From Leucobacter tardus (lineage in GTDB: Bacteria > Actinomycetota > Actinomycetes > Actinomycetales > Microbacteriaceae), in contig NZ_JAGFBF010000005.1 in NCBI RefSeq assembly GCF_017583045.1, positions 806,001 to 870,000 on the forward strand: a stretch of 64,000 bases of DNA. The letters are read 5' to 3'. The number at the start of each line of letters is the position of its first letter. The first letter of the stretch is position 1. The position numbers were made by a program, and so were the translations under genes. Below the pieces are notes generated by a model, which made no database searches, was not told the origin of the DNA, and saw only the letters and a program-made list of their open reading frames with translations. Positions 1 through 64,000 of the stretch are shown here, one piece after another.

Positions 1-764
1 CGGCGATCCAACTCGATCTTGGTCTCGCCAGGGCCTCTCGAGCCCATGCCTGCACCGGCCGAACCCACCTGGCCACCGGCCTGACGCGACATCGACTCGC
101 CCCAACCGCGGAGTCGGGGCAGCAGGTACTCGAGCTGCGCCAGCTCGACCTGGGCTTTGCCCTCTCGGCTCTTGGCGTGCTGACTGAAGATATCCAGGAT
201 CACCGCGGTACGATCGATCACCTTCACCTTCACCACGTCCTCGAGGGCACGACGCTGACTCGGCGCGAGTTCGGTGTCGGCGATGACCGTGTCCGCACCC
301 TCCGCGGCGACGAGTTCGGCGAGCTCCTGCGCCTTGCCCTTGCCGAGATAGGTCGCCGGATCGGGATTCGCCCGTCGCTGGAGCAGCCCGTCGATCACCC
401 GGGCACCGGCCGTCTCGGCCAGCGCGGCGAGTTCGCGCAACGAGTTCTCGGCGTCTTCGACGCTGCCCTGTGAGTACACGCCGATCAGCACGACGTTCTC
501 GAGTCGCAGCTCACGATTCTCCACCTCGGAGACGTCTTCGAGCTCCGTCGAGAGGCTGGGCACGCGGCGCATCGACGCCCGCTGCTCGCGCTCCATGCGG
601 ATCGCATCGAGATCCTCGGCCAAGTGATCGTGCTCGGCGTCGCCGAGCGCCTGGGCGCCCTCGCTCCAGTCGCGGATCACGGTGGCGTCCCGTCGCTGGG
701 AGGCTCGCGCGAGGATCCGCTCGATCGGGTCGTCGGCAGGGTGCTGATCTTCTGGTGTGCTCAT
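1..764 (-). CDS. hflX: GTPase HflX, N-terminal part (runs off left edge)
   Basis: Ribosome-associated GTPase that rescues or splits stalled ribosomes. The frame is open from the edge to an ATG at 762-764 and gives about 254 residues. After a variable N-terminus come the HflX N-domain (VLIGVY, then the region with RANPDPATYLGKGK), the helical segment VIDRTAVILDIFSQHAKSREGKAQVELAQLEYLLPR (quoted in parts: DRTAVILDIF, LAQLEYLLPR) and the glycine-rich loop GSAGAGMGSRGPGETKIE that precedes the GTPase domain. The G-domain motifs lie outside the window. It is the last gene of the dapF-miaA-miaB-recX-recA neighbourhood usual in actinobacteria. A TAGACT hexamer 8 nt upstream suggests a leaderless start. 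Identification is firm; length cannot be judged. Confidence 0.93.
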   Translation of the reverse strand, partial: MSTPEDQHPADDPIERILARASQRRDATVIRDWSEGAQALGDAEHDHLAEDLDAIRMEREQRASMRRVPSLSTELEDVSEVENRELRLENVVLIGVYSQGSVEDAENSLRELAALAETAGARVIDGLLQRRANPDPATYLGKGKAQELAELVAAEGADTVIADTELAPSQRRALEDVVKVKVIDRTAVILDIFSQHAKSREGKAQVELAQLEYLLPRLRGWGESMSRQAGGQVGSAGAGMGSRGPGETKIELDR

Positions 765-772
765 CTGGCATC

Positions 773-778
773 AGTCTA
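773..778 (-). promoter_or_regulatory. Putative -10 element of hflX (leaderless)
   Basis: TAGACT on the minus strand, 8 nt before the hflX ATG, with no Shine-Dalgarno between. The spacing places the transcription start at or next to the start codon. No convincing -35. Confidence 0.45.
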
Positions 779-848
779 AGCGCCGATCGGCCGCGCGTGT
801 CGATCGTTCGCCCACAGCGCAGGGTCTCGGCGGTCCGTCCGGGCCTGG

Positions 849-854
849 GATACT
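849..854 (+). promoter_or_regulatory. Putative -10 element of the methyltransferase gene (leaderless)
   Basis: GATACT ends 6 nt before the GTG at 861. There is no clear ribosome binding site, so a leaderless transcript is likely. The match to TANNNT is imperfect at the first base. Confidence 0.35.
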
Positions 855-860
855 GGGACG

Positions 861-1487
861 GTGAGCGACGAGACCCAGCACTACTTCTCCGCGACCCCGA
901 CCGGCGATTTCCGTCCTCGGGAGGTGCACGTGGAACTCGCCGGAGCCGAGCGCGCCGTGGTCACCGCGGGAGGCGTCTTCAGCCCCGACGGCGTCGACCG
1001 CGGCACCGAGGTCCTGCTCCGGTGGGTGGATGAGCTCCCGGCACCGGGTTCGGGAACGGGTTCGGCGATCCTGGACATCGGGTGCGGCTGGGGGCCCATC
1101 GCGCTGAGCGCGGCCCTCACGCATCCGGACCGCGAGGTCTGGGCGGTCGACGTCAACGAGCGGTCTCGAGAACTCTGCGCGCAGAACGCCGCACGGCTCG
1201 GACTCACGAACGTGCGCGTGTGCGCTCCCGAGTCCGTGCCGGATGATCTCGACTTCTCCGACATCCGATCCAACCCGCCGATTCGCGTCGGCAAAGCGGC
1301 ACTCCACGACATTCTGCGGCAGTGGCTCCCGCGCCTGACGAGCGGCGGGACCGCCTCGCTCGTGGTCGCGAAGCACCTCGGCGCCGAATCGCTCACCACG
1401 TGGATCGCGCGCGAATTCTCAGCGCTCACCGTGCAGCGCGCGCACCGGGACCGCGGGTTCCACGTGATCCGCGTCGATCGCCCCTAG
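861..1487 (+). CDS. RsmC-like class I methyltransferase
   Basis: 208-residue SAM-dependent methyltransferase of the MTS/RsmC small-domain family, whose members methylate guanine N2 in 16S rRNA. The SAM-binding motif I is [12 protein letters not shown] (residues 70-81), the acidic residue of motif II lies in VWAVDVNE (93-100), and the catalytic-type motif is NPPI (138-141), where NPPY/F is usual. It corresponds to the C-terminal half of E. coli RsmC alone, which is the normal length for actinobacterial members. The GTG start follows a -10-like GATACT. The gene is divergent from hflX and convergent with dapF: both stop codons lie in one CTAG (1484-1487). The rRNA target is inferred from the family. 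Confidence 0.85.
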
Positions 1488-2368
1488 CGCTGCGTCGCGT
1501 CGCCGAGTCCCTGCGGCAGCTCGACGGCCCCCCGATAGACGAGGTCCGCGGGACCCGAGAGCGACACGTGCTCCACATCGCCGACCGGGTACATGCTGAC
1601 GAGCAGCGAGCCTCCCGGCACTTCGACGCGCCAGTCGTCGGGCATCCCCGGCCCGCCCCAGTGGCGAAAGGCGAGGGCCGCAGCGGCCGTTCCCGTGCCG
1701 CAGGAGAGCGTCTCACCGACGCCGCGCTCGTGCACCCGCATGCGCACTTCGGCGATGCCGTCCGCGACGAGCGGATCGCGCGGCACCACGAATTCGACGT
1801 TCGCACCGTTCGGCGGCACCGGATCGAGACGCGGCGCGCGTGCGAGATCGAGGGCATCCAGTTCGCCGTCGTGCGCGAGCGCGCACACGACGTGCGGGTT
1901 GCCAAGGTCGATGCCGAGGCCCGGACGGGCGACGTCGAGGCCCGGAACCGTGACCAGACGCTCCTCGTCCAGACGCCACCCCCCGAGATCCACCGTGTAT
2001 TCGTGGGCATCGACCAACACGTCTTTGATACCTGCGCGCGTGCTGATCGCCACCGAGTCCCCGGACTCCACCGAGACCAGACCCTCGGCGATGAGGAAGT
2101 GGACGTAGACGCGCACACCGTTGCCGCACATCTCGGCGGGAGTGCCGTCGGCGTTCCAGTAGTCCATGAACCACTCGGCTCGATCGTCGCCCTCACGATG
2201 CGATGCAGACCGCACCGCACGGATGAACCCGTCGGCACCGACGCCGAAGTGCCGGTCGCACAAGTACCGGATCTGGTCGGGTGACACGTCGAGCCGACCA
2301 TCGGGGTCGCGGACGAGCACAAAATCGTTGCCGGTGCCGTGACCCTTGGTGAACTCGAGCGCTGTCAT
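1484..2368 (-). CDS. dapF: Diaminopimelate epimerase
   Basis: Converts LL- to meso-diaminopimelate in the lysine/peptidoglycan pathway (cytosol). 294 residues. The two catalytic cysteines are C81 in EMCGNGVRV and C223 in [10 protein letters not shown], the paired pattern of the family. The N-terminal [14 protein letters not shown] is canonical and decides the ATG at 2366-2368; a GTG eight codons upstream is in frame but lies outside conserved sequence. GGGAGG stands one base before the ATG and TAGACT 7 nt before it, so translation may be leaderless. miaA lies 36 nt upstream on the same strand. dapA and dapB are elsewhere in this window. Confidence 0.96.
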
Positions 2369-2375
2369 ACCTCCC

Positions 2376-2381
2376 AGTCTA
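2376..2381 (-). promoter_or_regulatory. Putative -10 element of dapF
   Basis: TAGACT, 7 nt before the dapF ATG on the minus strand. GGGAGG fills the spacer, so it is unclear whether this is a leaderless promoter or a chance hexamer next to a ribosome binding site. Confidence 0.35.
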
Positions 2382-2404
2382 GAGACTGCCACCCGTGCCG
2401 ATGC

Positions 2405-3319
2405 TCAGCAGACATCGATGGCGTCCGCGGCCGGCTCGTCGAGCCAGTGGACATCAGGATATCGACGGAACCAGCTCACCTGGCGTCTCGCGTAGCGCCG
2501 AGTCAAGCGCTGCGTCTCTGCAATGGCGTCCGCTTCCGTCAACTGTCCGCGTACCTGCGCCAGCGCCTGCGCGTACCCGATCGCTCGCATCGCCGTCGGC
2601 CCGTCGGCGATGCCGTGGGCGATGAGGCCCTCCACTTCGGCGACGAGTCCCTCGGCCCACATGCGTTCGACGCGTCGATCGAGGCGTTCGACCAACACGC
2701 GGCGCTCGGCCCGTACGCCGACGATGCGGGTGTCGTCGCGCCAGAGCACCGGCGTGTCCGGCAGCGCCCCGTGGGCCGTTGCGCCGAGCTCTTGGAGCTC
2801 GAGGGCGCGCACGACTCTGCGACCGTTGCGTCCGTCGACGACCGCGGCGGCGTCGGGGTCGAGACACTGGAGTCGCGCGAACAGGCGATCGACGCCCTCC
2901 GACTCGAGTTCGGCGTCGAGTCGGGCGCGCACCGCGTGATCCCTCGGGGGAAAGCGGAAGTCGAATACCGCACTCGAGACGTACAGGCCCGATCCCCCGA
3001 CGAGAATCGCGTCTGCGCCGCGCGCGAGGATCCGCTCGATCGTGTCGCGCGCGGTGGGCTGGTACCAGGCGACCGTGGCTTCTTCGGCGGGCTCCCGGAC
3101 GTCGAAGAGGTGGTGCGGCACGCCGCGCCGCTCGTCGACCGGCACCTTCGCGGTGCCGATATCCATGCCCCGGTACACCTGCATGGCGTCGGCGTTCACG
3201 ATCTCGGCCGAGCGCCCCATCCGGTCGAGACGCTCCGCCAGGTCGAGCGAGAGTCCTGACTTCCCGGTGCCGGTGGCGCCGACGACGGCCCACAGCTTCG
3301 GGGAGCCACCGCTCGTCAT
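2405..3319 (-). CDS. miaA: tRNA dimethylallyltransferase
   Basis: Transfers dimethylallyl to N6 of A37 in tRNAs that read UNN codons; MiaB then thiomethylates the same base. 304 residues. The P-loop is GATGTGKS (14-21), followed by [18 protein letters not shown] and the GGSGLYV motif of the family; the C-terminal region has [14 protein letters not shown]. The ATG at 3317-3319 overlaps the miaB stop (ATGA), so the two are translationally coupled and act on one pathway. The start gives the P-loop at the usual distance from the N-terminus. Confidence 0.95.
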
Positions 3320-4851
3320 CGGACCCGCAGCGTCGGCAGACCGAGGTTCACCGCACCCGGGGCGGGTGATCCTGCCGCCGGCGCGCCGCAGCTCTCCGCC
3401 TGACGTCGGTCCCACGCGTCGCCGGCCTGCGTGCGCCTGACCCGGACCGCCGCGAGATCGTCTGCGAGCAGGAAGTGCGGGGCCGCCGCGGTGATCCGCA
3501 CCGTCACCACGTCGCCGGGACGCGGGCGGGCAACACCCTCGGGCAGGGCGAAGTGCACGAGGCGATTGTCCTCCGAACGCCCGGAGAGCCGCTGCGTGGC
3601 ATCGTTCTTGCGCCCCTCTCCGGCGGCGACGAGGATCTCCTGCAGTGACCCGATGAGCGCCTCGTTCTCGGCGAGCGACATGCGTTCCTGCAGCGCGGTC
3701 AGACGTTCGAAACGCTCCTGGACCACCGCTTTGGGCACCTGGTCGTCCATCGTCGCCGCCGGTGTCCCCGGCCTGATGGAGTATTGGAACGTGAACGCGC
3801 TCGAGAAGCGCGACGCCTCGACGACCCGCATCGTCTCTTGGAAGTCTTCTTCTGTCTCGCCCGGGAAGCCGACGATGATGTCGGTCGTGATCGCGGCGTG
3901 CGGAATCTGCTCGCGCACCCGGTCGAGGATCCCGAGGAATCGTCGCGAGCGGTATGAGCGACGCATCGCTTTCAGGATCGCATCGGAGCCGGACTGCAGC
4001 GGCATGTGCAGCGACGGCATCACATTGGGCGTCTCGGCCATTGCGGTGATCACGTCGTCGGTGAATGCGGCCGGGTGCGGGCTCGTGAACCGGACGCGCT
4101 CGAGACCGCGGATCTCCCCCATGGCCCTCAGCAGTTTGCCGAACGCTTGTCGATCGCCGAACTCCACTCCGTAGGTGTTCACGTTCTGACCGAGCAGGGT
4201 GACCTCGATCGCGCCGTCGTCGACGAGCGCTTGCACCTCGGCGAGGATGTCGCCGGGCCGGCGGTCCTTCTCGGTGCCCCGCAACGCGGGAACGATGCAG
4301 AACGTGCACGTGTTGTTGCAGCCGACCGAGATCGACACCCATCCACTGGAGGCAGAATCTCGCTTCGTGGGGAGGGTCGACGGAAACACCTCGAGAGACT
4401 CGAGGATTTCTACCTGCGCTTCGGCGTTGTGCCGTGCGCGTTCGAGGAGGGTGGGCAGCGCCCCCATGTTGTGGGTGCCGAAGACCACGTCCACCCAGGG
4501 CGCTTGCTCGACGATGGCCCCCTGGTCCTTCTGCGCGAGGCACCCGCCGACCGCGATCTGGAAGTCGGCGTGCTCCCGCTTCACTTTCGCGAGTTGCCCG
4601 AGGTTGCCGTACAGCTTGTTGGCGGCGTTCTCACGAACCGCGCAGGTGTTGATGACCACGACGTCCGCCTGCTCGTCGGGCCCGGCTGGCGTGTACCCGG
4701 CAGCCTCGAGCGAGCCGGACAGGCGTTCAGAATCGTGCACATTCATCTGGCAGCCCAGAGTGCGCACCGAGAAGCTCCGCGGCGACCCGTCGGCCCGTAA
4801 CGCAGCGGGCGACGGGTCGATCACGGTCGGGGCAGCTGAGGTGGGACACAT
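3316..4851 (-). CDS. miaB: tRNA-2-methylthio-N6-dimethylallyladenosine synthase
   Basis: Radical-SAM methylthiotransferase that acts after MiaA. 511 residues. The N-terminal UPF0004 domain carries the auxiliary [4Fe-4S] cysteines C34 (TLGCQMN), C70 (NTCAVRE) and C104 (GGCLAQ); the radical-SAM triad is C178, C182 and C185 in [12 protein letters not shown]; a TRAM-type region follows near the C-terminus. The last ~45 residues are variable. An in-frame extension upstream is Arg-rich and unconserved, so the ATG at 4849-4851 is preferred; TAGAAT 7 nt upstream fits a leaderless start. It overlaps miaA by 4 nt. Confidence 0.95.
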
Positions 4852-4858
4852 GGGAACG

Positions 4859-4864
4859 ATTCTA
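4859..4864 (-). promoter_or_regulatory. Putative -10 element of miaB (leaderless)
   Basis: TAGAAT 7 nt before the miaB ATG, with no Shine-Dalgarno in the spacer. It lies in the 35-nt recX-miaB gap and suggests that miaB-miaA can be expressed apart from recA-recX. Confidence 0.5.
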
Positions 4865-4886
4865 CCGTCGCGTCGTGCCCGCGAAC

Positions 4887-5666
4887 TCACTGAAAGCGGA
4901 CGCCGGAACTCGATCGTCCGCCGCCCTGCAGCGCGTCGCGAGCCGCACGCCTGGCCGGCTCGCCACCCCAACCGCGTCGGGCGAGAAACCCGAGCAGACG
5001 CCGTTCGGCGGTCTGCGGGTCGAGTCCCGTGAGTCGCCGAGCACGATCCTCGGCAGCGGCGCGCAACAACTGGTCTTCTTCGTGCTCGTCGAGGTCGGCG
5101 AGGGCCGACTCGATCGCGCTCTCGTCGAAGTGCCGCTCTTGCAGTTTGCGTCGAATCTGACCGCGGCTCGCTCCCTTCGCATCTCGCAGCTTCTCGGTGA
5201 CGATTCTGGCGAGCCCGACATCGTCGAGGTACAGGTTCTCGCGAAACTCGTCGATCACCCCGCTGACCTCGTGCGCGTCGTGCCCGAGCCGCTCGAGATC
5301 GCGCCTGAGCTCGCCGCTCGATCGCGCCTTCCGTCCGAGGACCCGCACGGCGTCCTCGTTCGCAGTGCGCTCCGGGCCTGAGGGCTCCGGTTCCGCAGAG
5401 TCGACCTCGCCCGCGGGTGCGAGTTCGTCGCTCGGGGCATCAGGCGGCTCGGACGGGGAGATCGAATCCAGCTGCACCGGCGGCGAAGGCGTCCCCGAAT
5501 CCTCAGCGGAGTGCTCATTCGATTCCGGGGCCCAGTCCCCCTGGGACTGGGCCCACTCGCGTTGCGGGAGCCTGGACCGCAGGGAGAGGACCTCGGCGAG
5601 ATCGCCACGGTCTTCTCCCTGCGGACGCTGGCCGTCACCGGGTGAGGGACGGAAGCGCACGGCCAT
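4887..5666 (-). CDS. recX: Regulatory protein RecX
   Basis: RecX binds RecA filaments and limits their extension. 259 residues; the RecX three-helix repeats occupy roughly residues 105-250 ([20 protein letters not shown] onward, then [16 protein letters not shown] and a third repeat ending [17 protein letters not shown]). The first ~100 residues are acidic, proline-rich and low complexity, which makes it longer than the usual 150-200. It starts 6 nt after the recA stop, the classical recA-recX pair. Its 5' coding part contains a perfect 12-bp hairpin (5528-5554) that could lower expression relative to recA. Confidence 0.92.
5528..5554 (-). other. Perfect 12-bp inverted repeat inside recX
   Basis: Arms GGGCCCAGTCCC (5528-5539) and GGGACTGGGCCC (5543-5554) with a 3-nt loop. 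It lies about 112-139 nt into recX, in the unconserved N-terminal extension, and encodes a WAQSQGDWA stretch. In RNA this is a very stable stem. Confidence 0.8.
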
Positions 5667-5672
5667 CGGTCG

Positions 5673-6731
5673 CTACGCTCCGAGACGCTCGTCGCGGATG
5701 GGGGCGACCTCGGCTTCGGCCTCCGTCTCGCCTCGTCCGTTGACGCCGAGCTTCGTGAGGATCTTCTCCTCGATCTCGGCGGCGATGTCGGCGTGCTCCA
5801 CCAGGAAGCGACGCGCGTTCTCCATGCCCTGCCCGAGCTGATCGCCGTCATACGTGTACCAGGCGCCGCTCTTCTTCACGAGGCCCTGCTCCACACCGTA
5901 GTCGATGAGGGAGCCCTCGCGGGAGATGCCATGGCCGTACAGGATGTCGAATTCCGCCTGCTTGAAGGGCGGAGCCATCTTGTTCTTCACGACCTTCACT
6001 CGCGTGCGGTTGCCGACGGCATCCGTGCCCTCCTTCAGCGTCTGAATGCGTCGAATGTCGAGTCGGACCGACGCGTAGAACTTCAGCGCTTTGCCACCCG
6101 AGGTGGTCTCGGGGCTTCCGAAGAAGACACCGACCTTCTCACGCAGCTGGTTGATGAAGATCGCGGTCGTCTTCGTCGCGTTGAGTCCGCCGGTCATCTT
6201 GCGGAGCGCCTGCGACATCAGTCGAGCCTGGAGCCCGACGTGGCTGTCACCCATGTCGCCATCGATCTCGGCCTTCGGCACGAGCGCGGCGACCGAGTCG
6301 ATGACCACCAGGTCGACGGACCCCGAACGGATCAGCATGTCCGCGATCTCGAGCGCCTGCTCACCGGTGTCGGGTTGGGAGACGAGCAGCGCATCGATGT
6401 CGACGCCGAGCTTCTGGGCGTACTCGGGATCGAGCGCATGCTCCGCGTCGATGAACGCCGCGATGCCGCCGTTGCGCTGCGCGTTCGCGATGGCGTGCAA
6501 TGTCAGCGTCGTCTTGCCCGAGGATTCGGGGCCGTAGATCTCAACGATGCGCCCACGCGGAAGACCGCCGATGCCGAGGGCGACGTCGAGCCCGACCGAA
6601 CCGGTCTGGATGACCTCGACCGCCTCGCGCTCCTGACTTCCGAGACGCATGATCGCGCCCTTGCCGAACTGCTTATCGATGTTCGCGAGTGCTGCGTCGA
6701 GCGCCTTCTCGCGATCTTTCGGTGCTGCCAT
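5673..6731 (-). CDS. recA: Recombinase RecA
   Basis: ATP-dependent strand exchange in homologous recombination and co-protease for LexA in the SOS response. 352 residues, normal length. Walker A is GPESSGKT (67-74); the Walker B region is [15 protein letters not shown]; the DNA-binding loops ([11 protein letters not shown] and [28 protein letters not shown]) are intact. The C-terminal tail is acidic. No intein. ATG at 6729-6731 preceded by GAGGAGAG. The gene has its own promoter about 190 nt upstream with an SOS-box-like site. Confidence 0.99.
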
Positions 6732-6918
6732 GATCTCTCCTCGAATTCAGCGGATCTCTCCGCGCTCTGCCGCCTACCGGCTGTCGGCCCGCAGACGTTC
6801 GCGGTCACCGACAAGGCGTAAATGGGGTGTTCGAGAAGAACCCTAGGCCGCACCTCTGACATGGGAGCCGGATGCCGCGGAACTGGGGATCACTCGTCGA
6901 CCACCTCACCTGTGAACG

Positions 6919-6924
6919 AGAATA
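6919..6924 (-). promoter_or_regulatory. Putative recA -10 element
   Basis: TATTCT on the minus strand immediately downstream of the SOS-box-like site. The -35 hexamer is poor, as is common in actinobacterial recA promoters. Confidence 0.45.
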
Positions 6925-6931
6925 GCAAAGT

Positions 6932-6947
6932 TCGAACACACCTTCGG
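6932..6947. promoter_or_regulatory. SOS-box-like LexA operator of recA
   Basis: TCGAAC-ACAC-CTTCGG. The first half matches the actinobacterial LexA half-site TCGAAC exactly, the 4-nt spacer is right, and the second half matches GTTCGA at 4 of 6 positions. It sits 7 nt upstream of the recA -10 hexamer, where LexA would block polymerase. Confidence 0.6.
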
Positions 6948-7007
6948 GATATGTGTTCACTCGGGGCGCGTGTCGCGACTCACGACGCACCCCTCACGCA
7001 CGCATGA

Positions 7008-7039
7008 CAGCGCCCCGGAGGCACTCCCCCGGGGCGCTG
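7008..7039 (-). terminator. Terminator of the clgR-DUF3046 unit
   Basis: Perfect 11-bp stem (CAGCGCCCCGG / CCGGGGCGCTG) with a 10-nt loop, starting 7 nt after the DUF3046 stop. No U-run, as is frequent in high-GC actinobacteria. Confidence 0.7.
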
Positions 7040-7046
7040 CACCCGT

Positions 7047-7268
7047 CTACTCGCTCGGCTCGCGCAGGCCGCGACCGTGACGCCGCTCGAGTGGAACCTG
7101 CAGATCCTCGCAGATCGCCGACCAGACCGCCCGCGCCGGAACACCGCTGTCGAGTGCGTCCGCAGCGGTTCCTCCGAGCGCGGCGAGCCAGTGATCCCTG
7201 ATCAGCACACCCGAGTACGCATGCCCGAATTCCTCAGACATCGCGCGCTGGAACTCGCTCAGGCGCAC
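7047..7268 (-). CDS. DUF3046 family small protein
   Basis: 73 residues of unknown function. The pattern VRLSEFQRAMSEEFG, then VLIRDHWLAALGG, VPARAVWSAICEDLQVP and a final ERRHGRG, is that of the DUF3046 family, which in actinobacteria is encoded next to recA. The GTG at 7266-7268 is chosen because family members begin MRLSEF; it lies 7 nt after the clgR stop with no strong ribosome binding site, so coupling with clgR is likely. Upstream in-frame codons belong to sequence overlapping clgR. It shares the clgR transcript and ends at a hairpin terminator. Confidence 0.75.
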   Translation of the reverse strand: MRLSEFQRAMSEEFGHAYSGVLIRDHWLAALGGTAADALDSGVPARAVWSAICEDLQVPLERRHGRGLREPSE

Positions 7269-7275
7269 GAGCTCA

Positions 7276-7596
7276 TTACGGAACCAGCTCGGGTGCGAAG
7301 TCGGTGACGAGGTCGTCGGGGATCGTGTCGGGAACCCGATCGCCCAGACGCACATTCACACCCTCGGCCACCGAGTAGCGTTCGCTGACTTCTCCGAGGA
7401 TCACCGACAGCGGCGTATCCAGCGCCTCGGCGACAGCGGCGAGGATCTCACTCGACGCCTCCTTCTGCCCGCGCTCGACCTCGCTCAGATATCCGAGGGC
7501 CACACTGGCCTCACCGGCGACCTGCCTCAGCGTTCGGCCCTTCTGCAGGCGGAAGTCGCGGAGCACGTCACCGATCTCCTGACGAAACAGCACCAT
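7276..7596 (-). CDS. clgR: XRE-family regulator, ClgR-like
   Basis: 106-residue Cro/CI-type regulator. The helix-turn-helix is RTLRQVAGEASVALGYLSEVERG (residues 21-43). The full pattern (MVLFRQEIGDVLRDFRLQKGRTLR; SVALGYLSEVERGQKEASSE) is that of actinobacterial ClgR, the activator of clp protease genes, and the location between cinA and DUF3046-recA is the conserved clgR position. ATG at 7594-7596 has AGGAGG six bases upstream. The C-terminus ends in hydrophobic VTDFAPELVP; ClgR proteins are themselves Clp substrates in other actinobacteria. The target genes here are inferred. Confidence 0.8.
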   Translation of the reverse strand: MVLFRQEIGDVLRDFRLQKGRTLRQVAGEASVALGYLSEVERGQKEASSEILAAVAEALDTPLSVILGEVSERYSVAEGVNVRLGDRVPDTIPDDLVTDFAPELVP

Positions 7597-7675
7597 GTGC
7601 ACCCTCCTTCTGACTTCCACGATGATCCATCGTGGTCCCACTCTACCCGGGCACTTGTCACGTCGCCACGGCGGC

Positions 7676-7692
7676 GCCGGTTCATTACCGGC
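7676..7692. repeat. Inverted repeat upstream of clgR
   Basis: GCCGGT-TCATT-ACCGGC, a perfect 6-bp inverted repeat about 80 bp before the clgR start. It could be an operator; the factor is unknown. Confidence 0.3.
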
Positions 7693-7710
7693 ATCACAGG
7701 GAACAACTCA

Positions 7711-7726
7711 GAGACTACCGAGACTA
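7711..7726. repeat. Direct repeat in the clgR promoter region
   Basis: GAGACTA occurs twice with a 9-bp period (7711-7717, 7720-7726). On the minus strand each copy reads TAGTCTC and contains a -10-like TAGTCT. ACTCAG/CTGAGT flank the pair as an inverted repeat. Promoter or operator, unproven. Confidence 0.3.
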
Positions 7727-7742
7727 TTCCTGAGTCTTCCCT

Positions 7743-7769
7743 GAACTTGAGCGACGGTCACTCAAGTTC
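7743..7769 (-). terminator. Hairpin spanning the cinA stop codon
   Basis: Perfect 9-bp stem GAACTTGAG / CTCAAGTTC with a 9-nt loop containing the cinA TGA. It may end the ftsK-pgsA-cinA transcript or separate it from clgR. There is no U-run after it. Confidence 0.45.
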
Positions 7770-8324
7770 GTGGAATTCGCCCTGCAGTGCACACTCAGCC
7801 AGCCGCACCGCCTGGCCCACTGCGGCTGCGCGGATGTCTTCGCGGGACCCGCTCAGGTGCGATGCGGGGACGGCCCACACGCGTGCACCAGATTTGGCAT
7901 CTGGATCCGCGATGCTCACCCCGATCCACACGGTACCCGGCGCCTGACCGCTCTGGGGGTCGGGGTCGGGGCCCGCGACGCCGGTAGTCGCGATCCCGAG
8001 CAGCGTCGCCGGTTCCGCACCGCCGCCCCCAGCCTCATCGATCCTGGGCACGGCGCACACTCGCCGCACGCCCGACGCCATCTGACGCGCCACCTCGGGG
8101 TCGACCGGGCCGACCCGCCGCAGCAGCGCGTCGTCCACACCGAGCAACCGGTGCTTCAGGTCCGTGTCGTAGGCGACGATCCCGCCGGAGAACGCCATCG
8201 ACGCTCCGGGAACCGACACGATCGCATCGGCGAGACGGCCGCCGGTGAGCGATTCGGCTACCGCGATCCGGCCGCCGCGCGCCCGGGCCAACTGCACGAG
8301 ACGGGTGGCCTGCATCGGCGGCAC
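7758..8324 (-). CDS. cinA: CinA C-terminal domain protein (nicotinamide-nucleotide amidohydrolase)
   Basis: 188 residues, the stand-alone CinA C-terminal (PncC) domain that deamidates NMN in pyridine nucleotide recycling. Motifs: AVAESLTGGRLADAI near residues 20-35, then GASMAFSGGIVAYDTDLKHRLLGV and the glycine-rich ATTGVAGPDPD. An insertion DEAGGGGAEPATL between the conserved blocks is specific to this protein. The GTG at 8324 directly follows the pgsA TAG; an ATG three codons later is an alternative. Third gene of the ftsK-pgsA-cinA operon, in its usual actinobacterial place upstream of clgR. Confidence 0.87.
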   Translation of the reverse strand: MPPMQATRLVQLARARGGRIAVAESLTGGRLADAIVSVPGASMAFSGGIVAYDTDLKHRLLGVDDALLRRVGPVDPEVARQMASGVRRVCAVPRIDEAGGGGAEPATLLGIATTGVAGPDPDPQSGQAPGTVWIGVSIADPDAKSGARVWAVPASHLSGSREDIRAAAVGQAVRLAECALQGEFHELE

Positions 8325-8906
8325 CTACCGGCGCGCCGTGCGCACGGCGTTGATCACGTAATCGATTCCGCTCGCGATCGTCAGCGCCACGGCGATGGAC
8401 ATCGTGACGACGTTCACCACGGTGAACCACTCGCCGAGCACCTGCGGGAGGGGCAGCAGTGCGAGCGTGATCGCCACCGACTGCGCCACCGTTTTCAGCT
8501 TGCCCATCCACGCTGCGGCGACAACGATGCTGCGTGCTTCGAAGAGTCGATGCACCGTCACCCCGAGTTCGCGGACGAGGACGACGATCGTCACCCACCA
8601 GGGCAGTTCCGCGAGGATGGAGAGTCCGACCAACGCCGCACCCGTCAAGAACTTATCGGCGATCGGGTCGAGCAGCTTTCCGAGGTCGGTCACCAGGTTC
8701 CGCGAACGCGCCAGGTACCCGTCCCAGGCATCGGTGGCGATCGCGATCACGAAGAACGCTGCCGCGGCCCACCGCAGCGCGCCCATGTCGCCGCCGTCGG
8801 CCAAGAGCATCCACACGAAGAACGGCGTCGCGACGATGCGCGCCGCAGTGATGATATTCGGCGCGTTCCAGTTGCTCGAGCGCGCGGGAGTCTGCGGGTC
8901 AGTCAC
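8325..8906 (-). CDS. pgsA: CDP-diacylglycerol-glycerol-3-phosphate phosphatidyltransferase
   Basis: Makes phosphatidylglycerophosphate, the phosphatidylglycerol/cardiolipin precursor, at the inner membrane. 193 residues with the CDP-alcohol phosphatidyltransferase signature DxxDGxxARxxxxxxxxGxxxDxxxD ([26 protein letters not shown]). About six hydrophobic segments. It overlaps the end of ftsK by 8 nt. Several paralogues with this signature exist in actinobacteria; PgsA rather than PIS is chosen from the ftsK-cinA context. Confidence 0.88.
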
Positions 8907-11841
8907 GTCCGGTCAGCCCCCATGCATCCTCATCCGAGTCGGCCTCGACCTCTTCAAGACCAGCGCGCTCGCGCGCCATCGGGTCGTCGTACCGATCATC
9001 GCGGTCCATCGTCGGCCCGCGCGTCTCTGCCGGCGACAACACCTCGGTCACCGCCTCGCCGTCGGCGCCCGACGACCCTGTCCCGCTCGCGGGGAACGCA
9101 GCGGTCGGCGGCACCTGCGCGAGGGTCGTCTGCGGCGGTTGCGCGGCCGGCGCAGGAACCGGAGGCGCCGCCTGCGGCTCCGGTCCGCCTCCCGTGATCC
9201 GCGCGAGCACCTCTGGCAGCTGCTCGGGCGCCACGAGCACATCACGCGCCTTCGACCCCTCGGAGGGACCGACGATACCGCGCGACTCCATGAGGTCCAT
9301 GAGTCGCCCGGCCTTGGCGAATCCCACACGCAGCTTGCGCTGCAGCATGGAGGTCGAACCGAACTGCGAGGTAACGACCTGGTCGATCGCCGCGAGCAGA
9401 TCTTCGAGGTCGTCGCCGATGTCGGCGTCGATCTCTTTCTTCTCGGCAGCTTGAGCGACGTCTGCGCGGTACTCGGGCATGGCCTGAGACTTGACGTGCT
9501 CGACGACGCGATGAATCTCGGTTTCCGGAACCCAGGCGCCCTGCACGCGCATCGGCGTCGAATCGCCGTTCACGAGCAGCAGGCCGTCACCCTGACCGAT
9601 CAGGCGCTCGGCACCGACTTCGTCGAGGATCACCTTGGAGTCCGTGCCCGACGCGACCGCGAACGCGTACCGGCTCGGCACATTCGACTTGATCACGCCG
9701 GTGACCACGTTCACCGAGGGCCGCTGGGTCGCGAGCACCAGGTGGATACCGGCGGCACGGGCCAACTGCGTGATGCGCTGGATGGAGTCCTCGACGTCTC
9801 GGGGGGCCACGAGCATCAAATCGGCGAGCTCGTCGATGACCACGAGCAGGTACGGGTACGGCTTCAGGGTGCGCTGACTGCCTTCCGGCAGCACGATCGA
9901 ACCCGACCGGACGGCCTCATTGAAGTCGTCGATGTGACGGAACCCGAAGCTCGCGAGATCGTCGTAGCGCATGTCCATCTCTTTCACGACCCACTGCAGC
10001 GCTTCGGCGGCCTTCTTGGGGTTCGTGATGATGGGCGTGATCAGGTGCGGCACGCCCTGGTAGATGGTGAGCTCGACGCGCTTCGGGTCGATGAGCACCA
10101 TGCGCACCTCTGCGGGCGTCGCGCGCATGAGCACACTCGTGATCATCGAGTTGATGAAGCTGGACTTTCCGGAGCCGGTGGCACCGGCGACCAACAGGTG
10201 GGGCATCTTCGTCAGGTTCGCGACGACGAACCCGCCTTTGACATCCTTGCCGACGCCGATCGTCATCGGATGCGCGCTGCGCTGCGCCTTGGCCGAGCGC
10301 AGGACATCACCGAGCGCCACGTTCTCGCGATCCTTGTTCGGGATCTCGATACCGATCGCCTTCCTGCCAGGGATCGGTGACAGGATGCGGATCTCGTTCG
10401 ACGCCACCGCGTACGCGAGGTTCTTGGAGAGCTGCGTCACCTTCTCGACCTTCACCCCGGGGCCGAGCTCGACCTCGTACTGGGTGACCGTCGGGCCTCG
10501 CGAGAATCCCGTCACCGATGCGTCGACCTTGAACTGCGCGAGCACCTCGGTGATCGCTTCCATGATCTCGTCGTTCGCGCGCGTGTGCGCCTTGCCCGGC
10601 TCGCCCGCGGACAGTTCGTACTCGTCGGGCAGCTGATAGTCGACCGGTGCCGCCGGCTCGTGCGCGGGAGCCACCGCGAACGACCGATCGGTCGGAGCGA
10701 GCGGGTGCTCGGGCGGGGTCTCGGGGATGCCCTCGGGTTGCTCGAGCGAGTCGTCGCCCAGACCCGACGCGGGTCGAGCCGCACGCCCGGCGACTGCGGC
10801 TTCCGCCTGCTCCATGTCGCCGAAGAGATCGTCGGGGAAGACATTCGTCTGCGGATCTTCGAGGGCACTGTCGAACGCGCCCTCGGACGCGGCGGTCGGA
10901 GCTTCGGCACCCGGCAGCACGCGATCGACGTCGTCCGAGCCTTGGTCCGCGTAGTCGGGATCCTCTTCGCGACCCGACGCATTACGGCGCCACCAGGGCA
11001 GCTGGCCCGGTTCGACCGGCTCGTCCTCGAGATCGAAGAGCGTCTCATCGCTCTTCCGCTTCGCGCGCTTCGACTTCGGCGTCGCTGCGGACGTCTCCGG
11101 CGTCGTGCCGCGATCCGCCTCTTCGTCCTCGACGGCGCCGAAGAGGAACGCGTATGCCTCGCGGAGACGACGCGCGATGCGGCCGGGCGGAGTCTTGGTC
11201 ACGATGAGCAGCGCCAGAGCGAGGAGCAACGAGAGCACGGGGGTCGCAACCCAGACCGTGAGCGCGACGAGCGGCGCCCCGACGAGCCACCCCAGCAGAC
11301 CCCCGGCAGCAGCGAGCGTCTCCATACCGTCCGCCGGCTGCGGCGTTCCGCCGTAGACATGGCACAAGCCCGAAATGCTCAGCATCGCGAGGAACAAGCC
11401 GATCGCGATACGACGGTTGTCGCTAACGCTCGACGGGTTGTTGAAGAGCCAGAACGCGAAGCCGATCATGATGATGGGCAGTCCGAAGGCGAGGCGACCG
11501 AAGAGCGCACCGAAGGTCCACGCATCGAGCTGCACCGCGATCGGCTGACCGATGAGGAACCACTCGATCACCGCACCCGCGATGGCCATGAGGGTCAGCA
11601 GCAGCGGGATTCCGTCGCGGCGATCCGCCGGATCCAACGGTTCGAGGCGAAACGCTCGAGCCGCTGCACCGACGCCGTGCCCGAGACCGAGCCAGGCGCG
11701 CGTCAGCACGCCCTCCGTCGGTTCGGGAGGTTCCGGGAGCACGCGGGTCTTCGTAGTCTTCGCCGAGGTCTTCGTCGTGGCGCGCGTCGACGACCCGGTC
11801 GCTTTCCCGGTTTTTCCGCGCGCTGAAGTCTTACTCGGCAT
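8899..11841 (-). CDS. ftsK: DNA translocase FtsK/SpoIIIE
   Basis: Septal ATPase that pumps chromosome termini during division. 980 residues. Order: a short Thr/Lys-rich N-terminus, four or five membrane segments (about residues 60-240), a long Pro/Glu/Ala-rich linker (about 250-430), the alpha domain, the motor with Walker A GATGSGKS (about residue 550) and Walker [14 protein letters not shown] (about 670), and a winged-helix gamma domain ([41 protein letters not shown], quoted in parts: [20 protein letters not shown]). An acidic Pro-rich tail follows. A TACCGT hexamer 6 nt before the ATG suggests a leaderless start. It heads the operon with pgsA and cinA. Confidence 0.97.
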
Positions 11842-11847
11842 GTCTCT

Positions 11848-11853
11848 ACGGTA
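11848..11853 (-). promoter_or_regulatory. Putative -10 element of ftsK (leaderless)
   Basis: TACCGT, 6 nt before the ftsK ATG, no Shine-Dalgarno between. Confidence 0.4.
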
Positions 11854-11877
11854 CCGCCCACCCCCGACGCGGACGCA

Positions 11878-11936
11878 GAACGACCGCGGCGAGCCTGAAA
11901 CTGCACGGGTGCAGCACGGGCTCGCCGCGGTCGTTC
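11878..11936 (-). terminator. Large nested hairpin between the M23 gene and ftsK
   Basis: Perfect 18-bp outer stem (11878-11895 with 11919-11936; arm starts GAACGACCGCGG) enclosing a second 5-bp stem CTGCA/TGCAG (11901-11914). It begins 7 nt after the M23 peptidase stop, so it most likely terminates that transcript. No U-run. Confidence 0.75.
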
Positions 11937-11943
11937 ACACGGT

Positions 11944-13338
11944 TCAGAAGTACAGCCCTCGAGCCGCCATCGCCGACTCCGGCTCCACCGCCTGCGACTC
12001 GCCCCACCAGGTGGCGAAGTGCAGGTGCGGTCCGGTCGAGCATCCAGTCGTGCCGACCTGTCCGATGACCTGACCGGCGCCGACGCGCTGACCCACTCCG
12101 ACGTACGGGGCGGTGTTCTGGTGCGAATACCACGTATCGGGGCCGCCATCGTCGTGGCGGATGCGCACCTCGTTGCCGCCGCAGAACGTGTTCCATCCCG
12201 AGAACACCACGGTTCCCGCTCCTGCGGCTCGGATCTGGGTGCCCATCGGCGCCGCGAGGTCGATACCGTTGTGGGCACGCGCACCGCCCCACCGATCAGT
12301 GACCTGGTAGCTGCTCAGAGGAAGCACCCAGCCGCCGGAGCTGCTGCCGCCGCCGCCGCCGCCACCACCGCCGCCGGTGCCACCACCGCCGCCGCCACCG
12401 CCACCGGCGGGCGGAGGCACGACGCCACCACCACCACCGCCGCCACCGCTGTTCGCGAGACGCTGGCGCTCGAGCTCGGCCTGACGAGCGAGTTCCGCCT
12501 GCTGACGAGCGATCTCCGCAGCGATGCGCTGACGCTCCTCCTCTTCTTTCTGCAGGCGCTCCTCGTACCCGTCGACCGTCTTGGTCGTCTTGTCCTTCAG
12601 CGCTTCGAGCTGGGTCTGCAACGTCTTCTGCTGCGCCTCCTGCTCGACCAGTTCGACGCGCGACTCCTCGGCCTCTGCGGCCGCGACGGCGCTCTTCTCC
12701 TGCGCCACCGCACTCAGACGGTCGCGCTCGGCCTGCGCGTCCTCAGCCTGCTTGCCGAGTGAGGCCGCGGTATTCATCGTCCGCTCGGCCTCGTCGGCGA
12801 CGGACGTGTTGCGCTCCGTCGCCTTCGACATCGAGGCGAGGCGCTCGAGCAGCTGGTCGGCCGTCGAGTCGTCGGTCTCGAGGAAGAGCTCGACGTTGCG
12901 GTCGATGCCGCCGGAGCGATACATCTGCGAAACGAGCGATGCCGCCTGCTCGGCGGCCTCGTCAGCCTCGACCCGGCTCTTCTCGGCCTCTTCGGCCAGC
13001 GAGTCCGCGCGGTCCGCCGCCTTCAGGGCATCCTGGGCCGCACCCTCCGCGACCTCCTGGGCATCTGCTGCGGCATTACGCGTCTTCTCGACCTGCACCT
13101 CGAGATCTTCGAGCAGACTCTCGATCTCGGTGACCTTCTTCGCGGCCGACGCTTCGTTGCTCTTGGCCTTCTGCACGTCGTCCCAGGTGGGCAGATCGAG
13201 ATCCAGCGCCTGTGCCGGCTGCGCATCCTGCACCTGGAGTCCGGTGAACCCGAACGCGGCCACGGCGAACACCGCGACCACTCCGATCCCACGCCTCACG
13301 GCACCTCCGCGCCGACGAGCGGCTTTCGTGGCAGACAT
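11944..13338 (-). CDS. Secreted M23 family metallopeptidase with coiled coil
   Basis: Murein endopeptidase or an EnvC-like activator outside the membrane. 464 residues. Signal/anchor segment GIGVVAVFAVAAFGFTG (about 18-34), a long Ala/Glu/Lys coiled coil (about 50-295), a glycine-rich linker (about 300-345), then the LytM/M23 domain with Zn ligands H356 and D360 (HNGID) and H440 (HLHF), plus H406 and H438. All catalytic residues are present, so it should be active rather than a degenerate activator. ATG at 13336-13338 follows GAGGAGG. Divergent from murJ. The domain order resembles actinobacterial cell-separation hydrolases. Confidence 0.9.
   Translation of the reverse strand: MSATKAARRRGGAVRRGIGVVAVFAVAAFGFTGLQVQDAQPAQALDLDLPTWDDVQKAKSNEASAAKKVTEIESLLEDLEVQVEKTRNAAADAQEVAEGAAQDALKAADRADSLAEEAEKSRVEADEAAEQAASLVSQMYRSGGIDRNVELFLETDDSTADQLLERLASMSKATERNTSVADEAERTMNTAASLGKQAEDAQAERDRLSAVAQEKSAVAAAEAEESRVELVEQEAQQKTLQTQLEALKDKTTKTVDGYEERLQKEEEERQRIAAEIARQQAELARQAELERQRLANSGGGGGGGGVVPPPAGGGGGGGGGTGGGGGGGGGGSSSGGWVLPLSSYQVTDRWGGARAHNGIDLAAPMGTQIRAAGAGTVVFSGWNTFCGGNEVRIRHDDGGPDTWYSHQNTAPYVGVGQRVGAGQVIGQVGTTGCSTGPHLHFATWWGESQAVEPESAMAARGLYF
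12337..12452. repeat. Glycine-codon triplet repeat in the M23 gene
   Basis: Runs of CCG/CCA triplets on the plus strand (GGN on the coding strand) encode blocks of 8-10 glycines broken by VVPPPA and T. Low-complexity DNA prone to slippage; it is the flexible linker before the peptidase domain. Confidence 0.8.
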
Positions 13339-13367
13339 GCGCCTCCTCAGCGATTCAGTTCTTCCCC

Positions 13368-13386
13368 GCGGGCCCCCGAAGCCCGC
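13368..13386 (-). other. Leader hairpin of the M23 peptidase gene
   Basis: GCGGGC / GCCCGC stem with a 7-nt loop in the 5' leader, 30-50 nt before the start codon. Possible stability or translation element. Confidence 0.35.
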
Positions 13387-13399
13387 ACATACCTTTGAC

Positions 13400-13428
13400 A
13401 CGATAGCAGGCTGGACGCTTGCTGAACA
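13400..13428 (-). promoter_or_regulatory. Putative promoter of the M23 peptidase gene
   Basis: -35 TGTTCA (13423-13428), 17-nt spacer, extended -10 TGC-TATCGT (13400-13405) on the minus strand, about 62 nt before the start. Confidence 0.45.
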
Positions 13429-13459
13429 GTTCTGATCTGAATTCATCCGCGGGCACGGT

Positions 13460-13465
13460 TAGACT
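13460..13465 (+). promoter_or_regulatory. Putative -10 element of murJ
   Basis: TAGACT on the plus strand, about 98 nt before the murJ start, in the divergent region with the M23 gene. No clear -35. Confidence 0.3.
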
Positions 13466-13562
13466 CGTCCACGTTCTCTCCCCCGCCCCGTCACCCGCTT
13501 GGAGCCGCCCGCATGACCGGACTCGAGTCGTCGCCGACGCACCCGACGAGGAGTCGTCGCTG

Positions 13563-15185
13563 ATGGCGGGTAGCGTGAGCCGTGCGGGCCTCTGGATCGC
13601 ATCAGGCACGCTCACGTCCCGAGTGCTTGGTCTCGTCCGAGCGATGGTGCTGGCGTACGCGATCGGCTCGATCGGCTTCGGCGCGAACGCGTTCGCGAAC
13701 GCCGGCAAGGTGCCGAATACCGTGTACACCCTCATTGCGACGGGGGCGTTGACCGCGGTGCTCGTGCCGCAGATCACCAAGGCCGCGCTCGCGTCTGACG
13801 GAGGCGCCCGGTACATCAACAAGCTGATCACCCTCGCTCTCGTCGGCTCGGGCGCCATCATGGTGGTCGCCGGAGTGCTCACTCCCCCGCTCATCGCCTG
13901 GCTCGGCTCGAGTTGGGACGCCGATCAGGTGCAGCTCGCGACGGTCTTCGCCTTCTGGCTGCTCCCGCAGATCCTCTTCTACTCGCTCTACACGGTGCTC
14001 GGCGAGGTCTTGAACGCGCGCAGCCTCTTCGGACCCTACGCCTGGTCCCCCGTCCTGAACAACGTGCTCAACATCGTCGGCCTCATCGGCTTCGTGGTGC
14101 TCTTCGGCGCCGACCCGGACGGTCTCGCCGGTGCCGGGCGATGGGACCTGCTGGGCATCGCCCTCGTCGCCGGATCCGCGACACTCGGGGTCGCTTCGCA
14201 AGCACTCATCCTCTTCGCGTTCTGGCGACGCGCCGGACTCACCTTCCGGATCGACTTCGGCTTCCGCGGCATCGGTCTCGGCACGATGGGCAAGGTCGCG
14301 GGATGGACCTTCCTGACCGTGCTCCTCACTCAGGCAGTCGGGCTCTTCAACACCCGCGTCATGAATCTCGCCGGATCCGGCGAGGCCGGCCTCGCCGCGG
14401 CCGAACTCGCCGGTCTGATCTTCGTACTGCCGCACTCGATCATCACGATCTCACTCGTCACGGCGCGCTTCACCCGGATGAGCGAGAACGTGCACGCGGA
14501 GAACTTCTCCGCGTTCACCTCAGACATCACGAGTTCGGCTCGGCTCGTCGGATTCTCGATGACGTTCTTCACCGCGACGATGCTCGTGCTCGCGCTGCCG
14601 CTCATCCGACTCATCCAACCGGGCGCGACGTACGGCGTCGTCAGCACGGTGTCCGTCGTCCTCATCGCGAACCTGATCGGCCTGATCCCGTTCAGCCTGC
14701 TCTTCGTGCTGAACCGCGGATTCTTCGCGCTCAGTGACACCCGAACGCCGTTCTTCATCGCGGTCGGTCAGTCGATGCTCACGATCGTGGCCGCGATCTT
14801 CTGCACGACCCTCCCGACCGAGATGATCACCGCCACCCTGACCGGTGTGATCTCGGCGCTCTTCGCGCTGCAGATGGCCGCGACCTTCATCCTGCTGAGG
14901 CGCCGGGTCGGGATCCTCGGCGGACGAGGCATCCTCGGAGGGATCGTGCAGAACGTCATCTCGGCGATCGTGGCCGCGCTGGCCGGCTGGGGCGTGCTCA
15001 CCCTGCTCGGCGGCATCGGCCCGAACGCTCTGGCCATGCGGAGCTTCGGCGGTGCATTCCTCGTCTGCGCGATCGTCACGATCGCCATGGCCGCGGTCTA
15101 CGGCGCGGTGCTGCTGCTCATGCGCAACCGCGAGGCGGTCTCGATTCTCGGTCGCCTGCGCGGCATGCTCCCCGGGGGGCGCTGA
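13563..15185 (+). CDS. murJ: Lipid II flippase MurJ (MviN family)
   Basis: Integral membrane protein of the MOP superfamily that exports lipid II. 540 residues with about 14 membrane segments. The N-terminal SVSRAGLWIASGTLTSRVLGLVRAMVLAYAIG, then GANAFANAGKVPNTVYTLIATGALTAVLVPQI (quoted in parts: GANAFANAGKVPN, GALTAVLVPQI), matches MurJ/MviN. It has no C-terminal pseudokinase extension as in mycobacterial MviN. ATG at 13563 has GAGGAG nine bases upstream; upstream in-frame codons are unlike the family. Followed by two FemABX genes on the same strand, which fits a role in making and exporting branched lipid II. Confidence 0.9.
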   Translation: MAGSVSRAGLWIASGTLTSRVLGLVRAMVLAYAIGSIGFGANAFANAGKVPNTVYTLIATGALTAVLVPQITKAALASDGGARYINKLITLALVGSGAIMVVAGVLTPPLIAWLGSSWDADQVQLATVFAFWLLPQILFYSLYTVLGEVLNARSLFGPYAWSPVLNNVLNIVGLIGFVVLFGADPDGLAGAGRWDLLGIALVAGSATLGVASQALILFAFWRRAGLTFRIDFGFRGIGLGTMGKVAGWTFLTVLLTQAVGLFNTRVMNLAGSGEAGLAAAELAGLIFVLPHSIITISLVTARFTRMSENVHAENFSAFTSDITSSARLVGFSMTFFTATMLVLALPLIRLIQPGATYGVVSTVSVVLIANLIGLIPFSLLFVLNRGFFALSDTRTPFFIAVGQSMLTIVAAIFCTTLPTEMITATLTGVISALFALQMAATFILLRRRVGILGGRGILGGIVQNVISAIVAALAGWGVLTLLGGIGPNALAMRSFGGAFLVCAIVTIAMAAVYGAVLLLMRNREAVSILGRLRGMLPGGR

Positions 15186-15225
15186 ACCGTATCGGACCGG
15201 ACCGGAACACGCTCGCTCCACGCAC

Positions 15226-15231
15226 TACACT
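15226..15231 (+). promoter_or_regulatory. Putative -10 element upstream of the first FemABX gene
   Basis: TACACT in the 82-bp gap after murJ, 36 nt before the start. Suggests partly separate transcription; no good -35. Confidence 0.3.
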
Positions 15232-15267
15232 GGGTCATCGTCACCGAACGAGAGGGGTCTCCCGCAC

Positions 15268-16371
15268 ATGAGCAGTCTGCAGGCTCGCGCCGCCACGGCC
15301 GACGAACGGCGCAGGTGGGACGAGCTCGTCGCTGCCAACCCCGCCGGCGGCGACTTCGTGCTCGCCGAGGCGTTCGCCGACACGAAGGCAGCGGTCGGGT
15401 GGACCCCGCGGCACGTCGTCTTCACCCGTGACGAGCGGATCGTCTCCGTCGCGCTCGTGCTCGAGCGGCGCATCGCGACCGTGGGCACCTACTGGTACCT
15501 CCCGCACGGTCCGGCAGTGACGTCGCCCGAGGAGACGCACGCGCACGCCGCGGCACTGACCACGTTCGCGCGAGCGGGAGCGCGGCGGGTCTTCGCGATC
15601 ACGATCGAGCCCCCGATCGAGCACTCATCCGAGCACCGGGATGCCCTCGCGCGCGGTCCGTACTCACTCGCACCGATGGACGCGCGCTGGCGTGAGGGCC
15701 TGCAGGGCAATACGAGCACGGCCATCGTCGACATCGACCGCGACGACGACGCGCTCATGGCGAGCTTCCACAAGAAGTGCCGCAACATGATCCGGAGGGC
15801 CGAGCGCGACGGGATCCGCGTCGTCGAGATGCCGGCGACACCAGACACTTTCACGCACATGCACCGGCTCATGCGTCTCGTCGGCGGCGGCAACAAGCAA
15901 GATCTGAACCTGCGCTCCGAGGACTACGCCGAACGGTTCTGGCGCGGCTTCTCGTCGCGCGGTCAGGGATCGTTCGCGGCGATCGAGGTCGATGGCACCC
16001 CCGCGGTCATGGCGTACACGATCCGCATCGGCGACCGCGCCTTCTACAAGGACGGTGGATCCGAGCGCCCCAGGGTGACCCCGGGAATGTCCAATCTGAT
16101 GCAGTGGCATCTGATGCGGCAGGCCCGCGACGCGGGTGCGAAGACCTACGACATGCTCGGGGTGCCGCCGAAGGATCGGCTCGACGATCCCGACCACCCG
16201 AACCACTCGCTCGCCCCCTTCAAGCTCTCCTTCGCTCGCGAGGTGACCGAGTACATCGGAGCGTACGACCTCGTGCTGCGTCCGTCCGCGTTCCGACGCT
16301 GGCAGCGATACGGGCTTCCGATCGCGCAGCGCCTGCACCGCAGACGGTACCGCGACCTCGGACTCTTCTAG
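15268..16371 (+). CDS. FemABX-type aminoacyltransferase 1
   Basis: 367-residue peptidyl/aminoacyltransferase of the FemAB fold (two GNAT-like domains). Such enzymes add an amino acid from aminoacyl-tRNA to the peptidoglycan stem peptide. Family features: KKCRNMIRRAERDGIRVVEM (binding region), GDRAFYKDGGSERPR, LMQWHLMRQARDAGAKTYDMLGVPP and DHPNHSLAPFKLSF, the last a typical FemABX C-terminal motif. ATG at 15268 with GAGAGGGG about 10 nt upstream. Part of the murJ-fem-fem run. Which amino acid is added cannot be read from sequence. Confidence 0.85.
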   Translation: MSSLQARAATADERRRWDELVAANPAGGDFVLAEAFADTKAAVGWTPRHVVFTRDERIVSVALVLERRIATVGTYWYLPHGPAVTSPEETHAHAAALTTFARAGARRVFAITIEPPIEHSSEHRDALARGPYSLAPMDARWREGLQGNTSTAIVDIDRDDDALMASFHKKCRNMIRRAERDGIRVVEMPATPDTFTHMHRLMRLVGGGNKQDLNLRSEDYAERFWRGFSSRGQGSFAAIEVDGTPAVMAYTIRIGDRAFYKDGGSERPRVTPGMSNLMQWHLMRQARDAGAKTYDMLGVPPKDRLDDPDHPNHSLAPFKLSFAREVTEYIGAYDLVLRPSAFRRWQRYGLPIAQRLHRRRYRDLGLF

Positions 16372-16420
16372 CACTGCCGCGTCCGCACACCGCACCCGCA
16401 TCGAGAGGCGACGACAGAAT

Positions 16421-17371
16421 ATGGGACATTTCCTCCAGAGCCAGGCCTGGGCTCGGTTGCAACGAGACCTCGGACGAACCGTCGTGGCGCTCGACGGCGA
16501 CGGCTGGAGCGCGCAGGCGATCCTGGAGCGCGGCAAACTGAATTCGCGTCTGTACGCGCCGTACGGCCCCCAGCTCGACCGGGCTGACGCGCTGCCCGCG
16601 GCGCTATCGGCTCTGCGGAGCGAGGCTCAGCGACTCGGTGCCGCTTTCGTGCGCGTCGAACCGATGCTCCGCGATATCCCCGAGGGTGCGCAGCCGGCAC
16701 TCGCTCCCGCGACACTCGAGGCCTCCGGGCTCCGGCGTGTCGCGCGCGTGCAGCCCGAGTACACCCAACGCGTGCGACTCGACCGTCCGTTCGATGACGT
16801 GCTCGGCGAGATGCGGAAGACGAACCGCAACCTGCACCGGAACGCCGCGAAGAAGGGTCTCGCGATCCGCGCGAGCGCCGACCCGGAGGACATCGAGCAC
16901 CTCTTGCGCCTGCTCCGGGACGTCTCCGACCGCACCGGCATGCACGCGCACGCCGACGAGTACCTGCGGCAGCAGGCGCGCACACTCGTCCCATCGGGCG
17001 ACGCCACCATCTACCTCGTCGACCTCGAGGGCGAAGAACAGCCGATCGCGGCGTCCCTGGTCTTCGACGACGAGGAGCGCCGCTATTACGCCCACGCCGC
17101 CGCGAACACGGCGCACCGCAAGCTCTCGCCCGGCGTCGTCCTCGTGACGACCATGATGCAGCAGGCGCACGAGCAGGGTCGCCGCGAATTCGACCTCTAC
17201 GGCGTCGTGCCCGCAGACGTGACCGATCACGCGTGGTCGGGCTTCAGCGACTTCAAGCGTTCATTCGGTGGCGAGCAGATCGCGTTCTCGGGCGCATGGG
17301 AGCTGCCCGTCCGTCCGTTGAGCTACGCGATCTACTCGCTCGCGCGCACGGTCGTCGGCGGGCGGGTGTAG
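16421..17371 (+). CDS. FemABX-type aminoacyltransferase 2
   Basis: 316 residues. MGHFLQSQAWARLQRDLGRT at the N-terminus and EMRKTNRNLHRNAAKKGLAIR, VVLVTTMMQQAHEQGRREFDLYGVVP and GFSDFKRSFGGE toward the C-terminus follow the FemABX plan. It is more divergent from the other two here than they are from each other (they share KDG, LMQW-like/YRMQWELI and DRLDDPEHP-type blocks). Starts 49 nt after the first copy. Substrate unknown. Confidence 0.83.
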   Translation: MGHFLQSQAWARLQRDLGRTVVALDGDGWSAQAILERGKLNSRLYAPYGPQLDRADALPAALSALRSEAQRLGAAFVRVEPMLRDIPEGAQPALAPATLEASGLRRVARVQPEYTQRVRLDRPFDDVLGEMRKTNRNLHRNAAKKGLAIRASADPEDIEHLLRLLRDVSDRTGMHAHADEYLRQQARTLVPSGDATIYLVDLEGEEQPIAASLVFDDEERRYYAHAAANTAHRKLSPGVVLVTTMMQQAHEQGRREFDLYGVVPADVTDHAWSGFSDFKRSFGGEQIAFSGAWELPVRPLSYAIYSLARTVVGGRV

Positions 17372-17374
17372 CAG

Positions 17375-17404
17375 GGGTTCGCCGCGCGAGCGCACGGCGA
17401 ACCC
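17375..17404. terminator. Bidirectional terminator between two convergent FemABX genes
   Basis: Perfect 10-bp stem GGGTTCGCCG / CGGCGAACCC with a 10-nt loop, filling the 37-bp gap between convergent stops. Confidence 0.75.
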
Positions 17405-17408
17405 TCAC

Positions 17409-18458
17409 TCAGTAGAAGACGTCTTTCCGCACACCGAGCGCCCAGCGCCGGGCGATCGGGTCACCCAGACGCTTCCAGATCTGCGCATACCGCGAACGCA
17501 GCGGCAGGTCGAGCACGCCGATGTAATCGGTGACCTGCTTCGAGAGGCGCAGCTTGTACTGTCCGACCCCGTGGAGCGGATGCTCCGGGTCGTCGAGGCG
17601 GTCGCTCGGCGGCGATCCAATGAGGTCGTGCACCTCGGCACCGTGCTCCCGCCCCCAGAGGATCAGCTCCCACTGCATGCGGTACATCGCTCCGTTCGGC
17701 AGCGATCCCGAGCGCGTCGACGCGCCGTCTTTGTACCCGCTGGTCGTTCCGAAGACGGTGGCGAACATGCCGGCTACCGGAACACCGTCCGCGTACCCGA
17801 GGAACAGCTGCCCCCGCCCGGCTCCGGCGAATGTGCGCCAGAAGTCTCGGTAGTAGGCGTAGGGACGGAGCTCGAAGCGCCCCTCCCCCGTCTCGGCGAG
17901 CAGGTCGTACATGATGCGGCAGTGCTCGTCGGTCGTCTCGACGCGGCGCACCTCGAACCCGAGCTTGTCCGCCTTCCGGATCTTCGTACGGGTGCTCCCC
18001 GAGAACCGCGACATCACATCGGCTTCGTCACCCGAGATGTCGAGCAGGATCGTCGATTCGTTCGGCAGTACTCGCACGGCGGGTCCGAAGCCCGCTGCAC
18101 GGAACCGATCGAGCGTCCCGGGATCCTTGTCGAGGCGCGGCTCGATCTTCAGGAGGAAGACACCGTTGATCCGCGCGAATTCGCCGAGCTTTCGTGCGGC
18201 CTCCAGGGTGGTCGCGACACCGTCTGCCGTCGGGCCGCCCGGGACGTACCAGAGGCGGCCGAGGACCGGGATCGTCTTCTCCAGCACCAGTGTGGGCGGG
18301 AAGTCGGGCCCGACGACGTAGAGCGGACGGTACCGCTGGAAGCGTTTGACCTGACCGTACTCCCGGCTCTGCCAGACCTCTCCTCCGCCAGGCAGCTGCT
18401 CGACGCTCTCATTCCAGTGCGCGATCTCGTCCGCGCTCGCGAAACGCAACCGGGGCAC
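17409..18458 (-). CDS. FemABX-type aminoacyltransferase 3
   Basis: 349 residues with the same architecture as the enzyme at 15268: FSGSTRTKIRKADKLGFEVRR, SGYKDGASTRS, MYRMQWELILWGREHGAEVHDLIGSPPSDRLDDPEHP (quoted in parts: MYRMQWELILWG, DLIGSPPSDRLDD) and QYKLRLSKQVTDYIGVLDLPL. GTG start one base after the rnj stop, so it is co-translated at the end of the thyA-folA-dapA-rnj run and converges on copy 2. Three such enzymes in 3.2 kb suggest a multi-step interpeptide bridge. Confidence 0.85.
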   Translation of the reverse strand: MPRLRFASADEIAHWNESVEQLPGGGEVWQSREYGQVKRFQRYRPLYVVGPDFPPTLVLEKTIPVLGRLWYVPGGPTADGVATTLEAARKLGEFARINGVFLLKIEPRLDKDPGTLDRFRAAGFGPAVRVLPNESTILLDISGDEADVMSRFSGSTRTKIRKADKLGFEVRRVETTDEHCRIMYDLLAETGEGRFELRPYAYYRDFWRTFAGAGRGQLFLGYADGVPVAGMFATVFGTTSGYKDGASTRSGSLPNGAMYRMQWELILWGREHGAEVHDLIGSPPSDRLDDPEHPLHGVGQYKLRLSKQVTDYIGVLDLPLRSRYAQIWKRLGDPIARRWALGVRKDVFY

Positions 18459-18459
18459 G

Positions 18460-20136
18460 TTACACCACCACGACCACGGGAACGATCATCGCCTTCCGCC
18501 GCAGTTTGGTGCCGACCCAGCGGCCGATGGTGCGTCGCGTGATCTGCTGCAACTGCTTCGCATCGTGCACGCCCTCGCTCATCGCAGTCTCGAGCGCATC
18601 CGCGATCTTGGGCGTGATCGAGTCGAAGACGCGCGCCTCCTCTGCCACACCCTTGGTGTGGATATCGGGGCCCGACACGATGTGTGCCGTGGTGGGCTCG
18701 ACAACGGTGACCACCGAGATGAATCCCTCTTCCGCGAGCACGCGCCGGTCGCGGAGGTCGTCGTCGGTCACGCGGCCGACGCTCTTGCCGTCGACGTAGA
18801 TGAAGTCGATCTCGAGTTGACCGACGGCCCTGGCGACGCCGTCCGCGAGGTCGACGACGGTGCCGTTCTCACCGATGATCGTACGGTTCTGCGGCACGCC
18901 CGTCTCGATCGCGACCTTCCCGTTCGCGATGAGGTGACGGTACTCGCCGTGGATCGGCATGACGTTCTTCGGACGCACGATGTTGTAGCAGTACATGAGC
19001 TCGCCCGCGGACGCGTGTCCGGAGACGTGCACCTTCGCGTTGCCCTTGTGCACCACATTGGCACCGAGCTTCATGAGCCCATTGATGATGCGGAACACCG
19101 AGTTCTCGTTTCCGGGGATGAGGCTCGACGCGAGGATGACGGTGTCGCCCTCACCGATCTCGACCTGGTGCTCCTGATTCATCATGCGGCTGAGCACGGC
19201 CATCGGCTCGCCCTGCGAACCCGTGGACATGTACACGATGCGGTGGTCGGGAATGTCGCCGCTCTTCTTGAGATCGACCAGCACACCCTCGGGCACATTC
19301 AGGTAACCGAGGTCGGAGGCGATCTTCATGTTGCGCACCATCGAGCGCCCGAGCAGCACGACGCGGCGACCCGCTTGGACCGCGGCGTCGAGCACCTGCT
19401 GCACGCGGTGCACATGGCTCGAGAAACTGGCGACGACGACCTTGCCCGAGGCCTTCTCGATGACCTGCTCGAGCACTGGCCCGATGTGCTTCTCGAGCGG
19501 TGTGAAGCCCGGCACCTCGGCGTTCGTGGAGTCAGTCATGAAGAGGTCGACGCCCTCTTCACCGAGGCGGGCGAACGCGCGAAGATCGGTGATGCGCCCG
19601 TCGAGCGGCAGCTGATCCATTTTGAAGTCGCCGGTTGCGAGCACGCTGCCGGCCGCCGTGCGGATCATGACCGCGAGCGCATCGGGGATCGAGTGGTTCA
19701 CCGCGACGAATTCTAGGTCGAACGGCCCCCGTGACAGGCGTTCATCCTCGGCGACCACCTGGGTGACCGGCTTGATGCGGTGCTCCTTCAGCTTCGCCTC
19801 GACGAGTGCGAGCGTGAGCTTCGAGCCGATCAGCGGGATGTTCTCGCGTCGCTTCAGCAGATAGGGCACGGCGCCGATGTGGTCCTCGTGTCCGTGGGTG
19901 AGCACCACGGCGACGATGTCGCCGAGGCGATCCTCGATCTTCGAGATGTCGGGCAGGATCAGGTCGACGCCCGGTTGGTGCTCCTCGGGGAAAAGCACAC
20001 CGCAGTCGACGATGAGCAACTTGCCATTGATCTCGTACACGGTCATGTTACGACCGACCTCGCCCAGCCCGCCGAGCGGGGTGATGCGCAGCGTGTCAGG
20101 CTGCGCGGCGGGAGGAGCGTAAGGGGGGTTCGGCAC
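18460..20136 (-). CDS. rnj: Ribonuclease J
   Basis: Metallo-beta-lactamase/beta-CASP ribonuclease with 5' exonuclease and endonuclease activity; rRNA and mRNA maturation. 558 residues. Zn motif HGHEDH (81-86), then NHSIPDA, GDFKMD, MTDSTNAE, the beta-CASP block ASFSSHVHRVQQV and GHASAGELM; a C-terminal oligomerisation domain. GTG start with AGGAGG four bases upstream. It follows dapA by 18 nt, the conserved actinobacterial dapA-rnj pair. The C-terminus ends in an unusual run of five valines. Confidence 0.95.
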   Translation of the reverse strand: MPNPPYAPPAAQPDTLRITPLGGLGEVGRNMTVYEINGKLLIVDCGVLFPEEHQPGVDLILPDISKIEDRLGDIVAVVLTHGHEDHIGAVPYLLKRRENIPLIGSKLTLALVEAKLKEHRIKPVTQVVAEDERLSRGPFDLEFVAVNHSIPDALAVMIRTAAGSVLATGDFKMDQLPLDGRITDLRAFARLGEEGVDLFMTDSTNAEVPGFTPLEKHIGPVLEQVIEKASGKVVVASFSSHVHRVQQVLDAAVQAGRRVVLLGRSMVRNMKIASDLGYLNVPEGVLVDLKKSGDIPDHRIVYMSTGSQGEPMAVLSRMMNQEHQVEIGEGDTVILASSLIPGNENSVFRIINGLMKLGANVVHKGNAKVHVSGHASAGELMYCYNIVRPKNVMPIHGEYRHLIANGKVAIETGVPQNRTIIGENGTVVDLADGVARAVGQLEIDFIYVDGKSVGRVTDDDLRDRRVLAEEGFISVVTVVEPTTAHIVSGPDIHTKGVAEEARVFDSITPKIADALETAMSEGVHDAKQLQQITRRTIGRWVGTKLRRKAMIVPVVVVV

Positions 20137-20154
20137 TGGGCCTCCTGGGTTGTA

Positions 20155-21135
20155 TTAGCGTGTGGTGCCCGCGATTTTCGGCAGCGCACCTCCGGCCGCC
20201 GCGTTGCGGTCGGGCCGGAAATTCGTCAGTTCGACGCCGGGGATGTCCCCCACGAGCGCCAGTTCGTCTTCGATGAGAGCGGCTTCCCACTCTTCCGGCC
20301 CCACGAGCGGCAAACGCACGCGGGGACTGTTGATGTATCCGAGACCGTGCAGAATGTACTTCGCCGCCACCGTTCCGGGTACGTGGGTCATCACGGCGCG
20401 CACGAGCGGCTCGAGCCGCTGATGCTCGTCACGCGCGGCCGTCAGGTCTCCGGCATTGACCGCATCGATGATGCGACGGTACGGCGCCGGCGCGATGTTC
20501 GCGGTAACGCCGATGAGTCCGCTCGCACCGATCGAGAGGTGGGGCAGGACGTTCGCGTCGTCCCCGGAGAAGTACATGAGGTCGGTCTGGTTGAGCACAC
20601 GGCTCACCTCACTGAAGTCGCCCTTCGCGTCCTTCACCGCGAGGATGTTCGGGTGCTTCGCGAGCCGAAGGATCGTCTCGTACGTGATGGGAACGCCCGT
20701 GCGACCGGGGATGTCGTACAGGATCACCGGCAGATCCGTCGCATCGGCGACCAGACGGAAGTGGGTGAGCAACCCCGCCTGCGTCGGCTTGTTGTAGTAC
20801 GGAGTCACGATCATGACGCCGTCGGCCCCGGCTTTTTCGCTCGCCTGGTACAGCTCGATGGCGTGCGCCGTCTCGTTCGAGCCGCCGCCGGTGATGATCT
20901 TCGCACGGCCGCCGGACACCGACTTCGCGACCTCGACGAGCTTGATCTTCTCGGGATCGGTCAACGTCGAGGTCTCACCGGTGGTTCCGGTCACCACGAT
21001 GCCGTCTGCTCCGCTCTGGATGCAGCCGTCGATGTGCCGCTCCGTGGCTTCCCAGTCGACCTCGCCATCGGCGTGGAACGGGGTCACGAGAGCGACGAGG
21101 ACCTGCCCGAAAGGATTCTCTGCGTTCGTCACCAT
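20155..21135 (-). CDS. dapA: 4-hydroxy-tetrahydrodipicolinate synthase
   Basis: Condenses pyruvate with aspartate semialdehyde, first committed step to diaminopimelate/lysine. 326 residues, (beta/alpha)8 barrel. Schiff-base lysine K168 (AVKDAKGD), Tyr140 (ILYDIPGRTG), and Thr51-Thr52 of GTTGE are present. ATG at 21133-21135, 16 nt after folA. No separate promoter stands out. The C-terminal ~25 residues are variable. Confidence 0.96.
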   Translation of the reverse strand: MVTNAENPFGQVLVALVTPFHADGEVDWEATERHIDGCIQSGADGIVVTGTTGETSTLTDPEKIKLVEVAKSVSGGRAKIITGGGSNETAHAIELYQASEKAGADGVMIVTPYYNKPTQAGLLTHFRLVADATDLPVILYDIPGRTGVPITYETILRLAKHPNILAVKDAKGDFSEVSRVLNQTDLMYFSGDDANVLPHLSIGASGLIGVTANIAPAPYRRIIDAVNAGDLTAARDEHQRLEPLVRAVMTHVPGTVAAKYILHGLGYINSPRVRLPLVGPEEWEAALIEDELALVGDIPGVELTNFRPDRNAAAGGALPKIAGTTR

Positions 21136-21151
21136 AACAGGGTACCGGACG

Positions 21152-21793
21152 TTAGTCGTCGCGGTTCTCCGAACGACGGCGATACCACTCGAATCGGTAA
21201 TCGAGACCGGTGCGGGACGTGTGCGGCCCGTCGCTTCGGGTGCATTCCCAGTCGGCCCCGATCTCGGGCGCGTACGTGTCGGCGTCGGGCACGTCGAGAT
21301 CGATGCGGGTGATGACCACATCGGTGGCGAGATCGAGCGCGGCCCGGTAGAGCGTGCCGCCGCCGATGATCCACACGCCGACCTCGGGCCATTCGCCCGG
21401 ACTCTGGCACGCGGCACCGTCTGCTGCGGCGAGCTGCTCGAGGTGCTCGGCGCGCTCCGCCTGAACCGTACCGCGGGTGCGGTCGAGCGCCGCTTCGAGC
21501 GACGCCACGCGTACTGCTCCGCGCGCGTCGTAGTGGTCGTCGCTCGTCACGACGACGTTCTCGCGACCCGGAAGGGGTCGGAAGCGCTCGGGCAGCGACT
21601 CCCACGTGCGCCTTCCCATGATCACCGGGGCACCCCAGGTCTGCTCCTTGAAGTGCGCGAGATCTTCGGGCAGGTGCCAGGGCATCTCGCCGCCGCGACC
21701 GATCGCGCCACCGCGCGCCTCGGCCCAGATCATACCGACGCCCGCTCCGATGCGGGGCTGTAGATCATCGCGCAGTTCGTCGCTCGTGGTCAC
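21152..21793 (-). CDS. folA: Dihydrofolate reductase
   Basis: Reduces dihydrofolate produced by ThyA. 213 residues, longer than the usual 160-180. Core motifs: GMIWAEARGGAIGRGGEMPWHLPEDLAHFK, PVIMGRRTWESLPERFRPLPGRENVVVTS (both quoted as contiguous landmarks in outline: AIGRGGEMPWHLPEDL, VIMGRRTWESLP) and WIIGGGTLY. The extra length is an insertion of about 30 residues (around 112-140, rich in Ala/Glu/Gln) before WIIGGG. GTG start 19 nt after the thyA stop; the pair is a standard folate operon. Confidence 0.94.
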   Translation of the reverse strand: MTTSDELRDDLQPRIGAGVGMIWAEARGGAIGRGGEMPWHLPEDLAHFKEQTWGAPVIMGRRTWESLPERFRPLPGRENVVVTSDDHYDARGAVRVASLEAALDRTRGTVQAERAEHLEQLAAADGAACQSPGEWPEVGVWIIGGGTLYRAALDLATDVVITRIDLDVPDADTYAPEIGADWECTRSDGPHTSRTGLDYRFEWYRRRSENRDD

Positions 21794-21812
21794 GCTGCTG
21801 CTCCCGTTCGTC

Positions 21813-22622
21813 TCACACCGCGACCGGGGCCTTGATGCCCGGGTGGTGCTGGTAGTTCTCGACCGTGAAGTCGCCGAGCTCGTAGTCGAAGATCGAATCG
21901 CGCTCGGCGATCTTGATCTGCGGGGCCGGGTACGGGTCGCGCGCGAGCTGCGTGCGCACCTGCTCGACGTGGTTGTCGTAGATGTGGCAGTCCCCGCCCG
22001 TCCAGATGAACTCGCCCGGTTCGAGGCCGGTCTGCTGGGCCACCATCAGCGTGAGCAGAGCGTACGACGCGATGTTGAAGGGCACGCCGAGGAACATGTC
22101 GGCCGAGCGCTGGTACAGCTGGCACGAGAGCTTGCCGTCGGCGACGTAGAACTGGAAGAAGGCGTGGCACGGCATGAGCGCCATCGCATCGAGGTCGCCG
22201 ACGTTCCAGGCGGAGACGATGAGGCGTCGCGAATCGGGGGTGCTGCGGATGTCGTCGAGCACGCGAGCGATCTGGTCGATGTGCTGACCGTCCGGCGTCG
22301 GCCACGACCGCCATTGCACGCCGTAGACCGGACCGAGGTCGCCCTGCTCGTTCTCCCACTCGTCCCAGATAGTGACGCCGTGCTCTTTCAGGAACGCGGT
22401 GTTGCCCTCCCCGCGCAGGAACCAGAGCAGCTCGACCGCGACCGACTTGAAGTGCACCCGCTTCGTGGTGATCAGCGGAAACGACTCGGCGAGGTCGAAT
22501 CGGATCTGCCGACCGAAGACACTGCGCGTCCCGGTCCCCGTCCGGTCCCCCTTCGGCGTTCCCGTCTCCAGGATCTCGCGCAACAGGTCTTCGTACGGGG
22601 TCGGGATCAGCGTCTCAGTCAC
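21813..22622 (-). CDS. thyA: Thymidylate synthase
   Basis: Methylates dUMP with methylene-THF. 269 residues. Catalytic C152 in [43 protein letters not shown] (in outline: [12 protein letters not shown]) and the GDCHIYDNH block are intact. GTG at 22620-22622 is preceded by TAGACT at 6 nt and no ribosome binding site, so the folate/dapA/rnj transcript is probably leaderless. Confidence 0.97.
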
Positions 22623-22628
22623 CCGCTC

Positions 22629-22634
22629 AGTCTA
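22629..22634 (-). promoter_or_regulatory. Putative -10 element of thyA (leaderless)
   Basis: TAGACT, 6 nt before the thyA GTG; would drive thyA-folA-dapA-rnj-fem. Confidence 0.5.
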
Positions 22635-22669
22635 CCGCCGGGGTCCGACACCGGGTCGCACCGCTGCGA

Positions 22670-24265
22670 TCAGGAACCCAGTCCGTCGTCGAACAGCTCG
22701 AGCGCGGAGGTGTCCGATGTCGCCTCGGTCCGCGCGAGCACGCGACCGCCGAAGAACTCGCGCGACACCCGCGACTGCAGGATCATGAGCACGACGCCGA
22801 GGCCGAGCACGACCACGCCGATGACGCCGACGAGGCCGACGCCGCCGATGCTGCTGCCCGATCCGAATGCCGGATCCATGCTGTCGATCGTCGTCTGCAC
22901 GAACACCACCAGCAGCAGCACGCCGCCGATGCCGGGCAGCACGACCTTCGACACGATCGCGCCGATCCCCTCGCGAACCGCCGCCTTCCGGAAGTACCAG
23001 GGACTCGCGAGCGCCGTGATCCCGTAGTAGAAGCACACCATCATGCCGAGCGCGGTGATGGTGTCCCACAGTACGTCCTCGCTGATGAAGCGCATGACGG
23101 CGTAGAAGACCGAGGCCACGATCGACGACAGCAGCAATGCGCGGTACGGCGACTTGTACTTCGGGTGGATCTTCTTGATCGAGGCGGGGAGCGCGCCGTA
23201 GTGCGACATGGCGAGCAGGGTGCGCGCGGGCGAGATCGCCGTCGAGTTGATCGACGCCATCGCGCTCACCAGGATCGCGAGCGAGAGCAGGATCGCAGCC
23301 GGACCCATGACGGGGTGCGCGAGCGCCGCGAAGACGTTCTCGGCGATGGCGGAGTTATTGAGCCCCGTCCCGGTATCGCCCAGACCGGCGAAGCTGACCG
23401 TTGCGGCAGCCGTTCCGACGTACAGCACCACCAGGATCGCGATGAGGATCATCGCCGCCTTGCTCTCCGTGGACAGCTTGCCCTTCGACGGCTTCGTCTC
23501 CTCGCCCATCGTCAGCACGGTGTCCCAGCCCCAGTACACGAAGATGGAGACCGCGATACCCGCGGCGAAGGCACTGAAACTGTCGACCTCAAGCGGATTG
23601 AACCAGGAGAGTTCGGGCAGGCGGCCCGCCGTGTTCGCCGGGTCGCCCGCGCCGACGAACATCGCGACGATGAACCAGACGAGTACCGCCATCTGGAAGA
23701 GCACGGTGATGTACTGGAAGATCTTCGTCGACGTCATGCCGCGGTACGAGATGAACGTGGCGATCGCCATGAACGCGATGCAGACCACGATGTTGATGAA
23801 ACGGTTGCCAGCGATCTCGGCGATCGAGGGATCGTCGAGCACGATGCTGATCGATTGGAAGAGGAACTCGACGGCGATGCCGGCCAGGTTCGACAGCACG
23901 AGGACCGTCGCCGCGATCAAGCCCCACCCCGCCATCCACCCGATCCAGGGGCCGAACGCACGGGTCGCCCATGTGAACGAGGTGCCGGAGTCGGGCATCG
24001 CGCTGTTCAGTGCGCGATATCCGAGCGCGACGAGCAGCATCGGGATGAACCCCATCAAGAAGATGGCGGGGGTCTGATACCCGACCTCACTCGCGGCCGG
24101 ACCCACCGCCGCCGTCAGCGTGTACGCCGGCGCACAGGTCGACAAGCCGATCACGAGTGCACCGAGCACGCCGACCGTGCCGGAGGGAAGACCCTTCTTG
24201 CTGATCCCCGTCACCGAGTCGAGGGTGCGCGTCGCCGGATCGGCGTTCAAATCGTACTTGCTCAT
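22670..24265 (-). CDS. APC family amino-acid permease
   Basis: Secondary transporter of the amino acid/polyamine/organocation superfamily. 531 residues, about 12 membrane segments. The signature loop ALNSAMPDSGTSFTWATRAFGPWIGWMAGWG is typical (TM2-TM3 region), and WGWDTVLTMGEETKPSKG lies between TM6 and TM7 with the conserved acidic patch. ATG at 24263-24265 (MSKYDLN) preferred over an in-frame GTG 16 codons upstream that lacks similarity. Substrate not predictable; neighbours give no hint. Confidence 0.85.
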   Translation of the reverse strand: MSKYDLNADPATRTLDSVTGISKKGLPSGTVGVLGALVIGLSTCAPAYTLTAAVGPAASEVGYQTPAIFLMGFIPMLLVALGYRALNSAMPDSGTSFTWATRAFGPWIGWMAGWGLIAATVLVLSNLAGIAVEFLFQSISIVLDDPSIAEIAGNRFINIVVCIAFMAIATFISYRGMTSTKIFQYITVLFQMAVLVWFIVAMFVGAGDPANTAGRLPELSWFNPLEVDSFSAFAAGIAVSIFVYWGWDTVLTMGEETKPSKGKLSTESKAAMILIAILVVLYVGTAAATVSFAGLGDTGTGLNNSAIAENVFAALAHPVMGPAAILLSLAILVSAMASINSTAISPARTLLAMSHYGALPASIKKIHPKYKSPYRALLLSSIVASVFYAVMRFISEDVLWDTITALGMMVCFYYGITALASPWYFRKAAVREGIGAIVSKVVLPGIGGVLLLVVFVQTTIDSMDPAFGSGSSIGGVGLVGVIGVVVLGLGVVLMILQSRVSREFFGGRVLARTEATSDTSALELFDDGLGS

Positions 24266-24386
24266 GACATCCGTGCTTTCTCGCGCACCACTGCGCTCGC
24301 GACCTGCCGACACCGGGACTGCACGGGGTCATCCGGGCCCCGACCGTGTGTGCCTGGAAAAGTGTAGACCTCCGCTGCGAGAACCG

Positions 24387-24863
24387 CTATTCGCCCGAAG
24401 ATTCTTCACGCCCGGCCGTGCGCTCGCGGGCGATGGCCTCACGAATTGCGGCGCGCGCCCGCTTCCGATCCCCGCAGGCGTCGTAGACCACTCCGAGTCG
24501 CATCCAGTCCACCCACGAGTCCGGGCGGGCCTCCACGGCGTCGCGATACTTCGGAAAGATGGCGTCGGCCTGCTCACGGACGGGACGTCCTGAAGGGCGC
24601 GTATCCACTTCTTCCTCCGGCATGCGATCGGAGGACTCGAGCATCCCGGCGAGACGATTCGCGGCGAAGCCGAACCGCAGCTCTCGCACGAGCGCCCACA
24701 CGCCGATGAGGGGCAGGATCAGGAGCGCGATCCCCATGAGCACCGCGATGAGCGTGCCCGACCCGAGCAGCGCGACCGCCCGCACGCCCACGAACACGAA
24801 GTACACCGCGAGCACCGCTGACAGGAACATCACCCCGGCGACCGCACGCGTCCGAGGGCTCAT
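24387..24863 (-). CDS. Small membrane protein with TPR-like C-terminus
   Basis: 158 residues, function unknown. Two hydrophobic segments (about 8-30 and 35-60), then a cytosolic part whose end, YRDAVEARPDSWVDWMRLGVVYDACGDRKRARAAIREAI (in outline: SWVDWMRLGVVYDACGDRKR), has the helical spacing of a tetratricopeptide repeat. Its ATG overlaps the dapB stop (ATGA), so it is co-translated with dapB. A role linked to dapB is not implied by this alone. Confidence 0.7.
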   Translation of the reverse strand: MSPRTRAVAGVMFLSAVLAVYFVFVGVRAVALLGSGTLIAVLMGIALLILPLIGVWALVRELRFGFAANRLAGMLESSDRMPEEEVDTRPSGRPVREQADAIFPKYRDAVEARPDSWVDWMRLGVVYDACGDRKRARAAIREAIARERTAGREESSGE

Positions 24864-25633
24864 GCGGACGCACCGTCCGACGAGTCGTCCTGGACGTCAC
24901 GTGCGGGAGTCGCGATCCCGAGCACACGGTCGAGCCCGACCACCAGCCCCGACACCCCGCTGACAGCGCCGAGCGCCGCCCGGATCCCCGCGCGGTACGC
25001 ATCGTTCGAGTGGGTGTCGTGCGTGATGGTGAGCACCTCGCCGGGGCCGCCGAACCGCACCTCCTGCTTCGCGACGACGCCCGCCAGTCTCAGACTGTGC
25101 ACGGACACCCCGGCGACCGACTCCCCGCGCGCGGCCTGCTCGGCGAAGGGCGCGTCGATCGGGCGCCCCGCGCGAGCCTCCGCGATGAGTTCGGCGGTGC
25201 GCACCGCGGTACCGGAGGGCGAATCCACTTTCTGCGGGTGGTGCGCCTCGATGATCTCGACCGCGTCGAAATACGGGGCAGTGAACTGCGCCAGCGCGGT
25301 GCCGATCACCGAGCCCAACGAGAAGTTCGGGACGACGATCACCGCGCCTTCGGCCTCAGCGACGCGACCGGTCAACCAGTCCAGTCGATCGGCCGACCAC
25401 CCGCTCGTGCCGACGATCACTCGCTGTCCGCGATCGAGCGCGCGCGAGACGATGTCGGCACTGGCCTCGGGGTGACTCACATCGACCAGGATGTCGGCGG
25501 AGGCGCCCTCCTCAGGGTCGCTGCGGCTCGACAGGCGCGCGATCAGATCGAGCTCGGGATCCGCGTCCACCACCTCGCAGACGAGGGAACCGAGACGACC
25601 GGTGGCACCGGAAACAGCAACGCGCGTGGGCAT
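24860..25633 (-). CDS. dapB: 4-hydroxy-tetrahydrodipicolinate reductase
   Basis: NAD(P)H-dependent second step from DapA product toward diaminopimelate. 257 residues. Nucleotide motif SGATGRLG (8-15); GTSGW (75-79); catalytic block EAHHPQKVDSPSGTA with H131, H132 and K135. ATG at 25631-25633 is followed upstream by TAACCT at 6 nt. Lies 9 nt after the M16 protease stop, the usual actinobacterial order pnp-M16 protease-dapB. Confidence 0.95.
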   Translation of the reverse strand: MPTRVAVSGATGRLGSLVCEVVDADPELDLIARLSSRSDPEEGASADILVDVSHPEASADIVSRALDRGQRVIVGTSGWSADRLDWLTGRVAEAEGAVIVVPNFSLGSVIGTALAQFTAPYFDAVEIIEAHHPQKVDSPSGTAVRTAELIAEARAGRPIDAPFAEQAARGESVAGVSVHSLRLAGVVAKQEVRFGGPGEVLTITHDTHSNDAYRAGIRAALGAVSGVSGLVVGLDRVLGIATPARDVQDDSSDGASA

Positions 25634-25639
25634 GCGTCC

Positions 25640-25645
25640 AGGTTA
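25640..25645 (-). promoter_or_regulatory. Putative -10 element of dapB (leaderless)
   Basis: TAACCT, 6 nt before the dapB ATG, overlapping the end of the M16 protease gene. Confidence 0.4.
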
Positions 25646-27031
25646 CCGGAGCGTGGAGCGCGAGACCTCGCCGACGGCGACGATGGTGGCCGGCTGCCGA
25701 TGGAGCACGGCGGCGATGTCGCGCACGTCGGCATCGCTCACCGCGTGGAACCGCTCGAGCGACGTATCGAGGTCGTACAACTCGCCGGTGCCGAGCTCCG
25801 AGCGCCCGAGCCGCCCCATGCGGGTGTCCGAGTCCTCGAGCGCGAGCGCCGACGAGCCGGCGATCTGGCCGAGCGCGCGCTCCCGCTCGTCTGCCGTGAT
25901 CCCCGCGTCGGCGATCTTCGCCAGCTCGGTGCGGGCGAGCTCCACGACTTCAGCGGCCTTCTGCGGCGCGGTCCCCGCATACATGCCGAAGAGTCCGGCG
26001 TCCGAGTAGCTCGCTCCGAACGAGTACGCCGTGTAGGCGAGCCCCCGCTTCTCCCGGATCTCCTGGAACAACCGGCTCGACATGCCCCCGCCCAGCACTG
26101 AGTTCATGAGGCCCAGGGCGAAGCGGCGGGGGTCGCCGGCGCGGAGACCGGTCGTTCCGACGATCACGTTCACCTGCTCGCTCGGCTTCTCCGTGATGTC
26201 GACGTGCGGAGTAGCGTGCGGCGTCGCGACGGCCTCCGGCGCCGCGGTCGACTCCGCACCCGCGTCGGGGGACGCACTGCGGCGCACGGGCACACGATCC
26301 GCTTCGATGGACCAGCGCGGATCTCCGCTCGCCGCGAGCGCGCGCAGCACGAGCTCGACGAGACGATCATGATCGACGGCTCCGGCCGCGGTGACCACGA
26401 GCGTCGACGGATCGTACTGGTGCGCGTAGTGCTCGTTCACGTCGTCGCGCCGTGCCGCGCGGATGGTCTCCGGGGTGCCGCCGATCGGGCGCCCCAGGGG
26501 GTGCTCCCCCAGTGCCGCTTCGAAGAAGCGCTCACTCGCGACATCGGCGAGGTCATCGGCAGCCATCGCCAACTCTTCGAGGATCACCTCGCGCTCGTTC
26601 TCGAACTCGCCCTGATCGAGCACCGAGTTCGTCACCATGTCGGCGAGCACCTCGACCGCCCCCTCGAGATCGACGTCTCGAGCCTTCGCGTGATAGCAGG
26701 TGTACTCTTTCGCCGTCATCGCGTTGCTCTCGGCACCGACGCGGTCGAAGCTGGTCGCAATCGCGTAGGCGTCGCGCGTCGGCGTGCCCTTGAACAGCAG
26801 ATGCTCCAGGAAGTGCGTCGATCCGAGACTTCCTCGTGCCGCGTCGTTCTCGGACTGCTCGTCGCGGGACCCGACCCCCACCCAGAACCCGACCGATGCA
26901 CTGCGAACGCCGGGCATGTACTCCGTCAGCACTCGCAGTCCGCTCGGGTGCACCGTGCGCCGCACGCGCGTGCCGCCGAGATCGATGTCGAGGGCGGGCT
27001 GGTCGAGGGGGAACGGAATCGGCTCACGCAT
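25643..27031 (-). CDS. M16 family zinc protease
   Basis: Pitrilysin-type metalloprotease similar to mitochondrial processing peptidase beta. 462 residues. The inverted zinc motif HFLEH (73-77) is intact with downstream acidic residues in NEREVILEEL (145-154); the C-terminal inactive domain has GGGMSSRLFQEIREKRGLAYT. Both halves of the family are present. TAGTCT and GGAGGG precede the ATG at 27029-27031. Located between pnp and dapB, the standard place for this protease in actinobacteria; physiological substrate unknown. Confidence 0.92.
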   Translation of the reverse strand: MREPIPFPLDQPALDIDLGGTRVRRTVHPSGLRVLTEYMPGVRSASVGFWVGVGSRDEQSENDAARGSLGSTHFLEHLLFKGTPTRDAYAIATSFDRVGAESNAMTAKEYTCYHAKARDVDLEGAVEVLADMVTNSVLDQGEFENEREVILEELAMAADDLADVASERFFEAALGEHPLGRPIGGTPETIRAARRDDVNEHYAHQYDPSTLVVTAAGAVDHDRLVELVLRALAASGDPRWSIEADRVPVRRSASPDAGAESTAAPEAVATPHATPHVDITEKPSEQVNVIVGTTGLRAGDPRRFALGLMNSVLGGGMSSRLFQEIREKRGLAYTAYSFGASYSDAGLFGMYAGTAPQKAAEVVELARTELAKIADAGITADERERALGQIAGSSALALEDSDTRMGRLGRSELGTGELYDLDTSLERFHAVSDADVRDIAAVLHRQPATIVAVGEVSRSTLR

Positions 27032-27037
27032 CCCTCC

Positions 27038-27043
27038 AGACTA
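27038..27043 (-). promoter_or_regulatory. Putative -10 element of the M16 protease gene
   Basis: TAGTCT, 6 nt before the ATG; the 6-nt spacer is GGAGGG, so both a leaderless and a Shine-Dalgarno reading are possible. Confidence 0.4.
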
Positions 27044-27129
27044 CGGCCTCGCCCTGCGAAACCAACGCGCCAGGGCCCAGGCGCTCGGGATCCCAGCCCG
27101 ACGGCCGCGCACCACCGGGCCTCGCACGA

Positions 27130-27167
27130 CGAAGCGCCCGCCCCGCGTGAGCGGGACGGGCGCTTCG
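27130..27167 (-). terminator. Terminator after pnp
   Basis: 17-bp stem with one mismatch (27130-27146 with 27151-27167, arm starts CGAAGCGCCCG) and a GTGA loop, 31 nt after the pnp stop. Very GC-rich, no U-run. Confidence 0.8.
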
Positions 27168-27197
27168 GATCCCGCACCGGGCGGGCGGATGAGCCGC

Positions 27198-29507
27198 TTA
27201 CGCGGGGTTCACCGTGGTGGGCTCGTCGGGGAGCTCGGTCGGCTCGGCAGCCACTGCTGCCGCTGCAGCCGAAGCGGCCTCCTCGATGACGGGCTCGAGT
27301 GACAGCTTGCCGCGATCGTCGACCTTGGTGATCTTCACGAGCACCTTCTGGCCGATCGACAGCACGTCGTCGACGGAGTCGATGCGCTTGCCACCGGCGA
27401 GCTTGCGCACCTCGGAGATGTGCAGCAGACCGTCCTTACCGGGCAGCAGCGAGACGAACGCACCGAACGCGGCGTTCTTCACGACCGTGCCGAGGTACTG
27501 CTCGCCGACCTCCGGGTTGGTCGGGTTCGCGATCGCGTTCACCTGGGCGCGCGCGGCCTCGGCGGTCGGGCCGTCGGTCGCGCCGATGTAGACGGTGCCG
27601 TCGTCGTCGATCGAGATCTCGGCGCCGGTCTCGTCCTGGATGCCGTTGATCGTCTTGCCCTTCGGGCCGATGAGCTCGCCGATCTTGTCGACCGGGATCT
27701 GCACCGAGATCACGCGCGGCGCCGTCGGCGCCATCTCGTCGGGGGCGTCGATGGCCTGGCCGAGCACGTCGAGGATCGTCGTGCGGGCCTCCTTCGCCTG
27801 CGACAGCGCGCCTGCGAGCACATCGGACGGGATGCCGTCGAGCTTCGTGTCGAGCTGCAGCGCGGTGACGAACTCGCTGGTACCGGCGACCTTGAAGTCC
27901 ATGTCGCCGAGCGCGTCCTCCGCACCGAGGATGTCGGTGAGCGTCGCGTAGCGCGTCTCGCCCTCGACCTCGTCGGAGACCAGACCCATGGCGATGCCGG
28001 CGACCGGAGCGCGCAGCGGCACACCCGCGTTCAGCATCGACAGCGTCGACGCGCAGACCGACCCCATCGACGTCGAGCCGTTCGAGCTCAGCGCCTCGGA
28101 GACCTGACGGATGGCGTAGGGGAACTCCTCGCGGGACGGCAGCACCGGCACGAGTGCGCGCTCGGCCAGGAAGCCGTGCCCGATCTCGCGACGCTTCGGG
28201 CTGCCGACACGGCCGGTCTCACCGGTCGAGTAGGGCGGGAAGTTGTAGTGGTGCAGGTAGCGCTTGCTCGTGACCGGCGACAGCGAGTCGATCTGCTGCT
28301 CCATCTTGAGCATGTTCAGCGTGGTGACGCCCATGATCTGGGTCTCGCCGCGCTGGAAGATCGCGGAACCGTGCACGCGCGGGATGACCTGCACCTCGGC
28401 GTCGAGCGCACGGATGTCGCGCAGACCACGACCGTCGATGCGTGCACCGTCGGTGAGGATCCGGCTGCGGACGATCTTCTTCGTCACGGCCTTGTACGCA
28501 CCCGAGACCTGTCCCTCGGCGTCGGCCGACAGCTCGCCGGCTGCGACCTTCGCGGCGACGGCCTCCTTGACGCGCGACTTGAGCGCGTCATCGGCGTCTT
28601 GACGCTCCTGCTTGTCGGCGATCTGGTAGATGCCGGCGAGCTCGCCCTCCGCGAGCTCCGCGACCGCTGCGTAGGTCTCGTCGGCGTAGGGCGGGAACAC
28701 GGGGTATTCCTGCACCTCCTTCGCCGACTGCTCCGCGAGCTGCGACTGCGCCTGCACGAGCTGGGCGAGGAACGGCTTCGCCGCCTCGAGGCCCTGCGCC
28801 ACGATCGCCTCGTTCGGCTTCACGGCGCCGCCGCGGATGAGCTCCCAGCTGCCCTCGGTGGCTTCAGCTTCGACCATCATGATCGCGACGTCTTCGCTGC
28901 CATCGGCCTTCGTCACGACGCGGCCGGCGACGGTGAGGTCGAAGACGGCTTCCTGCAGCTGCGCCACGTTCGGGAACGCGACCCACTGATCCTCCTGGCC
29001 AGCGGCACCGGGGATGAGCGCGAGGCGCACACCGGCGATGGGACCCGAGAAGGGCAGACCCGAGATCTGCGTGGACGCCGAAGCGGCGTTGATCGCGAGC
29101 GCGTCGTAGAACTCGCCCGGGGCGATCGACATCACGGTCACCACGATCTGCACCTCGTTGCGCAGACCGTCGACGAACGACGGGCGCAGCGGGCGGTCGA
29201 TGAGACGGCAGACGAGGATCGCCTCCGTCGAGGGGCGACCCTCACGGCGGAAGAACGAGCCGGGGATCTTGCCCGCGGCGTACGAGCGCTCCTCGACATC
29301 GACGGTCAGGGGGAAGAAGTCGAAATGATCCTTCGGGTTCTTCGAGGCACTGGTCGCCGAGAGAAGCATCGTCTCCTCGTCGAGGTACGCGGCGACCGCG
29401 CCCTGCGCCTGCTGCGCGAGGCGGCCTGCCTCGAAGCGGATGGTGCGCTTGCCGAAGCGGCCGTTGTCGAGAACGGTCTCGGCGAACTTGATTTCAGGAC
29501 CCTCCAC
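27198..29507 (-). CDS. pnp: Polyribonucleotide nucleotidyltransferase (PNPase)
   Basis: 3'-5' phosphorolytic exoribonuclease and polymerase. 769 residues: two RNase PH-like domains, the second with [14 protein letters not shown] and [23 protein letters not shown] (active face), a KH domain ([19 protein letters not shown]) and an S1 domain ([29 protein letters not shown], in outline: [18 protein letters not shown]). GTG start with AAGGAGA four bases upstream. It is preceded by a structured leader of up to 237 nt, where pnp is autoregulated in other bacteria. Confidence 0.98.
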
Positions 29508-29744
29508 GGGCTCTCCTTTGCATTCAGGTGAGCACGCGGCGGACCACCGCGCCGTCTGCGCGGCGGCGTCACTGATCTGCAGTGCTGATCAACAGTGCAC
29601 GATCACTCCCGCGCCGCGAGAGGAATCCTCCACCGAAGACCAGCCGCCTCGTGCTCGGTACATCGTTGACGGTGGGCATCAGCCCACTCCCTCACACTAC
29701 CACCCGCACGCGAGAACGCACCGGGCACGAGACGAGTCGCGGGT
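29508..29744 (-). promoter_or_regulatory. Leader and promoter region of pnp
   Basis: 237 bp between dimethylargininase and pnp. A -10-like TAGTGT lies near the distal end on the minus strand (about 29697-29702), leaving a leader of about 180 nt. The leader holds several short inverted repeats, including GC-rich ones near 29537-29570 and CAGTGCTGATC/GATCAACAGTGC-like repeats near 29580-29605. No tRNA or rpsO was found here. Confidence 0.35.
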
Positions 29745-30515
29745 TCAGTCCAGATTGCGCACGCGCACGGAGAGGCACGTGGGGCACCCCTCCAGCTTCT
29801 CGAACTCGCTCAGCGGCGTCTCCGTCACGGTGTAGCCGAGGTCGCGCAGCAGCTCCGCCGTCCGCGGCGCCGAGGCCGAGATGACGAGCTCGTGGGCGCT
29901 GAGGCAGACCACTGCGGTGCCGTGCGGCTCGGGCACGGGCAGGAAGCGCTCGAAGAGGCCGGGCTCGTCCACGTAGTCGGGGTAGCCGATGACCGTGCCG
30001 TCGGGCAGCGCGGTGACGGCGGTCTTCAGGTGCAGGACCTTCGTGACCGGCACGGCGACGACGCGCGCACCGAGCGGACCGAGGATCCGGCGCAGCTGCG
30101 CGATGCCCTCGGCGTTCGTGCGGCCACCGCGTCCGACGTACACGGTGTCGCCGATCTTCAGCACGTCGCCGCCGTCGAGCGTTCCGGGCTCCCGGATCTC
30201 GGCGACCGGGCAGCCCAGCTGCTCCACCACGCGACGGGTGCCAGCCGTTTCGGGCTTGCGGCGGTCGTCTCCCGGTCGGGTGATGACGGCGACGTTGCGG
30301 AACATCACCACGGTGTCCTCGACGAAGACCGCGTCCGGGCAGTGGTCCGCCTCCTCCACCTCGACGGTGCTCCAGCCGTGCCGCTCGAGCACGTCGACAT
30401 ATGCGCGCCACTGCTCGCGGGCGATGTCGAGGTCGACCGGCACCTTCTCGATGTGATCGACGATGCCGTCATCGAGCTGCGAACCGGGACGGCGCACGAG
30501 AGCGAGCGTGGACAT
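29745..30515 (-). CDS. ddaH: Dimethylargininase (NG,NG-dimethylarginine dimethylaminohydrolase)
   Basis: Guanidine-modifying enzyme that hydrolyses methylated arginines to citrulline and an amine. 256 residues, single domain. Catalytic H162 (LHLKTAVT) and C247 (GCPTCLSVR) fit DDAH numbering; substrate-loop residues FVEDTVVMF and LDGGDVLKIG are present. ATG with GGAGG four bases upstream. Could be an arginine deiminase-like relative, but the length and the C-terminal TCLS motif favour DDAH. Confidence 0.88.
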   Translation of the reverse strand: MSTLALVRRPGSQLDDGIVDHIEKVPVDLDIAREQWRAYVDVLERHGWSTVEVEEADHCPDAVFVEDTVVMFRNVAVITRPGDDRRKPETAGTRRVVEQLGCPVAEIREPGTLDGGDVLKIGDTVYVGRGGRTNAEGIAQLRRILGPLGARVVAVPVTKVLHLKTAVTALPDGTVIGYPDYVDEPGLFERFLPVPEPHGTAVVCLSAHELVISASAPRTAELLRDLGYTVTETPLSEFEKLEGCPTCLSVRVRNLD

Positions 30516-30566
30516 GGGACCTCCGAGGAGTGACGGGCTGGACGGGAACGGGTTCCAGCGTATCGC

Positions 30567-31598
30567 TCAGCGCGACCGCTGCTCGCCGATGAGGTTCGCG
30601 GCGCAGCGGCGGGCGAGGTCGCGCCCGGCGTACCCGGCGCGAACCAGCGCGCGGAGCTTGCCCACGGCGGCCTCCGCGGTGAGGTCGGCACCGCCGACCG
30701 CGCCTGCCGCGGCGAGCTCTGCACCGACGGCGTACCGATCGAGGCCGACCGAGCCGGCCGGGCACCTGGTGGTCGCCAGCACGGGCGTGCCGTGCTCGAC
30801 ACCGCGCCGGATCGCCTCGGGAACACGGCCATCGTCGAGCGGGAACGTCCCCGCGCCGAACCCCTCGAGCACGAGGCCGTCGGGGAAGGCCGCCAGCGCG
30901 GCATCCACGAGCGACGCCGGCATTCCCGGTACCGCGGTCAGGAGCCCGACGCTGGGCGCACGGTGTCCGGCGGCCGCAGCGAGCGCGCGGCCGAGGGACT
31001 CGTCGATCCCGACCGCGGATTCGGCTCGAGCCAGCGGCGCGTGGAATCCGTCGGGCTCTTCGCTCGAGCGCTTGGTCGCCCGCACCGCCGTCAGCGTCCG
31101 CCCGCCGAACGCTACGACCGTCGCCGCGTCGCCGCGCGTCGAACGGGCGCACCAGGCGAAGGCGTCGCGCAGGTTCGCCTCGGCGTCGCCCCCGGGCGTG
31201 CCAAGAGGCTTCTGGGCGCCGGTGAAAGCGACGGGCAGTTCGAGGTCGGCGATCGCGAACGCGGTCTGCGCGGCGACGTGCGCGAGGGTGTCGGTGCCGT
31301 GCACGACGACGGCGCCCCCGATGTGCCCGTCGGACGACGCCGACCGGATGAGATCGGCGATCGCGAGCCCGCCCCCGTGCCCGCTCTGCGAACTGTCGCC
31401 GATCGCGGAGGCCGGCGCGTGCACCCAGGGGTGCACGCGGCCGTGATCGGTCGAACCGCGACCCGCGCTCAGGATCCCGTCCATCTCCATCCGGAGATCG
31501 ACCGGGGCCTCGAGACCGCGACCGCGATCGCGCATGCCGAAGGTGCCTCCCGCGTACACGACGAGGATCGGCGCGGCGACGGCGGCCTCTCGGAGCAC
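30567..31598 (-). CDS. ansA: L-asparaginase
   Basis: Hydrolyses asparagine to aspartate and ammonia. 343 residues. Catalytic threonines: T19 in AGGTFGM and T102 with D103 in HGTDTLAH. No signal peptide, so a cytosolic (type I-like) enzyme is likely. Start is a GTG 14 nt after the serA stop. The C-terminal third, including LVLEGFGAGTFP and TRCPAGSVG, matches the family. Could accept glutamine too; not decidable. Confidence 0.87.
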   Translation of the reverse strand: MLREAAVAAPILVVYAGGTFGMRDRGRGLEAPVDLRMEMDGILSAGRGSTDHGRVHPWVHAPASAIGDSSQSGHGGGLAIADLIRSASSDGHIGGAVVVHGTDTLAHVAAQTAFAIADLELPVAFTGAQKPLGTPGGDAEANLRDAFAWCARSTRGDAATVVAFGGRTLTAVRATKRSSEEPDGFHAPLARAESAVGIDESLGRALAAAAGHRAPSVGLLTAVPGMPASLVDAALAAFPDGLVLEGFGAGTFPLDDGRVPEAIRRGVEHGTPVLATTRCPAGSVGLDRYAVGAELAAAGAVGGADLTAEAAVGKLRALVRAGYAGRDLARRCAANLIGEQRSR

Positions 31599-31612
31599 GG
31601 CGGGTCGACCGG

Positions 31613-33205
31613 TCAGATCTCGGGGACGGTGATCGCCCTGAGCGTGGATGCGTCGATCGAGACGCGCAGCTGGTCGATGAGCGACTCGGGAACGGGAGCG
31701 TCGATCGACAGGACCGAGAGCGCCGTTCGGTGCTCGCTGTCGCGCGATACCTGCAGCCCGGCGATGTTGACTCCGGCTTCCCCGAGGATCGTGCTGTAGG
31801 TCGAGACGATGCCCGGACGGTCCTCGTAGCTGAACACGATGAGGTGCTCGGGAATCGGCAGCTCCACCTCGTACCCGTTGAGACCGACGATCTTCTCGAT
31901 CTGCTTCGGACCCGTGAGGGTTCCGGCGACCGAGACCGGCGTGCCGTCGGCGAGCACCCCCCGCAGCGTGATCACGTTGCGGTAGCTCTCGGAGACGGCC
32001 TCCGTCGTGAAGCTCACCTCGATACCGCGCTGCTCGGCGAGGAGCGGCGCGTTGACGTACGACACCGGGTGGCTCACCATCTGGGAGAAGACGCCCTTCA
32101 GCGCCGCGAGGCGGAGGGCCTCGATGTTGTGCTCGGTGAGATCGCCGCGCACCTCGATATCGAGAGACGTGATGGGTCCGGCGGCGAGCCCCGCGAACAC
32201 CTGTCCGAGCTTCTCCGTGAGCGGAAGCCCGGGACGCACGTACGAATCGATCGCACCGCCGGCCACGTTGACCGCATCGGGCACCAGGTCTCCGGCGAGG
32301 GCGAGACGGACGGACTTCGCGACCGCCACGCCGGCCTTCTCCTGGGCTTCGGCGGTGGAGGCTCCGAGGTGCGGGGTCACGTTGACCCGGTCGAGACCCG
32401 TGAGCGCGGTGTCCGCGGGCGGCTCCTGCACGAAGACGTCGAGCGCCGCTCCGGCGATCTCACCTGCGGCCAGGGCTTCCGCCAGCGCCTCCTCGTCGAT
32501 GAGACCGCCGCGCGCGACGTTGACGACGAAGGCGGTCGGCTTCATCGCCGCGAACTGCGCGCGGCCGATCATGCCGAGCGTCTCAGGGGTGCGCGGCATG
32601 TGAATCGTCAAGAAGTCGACGCGCTCGACGAGCTCGTCGAGGCTGACCAGCTGTACCCCGAGCTGCTGCGCCCGAGCGGCGGTGACGTAGGGGTCGTAGG
32701 CGATGAGCTCGACGCCGAACCCGCGGAGGCGCTCGGCGATCAGCGCGCCGATGCGTCCGAGCCCGATGATGCCGACGGTCTTCTCGTAGAGCTCGATGCC
32801 GGTGAACGAGGAGCGCTTCCACTCCCCCGACGAGAGCGAGGCGTGCGCGCGCGGCAGGTGTCGCGCGAGACCGAGGATGTGCGCGACGGTGAGCTCGGCG
32901 GCGCTGATGATGTTCGAGGTCGGCGCGTTGACGACCATGACACCCGCCTGGGTCGCCGCCTTGATGTCGACGTTGTCGAGACCGACTCCGGCGCGGGCGA
33001 TGACCTTGAGTCCCGATCCCCACGCGATCGCCTCGGCATCGAGCTGCGTGGCGGAGCGGATGAGGATCGCGTCGGCGGTGGCGAGCGCGGTGCGAAGGGC
33101 TTCGCGGTCGGTGCCGTCGACGTGAACCACGTCGAAGTCGGGGCCGAGCGCGGCGATGGTGGCGGGCGAGAGTTCTTCGGCGATCAGCACGATCGGCTTC
33201 GACAC
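31613..33205 (-). CDS. serA: D-3-phosphoglycerate dehydrogenase
   Basis: First step of serine synthesis. 530 residues, the long actinobacterial type: substrate and NAD domains (GIIGLGRIGALIAERL; ARGGLIDEEALAEAL; NVTPHLGASTAEAQEKAG with the catalytic His), an intervening ASB domain and a C-terminal ACT domain (HLIVFSYEDRPGIVSTYSTILGE, in outline: FSYEDRPGIVSTYST) for feedback by serine. GTG at 33203-33205 with AAGGAA six bases upstream. Separate promoter with a 55-nt leader. Confidence 0.96.
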   Translation of the reverse strand: MSKPIVLIAEELSPATIAALGPDFDVVHVDGTDREALRTALATADAILIRSATQLDAEAIAWGSGLKVIARAGVGLDNVDIKAATQAGVMVVNAPTSNIISAAELTVAHILGLARHLPRAHASLSSGEWKRSSFTGIELYEKTVGIIGLGRIGALIAERLRGFGVELIAYDPYVTAARAQQLGVQLVSLDELVERVDFLTIHMPRTPETLGMIGRAQFAAMKPTAFVVNVARGGLIDEEALAEALAAGEIAGAALDVFVQEPPADTALTGLDRVNVTPHLGASTAEAQEKAGVAVAKSVRLALAGDLVPDAVNVAGGAIDSYVRPGLPLTEKLGQVFAGLAAGPITSLDIEVRGDLTEHNIEALRLAALKGVFSQMVSHPVSYVNAPLLAEQRGIEVSFTTEAVSESYRNVITLRGVLADGTPVSVAGTLTGPKQIEKIVGLNGYEVELPIPEHLIVFSYEDRPGIVSTYSTILGEAGVNIAGLQVSRDSEHRTALSVLSIDAPVPESLIDQLRVSIDASTLRAITVPEI

Positions 33206-33237
33206 GACAGGTTCCTTCAGGGTCAGCGAGTGCGATG

Positions 33238-33253
33238 TGGGCCGTGCGGCCCA
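33238..33253 (-). other. Hairpin in the serA leader
   Basis: TGGGCCG-TG-CGGCCCA (plus strand), a perfect 7-bp stem between the putative -10 and the serA ribosome binding site. Possible attenuator or stability element. Confidence 0.45.
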
Positions 33254-33260
33254 GTGGACG

Positions 33261-33266
33261 AGTCTA
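33261..33266 (-). promoter_or_regulatory. Putative -10 element of serA
   Basis: TAGACT on the minus strand about 55 nt before the serA GTG. The -35 region is weak. Confidence 0.4.
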
Positions 33267-33288
33267 GCGCGCGACGGGCACGGAAACC

Positions 33289-33582
33289 TCAGCCCATGAG
33301 GTGGAGCACGTCGAGCTGCAGTGCAGCCGCACCGCAGAGACCTGCGGCGAGCAGAAGCAGCCGGACGCCTCCGGTGCGCCCTCTGCCGAGCCACAACGCC
33401 GCGGCCAAGCCGAGGGGCGGCGCGGCGATGCCGCCGATGAGGGCGATATAGGCCGTGGCGCTCAGGGCGTCGCCCAGGAAGCCGACCATGCCGAGCAGGT
33501 TGCCGACCGCGGCGACGACGGCGTAGATGTAGAGCGCCACGATGATCGCGGCGGCTCCCCAGCCGGTGATTCTCGACGCCAT
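33289..33582 (-). CDS. Small membrane protein, three or four TM segments
   Basis: 97 residues, not recognised. Hydrophobic segments at about 8-30, 35-58 and 70-92 (IIVALYIYAVVAAVGNLLG; AYIALIGGIAAPPLGLAAAL; LLLLAAGLCGAAALQL). Its ATG shares one base with the stop of the preceding gene (TGATG), so the two are coupled and probably form a membrane pair. Function unknown. Confidence 0.65.
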   Translation of the reverse strand: MASRITGWGAAAIIVALYIYAVVAAVGNLLGMVGFLGDALSATAYIALIGGIAAPPLGLAAALWLGRGRTGGVRLLLLAAGLCGAAALQLDVLHLMG

Positions 33583-34100
33583 CAGAGGGCTCCCCCGCTC
33601 GAGACCAGCATGGGGACGGGGACGAGGAGGATCGCACCGACGATGAGCGCCACGGCGAGTCGGCCCGTCGAGCGACCGCGATTCAGGAGGACGGCGCTCA
33701 GGAACCACAGCGCGGGGGCGGCGGGTGCCGCCCAGAAGACGATCTGCTGCAGCGCCCCGCCGATGACACCGCTGTTCGCAGCCACCGCGGTGTTGACGCC
33801 GCTGTAGTACTGAGCCCAAGTCATCCAGACGTAGGTGTAGATGAGGTAGAGGCCGCCGATCACCCCGAGCAGCACGAGGGCGCCGTTGCTCAACTGCTGA
33901 CGCGAATCGGGCGAGGGATCGGCAGGATCGGCACCGGCATCCGTTCCAGGGCCCCCAGGCACGCGCGTCGCGAGCTCGGTCGCCGCGGGTACGGGCTCCG
34001 CCGGGGTGGTCGCCGGTTCCGGTGCGCCTTCGACCGTCCACCCGCTCGCGAGCGCACTGTCGCGAGGCTCGCGGGGTTCGCGTGGAGACTTGTTCCGCAT
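33582..34100 (-). CDS. Membrane protein with Pro-rich cytosolic N-terminus
   Basis: 172 residues, not recognised. The first ~70 residues are charged and rich in Pro, Ala and Glu; then three hydrophobic segments (about 73-95, 113-133, 142-165). TAGGCT 7 nt before the ATG points to a leaderless start. Coupled to the next small membrane gene. Similar short proteins are common in Microbacteriaceae but have no known role. Confidence 0.65.
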   Translation of the reverse strand: MRNKSPREPREPRDSALASGWTVEGAPEPATTPAEPVPAATELATRVPGGPGTDAGADPADPSPDSRQQLSNGALVLLGVIGGLYLIYTYVWMTWAQYYSGVNTAVAANSGVIGGALQQIVFWAAPAAPALWFLSAVLLNRGRSTGRLAVALIVGAILLVPVPMLVSSGGAL

Positions 34101-34107
34101 GCGATCC

Positions 34108-34113
34108 AGCCTA
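34108..34113 (-). promoter_or_regulatory. Putative -10 element of the small membrane gene pair (leaderless)
   Basis: TAGGCT, 7 nt before the ATG at 34098-34100; no ribosome binding site between. Confidence 0.4.
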
Positions 34114-34142
34114 GACCGCCGTGGCTTGGAGCACGGTGCGCG

Positions 34143-34970
34143 TCACCGCCGCTCGAGCGACGCTGCGACGTCGGCGGCGAAGAGCATCTCGTCACGGTCG
34201 GGCCGCACGTACGCGGTGTCGCGCTCGGCCGGCCGCTCGGGGATCTCGATCTCGGCCGGCTCGACGTACTCCCAGGGGATGCGCTCCAGAATGTCATGCA
34301 ACACGTTGATGCGCGAGCGCTTCTTGTCCTCGCTCTCCACGGTCACCCAGCGCGAGCCGGGCAGATCCGTCGCGGCGAACATCGCGTCCTTCGCCCGCGA
34401 GTACTCCTCCCACCTCGTGATCGACTCGACATCCATCGGAGAGAGTTTCCACCTCCGCATCGGATCCTGCGCGCGCGAACGGAAACGCGCCTCCTGCTCG
34501 GAGTCCGAGACCGAGAACCAGTACTTGATGAGATGCATGCCGTCTTCGACGAGCATGCGCTCGAAGTCGGGGGTCTGCCTGAGGAACCGGTGATACTCCT
34601 GCTCCGTGCAGAACCCCATGACGCGCTCGACACCGGCGCGGTTGTACCAGGACCGGTCGAAGAGCACGATCTCACCCGCCGCCGGGAGGTGCTCGACATA
34701 CCTCTGGAAGTACCACTGCGTCCGTTCACGATCCGTCGGCGTCGGCAGGGCCACGATCCGGGCGTGCCTCGGGTTCAGGTACTCCGTGATCCGCTTGATC
34801 GCCGACCCTTTTCCCGCGGCGTCGCGTCCCTCGAAGACCAGGCACACGCGCTCCCCGGTCGCGATCACCCACTGCTGCAGCGCGACGAGCTCCGCCTGCA
34901 ATCTGCGGAGCTCCCGTTCGTACGCGCGTTTCTGCAGTTTTCGGGGAGCGGGGCCCTCGTGCGGAGTCAT
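34143..34970 (-). CDS. ppk2: Polyphosphate kinase 2 family protein
   Basis: Uses polyphosphate to phosphorylate nucleoside phosphates (or the reverse). 275 residues, the single-domain PPK2 class. Walker A GRDAAGKG (about 48-55), lid and Walker B region FDRSWYNRAGVERVMGF (104-120), and DDGMHLIKYWFSVSDSEQEARF-type block (here EDGMHLIKYWFSVS). TAGGAT 6 nt before the ATG. Nucleotide specificity (class I, II or III) cannot be told safely. Confidence 0.92.
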   Translation of the reverse strand: MTPHEGPAPRKLQKRAYERELRRLQAELVALQQWVIATGERVCLVFEGRDAAGKGSAIKRITEYLNPRHARIVALPTPTDRERTQWYFQRYVEHLPAAGEIVLFDRSWYNRAGVERVMGFCTEQEYHRFLRQTPDFERMLVEDGMHLIKYWFSVSDSEQEARFRSRAQDPMRRWKLSPMDVESITRWEEYSRAKDAMFAATDLPGSRWVTVESEDKKRSRINVLHDILERIPWEYVEPAEIEIPERPAERDTAYVRPDRDEMLFAADVAASLERR

Positions 34971-34976
34971 ACCGGG

Positions 34977-34982
34977 ATCCTA
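34977..34982 (-). promoter_or_regulatory. Putative -10 element of ppk2, containing the azlD stop codon
   Basis: TAGGAT, 6 nt before the ppk2 ATG. Its first three bases are the azlD TAG stop (34980-34982). Confidence 0.4.
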
Positions 34983-35321
34983 TGCCCCCCACGCCGCGAC
35001 CGCGGATGACAGCGCGACGTACACCGCCGTTCCGCTGAAAATGCTGAGGGTGGCGCTCCCTCTCCAGAGCTGCAGTGCCACGGTGATCCCGATGCCGAGC
35101 ACCGTCGGGCCGAGGTGCATGACCTCGACCGGGTTCACGTCGCGCACGGTGTACAGCGCGAGGATCAGCATGATGCCGACCGGCATGCGGGCACCGAGGT
35201 AGGCGAGCAGCTCACTGTCTCGCAGCGGCGCGAGCATGCCGAACGGCACGGCGCGCATCGCCCAGGTGATGGCTGCGGAGATCAGGATCCCCGCGAGCAG
35301 GTAGGAGTGCTCAGCCGACAC
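34980..35321 (-). CDS. azlD: AzlD-like branched-chain amino-acid exporter small subunit
   Basis: 113 residues, four hydrophobic segments, AzlD/BrnE type (TWAMRAVPFGMLAPLRDSELLAYLGARMPVGIMLILALY, in outline: RAVPFGMLAPLRDS, MPVGIMLILALY). Works with AzlC to export branched-chain amino acids and methionine. Its start lies within azlC (11-nt overlap), so the subunits are co-translated. Confidence 0.87.
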   Translation of the reverse strand: MSAEHSYLLAGILISAAITWAMRAVPFGMLAPLRDSELLAYLGARMPVGIMLILALYTVRDVNPVEVMHLGPTVLGIGITVALQLWRGSATLSIFSGTAVYVALSSAVAAWGA

Positions 35322-36066
35322 GACGCCTCCGCTTCGTCACCAGGTACCCGCACACGAGCGCCGTCACGAACAGACCCATGGCGATCATCAGCATGTGGTT
35401 CGGCGAGACGAGCAGCGCGATGATCGCGCACCCGAGCGCGAGCGCCGGAGCGGGGAGCGAACGGCGGATCTTGTACGCCTCGACCCCGAGCACGACGAAG
35501 AGCGCCGTCAGGGCGAAATCGAGTCCGACCACCTGCGGCGGGATCAGGGTGCCGAGGCCGGCGCCGATCGTGACGAAGAGGATCCAGAGCGCGTGGAACC
35601 CGGCCTGGATCGTCAGGATCCGCGCTCGCGTCCATCCGTGCGCGGCCGGGGTGGCCGTGAGCGCGTACGCCTCATCGGTCAGCGCGAACGTGCTGTACGC
35701 CTTCCATCCGCGGCCGGTGACACGGTGCAGCGGGAACGAGAGGGCGTAGAAGACGTGCCTGAAGTTCACGATCACCGCGCTCACCGCGATCTGGGCGAGC
35801 GGGGCCGCGGCCGCGAACAGGCCGACGAGAAAGAACTCGAGCGAACCGGCGAAGACGATGGCCGCGAGGAGGGTGGCCCACCACCATTCGAACCCCGACT
35901 GGACGACCAGGACACCGAGCGCGAGGCCCAGCGGAATGACCGCGAGCCCCGCGGGCAGGACCGTCCGGGCGCCTGCGGCGATCTCGGTGCGGCGATCCGG
36001 ATGATCCGGCTCTCCGAGGGGCGCGACGGCCGCGCGCTGACCGGTCGCGGGAGAACGAGAGCTCAT
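35311..36066 (-). CDS. azlC: AzlC-like branched-chain amino-acid exporter large subunit
   Basis: 251 residues, about seven hydrophobic segments. The AzlC/BrnF/YgaZ pattern is clear: AVIPLGLALGVLVVQSGFEWWWATLLAAIVFAGSLEFFLVGL (in outline: PLGLALGVLVVQ, FAGSLEFFLVGL) and VNFRHVFYALSFPLHRV. Divergent from an lrp gene with 63 bp between starts, the layout of lrp-brnFE in Corynebacterium glutamicum. TAGCAT 6 nt before the ATG. Confidence 0.9.
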   Translation of the reverse strand: MSSRSPATGQRAAVAPLGEPDHPDRRTEIAAGARTVLPAGLAVIPLGLALGVLVVQSGFEWWWATLLAAIVFAGSLEFFLVGLFAAAAPLAQIAVSAVIVNFRHVFYALSFPLHRVTGRGWKAYSTFALTDEAYALTATPAAHGWTRARILTIQAGFHALWILFVTIGAGLGTLIPPQVVGLDFALTALFVVLGVEAYKIRRSLPAPALALGCAIIALLVSPNHMLMIAMGLFVTALVCGYLVTKRRRRVG

Positions 36067-36072
36067 ACTGCA

Positions 36073-36078
36073 ATGCTA
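36073..36078 (-). promoter_or_regulatory. Putative -10 element of azlCD (leaderless)
   Basis: TAGCAT, 6 nt before the azlC ATG. In the 63-bp divergent region shared with lrp. Confidence 0.5.
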
Positions 36079-36117
36079 GGAAAAGATGCGGTGTCTCGGG
36101 TTGCCAGATGCCCCTGA

Positions 36118-36123
36118 TATTCT
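36118..36123 (+). promoter_or_regulatory. Putative -10 element of lrp (leaderless)
   Basis: TATTCT, 6 nt before the GTG at 36130. Faces the azlC promoter. Confidence 0.5.
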
Positions 36124-36129
36124 ACGGGC

Positions 36130-36582
36130 GTGAGCAACGAACCACGCATCGACGACCTTGATCACGCAATTATTGCCGAGTTGCAGCACGATGCACGCCT
36201 GAGCAACACCGAACTCTCCCGCCGGGTCGGGCTCACGCCGGCTCCGTGCCTGCGCCGCGTGCAACGACTCGAGCGCGACGGGGTGATCGAGGGGTACCAC
36301 GCCAAAGTCGATCCGAAGGCGGCGGGTCGCGGGTTCGAGGTGATGGTGGCGATCGACATCGCCATGAACGATCGCAAGACCATCGAGGATTTCGAAGCCG
36401 CGGCCGCGGCAGTGCCCGAGGTCGTCGAGATGCGGCGCATGCTCGGACAACCCGACTACTATCTTCGGGTGCAGGTCGCCGATACCGAGGCCTACGAGCG
36501 CCTCACGCTCGACACGCTTTCCCGACTTCCCGCCGTGCATCGTCTGCTCTCGCACCAGACGATGCGTCTCGTCAAAGGCTGA
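36130..36582 (+). CDS. lrp: Lrp/AsnC family regulator (azlCD-linked)
   Basis: 150 residues. N-terminal winged HTH (DDLDHAIIAELQHDARLSNTELSRRVGLTPAPCLRRVQRLE, in outline: LSNTELSRRVGLTPAPCLRR, about residues 24-44) and a C-terminal RAM ligand-binding domain ending near VHRLLSHQTMRLVKG. The LTPAPCLRRV recognition helix is that of Lrp proteins linked to brnFE. Likely activates azlCD in response to methionine or branched-chain amino acids; this is inferred from the C. glutamicum system. Converges on phr. Confidence 0.9.
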   Translation: MSNEPRIDDLDHAIIAELQHDARLSNTELSRRVGLTPAPCLRRVQRLERDGVIEGYHAKVDPKAAGRGFEVMVAIDIAMNDRKTIEDFEAAAAAVPEVVEMRRMLGQPDYYLRVQVADTEAYERLTLDTLSRLPAVHRLLSHQTMRLVKG

Positions 36583-36603
36583 TCGGCGCGGGCGTCGAAC
36601 GCG

Positions 36604-37953
36604 TCAGGATCCGCCGCTGATCTCTCCGAACGCCGCCAGAGCGCGCTTCCGGCTCAGCTTGAGGTCGATGAGCGGTGCCAGCATCGCGCTCTCAGGAGCC
36701 CAACGGGTGACGTACGCCCCCTCGGGGTCGAACTTCTTCTGCTGCGTCTCGGGGTTGAAGATGCGGAAGAACGGCGCCGCGTCCGCACCGCAGCCGGCCA
36801 CCCACTGCCAGTTGAACGTGTTGCTCGCGAGATCCGCATCGACGAGCGTGTCCCAGAACCACGCCTCTCCGATGCGCCAGTCGAGCAGGAGGTTCTTCGT
36901 CAGGTAGGACGCGCAGACCATGCGCACCCGATTGTGCATGGTTCCCGTCTGCCAGAGCTCCTGCATCCCGGCGTCGATGATGCCCATCCCCGTCGAGCCG
37001 AAGCGCCACGCGTGCAGGGTCTCTGCATCGGGCTCGGCCCAGGGGAACGCGTCGAACCGGTGATCGAGGTTCTCGGTAGGCATCTCGGGCCGGTGGTAGA
37101 GCGTGTACCACGCGAAATCGCGCCACCCGACCTCGGAGAGGAAGGCGCTTCGATCGCCCGGCACCTCGGTCGCGCGATGCCAGACCTCGCGCGGACTGAT
37201 CTCCCCCCATCGCAGATACGGTGACAGGCTCGACGTCGCCGACACCGAGGGGGTGTCCCTGAGACGCGTGTACTCCGCGGGCGATCGTTCGAGGAAGTCC
37301 TCGAGCACCGCGTGCGCCTCCGCTTCACCCGGCGTCCAGCGAGCCGCGAGCCCCGCCGACCAGTCGGGAGTCGTCGGGAGCAAGCCCCACTCCGCCAGGT
37401 CGTCGGACTCCGGAGTCTCCGCGGGATCGGGCCGAGTCACCCGCCCGGGGTCCGGTGCCGGCAATGGCTCAGCGGGCGCCTCAGCCGCGAGACACGCCCT
37501 CCAGAACGGCGTGAAGACGCGGTAGGGCGAACCCTGCTGCGTTGCGATGGTCCACGGCTCGTGCAGCACGTTCCCGGGGAACGAGTGCGCATCGACCCCC
37601 GCGTCGCGCAGCCGCTCCTTGAGATCCGCATCGATCGCGCGTTCCGCGCCGCCGTACCTGCGGTTCCAGGACGCGCGAACGGCCCCGACCTCAGTGACGA
37701 CCGCCGGCACGATCTCGCTCGCGGAACCGCGGCGCAGCACCAGCGGAATACCGACCGCGGCGAGCGCGTCGGCCAGCGCGGCGAGCGAGTGGTGCAGCCA
37801 CCACTTCGCCGCGCCGCCGAGGGGTCGCACCCCGGCCGATTCCTCATCGAGCACGAAGAGGGCGACGATGTCATCGTCGCCCTCTGTCGCGGCATGCAGG
37901 GCCGGGTGGTCCCCGAGCCTCAGGTCGTCGCGGAACCACACCACCGTCGTCAT
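36604..37953 (-). CDS. phr: Deoxyribodipyrimidine photo-lyase
   Basis: Light-driven repair of cyclobutane pyrimidine dimers with FAD. 449 residues. N-terminal antenna-binding Rossmann domain (VVWFRDDLRLGDHPAL) and C-terminal FAD domain with SPYLRWGEISPREVWHR, GWRDFAWYTLY, GMGIIDAGMQELWQTGTMHNRVRM (in outline: DAGMQELWQTGTMHNRVRM), NWQWVAGCGADAAPFFRIFNP. Asn-Trp-Gln-Trp-Val and the tryptophan-rich core are intact, favouring class I CPD photolyase over cryptochrome. ATG at 37951-37953 with TAGCAT 6 nt upstream; a GTG one codon earlier is possible. Confidence 0.93.
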   Translation of the reverse strand: MTTVVWFRDDLRLGDHPALHAATEGDDDIVALFVLDEESAGVRPLGGAAKWWLHHSLAALADALAAVGIPLVLRRGSASEIVPAVVTEVGAVRASWNRRYGGAERAIDADLKERLRDAGVDAHSFPGNVLHEPWTIATQQGSPYRVFTPFWRACLAAEAPAEPLPAPDPGRVTRPDPAETPESDDLAEWGLLPTTPDWSAGLAARWTPGEAEAHAVLEDFLERSPAEYTRLRDTPSVSATSSLSPYLRWGEISPREVWHRATEVPGDRSAFLSEVGWRDFAWYTLYHRPEMPTENLDHRFDAFPWAEPDAETLHAWRFGSTGMGIIDAGMQELWQTGTMHNRVRMVCASYLTKNLLLDWRIGEAWFWDTLVDADLASNTFNWQWVAGCGADAAPFFRIFNPETQQKKFDPEGAYVTRWAPESAMLAPLIDLKLSRKRALAAFGEISGGS

Positions 37954-37959
37954 CACCCC

Positions 37960-37965
37960 ATGCTA
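37960..37965 (-). promoter_or_regulatory. Putative -10 element of phr (leaderless)
   Basis: TAGCAT, 6 nt before the phr ATG, identical in hexamer and spacing to the azlC promoter. Confidence 0.5.
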
Positions 37966-38003
37966 GGGAGATTCACGCGGCAGCGCGATCCCGCACCGAT
38001 GAC

Positions 38004-40229
38004 CTAGCGGATGTCGAAGCGGTCCAGGTTCGCGACCTTCACCCAGGCATCCACGAAGTCGCGCACGAACTTCTCGTCCGCATCATCGCTCGCGTACACC
38101 TCGGCGACGGCCCGCAGTTCGGAGTTCGATCCGAAGACGAGGTCGGCGCGCGTGCCCGTCCAGGTCTCCTGCCCCGTCGCCTCGTCCGTCGCCCGGAAGG
38201 TGCGGGACTCCTCGTCCAGCGGACGCCAGGTCGTGTTGAGGTCGAGCAGGTTCACGAAGAAATCGTTCGTGAGCACCCCCGGGCGGTTCGTAAGCACGCC
38301 GTGCTGCGAGCCGTCCCAGTTCGTGTCGAGCACGCGCAGACCGCCCAGCAGCACCGTCATCTCCGGCGCCGAGAGGGTGAGCAGGTTGGCCCGATCGACG
38401 AGCAGGTGCTCGGCCGGCAGGCCGAGTGCTCGGTCGCTCTCGTAGTTGCGGAACCCGTCCGCGGCGGGATTCAGGTACTCGAACGACTCCACATCGGTCT
38501 GCTCCTGCGTCGCATCGGTACGGCCAGGGGTGAAGGGAATCTCCACCTCGTGCCCCGCAGCTCTGGCGGCCTGAGCCACGCCGACGTTGCCGGCGAGCAC
38601 CACGAGGTCGGCGAAGGAGACGTGCCTGCCACCCGACGACGCGGCGAAATCGCGCTGGATGCCCTCGAGCACGTCGATGACGCGCGCGAGCTGCTCCGGC
38701 CGGTTCACCTCCCAGCTGCGCTGCGGCTCCAGGCGCAGTCGACCGCCGTTCGCTCCGCCGCGCTTGTCGCTCCCGCGGAAGGACGAGGTCGCCGCCCACG
38801 CGGTGCCGACAAGTTCGGAGACCGACAGTCCGGCGTCGGCGATCCGCTGCTCGAGCGCCGCGATGTCCGCCGCATCGATCGGGGTGCCCTCGGCCGCGGG
38901 GATCGGATCCTGCCAGAGCAGATCCTCAGCGGGGATCTCGGGTCCGAGGTACCGAGACTTCGGTCCGAGGTCGCGGTGGGTAAGTTTGAACCAGGCGCGA
39001 CGGTAGGCCTCGGTGAACGCCTGCTGATCGTCGCGGAACCGGAGCGAGATCTCCCGGTACACCGGATCCTCGCGCAACGACAGGTCGGTGGTGAGCATGC
39101 GCGGCTCGCGACGACCGCTGCCCTGTGCCATCGGCACCATGTCGTCGCCGCCACCGTTCGTCGGACGCCAGTGGTAGTGCCCGCCCTCGCCGCTGGTGAG
39201 CTCCCATTCGTACGCGAACAAGATGTGGAAGAACTCGTTGTCCCACCGGGTCGGATGGTAGGTCCAGGTAACCTCGAGCCCCGATCCGATGGCGTCGTTT
39301 CCGCTGCCGCTGCCGTGACTGCTCTTCCAGCCGAGGCCCATCTGCTCGATCGGAGCGGCCTCGGGGTCTTCGGACACGTGGTCACCCTCGGGCGCAGCGC
39401 CGTGCGTCTTGCCGAAGGTGTGACCGCCGGCGATGAGCGCGACGGTCTCCTCGTCGTTCATCGCCATGCGCCCGAACGTCTCGCGGATGTCCTTCGCCGC
39501 CTTCACCGGGTCGGGCTCGCCGCCGGGACCCTCGGGGTTGACGTAGATGAGGCCCATCATGGTCGCCGCGAGCGGACGGATCAGTTCCCGGTCGCCCTCG
39601 TAGCGCGCGTCATCGCCGAGCCAGGTCTGCTCGGAACCCCAGTACACGTCGTCGTCCGGCTCCCAGACATCGGGGCGACCGCCGGCGAAGCCGAACACCG
39701 GCATTCCCATCTGCTCGTGGGCAACGTTGCCCGCGAGGATCATGAGGTCGCCCCACGAGAGAGACTTGCCGTACTTCTTCTTCACCGGCCACAGCAGTCG
39801 ACGTGCCTTGTCGAGAATGACGTTGTCCGGCCAGCTGTTGAGCGGTGCGAAGCGCTGCTGCCCCGTACCGCCGCCGCCGCGGCCGTCGAACACGCGATAG
39901 GTGCCGGCCGAGTGCCAGGCCATGCGGATCATGAGCGGACCGTAATTGCCGAAGTCGGCCGGCCACCACGGCTGCGAATCGGTGAGGAGTCCGGCGATAT
40001 CCCGCTTCACCTCGGGGAGGTCGAGCGCGGCGAACGCTGCGGCGTAATCGAAATCGCTCCCCTGCGGATTCGAGACATCCGGGTTCTTCGCCAGCACCTT
40101 CAGGTTGAGGCGGTTCGGCCACCAGGTGGCGTTGCCGGTTCGTCCGCCAGCGGGCGCGAGGCCCTCTCCCGGCGCATCGTTGTCGGGTGCGCTCGAGTGG
40201 TTGACGGGGCACTTGCTCTCTTCGGTCAC
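38004..40229 (-). CDS. katG: Catalase-peroxidase
   Basis: Bifunctional heme enzyme that removes hydrogen peroxide. 741 residues with the usual N- and C-terminal peroxidase-like halves. Distal R102, W105 and H106 ([13 protein letters not shown]), the covalent Trp-Tyr-Met adduct W105-Y229-M255 ([17 protein letters not shown]) and proximal heme ligand H270 ([10 protein letters not shown]) are all present. GTG at 40227-40229 after AAGGAAGGA. Follows furA by 52 nt, the classical actinobacterial furA-katG pair, so peroxide-inducible expression through FurA is expected. Confidence 0.97.
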
Positions 40230-40281
40230 TCTCAGTTCCTTCCTTCGTTGGGGGGGTGAGTCAGTCGAGTCGGTTCCGCGG

Positions 40282-40767
40282 TCAGCCGGCCGCCGGCGTC
40301 GCGCCCGCGGCCTCGCACGCGGCGCAGACACCGCGGAATGTGACGGCCGCCTCCAGCAGACGCATGCCGTGCGCATGATCCGGCGACAGACAGGGCGCTT
40401 CGCCGACCACGCATTCGATGTCCTCGATGCGGCGGCAGACGACGCACTGCACGTGATGATGATTGTCACCGATGCGGGTCTCGTACAGCGAACTGTCGGA
40501 GTCCGGCAGGTTCACACGTCGCAGCAACCCGTGCTCCGTCAGATCGTGGGCAATATTGTGCACGGACTGCAGGGTGAGCGAGGGCAACGCGTCGGCGAGG
40601 CCGGCGTGCACTTCGCCCGCCGAACTGTGCGGGTGGTCGGCGAGGTACCCGAGCGCCGCGACGCGGCCCGCCGTGCTCCGCAGACCCGAGGCGCGGAGCA
40701 CGGCGCTCCACTCCTCGGGCTGCGGTGCACCGGCACGGCGCGTCTCGGTGTTCTGGGTCGGAGGCAT
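40282..40767 (-). CDS. furA: Fur family regulator FurA
   Basis: 161 residues. Winged HTH (about 20-90, [46 protein letters not shown]) and a C-terminal metal domain with HHHVQCVVC (103-111) and GVCAAC (146-151), the four structural-zinc cysteines. Adjacent to katG, so a FurA/CatR peroxide sensor rather than an iron Fur. ATG at 40765-40767 is preferred: TAGTGT lies 7 nt upstream and the palindromic operator 19 nt upstream, so an upstream in-frame start inside the operator is unlikely. Confidence 0.92.
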
Positions 40768-40774
40768 GCTCCCT

Positions 40775-40780
40775 ACACTA
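40775..40780 (-). promoter_or_regulatory. Putative -10 element of furA-katG (leaderless)
   Basis: TAGTGT, 7 nt before the furA ATG. A TTTTGA hexamer 17 nt upstream would serve as -35 and lies inside the palindrome at 40786-40804. Confidence 0.55.
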
Positions 40781-40785
40781 CAGTT

Positions 40786-40804
40786 GTTTTGAATCATTCA
40801 AAAC
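40786..40804. promoter_or_regulatory. FurA operator, perfect 19-bp palindrome
   Basis: GTTTTGAAT-C-ATTCAAAAC. Unusually AT-rich for this DNA, perfectly symmetrical, and placed over the -35 of furA. Expected FurA autoregulatory site controlling furA and katG. Confidence 0.75.
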
Positions 40805-40805
40805 C

Positions 40806-41828
40806 CTAGAGCTGCAGACTCGATCCTCTCGGCATGATTCGACGGAGGATGTCCGCGACGGTGAGCACGCCCACGACCTGAGCCTCGCGCACCACGATGG
40901 CGAGCTGCTCCCCCGCCTCGCGCAGCGTGCTCAGCGCGTCGTAGACCGGTGCCTCGCTCGACAGGATCAACGGCTCGCGCACATGGGCGGCGGCGGAGGC
41001 CTCCGCGGGCTCCAGCAGCAGATCGCGTACGTGGATCACGCCTGGCAGACGCCCCTCGCGTCGCAGCAGTACCCGGAGATGACCGGTCTCTGCTGCGGCT
41101 CGGCGCACGTCTCCCGCCGACGCCCCGGCGCCCACCGTCGCGGCGTCGGCCGACGCGGTCTCGACGAGATCGGCCACACGCAGGCGCTCGATATCGAGCA
41201 CCCGCGACAACTGGGTGCGGAATGATGCATCGAGCGTGCCGACCTGCCCCGAGTGCTCAACGAGCTGCCGGATCGTCGCGACGTCCTGCCCGCCAGCCGC
41301 ATGACGCTCCGCCGGCTCCACGCCGCTCGCCGAGACGAGTCGGTTCGCGATGCGGTTCATCCAGACCAGGAGGGGCCGGAAGACCCAGGCGAGCGCGCGG
41401 GACGGCACGCCGATGATCTTCGCTGCGAGTTCCGGGTGCGCGATGGCCCACGACTTCGGCATCATCTCACCGATGACGAGGTGGAGGAACGTGACGACGA
41501 GGAGCGACAGCACGAAGGCCGAGACGTCGGCGACCTGCTCGGGCAGGCCCCACGAGGCGAACACGGGCCCCAGGGCCGCATCGACGGCCGGCTTCGTGAC
41601 CGCGCCGAGCGCGAACGTGCACACCGTGATGCCCAGCTGCGCGACGGCGAGCATCAGCGTGAGTTCGTTGACACCGCGCAGTGCGGCGCGAGCCGAGCGA
41701 CTCGTCCGCGCGTCCTCTTCGAGTCGATGCTGTCGCGCACCGAGCAGCGCGAACTCGATCACGACGAAGAAGGCGCTGAGAACGATCAGCGCGACCGTCG
41801 CGCTGATGACGATGATCGGGTCATTCAT
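40806..41828 (-). CDS. CNNM/CBS-domain membrane protein 1 (hemolysin C-like)
   Basis: 340 residues: DUF21/CNNM transmembrane domain (about 1-150, three or four segments, with LGAVTKPAVDAAL and IGEMMPKSWAIAHPE), then a CBS pair (about 200-335, VIHVRDLLLEPAE; VVGVLTVADILRRIM). No C-terminal CorC_HlyC domain. Such proteins are linked to Mg2+/Co2+ transport. Its ATG overlaps the stop of the upstream paralogue by 4 nt; the two may form a heteromer. Confidence 0.85.
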   Translation of the reverse strand: MNDPIIVISATVALIVLSAFFVVIEFALLGARQHRLEEDARTSRSARAALRGVNELTLMLAVAQLGITVCTFALGAVTKPAVDAALGPVFASWGLPEQVADVSAFVLSLLVVTFLHLVIGEMMPKSWAIAHPELAAKIIGVPSRALAWVFRPLLVWMNRIANRLVSASGVEPAERHAAGGQDVATIRQLVEHSGQVGTLDASFRTQLSRVLDIERLRVADLVETASADAATVGAGASAGDVRRAAAETGHLRVLLRREGRLPGVIHVRDLLLEPAEASAAAHVREPLILSSEAPVYDALSTLREAGEQLAIVVREAQVVGVLTVADILRRIMPRGSSLQL

Positions 41829-43282
41829 CGGCGTGCCTCCGCTTCGTCTGCGCCATCCGCGGCGCCGGTGTCCTGATCCTCTTCGACCGGTGCCTGCTCC
41901 GCGGCGGCGCCATCGACCGCGTCCTCGGCGTCCTCGAGTTCGACGACGGCGATGCGCATCGAGTCGGGCACGTGCTTGGAGATGCCGAGCACATCGACCT
42001 GCAGTTCGCGTCGCACGGGCCGGGGCAGCACGAGATCGGCGGGATCGTCGGGCAGCGGCACGCGTACCGTTTCGCCGGCCTCGGGAAACCCGCGATCGAC
42101 CGAGATCACGAGACCCGCGATCGTCTCATAGTCGCCCGCAGGGAGGTCGTGCCCGATCGCGCGCTGCACCTCGTCGAGATGCACTTCGCCGTCGACGAGC
42201 CACGTCCCTCCGGGCTCGGCGACGATCGCGGCGGCCGCGTCGTCGTCGTGCTCGTCGGTGATCTCACCGACGAGTTCCTCGGCGAGATCCTCCGTGGTGA
42301 GGACGCCGGCAAAGCCGCCGTACTCGTCGATGACGCAGGCGAACTTCGCGTGCGCCTCGCTCATCTCCTCCAACGCGTCGGGCAGCGGCATCAACGCGGG
42401 CACGAAGAGCGGCGCGCGCATGATCTGCGTGACCGGTGCATCGTCTGCGAGATCGGTGCGCAACAGATCCACGAGCTGCACGACACCGATCGGCTCGTCT
42501 CCGCCGTCGACCACGGGGTACCGGCTGTGTTCATGCGCCATGAGCGCGCGAAGGTTCGCGAGGGTCGTGTCGGCCTCGACCGTGGCGACGCGCGAACGCG
42601 AGATCATCGCGTGCTCCACGTCCTCATCGGGGAAGTCGAGCACCCGGTCGATGAGCATCGACAGGTTGTCGGGCAGATCTCCGCTCTCACGCGAGTCCGC
42701 GACGGCCCGCTTGAGATCCTCGGGCGAGGCGCTCGCGTCCACATCGTGCACGGGCTCGACGCGGATCAACCGCAGCAGTCCGTTCGCTGCACGGTCGAAG
42801 ACCGCGATCAGCCAGCCGAAGAGCAGGAGATAGATGAGCGTCGATCGGGCAAGAGCTCGCGCGAGCGGTTCCGGCGCGGCGATCGCGAGGTTCTTCGGAT
42901 AGAGCTCGGCGAAGATCATCTGGATCACGGTGGCCGCGACGAGCGTGAAGACCGTACCGGCGGTCACGCTCACCGCCAGCGGGATGCCGACGCCGCCCAG
43001 CAGGACGCCGAGCGATGCACCGATCAGCGGCTCGGCGACGTACCCGACCAGCAGGCCGGTCACCGTGATCCCGAGCTGCGCGCCCGACAGCATGAACGAG
43101 GTCCGTTTCGTCACGGCGAGGGCGCGACGCGCGCCGGCGTCACCCGAATGTGCGCTTGCGGCGAGACGGGAGCGGTCGACGGACATGTACGCGAACTCTT
43201 GAGCGACGAAGTAGCCGTTGAGTGCGATGATCACGAGGACCACGATGATGCCGACGACGAGGGTGAGCACTGCGGTCAGCAT
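41825..43282 (-). CDS. CNNM/CBS-domain membrane protein 2 with CorC_HlyC domain
   Basis: 485 residues: CNNM domain (about 1-185, FVAQEFAYMSVDRSRL; MLSGAQLGITVTGLLVGYVAEP, in outline: SGAQLGITVTGLLVGY), CBS pair (about 210-340, VIDEYGGFAGVLTTEDLAEELVGEI, in outline: DEYGGFAGVLTTEDL), CorC_HlyC domain (about 350-435) and an acidic tail of about 45 residues. Full-length member of the CorB/CNNM magnesium transport family; transport direction not predictable. Confidence 0.88.
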   Translation of the reverse strand: MLTAVLTLVVGIIVVLVIIALNGYFVAQEFAYMSVDRSRLAASAHSGDAGARRALAVTKRTSFMLSGAQLGITVTGLLVGYVAEPLIGASLGVLLGGVGIPLAVSVTAGTVFTLVAATVIQMIFAELYPKNLAIAAPEPLARALARSTLIYLLLFGWLIAVFDRAANGLLRLIRVEPVHDVDASASPEDLKRAVADSRESGDLPDNLSMLIDRVLDFPDEDVEHAMISRSRVATVEADTTLANLRALMAHEHSRYPVVDGGDEPIGVVQLVDLLRTDLADDAPVTQIMRAPLFVPALMPLPDALEEMSEAHAKFACVIDEYGGFAGVLTTEDLAEELVGEITDEHDDDAAAAIVAEPGGTWLVDGEVHLDEVQRAIGHDLPAGDYETIAGLVISVDRGFPEAGETVRVPLPDDPADLVLPRPVRRELQVDVLGISKHVPDSMRIAVVELEDAEDAVDGAAAEQAPVEEDQDTGAADGADEAEARR

Positions 43283-43540
43283 GCGAGTTTCACCCCCTCG
43301 GCGAGGGAGACGCGCCGCTGGGGCACGGATCGCTGCGGTGAGCGATTAGGGAATTCGGTACGGCAACAACTATGACTCGGGCCGTCAGATGACGACCCGG
43401 ACTCAGGGGCAGAACCCATGTGTCGGCTTCACTCTCCAGTGCGTGGAAGTCGGGCAGGGATTTCAGAATACACAGCGCGCAGACCGTCTTCCGTGGGGAC
43501 GAACGAACACTCGGCGGATACTCAGCCGTGCGCGCCTGCG

Positions 43541-43897
43541 CTACAGCAGACGATCGTCGAGATGGACGACGGTGAGGTGCAGGATCGGCGCGGGACGGTC
43601 GGCCTCGGCGTAGAGTACGGCGAGCGCATCGGTGACGTCGCCGAGCGTCTCGAGGACAGGTCTGCCTGCTGACACGCCGAGCGACACCGTGATCTCGGCG
43701 GTCGCCGACGCATCGACGACGCGGACCCGCGAGCGGAGCTCGCCGACTCCCCATGCCGCTGCACCGAGATCGACGGCTCGCGACAGCGCAGAACCCGCGG
43801 GATACAGGTGGACGACCCCCCGAATTCCGAGGAGTGCTCGCTCGATATCTGGAGCGCTCGGTGCGAACGGCATTGCGTCATTCTCGCTTTCATTCAT
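43541..43897 (-). CDS. Small Asp23-like protein
   Basis: 118 residues, weak similarity only. ERALLGIRGVVHLYPAGSALSRAVDLGAAAWG is followed by alternating strand-like segments (RSRVRVVDASATAEITVSLGV; PAPILHLTVVHLDDRLL), the strand-helix-helix-strand plan of Asp23/Gls24 proteins in reduced form. Begins 6 nt after the stop of the Asp23 gene at 43904, so it is the third gene of the sigma factor operon. Proposed accessory to the Asp23/sigma module; function unproven. Confidence 0.6.
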   Translation of the reverse strand: MNESENDAMPFAPSAPDIERALLGIRGVVHLYPAGSALSRAVDLGAAAWGVGELRSRVRVVDASATAEITVSLGVSAGRPVLETLGDVTDALAVLYAEADRPAPILHLTVVHLDDRLL

Positions 43898-43903
43898 TGC
43901 GTA

Positions 43904-44500
43904 CTACTCACCACCTCGGGATTGCAGGTCCACGACATCGATGTCGATTCCTTCGACACGGAGTTGCGTGTGCACGGCAAGACGGCGGGCGATCTCCTCA
44001 CGCAACGCGTGCACTGCCTCGCCGATCGGGTACCCGTAGCAGATGCTGACCTCGACGTTCACGTGCACCGGGGCCGACGGCACCTCCGCGTCGCCGAGAA
44101 TGCGGCACCGGCCGATCAGCGCGCCCGGCACCGTCGCATCGGCGCCGCGCACGAGACCGCGGATCGCCCCTTCGGTCAGCGCGAAGTCACCCGTCGCCCC
44201 GGCAACCTCCAGCGGAATGCGTCTGCCCGGACGGGAGTTCGGCGGAATCTGCGCCAGGATGCGGTCCACCCAGAGCTCATCCGCCGGCGGTTCCGCCTCG
44301 ACATCGGCGCGGCGCATCTCGCTCTGCACCTCGCGCAGGCGCGCGAGCGCCTCGAGGGCGATCCGGCAGGACGGTGAACTCTCGATCCGAGTGTTTCGCG
44401 GCACCCGTCCTGAATCGACGTAGTCACTCAGCTCTTCGAGCGTGTACCCGTCGAAGTCTTCAGCCTCAAGCGAGTCGGGCAGTTCGGGTTCATGAGTCAT
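43904..44500 (-). CDS. Asp23/Gls24 protein with anti-sigma-like N-terminus
   Basis: 198 residues. The C-terminal ~100 residues (ALTEGAIRGLVRGADATVPGALIGRCRI ... VHVNVEVSICYGYPIGEAVHALREEIARRL; in outline: VSICYGYPIGEAVHALREEI) are an Asp23/Gls24 envelope-stress domain. Residues 18-60 (DGYTLEELSDYVDSGRVPR then SSPSCRIALEALARLREVQ) resemble the N-terminal helices of zinc-type anti-sigma factors, but only one cysteine (C45) remains. ATG with GGAGG seven bases upstream, overlapping the ECF sigma gene stop (ATGA). Position and N-terminus suggest it controls that sigma factor; this is inference. Confidence 0.7.
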   Translation of the reverse strand: MTHEPELPDSLEAEDFDGYTLEELSDYVDSGRVPRNTRIESSPSCRIALEALARLREVQSEMRRADVEAEPPADELWVDRILAQIPPNSRPGRRIPLEVAGATGDFALTEGAIRGLVRGADATVPGALIGRCRILGDAEVPSAPVHVNVEVSICYGYPIGEAVHALREEIARRLAVHTQLRVEGIDIDVVDLQSRGGE

Positions 44501-45069
44501 CGCCACGCCTCCATCCGCACAATTATCGATTTCCGTGCCCGAGCGATCAGACCGCGCACCGTGGACACCGGAACGTCGAGCTCGGAGGAGATCTCGCCAT
44601 ACGAGAGCTCGCCGAGTTCTCTGAGAACCCAGCACTCTCGCTGATCCTCCGGCAGGGATCTCAGGGCTTCGCCCAGAGCTCGCAGTCTTGCATTGTTCTC
44701 TGCCACGCGGGAGGGGCTTGCGTCTGCTTCGGCGGGAGCATCCCACCCGTCGAGTCCGGTCTCGCGACCGGTCCGACGAATGTGGTCGATGCATCGGTGA
44801 CTCACCAGCCGCATCAACCATGACTTCACCTTCTCCGGTTCCCTGAGCTCCGGGAGGCGATGCCACGCGGCAACGAACACGTCCTGGACGATATCGTCCA
44901 CATCCGCGCTGCCGGAGAGCATGCGTCTGGCGTACGCGCGCATCAGCGGAGTGTACCTCCGCACGAGCACGCTGAACGCTGCGACATCACCGTCGACACA
45001 CCGTCCGACGACGATGCGATCCTCGGAGTCCTCGAGATTCGTCGAGGCCCTGATGGTTCCATCAAGCAT
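44497..45069 (-). CDS. ECF-type RNA polymerase sigma factor
   Basis: 190 residues. Sigma region 2 (about 33-103: FSVLVRRYTPLMRAYARRMLSGSADVDDIVQDVFVAAWHRL, in outline: DVDDIVQDVFVAAWHRLPEL) and region 4 (about 129-182: LPEDQRECWVLRELGELSYGEISSELDVPVSTVRGLIARARK, in outline: SYGEISSELDVPVSTVRG). ATG at 45067-45069 with GGTGG upstream; the preceding in-frame codons are not conserved. First gene of a three-gene operon with the Asp23-like proteins. The csbD/asp23 operon next to it is a natural candidate regulon. Confidence 0.88.
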   Translation of the reverse strand: MLDGTIRASTNLEDSEDRIVVGRCVDGDVAAFSVLVRRYTPLMRAYARRMLSGSADVDDIVQDVFVAAWHRLPELREPEKVKSWLMRLVSHRCIDHIRRTGRETGLDGWDAPAEADASPSRVAENNARLRALGEALRSLPEDQRECWVLRELGELSYGEISSELDVPVSTVRGLIARARKSIIVRMEAWR

Positions 45070-45153
45070 CTGTCCACCCCCATCGCCGCGATGACGGCAC
45101 CGGACTCGAGCGATCGGCATCGTCCCTGCGGTCAGCGTATCGCCCGACAGGTA

Positions 45154-45194
45154 CGGCACGGAGTCCGCAGATCATATTCACAGTCTCCGTGCCG
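45154..45194 (-). terminator. Putative terminator after csbD
   Basis: 10-bp stem CGGCACGGAG / CTCCGTGCCG with a long 21-nt loop, starting 17 nt after the csbD stop and before the sigma factor gene. The loop length makes it uncertain. Confidence 0.45.
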
Positions 45195-45210
45195 CACCGG
45201 CGTGTCCGCG

Positions 45211-45384
45211 CTACTTCTTGAACGTGTCCTTGACGTCCTCAGTCGCTTCGCGGGCATCGCCCTTAACCTGGTCGGCCTTGCCCTCGGCGACGAGGCGCTC
45301 GTTATCCGTCGCCTTGCCGACGGCCTCCTTCGCCTTGCCCGAGAGCTGTTCGGCCTGTGCCTTGATCTTGTCTGCTGCACTCAT
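45211..45384 (-). CDS. csbD: CsbD family stress protein
   Basis: 57 residues, all charged/Ala/Gly helix: starts MSAADKIKAQAEQLSGKAKE and contains GKATDNERLVAEGKADQVKG, the CsbD signature. General-stress protein of unknown biochemical role. AAAGGAC lies 7 nt before the ATG. Last gene of the asp23 operon, 61 nt after amaP; its leader is nearly identical to that of asp23 (see repeat). Confidence 0.9.
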   Translation of the reverse strand: MSAADKIKAQAEQLSGKAKEAVGKATDNERLVAEGKADQVKGDAREATEDVKDTFKK

Positions 45385-45407
45385 GTTCAGTGTCCTTTCG
45401 TGGTGAG
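45382..45407 (-). repeat. Leader element shared with asp23, copy at csbD
   Basis: Start codon plus 23 nt upstream (AAAGGACACTGAACATG core, preceded by CTCACCACG). About 23 of 25 positions match the asp23 leader at 47709-47733. Confidence 0.6.
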
Positions 45408-45445
45408 TGGGTGGTGGGTGATCGTCCGTCCGCGACGGCTGACCA

Positions 45446-46063
45446 TTAGAGGACCCGGGCCGGGGGTGCGGCGATGCGCGATCGCAGTCCGGCGTGGATC
45501 GAGACGTACACGGGGTTCGTCGACCCCGTGAGCCGTGCGAGGTTGTTCACGAGCCCGGTAACGGTATCGGCGACCTCTCTCGGGGAGACTCCCGAGCGCG
45601 GTGTCACACTGACGTGCAGGACCTCGCTGCCCCCGTACCGGCCACCAGAGATCTTCGACGAGACGATCTCGGGCCGCTGAGCGAGCGATTGCTGCAACGC
45701 GTCGGCGGCGAACGTATCGCGGATCACGATGCGTCCCAGATCGTCCTCGCGGACCGCGATGCGGACGCGGTCGCGTCGGCGTCCGGTCAGCATCTTCACG
45801 ATGATGATCACGCAGAGCACTGCGACCAGTGCGCAGGCCACGACCACGACGATGTCGAGCCAGGTGACGGCTGCATCCGGGGTGACCGTTGTCGCCCCTT
45901 GCAGATCCTGCGCCGAGGCGATCGCCGCAGCCCCGCTGCGGGTCCACGTGTCGCCGATCGACGGGAGGAGCGCCGCAAGAGCGGCGAGAGCCCCGCCCGC
46001 AAGCAGCAGGAGACCCGCGATGAGCAGGATGGTGCGGTTGAGACCGCGATTCACATGATTCAT
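45446..46063 (-). CDS. amaP: AmaP-like Asp23 membrane anchor
   Basis: 205 residues. Two membrane segments (about 10-33 and 66-92: LIAGLLLLAGGALAALAALL; LDIVVVVACALVAVLCVIII) followed by a cytosolic Asp23-like half (VRIAVREDDLGRIVIRD ... VTGLVNNLARLTGSTNPVYVSIHAGL, in outline). This is the plan of AmaP, which tethers Asp23 to the membrane in Staphylococcus. ATG overlaps the upstream gene by 4 nt. The gene symbol rests on architecture and context. Confidence 0.68.
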   Translation of the reverse strand: MNHVNRGLNRTILLIAGLLLLAGGALAALAALLPSIGDTWTRSGAAAIASAQDLQGATTVTPDAAVTWLDIVVVVACALVAVLCVIIIVKMLTGRRRDRVRIAVREDDLGRIVIRDTFAADALQQSLAQRPEIVSSKISGGRYGGSEVLHVSVTPRSGVSPREVADTVTGLVNNLARLTGSTNPVYVSIHAGLRSRIAAPPARVL

Positions 46064-46641
46064 GCCGGCTCCTTCTCTCGTGACGCGACCACGTAGACGC
46101 GGACGCGAGGCTCCCGCACGAGACCGAAGCGTTCGATCTCGCGCTCGGCCGATGCCGACACCGCCGAACGATCCACCTCGACCCCGAACGCGGGCCGCAC
46201 CGTCACATCGATGATCCGGTGACCGACGCCGACCGCGATCTCTCGACGGTCGAAACTCAGATCGTTGGCGACGCCCTGGGCAACGGACGCGGCGAGCGCG
46301 CCATGGTCGACGAGCACCACCGGTCCGTCACCCGACAGCCGTTGTTTCGCCAACCGCCCCGGGGCGATCGCGAGAATGATGGACACGACACCGATGAGTC
46401 CCGCGACCACGCCTCCCGCGACGAGGGCGCCTGCCGGCGCCGAGCCGGGAAGCCCAGTGATCCACGTCGCCACCGCACCCGGGGGGGCGAGAAGCGCCGG
46501 CAGCTCGAACGCACGCAGCACCGTTTCCGTCGCCACCCATGCGAGCAGTGCGATGACGAGAACGAGGACAACCGCCGCGGCGAACGAACGGGACGAATGC
46601 GACTCGCGACGCACCACACGTTCCAATGCGCGATCACTCAT
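46060..46641 (-). CDS. DUF6286-type membrane protein of the Asp23 operon
   Basis: 193 residues. Two membrane segments (about 18-42 and 68-94) and a C-terminal strand-helix domain (VVLVDHGALAASVAQGVANDL; IAVGVGHRIIDVTVRPAFGVEVDRSAVSASAEREIERFGL, in outline) resembling Asp23. Second putative membrane anchor of the locus. One base after the upstream Asp23 stop and overlapping amaP. Confidence 0.68.
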   Translation of the reverse strand: MSDRALERVVRRESHSSRSFAAAVVLVLVIALLAWVATETVLRAFELPALLAPPGAVATWITGLPGSAPAGALVAGGVVAGLIGVVSIILAIAPGRLAKQRLSGDGPVVLVDHGALAASVAQGVANDLSFDRREIAVGVGHRIIDVTVRPAFGVEVDRSAVSASAEREIERFGLVREPRVRVYVVASREKEPA

Positions 46642-46642
46642 C

Positions 46643-47026
46643 TCACCTCACCCGCTTTCTCTCGGCGACGTTTGCCCCCGTGATGGTGACGGCGAGGCGG
46701 TGGACCTCTCGGCCCGTCGCCTCACCGACACGGTTCTGCAGTTCGCGTTGCTTCTCGGCAACGTGGTCGAGCACGTTGGCGTGTGCGGCGATCGATGCGT
46801 CATCGCTCAGATCGGGAATCCCGATCTTCGCGTCGACGCGGAGGGCGATGCCTCCTCGCCACTCGCCGAGATCGACGCGGACGTCGCCTCTCGGCACTCC
46901 GAAGACGGTCGCGGCCGTCTCTCGGGCGACTTTCTCGAGCACCTGTTCGCGGACACGCACTCGACCCGGAACGACTGGGGACCCGTCACCGCCCTGCTTC
47001 AGCAGGTCAGCTTCGGGGCCCATCAC
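46643..47026 (-). CDS. Asp23-like protein, second copy
   Basis: 127 residues, soluble. VREQVLEKVARETAATVFGVPRGDVRVDLGEWRGGIALRVDAKIGI followed by HVAEKQRELQNRVGEATGREVHRLAVTITG (both in outline) gives the Asp23 strand-helix-helix-strand order. Coupled by ATGA overlaps on its upstream side. Confidence 0.7.
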   Translation of the reverse strand: MMGPEADLLKQGGDGSPVVPGRVRVREQVLEKVARETAATVFGVPRGDVRVDLGEWRGGIALRVDAKIGIPDLSDDASIAAHANVLDHVAEKQRELQNRVGEATGREVHRLAVTITGANVAERKRVR

Positions 47027-47211
47027 GAGCTCCTACGGCCGGTGAATGCTCCGAAGATCGCATTCGCATTCGTCCGCCCGCTGGCCAGGGCGCCGATGAG
47101 CGCCCCGATGACCATGAAGACCGCGACGAGGAGGAACCCCCAGAAGCCGAAGAGCAGCGCGGCGATCGCCAGCGCGGCACCGATCAGTGCGCCGGTTGCG
47201 ACGGGGCTCAT
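47023..47211 (-). CDS. Small membrane protein, DUF2273-like
   Basis: 62 residues, two closely packed membrane segments (GALIGAALAIAALLFGFWGFLLVAVFMVIGALIGALASG, residues about 7-45, in outline). Position between two asp23 genes is that of DUF2273 proteins in other envelope-stress operons. ATGA overlaps on both sides. Confidence 0.72.
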   Translation of the reverse strand: MSPVATGALIGAALAIAALLFGFWGFLLVAVFMVIGALIGALASGRTNANAIFGAFTGRRSS

Positions 47212-47711
47212 GAGACACGCTGCTCGGTGTCGTCTTCGTGATCTTCGCCCGGGAGGTGCACGTCGTTCACGTCCACGTTCACCTCGACGACCTCGAGGCC
47301 GACCAGACGGGTGATGGCGTCCGTGACGGAGACGCGCACATTCTCTGCGACCGTCTGGATCGGGGCCGGGTAATCGACGACGATGGTGAGATCGACCGCC
47401 GCCTGCGTCTCGCCGACCTCGACCTTCACGCCCTGCGTGAGGTCGGTGGCGTTGATCGCGTCACGGATCGCGCCGAATGCCCGGGCACCGCCGCCGCCGA
47501 GCGCGAACACGCCGGAGACCTCGCGGGCCGCGATGCCTGCCACCTTGGCGACGACATCATTCGCGATGGTCGTGCGGCCGCTCGCGTCGACGTCACCCTG
47601 GGTGTGGGGCGTCGCGGGGCGATCCACTCGACCGACCGATGCGGGAGCCTTCGCTGCGGACGCGCCCTTGGCGGTCTCGGGAGCCGTGGCGTTGACCTGT
47701 TCGTTCGACAT
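47208..47711 (-). CDS. asp23: Asp23/Gls24 family envelope stress response protein
   Basis: 167 residues. After an Ala/Thr-rich N-terminus comes GRTTIANDVVAKVAGIAAREVSGVFALGGG (residues about 45-74), then VKVEVGETQAAVDLTIVVDYPAPIQTVAENVRVSVTDAITRLVGLEVVEVNVDVNDV, the full Asp23 domain (quoted in parts: AAVDLTIVVDYPAPIQTVAE, GLEVVEVNVDVND). ATG at 47709-47711 with GGAAGGA seven bases upstream. Head of a six-gene operon ending in csbD. Confidence 0.88.
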   Translation of the reverse strand: MSNEQVNATAPETAKGASAAKAPASVGRVDRPATPHTQGDVDASGRTTIANDVVAKVAGIAAREVSGVFALGGGGARAFGAIRDAINATDLTQGVKVEVGETQAAVDLTIVVDYPAPIQTVAENVRVSVTDAITRLVGLEVVEVNVDVNDVHLPGEDHEDDTEQRVS

Positions 47712-47733
47712 GTGCAGTGTCCTTCCGTGTGAG
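47709..47733 (-). repeat. Leader element shared with csbD, copy at asp23
   Basis: AAGGACACTGCACATG core preceded by CTCACACGG; near-identical to 45382-45407. Present at the first and last gene of the operon. Confidence 0.6.
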
Positions 47734-47811
47734 AAAAGCAGCACGCTGGTGTGGGTGACCCGCGTACCGTGCGCTCGAACATCGCGCTACAGATAGGACG
47801 GATGAGGGGCG

Positions 47812-47842
47812 CGAATCGTCACAGATTCGTCGAACTTTTTTT
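47812..47842 (+). terminator. Orphan hairpin plus T-run, plus strand
   Basis: CGAATC-GTCACA-GATTCG followed after 6 nt by seven T (47836-47842). No plus-strand gene ends here; both flanking genes are on the minus strand. May end an antisense or small RNA, or act as an operator of the asp23 promoter. Confidence 0.35.
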
Positions 47843-47864
47843 CGCGGACGTCGGAACGCCGTGA

Positions 47865-48317
47865 TCAGAGGAGCCCGGTGACCCGGTACGAGATCACCTC
47901 GCGGAGGAACAGGCTGGTCGATGTCCGGTTGATGCCCGGGCAGAGTCTGATCTCCTCGCTCACCCGGTAGAGGTCGTCAGGATCTCGCGCGACCACTCGC
48001 AGCAGCAGATCCGTACTCCCCGCGGGAGCGAAGCACTCCAGCACCTCCGGGATGCCGGCGAGCGCTGCGATGGCCTCGGAGATCTGATGCTGATCGAGTT
48101 CCACTTGCACACTGGCGCCGACCGGACGGCCGAGCGCTGCCGGACTCACGCGCGCGCTGTGCGCCCGGAGCGCTCCCGATGCGGCGAGTTTCTCGAGGCG
48201 CGCCTGCACCGTACCGCGTGCGAGGCCCAAGCGCCCCGCGATCATGGCCGTGGGCATGCGTGCATCGTCGTCGAGCAGACGCAGGATGCGTCGGTCGGTC
48301 GCATCGAGATCAGGCAT
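47865..48317 (-). CDS. Lrp/AsnC family regulator (MFS-linked)
   Basis: 150 residues: winged HTH (DATDRRILRLLDDDARMPTAMIAGRLGLARGTVQARLEKL, in outline: MIAGRLGLARGTVQARLEKL) and a RAM domain (VEVELDQHQISE-like, here VQVELDQHQISEAIAAL; GSTDLLLRVVARDPDDLYRV). Divergent from an MFS gene it probably controls. ATG at 48315-48317; a GTG three codons upstream is possible. Effector unknown. Confidence 0.85.
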   Translation of the reverse strand: MPDLDATDRRILRLLDDDARMPTAMIAGRLGLARGTVQARLEKLAASGALRAHSARVSPAALGRPVGASVQVELDQHQISEAIAALAGIPEVLECFAPAGSTDLLLRVVARDPDDLYRVSEEIRLCPGINRTSTSLFLREVISYRVTGLL

Positions 48318-48355
48318 TGTGACCACTTTCTGCAGAAGACAACGACATGAAACCC

Positions 48356-48370
48356 ATCATATTGATCAAT
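48356..48370 (-). promoter_or_regulatory. Promoter and palindrome of the MFS-linked AsnC gene
   Basis: -10 TATGAT on the minus strand (48356-48361) directly abuts the palindrome ATTGATCAAT (48361-48370). Probably an autoregulatory site in the divergent region. Confidence 0.45.
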
Positions 48371-48451
48371 TCACCATCGTGGACTTGCGCACATCGGTAC
48401 TGCGTTGATGAACTGTTCTCGCACCGCGCACACCAGCGCGGGCACTGCACT

Positions 48452-48473
48452 CGTTCGCACCACCCCGCGAACG
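48452..48473 (+). other. Leader hairpin 1 of the MFS gene
   Basis: CGTTCGC-N8-GCGAACG, perfect 7-bp inverted repeat 42-64 nt before the MFS start. Confidence 0.5.
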
Positions 48474-48478
48474 ATGAG

Positions 48479-48499
48479 GAATGCCCCACCCCGGCATTC
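48479..48499 (+). other. Leader hairpin 2 of the MFS gene
   Basis: GAATGCC-N7-GGCATTC, perfect 7-bp inverted repeat ending 2 nt before the GAAGGAG ribosome binding site. With hairpin 1 it forms a tandem stem-loop leader. Confidence 0.5.
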
Positions 48500-48515
48500 G
48501 CGAAGGAGCCCTGTC

Positions 48516-49847
48516 ATGCGCGTTGACCCGACGATGCTCAGCACCCCGAGCCGGTCGCGTCCCCCGGCATCCCGAGACATGCGACGACACATGCGCATCG
48601 TCCTCACGGTCATCGCGCTGTTCACCTTGCTCGTCAGCGCCAACCTCAGCACCCCGCTGTATCCGCTGCTGCAGGACGCGCTCGGGATCGAAGCCGTCGG
48701 CACCACGGTCGCGTTCTCGAGCTACGTGCTCGCGTTGATCGTCGGACTCCTGCTCTTCAGGCGCGTCGCGGACACGGCCAACCGCCGCACCGTGCTCGTT
48801 GCCTCCCTCATCGCCGCAGCGCTGTCGACGGCAGCGCTCGCTTGCGCTCCCACTCTCGGCTGGTTCTCCGTCGCGCGCGCCGTGCAGGGTGTTGCCGTGG
48901 CGTGCGCAACGGGGATCGGCTCGGGAGCGCTGCGAGCGCTGCTGCCGGGGCGACCGTCGGTCGTCGGCCGGTTGACCTTGCTCGCGACATCCGGCGGCGT
49001 GGCAGCCGGTCCCGTCGTCGGCGGCGTTCTCTCCACCGGCAGCAATCCCCTCGTGCTGCCGTACCTCTCCGTCGCGACCGTCCTGATCGCCCTGGTCCCG
49101 ATCGTGCTGGTCGTCGCGCCGCACGCAGCGTGCGCGCCCGCGCCGCTCAACGGCGCGATCGCGCTTCCCGACGCACCACCCTCGGCGCGCACGTCCGATC
49201 GCCCGTTCCCGCCCGGTGCGGCGACGCAGCATCGCACGTTCCGCGTGGCCGCAGCAACGGGTTTCCTGAGCTTCGCGGTCTTCGGGTTCTGCCTCTCGCT
49301 CGCGCCGACCCACTTCGCCGCGATCGCCCAGACCGAGTCGCGCCCGTTGATCGGAGCGCTCGCCGCCATCGTCCTCGGATCCTCCGCCCTGGTCCAGATC
49401 ATTCCGCTCAGTGGACGGTGGCGCCTCCCCTCGGGTCTCGCCGCCCTCGCGGTCGCGCTCATCGGACTCGCGGCGGCCGGTTCCGTGGGGAGCGTGTGGT
49501 TCCTCGTCGTCACCTGTGCGGTCGCGGGCGTCGGTCAGGGCATCGCGTTCCAGGCCGCATTCACTGCGGCCACCGCCGCGGTCGACCCCCGTCACCACGC
49601 GTCGACGGTCAGCGCCATCTACACCGTCACCTATCTCGGCAGCGCGCTCCCCGTGATCGCGCTCGGGATACTGACCGACCGCATCGGCCTGTTCCACTCC
49701 GTGACGGTGTTCGCGATCGTGATCGCGGCGGGGTGCGCGGCACTCGCGATCACCGCGGCTGCGCGTCCGTCCGCCCCGGTACCTGTTTCCGGATCGGTGC
49801 TCACTCGGCGAGCGCCGCGAGAGCACGGCGATCGGCCTCGGCAGTGA
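48516..49847 (+). CDS. MFS transporter
   Basis: 443 residues, 12 predicted membrane segments; likely proton-driven exporter of the drug/sugar efflux type. The cytosolic TM2-TM3 loop [13 protein letters not shown] is the MFS motif A position, and [23 protein letters not shown] is the TM4/TM5 motif region. ATG at 48516 after GAAGGAG (7-nt spacer). The first ~25 residues are basic. Substrate unknown; the divergent AsnC regulator hints at an amino acid or derivative. Its 3' end overlaps the convergent gntR by 47 nt. Confidence 0.85.
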
Positions 49848-50553
49848 GCAACGGCGCGAATCGGTTCGCCACCGCCTGCCGAGCGATCCGACTCGCCTCA
49901 CCGGCGTCGCGCTGCTCGATGGCGGCGAAGAGGCCGCGATCGATACGGGCGGATTCGAGTTTGACCCGATTGTCGTGGTGCTCCCCCGCCGCATCGCGCT
50001 GCATCAAGCGCAAGAGGACGCCGGCGACGGCTTCTCCGCTCAATTGCAACATCTGATTGCCGCTTGCAGCCCAGATGGCCTCGTGGAACTCGAGGTCGGC
50101 ATCGGCGAACGAATCGGCGTTCGACACCGCGTCCCGCTCCATACGATCGATCGCGACGCTCATGCGGCTCAGCTGCCCGTCGTCGTGCTTGATCGCCGCG
50201 AGGCGGCATGCGGAGCCCTCGAGGATCACGCGGTACTCGACGAGATCGGCGACCTCGACGGCGTCGGTGCCGACGAGTGCGCGGAGGGATCGGGACAGCG
50301 TCTTCGCCGATGGTGCCAGCACGACCGGGCCGCCGCGGGTTCCGGGCCGGGATTCGAGGAGGCCCATGCTCTGCAGAATCCTGAGTGCTTCGCGAATGGT
50401 CGGACGGCTCACTCCGAACTGCACCATGAGCTCGCGTTCACTGGGCAGCTGCGCCCCCACGGGGATCTCTCCGGAGAGGATCGCGCGTTCGATCTGGTCG
50501 ACGATCCGCTCGTAGGTGTGGACCGGTACGGCCGGCTCGAAAGTGTGGGACAT
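49801..50553 (-). CDS. FadR-subfamily GntR regulator
   Basis: 250 residues. N-terminal winged HTH ([42 protein letters not shown], in outline: [20 protein letters not shown], about residues 37-56) and an FCD ligand domain with the metal-type residues D and H in [19 protein letters not shown] at 50551-50553. Divergent from the importer operon. Its promoter (-35 TGGTCA, 17 nt, -10 TAGGAT) overlaps the candidate operator TGGTCAGGCCA, implying autoregulation. Proposed local regulator of the catabolic island 50719-60936. Confidence 0.88.
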
Positions 50554-50623
50554 CGGCGTTCGAGGCCTCTCTGCAGGGGACGCGTTCTCGGGGCGCGCGC
50601 ATGCGGCCGTCGAAGATGACCCG

Positions 50624-50652
50624 ATCCTACCTGTCAGGGAGTGGCCTGACCA
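50624..50652 (-). promoter_or_regulatory. gntR promoter
   Basis: -35 TGGTCA (50647-50652), 17-nt spacer, -10 TAGGAT (50624-50629) on the minus strand, about 70 nt before the start. Confidence 0.6.
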
Positions 50653-50678
50653 TGTACCCTCGTGAGATGATCGACGTG
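50639..50678. promoter_or_regulatory. Candidate GntR operator and second shared element, importer promoter
   Basis: GAGTGGCCTGACCAT (50639-50653) and ATGATCGACGTG (50667-50678). The core TGG-N5-CCA reads TGGTCAGGCCA on the minus strand, close to the TGGTNNNACCA consensus of FadR-type operators. A partly overlapping GTCAGG-N6-CCTGAC inverted repeat spans 50633-50650. Both elements recur at 59753-59791. Confidence 0.65.
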
Positions 50679-50718
50679 TTCGATCTCGGTACACCTCCGG
50701 ACCACACCCAGGGAAGCA

Positions 50719-52239
50719 ATGATGCAACGTCCTTCGACCATCTTCACCACCGCACTTGCCGCTGCCGGCGCGCTCGCACTCGCGGGATGCACGGCCGGCG
50801 CCGGCAGCACGACCGAGGGCGGGGGCGGTGACACCCCCGATTCCGCCACGATCGCGCTGACCGGAACCCCGACGAACCTTGACTTCACGACCACCGCGGG
50901 CTCCGCGATTCCGCAGGCCATGATGTCGAACGTCTACGAAGGTCTGGTCGAGGTCGATCAGGAGGGCGAGATCGTGCCGCTCCTGGCGAGCGACTGGTCC
51001 GTCAGCGACGACCGCAAGACCTACACGTTCACGCTCGAGGAGGGCGTCACCTTCTCGAACGGTGCGGATTTCACCGCCGAGGACGTGAAGTTCAGCTTCG
51101 ACCGCGTCGAATCCGACTGGGTCTCCAGCCTGAAGTCGAAGATGGACGTCGTCGACGAGGTCGAGGTGCTCGGCGACCACGAAGTCGCGGTGCGCTTGGA
51201 GCGACCGTCCAATGCGTGGCTCTTCGACCTCGCGACCCCTGTCGGAGCGATCTTCACCCCCGACGGCGTCGACGACCTCGCGAATGCGCCCGTCGGCACC
51301 GGCCCGTACACCGTGGACACCTGGACCCCCAACGAGCGCATCGTGCTCGGCACGCGCGACGATTACTGGGGCGAGCGCCCCGGGGTCGACGAGGTCACCC
51401 TGCGCTACTTCGCGGACGCGACGGCGACGACCAATGCCCTGCAGACCGGCGACGTCGACGCGATCGCGAACCTGCAGGCGCCCGAACTGCTGTCGAGCTT
51501 CGAGTCGGACGACGCGTTCACCATTCTGAGCGGCACTTCGAGCGGCGAGGTCTCCCTCTCGCTCAACAACCAGGCGGAGCCCTTCGACGACGTCCGAGTG
51601 CGCCAGGCGGTCCTCTACGCCCTCGACGAGCAGGCGATCCTCGACACCGCATGGAACGGGTACGGCACGTTGCAGGCGACCTATGCGACGCCGACCGATC
51701 CCTACTACGAGGACCTGACGGACGTGTACGCCCACGACCCCGACCGGGCGCGCGAACTGCTGCAGGAGGCGGGTCACGAGAGCCTCGACATCACCTTCAC
51801 GGTGCCGACGCGACCCTACGCGCAGGCCGTCTCCGAGATCGTCGTCTCGCAGCTCGCCGACGTGGGCATCAACGCGACGATCGAATCGTCCGAGTTCCCG
51901 GCCGTCTGGCTCGACGAGGTCTTCACGAACCACGACTACCAGATGACGACCGTGCTCGCCGTCGAGGCCCGCGACATGCTCACCGTGTTCAACGACCCCG
52001 ACTACTACATCGGGTACGACAACTCGGAGATCGCGCCGATCGCGGCAGCCGCCGACGAGGCCGACGAAGCCGGGTACATCTCGGGAATGCAGGAGGTCTC
52101 CGAGAAGATCGTGGAAGACGCCGCATCCGGGGTGCTCTTCCTCTTCCCGAACATCGTCGTCGCCAAGGCGGACCTGCAGGGGCTGCCCGAGAACGCCATC
52201 GTCGAGGCGCTGAACCTCGGCGACCTGAGCTGGCAGTAA
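50719..52239 (+). CDS. ABC transporter substrate-binding lipoprotein, family 5 (peptide/nickel type)
   Basis: 506 residues. Signal peptide with lipobox LALAGC (C24 lipidated). SBP_bac_5 features: VYEGLVEVDQEGEIVPLLASDWSVSDDRKTYTFTLEEGVTFSNGADFTAEDVKFSFDRV (in outline: LEEGVTFSNGADFTAEDVKF), PVGTGPYTVDTWTPNERIVL and VRQAVLYALDEQAIL. Delivers a peptide- or amide-like solute to the downstream permeases. First gene of importer-amidase operon. Ligand unknown. Confidence 0.92.
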   Translation: MMQRPSTIFTTALAAAGALALAGCTAGAGSTTEGGGGDTPDSATIALTGTPTNLDFTTTAGSAIPQAMMSNVYEGLVEVDQEGEIVPLLASDWSVSDDRKTYTFTLEEGVTFSNGADFTAEDVKFSFDRVESDWVSSLKSKMDVVDEVEVLGDHEVAVRLERPSNAWLFDLATPVGAIFTPDGVDDLANAPVGTGPYTVDTWTPNERIVLGTRDDYWGERPGVDEVTLRYFADATATTNALQTGDVDAIANLQAPELLSSFESDDAFTILSGTSSGEVSLSLNNQAEPFDDVRVRQAVLYALDEQAILDTAWNGYGTLQATYATPTDPYYEDLTDVYAHDPDRARELLQEAGHESLDITFTVPTRPYAQAVSEIVVSQLADVGINATIESSEFPAVWLDEVFTNHDYQMTTVLAVEARDMLTVFNDPDYYIGYDNSEIAPIAAAADEADEAGYISGMQEVSEKIVEDAASGVLFLFPNIVVAKADLQGLPENAIVEALNLGDLSWQ

Positions 52240-52263
52240 CCGAACGGCACCGGAGCGCATCCC

Positions 52264-53213
52264 ATGGCGGTCAGACTGCTCATCAACCTCGCACGATTCG
52301 TGGCGACGTACTTCGTCGCCACGATCGTGGTGTTCCTGTTCATGCGTCTGATCCCCGGGGATCCCGCTCAGGTCGCCCTCGGCGTCAACGCCACCCCGGA
52401 ACTCCTCGTGCAGACGCGTGCCGAATTCGGCACTGATCGTCCGCTCATCCAGCAGTACTTCGACTGGTCGGGCGGCCTGCTCCGCGGAGACTTCGGCATC
52501 TCGTACGTCACCCGCACGGACATCAGCCCGATGGTGCTCGACAAGGTCCAGGTGAGCCTGATCCTCGTGCTCACCGCGATGGCGATCGCGCTGCTCGTCG
52601 CGATCCCGCTGGGCACCTGGGCCGCCGTCAAGCACCGCAACCTCTCGGGCGTCGTCATCGGCGTCGGGTCTCAGATCGGCGTCGCGATCCCCGGGTTCCT
52701 CGCCGGCATCCTCCTCGTCATCGTCTTCGCCGTCGGTCTCGGCTGGTTGCCCGCGAACGGGTGGACGGCACCGGTGGAGGATTTCGGCGACTTCCTGCGC
52801 CGCCTGATCCTGCCCGTCCTCGCACTCGCCTCGGTGCAGGGCGCGATCCTGACCCGCTACGTACGGTCGGCGGTGCTCGAGGTGATGAGTGAGGACTACC
52901 TCCGCACGGCACGGGCGAAGGGGCTCGGCAAGACCGAGGCGCTCATCAAGCACGGACTGCGCAATGCCGCGATCCCCGTCATCACCGTGACCGGCGTGCA
53001 GATCGCCGCCCTCATCATCGGCGCCGTGGTGATCGAGCGGGTATTCGTGATCCCGGGACTCGGATCCATGCTGCTCGATGCGGTCGGCAACCGCGACCTG
53101 CTCACGGTGCAGTCGGTCGTCATGGTGCTGGTCGCCATCACCCTGATACTGAACCTGGTGGTCGACATCCTCTACACGGTCGTCGACCCGCGCTTGCGAA
53201 AGGGTGCGAACGC

Positions 53214-53217
<4 letters not shown>
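52264..53217 (+). CDS. Dipeptide-type ABC permease, DppB-like
   Basis: 317 residues, six membrane segments, N-terminal TM plus BPD_transp_1 domain; FMRLIPGDPAQVALG and RTARAKGLGKTEALIKHGLRNA (EAA loop, in outline: ARAKGLGKTEALIKHGLRNA) are canonical. Pairs with the next permease; 4-nt overlap. Confidence 0.93.
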
Positions 53218-54125
<908 letters not shown>

Positions 54126-54126
54126 T

Positions 54127-55968
54127 ATGACCTCTGCACAGCACCCAGGCGCCACCGCCGCGCCCGCGGATGCGCTCCTCGCCGTCGACGGGCTGCACGT
54201 CCGCACCGCGGAGCGCACCCTCGTCCACGACTTCTCGCTGCACATGGCCCACGGGGAACGCATCGGGCTCATCGGCGAGTCCGGTTCGGGCAAGTCCATG
54301 ACCACGACGGCCCTGCTCGGTCTCCTGCCGCACGGGGTCGCCGCCGACGGGTCCGTCCGGGTCGACGGGTACGCGGGCAATCTGCTCGACGCGCCTGAGG
54401 CCGACCTCATGCGCCTGCGCGGAAAGGACCTGGCGATGGTCTTCCAGGAGCCGTTGACCGCGCTGAACCCCCTCATGCGCGCGGGCGCGCAGGTCGCCGA
54501 GATCATGCTGCGCCACCGCATGGTCTCCTCGAAGGCCGAAGCGCACCGACGCGCGGTCGAGATGCTCGATGCCGTGCACCTTCCCGATCCGGCGGAGGCG
54601 GCCAGGGCGTACCCGCATCAGCTCTCGGGCGGGCAGCGTCAGCGCGTGATGCTCGCCATGGCGCTCGCGAACGACCCGAGTCTGCTGCTCTGCGATGAGC
54701 CCACGACGGCGCTCGACGTCACGGTGCAACGACAGGTGCTCGACCTGATCCTCGAGCTCGTACGCGCCCGCGGGACCGGTCTGCTCTTCATCACCCACGA
54801 CCTCGCCGTCGTCGCGAACATGTGCACGCGCGTGCTCGTGATGAACGAGGGGACGGTCGTGGAAGCGGGTGAGACCGAGACCGTCTTCACCCGACCGCAG
54901 CACCCGTACACGCGCGGCCTCCTGGCCGCATCGGACCTCGATGCCGTGGATGAGCGCGGCCGTCTGTTCACGGTCGCGACGGCGCGCGCGTACGTGCCGC
55001 CGACGGTCGAGGCCGCGGGCGCATCCGAGGCGGACCCCGAGGCCGCGGCGCAGACCGCCCTCGCGCCCGCGGCCGGCACCGGCACGACGAGCGGGCGCGC
55101 TCCGCGTACCGCGAACGGCGACGATCGTGCACCGGTCATGCGCGTCACCGATCTCGTGCGGACCTACTCCCGCGGAAAGACCAGCCTGTTCGCACCCGCC
55201 GCGCAGGTGCGCGCTCTCACGGGCATCTCCTTCGAGGTTCCCGAGGGCGGGCGACTGGGCGTCGTGGGCGAATCGGGATCGGGCAAATCGACCCTGCTCC
55301 GCATTCTCGCCGGGCTCGACCAACCCACCTCGGGCAGCGCGATCGTCGCGGGCAACGAAGTGGCAGGGGCTCGCGAGTCCCAGCTGCGCGACCTCCGTCA
55401 GAATCTGCAGATCGTGTTCCAGGATCCGATGGGCTCGCTCGACCCGCGCATGACGGTCGCGCAGATCATCTCCGAGCCGCTGCTGGTGCCCGGACGCGAT
55501 GAAACCGCCGCCGATCGGCGGCGCATGGTCGCGGAGATGCTCGACGCCGTCGGCCTCCCCGCATCGGCGGCGAGCCGGTTCCCGCACGAGTTCTCGGGCG
55601 GACAGCGGCAGCGGATCTCGATCGCCCGCGCGCTCATCTGCCGTCCGAAGGTCGTGGTCGCCGACGAGCCGGTCAGCGCCCTCGACGTCTCGGTGCGCGC
55701 GCAGGTGCTGAACCTGCTCGCCGACCTGGTCGACGAATACGGATTGACCCTCGTCTTCGTCTCGCACGATCTCAACGTCGTGCGTCACCTGTGCGACTCC
55801 GTCATCGTCATGCAGTCGGGCGCCATCATCGAGGCCGGCGACACCGAGACCATCTACCGGAACCCGCAGCACCCGTACACCGAGAAGCTCATCGCCTCGT
55901 CGCTCACCCTGCGTCACGAACTGGCCGGCACCCCCGACGCCGGCGCATCGGCACGCACTCCAGAATAG
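54127..55968 (+). CDS. Fused dual ATPase of the peptide-type ABC importer (DppD-DppF)
   Basis: 613 residues, two complete ATP-binding cassettes. First: Walker A GESGSGKS (50-57), LSGGQ (166-170), Walker B LLLCDEP (186-192). Second: GESGSGKS (about 381-388), FSGGQRQRIS, VVVADEP. Each is followed by the oligopeptide-transporter extension with TIYRNPQHPYTEKL or FTRPQHPYTRGL. The Ala/Thr-rich linker is about 285-335. Both domains look active. Confidence 0.94.
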   Translation: MTSAQHPGATAAPADALLAVDGLHVRTAERTLVHDFSLHMAHGERIGLIGESGSGKSMTTTALLGLLPHGVAADGSVRVDGYAGNLLDAPEADLMRLRGKDLAMVFQEPLTALNPLMRAGAQVAEIMLRHRMVSSKAEAHRRAVEMLDAVHLPDPAEAARAYPHQLSGGQRQRVMLAMALANDPSLLLCDEPTTALDVTVQRQVLDLILELVRARGTGLLFITHDLAVVANMCTRVLVMNEGTVVEAGETETVFTRPQHPYTRGLLAASDLDAVDERGRLFTVATARAYVPPTVEAAGASEADPEAAAQTALAPAAGTGTTSGRAPRTANGDDRAPVMRVTDLVRTYSRGKTSLFAPAAQVRALTGISFEVPEGGRLGVVGESGSGKSTLLRILAGLDQPTSGSAIVAGNEVAGARESQLRDLRQNLQIVFQDPMGSLDPRMTVAQIISEPLLVPGRDETAADRRRMVAEMLDAVGLPASAASRFPHEFSGGQRQRISIARALICRPKVVVADEPVSALDVSVRAQVLNLLADLVDEYGLTLVFVSHDLNVVRHLCDSVIVMQSGAIIEAGDTETIYRNPQHPYTEKLIASSLTLRHELAGTPDAGASARTPE

Positions 55969-55979
55969 AGGACCTCACC

Positions 55980-57395
55980 ATGCAGTTCGACGCAGCCTCA
56001 CGCCCCGCGGACCTCGACGCTGCGACGCTGGCGCAGCGATTCGCGGCCGGAACGCTGACCCCGACCGAGGTCGCCGAAGACGTCATCGCGCGCGTCACGG
56101 AGCGCGAACCCGAACTCAACGCCCTGTACCTGTTCGACCCGGAACAGGTGCGCCGCGACGCCGCGGCCTCCACCGAGCGCTGGCGGGCGGGGGCGTCGCG
56201 CGGCCCGTTCGACGGGGTACCCGCGACGGTGAAGGAGAACATCGCCCGCGCCGGTCAGCCGAAACCCGCAGGCACCGCGGTCCCCCACCCGCCGATCGCC
56301 GACCGCAACGCGCCGACGACCGATCGTCTGCTCGAGGCGGGCGTCGTCATCGTCGGGTCCACCACCATGCCCGACTGGGGCATGCTCTCCTCAGGGGTCT
56401 CGAGCCTCCACGGCATCACACGCGGCGCGATCGACCCCGCGCTCACCTCGGGCGGATCGAGCGCTGGGGCCGGCACGGCCGCGGCGGCCGGCTACGGACC
56501 GTTCCACATCGGCACCGACATCGGCGGGTCGATTCGCCTCCCGGGATCGTGGCAGGGACTCACGGCGCTGAAGCCGAGCGAGGGGCTTATCCCCCTCGAT
56601 GTGCCGTACGCCGGTCGCGCGGCCGGACCGCTGACCCGGACCGCCGCCGACACGATCCGCCTCATGTCGATCGTGGCGCGCCCCGACCCGCGCGATTACC
56701 TCACGCGGCCGTACGCACCGATGGACTGGTCGACGGACCCCCTCCCGCCGACGGGCATGCGCGTCGGCGTGCAGCTCGATGCCGGTTCCGGCCTGCCCGT
56801 GGAGCCGGAAACCCTGGCGGTCATCGAGCGCGCGATCCAGCGGTTCGCCGCAGCCGGCGCGAGTGTCGAACCCCTCGACCCGTTCGTCCCGCCCGAGGTG
56901 CTCGACGGACTGGTCGACTTCTGGCGTACCCGTTCGTTCGTCGATTACGCTGCGCTCGGCGAGGCGGAGCGCGCAGCAGTGCTGCCGTTCATCGCGGAGT
57001 GGTGCGCCGCAGGCGAGCACGTCAGCGCCGCACAGACCGTGCGCAACCGGAATCGCATCGATGAGATGGCGCGCCTCACTCGAGCGGCGACCGATCCGTT
57101 CGACCTCGTCCTCTCCCCCGTCACCCCGGTCGCGGCGTTCCCCGCAGAGGATCCCATGCCGATCACCGACCCGCTGCAGACGATGGGTCACATCTCGTTC
57201 ACGGTGCCGTACAACATGTCGGGCCAGCCGGCGGTCTCCATCGGCGCCGGACGGCAGGCCGACGGACGCACCGTGGGGCTGCAGATCGCATCGCGCATCG
57301 GCACCGACGACCGCCTCATGCGGGTCGCCGCGTGGTTCGAGTCCGTGCGGGGCGACGCCGCGAGGGTCGACTGGACCGCCCTCGGGCGAGCCTGA
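55980..57395 (+). CDS. Amidase signature family enzyme
   Basis: 471 residues, cytosolic. Catalytic Lys-cisSer-Ser: K85 (VKENIA), S161 (SGGSSAGAG) and nucleophile S184 (GTDIGGSIRLP). Complete core and length. Hydrolyses a C-N bond of an amide, possibly the imported solute. ATG at 55980 after AGAGGA, 11 nt behind the ATPase stop, so same transcript. Not GatA: no gatB/gatC nearby and low GatA-specific sequence. Substrate unknown. Confidence 0.88.
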   Translation: MQFDAASRPADLDAATLAQRFAAGTLTPTEVAEDVIARVTEREPELNALYLFDPEQVRRDAAASTERWRAGASRGPFDGVPATVKENIARAGQPKPAGTAVPHPPIADRNAPTTDRLLEAGVVIVGSTTMPDWGMLSSGVSSLHGITRGAIDPALTSGGSSAGAGTAAAAGYGPFHIGTDIGGSIRLPGSWQGLTALKPSEGLIPLDVPYAGRAAGPLTRTAADTIRLMSIVARPDPRDYLTRPYAPMDWSTDPLPPTGMRVGVQLDAGSGLPVEPETLAVIERAIQRFAAAGASVEPLDPFVPPEVLDGLVDFWRTRSFVDYAALGEAERAAVLPFIAEWCAAGEHVSAAQTVRNRNRIDEMARLTRAATDPFDLVLSPVTPVAAFPAEDPMPITDPLQTMGHISFTVPYNMSGQPAVSIGAGRQADGRTVGLQIASRIGTDDRLMRVAAWFESVRGDAARVDWTALGRA

Positions 57396-57407
57396 GGCGT
57401 CCGCTCG

Positions 57408-58208
57408 CTACGACGCGGGCGGGGTGTACCGGCCGTCGATGGCGGTCCAACCGCCGTCCACCATGAGCGTCGACCCCGTCACGAACGAGGACGCCTCCGA
57501 GGTGAGGAAGACGACGGCGCCCGCCAACTCCTGGGGCTGCGCCCAGCGCCCGAGCGCCGCCTTCTGCGCGTAGGCGTCGTACCACTCGGCGTCGGCCGAG
57601 ATCTGCGCCGTGAGCGGCGTCTCGACGACACCGGGTGCGATCACGTTGACACGGACGCCCCGCGACCCGAACTCGGCCGCCGCGGTCTTCGCGAGCTGCA
57701 CCAGGCCGGCCTTGGTCGCGGCGTAGACCCCCTGGCCCGGCTCGACGACCTGCGCGCGGATCGAGGCGAAGCCGACGATGGAACCGCCGCCGTTCTCGGC
57801 GAAACGCGCACCGAAGCGACGGATGAGCTGGAACGACGCGCGCAGGTTCAGGTTCACCACGCGATCGAACTCGTCGAGCGAGTAGTCCTCCATGCGCTTG
57901 CGCACGTTGGTGGCCGCGGTGAAGACGAGCGCGTGCGCGTGTCCGAAGCGCTCGACCGCGGCATCGACCGCCGCATCATCGAGCACATCGAGTTGGGTCG
58001 CCTCAGCCGAACCGCCGCCCGCCGAGATCAGCGAGACGGTCTCATCGGCGCCGGCGACCGAGAAGTCGGCGACGACGACGTGCGCGCCCTGCGCGGCGAG
58101 CGCCTGCGCGGCTTCCCTGCCGATCCCGCTCCCGGCTCCGATGACGACGACGGTGCGGCCGTCGAGTCGGAAGAGGCCGGCGTAATCCGGTGCGGTGGTG
58201 TTGCTCAT
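57408..58208 (-). CDS. Short-chain dehydrogenase/reductase
   Basis: 266 residues, classical SDR. Cofactor motif GAGSGIG (24-30), D48 after beta2 suggests NAD preference; catalytic S149, Y162 and K166 (FASIRA; YAATK); C-terminal VTGSTLMVDGGWTAIDG. Converges on the amidase gene and follows the aldehyde dehydrogenase by 24 nt. Possible step: oxidation of a hydroxy group released by the amidase. Confidence 0.9.
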   Translation of the reverse strand: MSNTTAPDYAGLFRLDGRTVVVIGAGSGIGREAAQALAAQGAHVVVADFSVAGADETVSLISAGGGSAEATQLDVLDDAAVDAAVERFGHAHALVFTAATNVRKRMEDYSLDEFDRVVNLNLRASFQLIRRFGARFAENGGGSIVGFASIRAQVVEPGQGVYAATKAGLVQLAKTAAAEFGSRGVRVNVIAPGVVETPLTAQISADAEWYDAYAQKAALGRWAQPQELAGAVVFLTSEASSFVTGSTLMVDGGWTAIDGRYTPPAS

Positions 58209-58232
58209 CTGGGTTCTCCTGATCGGGGGGGG

Positions 58233-59714
58233 TCAGCTGCGTGCGCGGGGACGGATCATCGCCATGCGAGTCACGGTGCACTCCTCGATGGCGAACCGGG
58301 GGCCCTCGCGGCCGACACCGGAGTCCTTCACCCCGCCGTAGGGCATGATGTCGGAGCGGAAGCCGGGGATCTCGTTGACGACCACGCCGCCGACCTCGAG
58401 CCGCTCGATCGCCGCGAACGCCTGCTCGAGCGACGCGGTGAAGATCGCGGCCTGAAGGCCGTATCGGGACGCGTTCACGACGTCGATCGCCGCGTCGACG
58501 TCATCGACGGTCGCGAGGCAGACGACCGGTCCGAAGATCTCCTCGGCCCAGAGGTCGACCTCGCTCGGAACATCGCCGAGCACGGTCGGGCGGATGAGCG
58601 CCGGGTCGTCGCCGGTCAGCGGCGGGGTGAGGAGTGTCGCCCCTGCGGTTTCGGCGCGGGTGATCATCTCTCGGATGCGCTCCCCCGACGCGGCGTCGAT
58701 CACGGGGGCCACGTGCGTGTCGGCGTCGCGCGGGTCGCCGACCACGAGCTCGTCGATCCGCGCGATCAGACGGCGGGTGAAACGATCCGCGATCGGCCGC
58801 GCGAGTACCACGCGCTGCACCGAGATGCACGCCTGGCCGTTCGCGTAGAACCCGCCGCGCAGCACCGCGTCGACCGCGGCTTCGATGTCCGCATCCGCCG
58901 CGACGATGAAACCGGTGTTCGATCCGAGCTCGAGCACGACCTTGCGGGGCGCGGCCTGCTGGGCGATCAGATGGCCGACCGCGGCAGAGCCGGTGAACGA
59001 GACCACCCGCGCACGAGCGTCGCGCACGAGCGTCGCGCCGACGTCAGCGCTTCCGTTGACGAGCTGCGCCGCCGCCCGGCTCACCCCGTGCTCGGCCAAC
59101 GCGTCTCGTGTGATGGCGAGCAGCTCGATCGTCGTCAGCGGGGTCTGCGGCGCCGGCTTGATGATGACGGGGCACCCTGCCGCGAGCGCCGGAGCGAGCT
59201 TGTGTACGGCGAGCAGCAGCGGATAATTGAAGCCCGCGATGCCGACGACGACGCCGGCGGGCCGGCGCGTGTAGTACCCGATCATGCCGCGTCCGAGCTC
59301 TTGGAGGTCGAGCGGCACGGTCTCCCCGCCGATGCGCGAGACCTCTTCGACGGTCGCTTCGAGGGCCACGATGGTGCGCGCCACCTCCACGCGACAGTCC
59401 CGACGCGGCTTTCCGGTCTCGAGCACGAGCAGGTCCTCGAGACGCGCGGCGTCGCGGCGGACGCGCGCGGTGATCGCCGCGAGTACCGATTTGCGCTCGG
59501 ACGTCGTCAGGTTCGCCATCTCCGATCGGACTCCGTCTGCGGCGGCGAGGGCGTCCGACGCGTCGCCCACGGTGCCGATCGGCGCCTCGGCGACGATCGA
59601 CCCGTCGAAGGGGAAGGTGACGGACGCGGTGACCTCGACGTGGCGCCAGGACTCGCCGATGGGCAGTGCCCTCGGCTCGGCGATGAGCGGTGGGGTCGAG
59701 ACGGGCGTGGGCAT
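58233..59714 (-). CDS. Aldehyde dehydrogenase
   Basis: 493 residues, NAD(P)+-dependent ALDH superfamily. N163 (AGFNYP), IIKPAPQTPLT, FTGS (240-243), general base E262 (LELGSNTG) and nucleophile C296 (NGQACIS) are all present. ATG at 59712-59714. Heads a two-gene operon with the SDR and is divergent from the dehydrogenase at 59812; the shared region carries the operator pair. Substrate unknown. Confidence 0.92.
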   Translation of the reverse strand: MPTPVSTPPLIAEPRALPIGESWRHVEVTASVTFPFDGSIVAEAPIGTVGDASDALAAADGVRSEMANLTTSERKSVLAAITARVRRDAARLEDLLVLETGKPRRDCRVEVARTIVALEATVEEVSRIGGETVPLDLQELGRGMIGYYTRRPAGVVVGIAGFNYPLLLAVHKLAPALAAGCPVIIKPAPQTPLTTIELLAITRDALAEHGVSRAAAQLVNGSADVGATLVRDARARVVSFTGSAAVGHLIAQQAAPRKVVLELGSNTGFIVAADADIEAAVDAVLRGGFYANGQACISVQRVVLARPIADRFTRRLIARIDELVVGDPRDADTHVAPVIDAASGERIREMITRAETAGATLLTPPLTGDDPALIRPTVLGDVPSEVDLWAEEIFGPVVCLATVDDVDAAIDVVNASRYGLQAAIFTASLEQAFAAIERLEVGGVVVNEIPGFRSDIMPYGGVKDSGVGREGPRFAIEECTVTRMAMIRPRARS

Positions 59715-59752
59715 GGTGTGACAGCTTCCTGTGGGTGCTCGCCCCTCGATCC

Positions 59753-59791
59753 GAGTGGCCTTACCATTCAATATACGGGATGATCGACGTG
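59753..59791. promoter_or_regulatory. Candidate GntR operator and second shared element, dehydrogenase promoters
   Basis: GAGTGGCCTTACCAT (59753-59767) and ATGATCGACGTG (59780-59791), the same pair as at 50639-50678 with one base less between. A -10-like TATACG lies between them on the plus strand. Confidence 0.65.
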
Positions 59792-59811
59792 AGACCAACG
59801 CAGGAGGACCC

Positions 59812-60936
59812 ATGACCCAGAACTACGAGATCGCCGTACTGCCCGGAGACGGGATCGGCCCCGAGGTCGTCGGGTGCGCGCTCGCAGTACTCGATGCCGC
59901 AGAGGCTCGGTTCGGCTTCACGACATCGCGGACGGCGATCTCGGCGGGCGCTTCCCAGTACCTCGCGACCGGAGAGCTCTTCGCCGAGGTGCGCGACGAG
60001 CTGCAGCGCCACGACGCGATCCTGTTCGGCTCCATGGGCGACCCCCGTGTGGCGCCGGGAATCCTCGAGCGCGGATTCATCCTCGAGATGCGGCAGCGAT
60101 TCGCGCAGGCGGCGAACGTGCGGCCGGTGCGCCTCTACCCCGGGGTGAGCACCCCCATCAGCGGCCTGACCCCGGATCGCTGCGACCTCGTCATCGTGCG
60201 CGAGAACACCGAGGGGGCCTACGTCGGCCAGGGGTCGACGGTGCACGCCGGTACCGAGCACGCCGTCGCGATGCAGGAGTCCATCAACACGCGGGCAGGG
60301 ATCGCACGGGTCGTGGAGTTCGCATTCCGCCTGGCCTCGCGTCGTCGCCGCAAGCTCACGCTCTGCCACAAGACCAACATCCTCGTCGCAGCCGGCCGGC
60401 TGTGGCAGCAGGTCGTCGCCGATATCGGCGCCGACTATCCCGAGGTCGAGGTCGACTACGTCCACGTCGACGCGATGTGCTTCCACCTTCCGCTCACGCC
60501 CGAGCGCTTCGACGTCGTCGTCACCGACAACCTGTTCGGCGACATCATCACCGACCTCGGAGCCGTCATTCAGGGCGGTCTCGGCGTCGCCACGAGCGCG
60601 AACCTCAATCTCGACGGCAGCGCGCCCAGCATGTTCGAGGCCATCCACGGTTCGGCACCGGATATCGCCGGTACCGGTGGGGCGAACCCGTCGGGGGCGA
60701 TCCTCTCGCTCGCGCTCATGCTCGGGCACCTCGGAGAGGGTGCCGCAGCCGCCGCGGTCGAGGCCGCCACCGTACAGGTGCTCGGAGAGCTGCCGGCACT
60801 TTCGGGCCCCGGCATGGGACTCACCACCGATGAGGTGGGTGCGCGGATCGCCGCGATCGTGCGCGACGGTGCGGCGGACACGGCGCTGGTGCCCGACTCG
60901 GTGCTCACCACGCTCGCCGAGCTCGCCCGGCCCTGA
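59812..60936 (+). CDS. Isocitrate/isopropylmalate dehydrogenase family protein
   Basis: 374 residues, beta-decarboxylating NAD(P)-dependent dehydrogenase. VLPGDGIGPEVVGCALAVLDAA at the N-terminus, RENTEGAYVGQGS, KTNILVAAGRLW (catalytic Lys region), DYVHVDAMCFHLPLTPERFDVVVTDNLFGDIITDLGAVIQGGLG (signature, in outline: DNLFGDIITDLGAVIQGGLG) and EAIHGSAPDIAGTG. Could be LeuB or a tartrate/malate-type enzyme; its place in the island, away from leuACD, favours a catabolic role. ATG with CAGGAGG upstream. Confidence 0.88.
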   Translation: MTQNYEIAVLPGDGIGPEVVGCALAVLDAAEARFGFTTSRTAISAGASQYLATGELFAEVRDELQRHDAILFGSMGDPRVAPGILERGFILEMRQRFAQAANVRPVRLYPGVSTPISGLTPDRCDLVIVRENTEGAYVGQGSTVHAGTEHAVAMQESINTRAGIARVVEFAFRLASRRRRKLTLCHKTNILVAAGRLWQQVVADIGADYPEVEVDYVHVDAMCFHLPLTPERFDVVVTDNLFGDIITDLGAVIQGGLGVATSANLNLDGSAPSMFEAIHGSAPDIAGTGGANPSGAILSLALMLGHLGEGAAAAAVEAATVQVLGELPALSGPGMGLTTDEVGARIAAIVRDGAADTALVPDSVLTTLAELARP

Positions 60937-60948
60937 CGCCGAACGATT

Positions 60949-60983
60949 CGGGGAGGAGGCGGATCACGTCCGTCCCCTCCCCG
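60949..60983. terminator. Bidirectional terminator
   Basis: 15-bp stem with two mismatches (60949-60963 with 60969-60983) and a 5-nt loop between convergent genes. Confidence 0.75.
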
Positions 60984-60987
60984 ACGT

Positions 60988-62274
60988 TCAGAATCTGCCG
61001 CTGCTGCGCCGCGCTCTCCGCGACAGCGAGTCGATCGTCACCGCGAGCACGAGCACCGCGCCCGTCACGATGTACCTGACCTCGGCGGCCACGCCGATGA
61101 GGTTCAGGCCGCTGGTGATCGACTGCAGCACCAGCATGCCGAGCAGCGCGGCGTACACCGAGCCGCGGCCTCCGAAGAGGCTGACGCCGCCGATGACCGC
61201 GGCGGCGATCGCCATGAGGTTCGTGTCGGTGCCGCCACTCGACTGGGCCACGGATTGCAGGCGACCCGCCGCGAGCACGCCCCCGAACACCGCGAACATC
61301 GAGCACAGCGCGAACACGCTGAGGTAGACGCGGTTGACGGCGATGCCCGCGCGTCGCGCCGCCTCCTCGTTGCCGCCGACCGCGTACACGTGCCGACCCC
61401 AGGTCGTGCGCCGGAGCACCTGGTCCATGATCACGATGATGGCGACCCACAGCAGCGGCATGTACCCGATGCCGCGGTCGATGTTGAGGTAGTACGCCAA
61501 GCCCCCGATCGCCGCGGTGAGCAGCAGCGCGCGGATCCCGATCGACAGCGTCGATGGCGCCGACAGGCCGCTCGAGCGCCGCTTCCGGATCGTGAGCATG
61601 CGCAGACCGAAGTAGAGCAGGCCGGCGAGCACGGCGAGCGCGTACGACGCCCAGTCGGGCAGGAACCAGAAGTTCGCGAAGTCGATGATCCAGGAGTCGC
61701 CCGGCAGGTTGACGGTGCCGTTCGAGCCGAGGACCCAGAGTTGCACGCCCAGGAATGCGAGCAGACCGGCGAGCGAGATCACGAAGCTCGGGACCCCGAA
61801 CCGGGTGTAGAGCAGTCCGTAGATCGAACCGATGAGCAGGCCGCAGACGAGCGCCGCCAGCAGCGCCACGAGCAGCGGCCAGCCCTGATAGACGAACAGT
61901 ACGGCGAGAATGGCGCCGCCGACACCGCTCACCGAGCCGACCGAGAGGTCGATCTCGCCGAGCAGCAGGACGAGGACGATACCCACCGAGATCATGCCGA
62001 TCGTCGCCGAATCGAGGCTCAATTCCACCAGGTTCCTCGACGAGAGGAACCTGGGATTCAAGAAGTAGAAGATGGCCCAGATGACGACCAGCCCGACGAG
62101 GACCGGGACCATGCCGAGGTCTCCCGACCGCATGCGGCGGATGAAACCGCGCAGCAGTTCTGCGGGGGACGAGTCCTCGACGAGGCGTTCATCGCTCCGG
62201 TCGGCGAAGACGGTGGGCGGGAGCGCCGTACTGTTCACCGTGTTCGTGCTCATGGTTTCCGGCTGCTGACTCAT
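60988..62274 (-). CDS. Sugar ABC transporter permease, XylH-like
   Basis: 428 residues, BPD_transp_2 family, about 10-12 membrane segments. VGIVLVLLLGEIDLSVGSVSG, FVISLAGLLAFLGVQLW and GRHVYAVGGNEEAARRAGIAV (EAA-like loop) are typical of xylose/ribose-class permeases; the extra periplasmic loop near SNGTVNLPGDSW is found in XylH. ATG overlaps the ATPase stop (ATGA). Confidence 0.92.
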   Translation of the reverse strand: MSQQPETMSTNTVNSTALPPTVFADRSDERLVEDSSPAELLRGFIRRMRSGDLGMVPVLVGLVVIWAIFYFLNPRFLSSRNLVELSLDSATIGMISVGIVLVLLLGEIDLSVGSVSGVGGAILAVLFVYQGWPLLVALLAALVCGLLIGSIYGLLYTRFGVPSFVISLAGLLAFLGVQLWVLGSNGTVNLPGDSWIIDFANFWFLPDWASYALAVLAGLLYFGLRMLTIRKRRSSGLSAPSTLSIGIRALLLTAAIGGLAYYLNIDRGIGYMPLLWVAIIVIMDQVLRRTTWGRHVYAVGGNEEAARRAGIAVNRVYLSVFALCSMFAVFGGVLAAGRLQSVAQSSGGTDTNLMAIAAAVIGGVSLFGGRGSVYAALLGMLVLQSITSGLNLIGVAAEVRYIVTGAVLVLAVTIDSLSRRARRSSGRF

Positions 62275-63047
62275 GCGTGCTTCTCCTTTGCGGCGCGCTG
62301 CGCGACGACGTTGTCCGACGCGCCGGTGATGGCGGCGACGAGATGCTCGGTCGTCGCCTCCTCGATCGTCATCTCCGCCGCGTTCTTGCCGAGACGCAGC
62401 ACGATGATCCGGTCGGCCACGGCCTGCACGTCGGCCATGTTGTGGGTGATGATCACCACGCCCAGACCGTTCTCGCGCAGACGCTCCACGAGGTTCAGCA
62501 CCTCGGCGGTCTGCGCGACGCCGAGCGCCGCCGTCGGCTCATCGAGCATGACCACCTTCGGGTTGCCCACCAGACTGCGCGCGATGGCCACCGTCTGCCG
62601 CTGGCCGCCCGAGAGCGACGCGATCGGGATGCGCACAGAGGGGATCTTGGCACTCAGCTGACGCAGCAGCTGCCAGCTGCGGGCCTCCATCTCGACCTCG
62701 TCGAGCACCCCGCCCACCGTCTCCTCCTGCCCGAGGAAGAGGTTCGCGACGACGTCGAGGTTGTCGGCGAGCGCGAGATCCTGGAACACGGTGGCGATGC
62801 CGAGCTCCTTCGCCTGGCGCGGGCCGTTGATCGTGACCGGCGTGCCATCGAAGATGATCTCGCCCTCATCGGGCTGGTACACCCCCGACATGATCTTGAC
62901 GAGCGTCGACTTGCCGGCGCCGTTGTCGCCGACGAGTGCCACGACCTCACCGGGTGACACGTTCAGATGGACGTCCGTGAGCGCCTGCACGGCGCCGAAT
63001 CGTTTCCCGATCGCCGAGAGGGTGAGCACGGGAGGGGGTGTCGTCAT
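62271..63047 (-). CDS. Sugar ABC transporter ATPase, single domain
   Basis: 258 residues. Walker A GDNGAGKS, LSGGQRQTVAIARSL and Walker B VVMLDEPTAALGV are intact. Most xylose/ribose ATPases are tandem repeats of about 500 residues; this one has a single cassette, as in FrcA-type systems, and would act as a homodimer. ATG at 63045-63047 with GAGGA upstream. Confidence 0.92.
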   Translation of the reverse strand: MTTPPPVLTLSAIGKRFGAVQALTDVHLNVSPGEVVALVGDNGAGKSTLVKIMSGVYQPDEGEIIFDGTPVTINGPRQAKELGIATVFQDLALADNLDVVANLFLGQEETVGGVLDEVEMEARSWQLLRQLSAKIPSVRIPIASLSGGQRQTVAIARSLVGNPKVVMLDEPTAALGVAQTAEVLNLVERLRENGLGVVIITHNMADVQAVADRIIVLRLGKNAAEMTIEEATTEHLVAAITGASDNVVAQRAAKEKHA

Positions 63048-63114
63048 CGCATTCCTCGCTTCGCAGATGGTGATGGTGGCGCGGGGCGGGTGACGGCGCA
63101 CCCGCCCCTGCCGA

Positions 63115-64000
63115 TCAGCTCAGGCCCGCGGATGCGCAGGCGTCCGCGTACTGGTCGGTGCAGATCTGGTCGACGGTGTAGAACTCGTCTTTCACAACCG
63201 TGTCCTTCACGTTGTCCTGCATCACGGCGATCGGGTCGAGGATGTAGGACGGCACGTCCTGGAAGTCGGTGGTGTCGCTCGGAGTCTCCCCGTTCAGCAG
63301 ATCGACCGCGAGCTGGGCCGCCTGCTCGGCTTCGGTCTTGATCGGTTTGTACACCGTCATGTACTGCTCACCGGCGATGATGCGCTGGATCCCGGCGAGT
63401 TCCGCGTCCTGACCGGTGATCGGCGGGTACTCGCTCACGCCTGCGGCTTTCAAGGCGGCGAAGACGCCGCCGGCCTGACCGTCGTTCGCGGCATACACAC
63501 CCGCCAGATCGTCCGGATCGATGTTGTTCAGCTGGCTGCTCGTGAACTGCTGCGCGTTGTCCGGGCTCCAATCGGGGTTGTCGTACTCGGCCACGACGGT
63601 GAGCTTGCTCTCATCGATGACATTGTGGGCGCCCTGCTTGAACTGCGCGGCGTTCGGATCGGTCGGGGCACCGTTGAGCATCAGAATGTCGCCGGAGTCG
63701 CCGGTAGCGTCGACGAGCGCTTCGCCCTGCAGTTCGCCGACGCGTTCATTGTTGAACGAGATGTAGTAGTCGGCTCCGGTGATGAAGCGGTCGTACGCGA
63801 CCACCGGGACGTCAGACGACTGGGACGACTTCACGATGCCCTCGGCCGACTTGCCGTCGACCGGATCGAGCACCAGCACGGACGCGCCGTCGGTGATGGC
63901 CGACTGCGCCTGCTGCTGCTGCTTCGAGGCGTCCTGATCGGCGTTCAGATAGTTGACGGTGCAGTCGTCGCAGAGCTCTTTCACCTTGGCTTCGAAGAGC
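63115..64000 (-). CDS. Sugar ABC substrate-binding protein, C-terminal part (runs off right edge)
   Basis: About 294 residues of a type I periplasmic binding protein of the XylF/ChvE class: LNADQDASKQQQQAQSAITDGASVLVLDPVDGKSAEGIV (in outline: ASKQQQQAQSAITDGA), VVAYDRFITGADYYISFNNERVG (sugar-binding Asp/Arg), GVYAANDGQAGGVFAALKAAG and PPITGQDAELAGIQRI. The signal peptide and first lobe lie beyond the edge. First gene of the binding protein-ATPase-permease operon. Confidence 0.9.
   Translation of the reverse strand, partial: LFEAKVKELCDDCTVNYLNADQDASKQQQQAQSAITDGASVLVLDPVDGKSAEGIVKSSQSSDVPVVAYDRFITGADYYISFNNERVGELQGEALVDATGDSGDILMLNGAPTDPNAAQFKQGAHNVIDESKLTVVAEYDNPDWSPDNAQQFTSSQLNNIDPDDLAGVYAANDGQAGGVFAALKAAGVSEYPPITGQDAELAGIQRIIAGEQYMTVYKPIKTEAEQAAQLAVDLLNGETPSDTTDFQDVPSYILDPIAVMQDNVKDTVVKDEFYTVDQICTDQYADACASAGLS

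Follow-up and report, generated by a model that had tools for sequence, protein, structure and literature searches.

The operators described for the FadR subfamily of GntR regulators carry TKGT/ACMA boxes with 3 nt between GT and AC, and the single-site divergons in the excerpted text of PMC4494728 pair a regulator having a GntR HTH and an FCD domain with one site in the divergent region for two operons, including that of the regulator. NanR of E. coli (PDB 6on4, 6wfq), a repressor of sialic acid metabolism, has a (GGTATA)3-repeat as its operator (excerpts of PMC8012715). For bidirectional promoters, the excerpted parts of PMC12825309 give 18 bp as the commonest spacing of the starts and call the control of such promoters unknown prior to that study. 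The arrangement that we describe here, one site inside each of two promoters, is ordinary by these standards, yet unusually well conserved. We read it, with a probability of about 0.8, as a local GntR/FadR-type regulon in which one regulator would act at a site in both promoters and repress an importer along with breakdown enzymes. Our literature searches, including a broad one judged on its best-ranked matches, turned up no earlier description of this regulon.

The window (the whole 64,000-nt stretch of DNA that was analysed) holds gntR (49801-50553, minus strand), encoding a 250-residue GntR-family regulator of the FadR/FCD type (Pfam GntR 1.4e-21, FCD 6.8e-17) that we propose as the local repressor. 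The importer-amidase operon on the plus strand comprises an SBP_bac_5 solute-binding protein (SBP; 50719-52239; PF00496, 6.1e-86), ABC permease 1 (52264-53217; BPD_transp_1, 4.3e-34; 82-89% identity in 16 relative islands), ABC permease 2 (53214-54125; BPD_transp_1, 4.8e-30), a fused double ABC ATPase (54127-55968; ABC_tran in two stretches, 2.9e-61, and oligo_HPY), and an amidase (55980-57395; PF01425, 4.5e-70; NF005450, 582.8 bits against a cut-off of 458). On the minus strand are a short-chain dehydrogenase (SDR; 57408-58208; PF13561, 4.6e-60) and an aldehyde dehydrogenase (58233-59714; PF00171, 1.4e-127), followed on the plus strand by an isopropylmalate/tartrate-type dehydrogenase (IPMDH-like; 59812-60936; PF00180, 5.3e-82). 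The IPMDH-like protein scored 441.9 bits against the 3-isopropylmalate dehydrogenase model NF002898 (cut-off 393), and its C4 paralogue LeuB scored higher (536.2); a C4-type LeuB relative (~50% identity) is present in 52 of 54 Leucobacter genomes and the island-type gene in 33 (31 full length, two in pieces).

The regulator has an N-terminal GntR winged helix (PF00392, 76.3 bits against a cut-off of 27) and a C-terminal helical effector domain of the FCD type (PF07729, 62.5 bits against 24.3), and its AlphaFold2 model (mean pLDDT 78.5, pTM 0.59) is helical from residue 101 onward except for loops. Foldseek matches to the model included NanR, DhdR, VanR, and CGL2915, NanR being the best of them and also the best NCBIfam model, the latter at 120.4 bits against a cut-off of 260 (NF003011). 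The best sequence match among solved structures was CGL2915 of Corynebacterium glutamicum (PDB 2di3; 7.1e-18), known as LldR, whereas the score against the LldR model was 84.5 against a cut-off of 311. No cut-off was passed among the named NCBIfam models listed, and we rejected NanR, LldR, GlcC, and PdhR as identities, all scores being far under the cut-offs. Unlike the direct-repeat GGTATA operator of NanR (excerpts of PMC8012715), the conserved block at the island promoters is an imperfect inverted repeat.

That block came to attention through an earlier note, which placed a first shared sequence (element 1) upstream of the importer and between the divergent dehydrogenase genes with a difference at one base. 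This is what we found: with up to two mismatches allowed, GAGTGGCCTNACCAT matched twice in the window, both times exactly, at 50639-50653 (variable base G) and 59753-59767 (variable base T), against a mean of 0.24 matches in shuffled windows, one in 100 of which had at least two. An exact count over the whole genome found exactly two copies of TGGCCTNACCA, one at the importer promoter and one at the dehydrogenase promoter, and the exact pairing of element 1 with the second shared sequence (element 2) likewise occurred only there. With 97 genome sites for the looser palindrome TGGYNNNRCCA, it is the longer AGTGGYCTKACCA that carries the information, and within it lies putative operator A (TGGCCTGACCA, 50642-50652, plus strand); its putative counterpart, operator B, is TGGCCTTACCA (59756-59766, plus strand). 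The closeness to FadR-type GntR operators that the note had suggested was borne out at the level of sequence, TGGY-N3-ACCA being the FadR-type form; it occurs in every one of the 61 tabulated sites, a set gathered with that very pattern. GT and AC are 3 nt apart as in the TKGT/ACMA boxes, and the right half alone matches exactly; in the left half 43 of the 61 have TGGC in place of TGGT, and in 58 of them a T stands at position 7, where a perfect palindrome needs G. The putative operator would then be asymmetric for a dimer, which counts against the local-regulon model. Asymmetry (TGGYCTTACCA) and a fixed distance of 2 nt from a conserved -10 distinguish the island sites from the FadR-subfamily divergons in the excerpts of PMC4494728, which they resemble in regulator domains, boxes, and the placing of one site between the regulator's gene and a second operon.

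We compared 54 Leucobacter genomes, 33 with an orthologous GntR and 21 without, using AGTGGYCTKACCA, which superseded our genus search pattern TGGYCTNACCAT. There were 70 matches, 68 of them in a single gene island, at its importer/gntR or aldehyde-dehydrogenase/IPMDH-like promoters; a reversed control pattern had 39, so the raw count is unremarkable by itself and the evidence is the location of the matches. Every one of the 33 genomes with the orthologous GntR had the site, as did 2 of the 21 without it (Fisher p ~1e-12, uncorrected for relatedness); the latter two were G010, where a contig carries a fragment of this island, and G035, which has a stray match. The 33 genomes are mutually related and G016 and G033 probably reflect one event, so the observations are not independent. 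Element 1 was found in 29 of 30 listed orthologous loci on the importer side and in all 30 orthologous promoters examined on the IPMDH-like side, window included. The earlier note had held that absence upstream of orthologous genes would speak against its elements, and on this count element 1 holds. The block has sharp edges in the importer set, where columns -1 to 19 hardly vary, in contrast to those from -2 upstream. Outside the genus, two close orthologues (L139 and L140) keep both the site and the -10, and homologous GntR/SBP divergons (L141-L145) have, at the corresponding position, TGGTCTGACCA or its reverse complement in 5/5 loci. A 40% relative flanked by amidase genes (L146) had no such site within its 3.7 kb, which counts against the local-regulon model. 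On this comparative sequence evidence element 1 is a real cis-element. One genome, G011, has no importer or amidase beside gntR and has lost the gntR-side site while retaining the IPMDH-side site, a pattern that we counted in favour of the local-regulon model. The regulator is kept there though its own site is gone, an observation that we counted against it.

At both promoters element 1 is located 2 nt upstream of a conserved forward -10. The predicted -10 of the importer operon is TACCCT (50655-50660, plus strand), and all 31 importer promoters have a TANNNT at this offset; at the unrelated IPMDH-like promoter the offset from the operator is identical in 26 of 30 and shifted by 1 nt in three more. 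TANNNT is a weak pattern, and the operator alone creates one at offset 7 in 30/31 importer and 16/30 IPMDH promoters, 15 of the latter 30 having another at offset 17. The earlier note also had element 1 overlapping the -35 of gntR. This is plausible, as a candidate -10, TAGGAT (50629-50624, minus strand), is 17 nt from TGGTCA (50652-50647), which puts element 1 over the candidate -35, and a minus-strand TANNNT with its first base at -9 to -20 from the site was found in 25/31 importer promoters versus 14/310 control windows; against it, each hexamer matches the consensus at only 4/6 and promoter scans reported no consensus promoter.

The dehydrogenase promoter has a predicted symmetric -10 (59769-59775) shared by both strands, read as CAATAT on the plus strand (59769-59774) and TATATT on the minus strand (59775-59770); most relatives have it in the form TAATATAG. 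A plus-strand TANNNT stands at offset 14 in 26/30 IPMDH promoters and at 13 in three more, the window having CAATAT instead, and a minus-strand TANNNT is found at offset 19 or 20 in 28/30. This minus-strand -10 was present in 28/28 promoters from which the aldehyde dehydrogenase diverges directly and in 0/2 where an insert intervenes; in those two genomes (G016 and G033) the displaced aldehyde dehydrogenase retains its own operator plus TAATATAG. The -10 at the dehydrogenase promoter is therefore probably bidirectional, as judged from these alignments. It resembles the promoters in the excerpts of PMC12825309 in serving as -10 on both strands and in a start spacing of ~18 bp, here predicted from the -10 positions, and it is unlike them in belonging to a high-GC actinobacterium, in the dedicated operator that would overlap one start, and in having starts predicted rather than mapped.

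The local-regulon model builds on sequence, positions, conservation, and co-occurrence with the regulator, while binding, repression, starts, and effector enter it as predictions. A dimer of the GntR protein would bind AGTGGYCTKACCA in two intergenic regions: one separates gntR from the importer-amidase operon, the other the IPMDH-like gene from the aldehyde dehydrogenase-SDR pair. At both promoters the site would be centred ~20 bp before the predicted forward start, just upstream of the forward -10, and the same site would cover the gntR -35 at one and the predicted aldehyde-dehydrogenase transcript start at the other. Covering promoter parts on both strands, the bound dimer should exclude RNA polymerase in both directions, and the outcome would be autoregulated repression, with a catabolite of the imported amide-type substrate as the FCD-domain ligand that relieves it. 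The symmetric -10 at the second site would probably be used in both directions, and element 2 would be unnecessary for repression. The note's proposal of one regulator for import, amide cleavage, and oxidation, gntR included, is thus supported as a prediction, the site tracking the orthologous GntR through the 54 genomes.

No conserved -35 was found upstream of the forward -10 (columns -9 to -4), and with the scans finding no consensus promoter the regulator could instead be an activator or a two-way switch that sits in the spacer of -35-less promoters, helps polymerase use the -10, and possibly picks the direction. We consider this unlikely: polymerase is normally shut out by a site with its centre ~20 bp ahead of the start, and a good -35 is often missing from high-GC actinobacterial promoters in any case. 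The near-invariance of operator and -10, with their spacing fixed at two unrelated promoters, does fit an activator, and MerR-family activators bind between the promoter hexamers (excerpts of PMC12825309), but no FadR-type spacer activator appeared in the literature passages covered.

A further alternative, to which we give little chance, is that elements 1 and 2 form a composite control region, with element 2 as a second operator or a transcription-start element, along the lines suggested in the earlier note. That note had element 2 follow element 1 at both promoters, and ATGATCGACGTG does so at 50667-50678 and 59780-59791, 14 and 13 nt past TGG-N5-CCA; the real shared string is 13 nt, GATGATCGACGTG (50666-50678 and 59779-59791, plus strand), at the predicted transcription start in both cases. 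Such sharing is improbable by chance, as a run of at least 13 at offset -2 to 2 was seen in 5/199,873 random 45-nt pairs from the window, a probability uncorrected for a pair noticed post hoc, and no other comparison equalled it (3-7 nt in 25 other genomes, and at most 9 in 844 cross-genome pairs). Element 2 also begins just past offsets 21-24, whose column majority among relatives reads GTTC at both promoters. Within 45 nt past the site, however, it was found in 0/28 other importer and 0/29 other IPMDH-like promoters, the best match having 4 of 13 positions mismatched, so the note's second shared promoter element fails the comparison with orthologues that element 1 withstood. It has no TKGT/ACMA half-site, and of the four exact copies of ATGATCGACGTG in the whole genome the other two are intragenic, in an FAA-hydrolase gene (C4:305394) and an MnhE-type antiporter subunit gene (C5:5702). 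With one mismatch GATGATCGACGTG had 34 genome matches, the four exact ones included; a control with the reversed string (34 versus 2 matches) was set aside as unfair, the reversed string holding stop triplets. Eight of the 30 one-mismatch copies were looked at (L158-L165), and a rough base-composition rule placed three of them under coding-like ORFs, though the rule is weak and flags copy B as well, the flanking genes having longer open frames; two (L158 and L161) are inside ORFs with Pfam matches, and the other three (L159, L162, and L164) fell in neither group.

These findings led us to reject a conserved operator or start region as the role of element 2, and plain chance was rejected on the odds given above, strong even for a pair picked post hoc. 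We likewise rejected a conserved leaderless start codon: the two window promoters have ATG at their predicted starts, but relatives lack this sequence there; the reading frames of element 2 at the two promoters give unrelated peptides. No Rfam match reached the gathering threshold in 50000-61000, which removes a known RNA element. Improbable by chance and absent from relatives, the sharing is therefore species-specific, and on sequence grounds element 2 is probably not part of the regulatory arrangement.

We regard as improbable a combined reading in which a FadR-type regulator would be a spacer-bound switch on -35-less promoters, settling at the symmetric -10 both whether polymerase engages and in what direction, and the start regions of the two target promoters would have been rewritten to the same 13 nt in this species by conversion of one by the other or by co-selection. 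Most improbable is that element 1 is merely the conserved core promoter of another sigma factor or regulator, linked to GntR by proximity: the -10 does belong to the conserved block, but the matches are almost confined to island promoters of GntR-holding genomes, element 1 has FadR-type boxes, and the divergons of other genera noted above carry its counterpart likewise.

The local-regulon model gives a concrete regulon prediction for a catabolic island that about 33 of the 54 Leucobacter genomes retain, and its 13-bp putative operator is usable for annotating that island. The case also illustrates that, of two elements spotted together by eye, one may be real and the other a local peculiarity. 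The dehydrogenase promoter offers a natural case of a dedicated putative operator on a probably bidirectional -10.

Element 1, proposed in the earlier note to be a FadR-type GntR operator, was correctly placed there at 50639 (importer/gntR promoter) and 59753 (promoter between the aldehyde dehydrogenase and isopropylmalate dehydrogenase (IPMDH)-like genes), as was the shared string that follows it (element 2). A search of the window allowing two mismatches found element 1 at these two positions only, both exact, and TGGCCTNACCA has exactly two copies in the 2.95-Mb genome, both at these promoters. The looser palindrome TGGYNNNRCCA occurs at 97 sites in the genome, so it is the longer string that gives specificity. 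Across the 54 Leucobacter genomes compared, AGTGGYCTKACCA matched 70 times and its reversed control pattern 39 times (summed over the genus, a count without positions), so the raw number is not remarkable; the placement of the matches is, as 32 lay at importer promoters and 34 at dehydrogenase promoters (from the 33 regulator-bearing genomes and the G010 fragment), two were the extra sites at the displaced aldehyde dehydrogenase of G016 and G033, and two lay elsewhere (G019:C6:181102 and G035:C253:515). A regulator orthologue scoring at least 300 bits was present in 33 of the 54 genomes, and the site was found in 33/33 of these versus 2/21 of those lacking the regulator (p ~1e-12, a value that overstates independence, as the genomes have common ancestry). 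Comparison of orthologous islands agreed: TGGYCTKACCA stood beside gntR in 29 of the 30 regulator loci listed, window counted, and 45 to ~100 nt upstream of the gene in 30/30 IPMDH-like loci listed. In other genera, the intergenic region of all five homologous but distinct GntR/SBP divergons (L141-L145, 41–44% identity) contained TGGTCTGACCA in one orientation or the other; neither orientation was found at L146, a 40% relative adjoining amidases with no SBP match in the locus.

The island begins with gntR (minus strand), followed on the plus strand by genes for an SBP_bac_5 binding protein, two permeases, a fused double ATPase and an amidase, then on the minus strand by an SDR and the aldehyde dehydrogenase, and last by the plus-strand isopropylmalate/tartrate-type dehydrogenase. 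The latter passes the 3-isopropylmalate dehydrogenase model (442 bits) and is probably a specialised paralogue, because a copy on contig C4 scores better (536 bits). An MFS transporter ORF (48405-49847; Pfam 2.7e-24) adjoins gntR, a position kept in relatives' islands (48–69% identity). The regulator has GntR winged helix and FCD domains (Pfam), and an AlphaFold2 model of it (built from 18 sequences; mean pLDDT 78.5, pTM 0.59) best matched NanR, a Streptococcus GntR, DhdR, PmiR, VanR and CGL2915, with modest query TM-scores (0.36–0.47 among the 50 matches listed) and large rmsd. When island genes of 20 relatives were compared by tblastn, most shared the window's gene order. The exceptions included G007 (amidase and SDR ~23 kb apart), G010 (dehydrogenase part only, on a 6.6-kb contig), and G031, whose contig stops before the IPMDH-like gene; in G012 (L136), whose region was taken only in part, alignments of the IPMDH, amidase and ATPase genes are fragmented, which may reflect a decaying island or a faulty assembly. 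G011 lacks the importer and amidase beside gntR, and the gntR-side site is gone (best match 3 mismatches, the sole exception among the 30 loci), while the dehydrogenase site remains. G011 also carries another GntR–importer pair, a paralogous one (40% for the GntR, ~60% for the importer; L132:2451-4861), with its own palindrome, TAC-TGGTTCGACCA-GTA, between them.

Importer promoters (n=31; 29 Leucobacter and two other genera) were near-invariant over columns -1 to 19, counted from the operator (AG TGGYCTKACCA TG TATCCT), with conservation ending within two or three bases upstream, and the column majority of IPMDH promoters (n=30) was GAG TGGYCTKACCA nT TAATATAG. A forward TANNNT, a weak pattern that the operator itself creates at offset 7 (30/31 importer, 16/30 IPMDH), stood at offset 14 in 31/31 importer and 26/30 IPMDH promoters and at offset 13 in three further IPMDH promoters; the window IPMDH promoter has CAATAT. 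On the minus strand, TANNNT at -9 to -20 was found in 25/31 importer regions versus 14/310 control windows, a position at which the operator would cover the gntR -35, as the earlier note had it. No such match at -9 to -20 was found in the 30 IPMDH regions; there the -10 itself, read on the minus strand, gives TATATT or a different TANNNT in 28/30. This reading would place the aldehyde dehydrogenase start inside the operator, ~18 bp from the forward start, and in this predicted spacing the promoter resembles bidirectional promoters, for which PMC12825309 reports 18 bp as commonest. The minus-strand -10 was absent only from G016 and G033, the only two of the 30 without a directly divergent aldehyde dehydrogenase, and was kept in the other 28/28. 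In G016 a GNAT acetyltransferase gene (L148:2303-3442; Pfam 2.2e-19) lies between the aldehyde dehydrogenase and IPMDH-like genes, and a similar insert is present in G033, whose island is divided between contigs; since the two look alike, the rearrangement was probably one event. Operator and forward -10 are kept on either side of the insert; the aldehyde dehydrogenase side retains its own operator with TAATATAG, though no IPMDH-like gene follows there, but TAATATGG is present on the IPMDH side.

Element 2 fared differently. ATGATCGACGTG does lie 14 and 13 nt downstream of element 1 at the two promoters, and the whole-genome search also found two more exact copies, one within an FAA-hydrolase gene and the other within an MnhE-type gene. 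The true common string is 13 nt, GATGATCGACGTG; in both window promoters it begins no more than ~2 nt from the predicted start of transcription and directly 3' of offsets 21–24, where the relatives' column majority is GTTC (although only 18/30 IPMDH promoters have T at column 22). Across the 45 nt that follow the site in 28 other importer and 29 other IPMDH promoters, the best match to element 2 had 4/13 mismatched. The longest string common to both promoters of a genome was 3–7 nt in 25 other genomes and at most 9 nt in cross-genome pairs (n=844); random 45-mer pairs from the window reached 13 at offset -2 to 2 in 5/199,873. Because element 2 is absent from the other genomes' orthologous promoters compared and, among the genomes compared, a 13-nt match occurs in the window genome only, element 2 is a species-specific coincidence, conversion or innovation rather than the conserved regulatory site. 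By eye, ATGATCGACGTG at the dehydrogenase side opens an 11-codon frame (MIDVRPTQEDP, 59780-59815) whose TGA overlaps the dehydrogenase ATG; the importer-side copy opens an unrelated frame, and the small frame is not conserved. An inverted repeat in the importer leader (GATCGA-CGTGT-TCGATC, 50669-50685, also by eye) overlaps element 2 and is absent at the dehydrogenase-side copy.

Most likely, a GntR dimer would sit on core promoter DNA and so repress all four promoters, with repression released once a catabolite binds GntR. GntR may instead act as an activator, given that no -35 is conserved. Of the proposal that one regulator controls import, amide cleavage and oxidation, strong comparative evidence favours membership of the island promoters in a GntR regulon; repression and effector we infer. 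FadR-subfamily operator boxes and a single-site divergon rule are described in PMC4494728. We did not find this regulon in literature on Leucobacter with GntR or among the ten best matches of a broad regulon search, which does not prove its absence from print.
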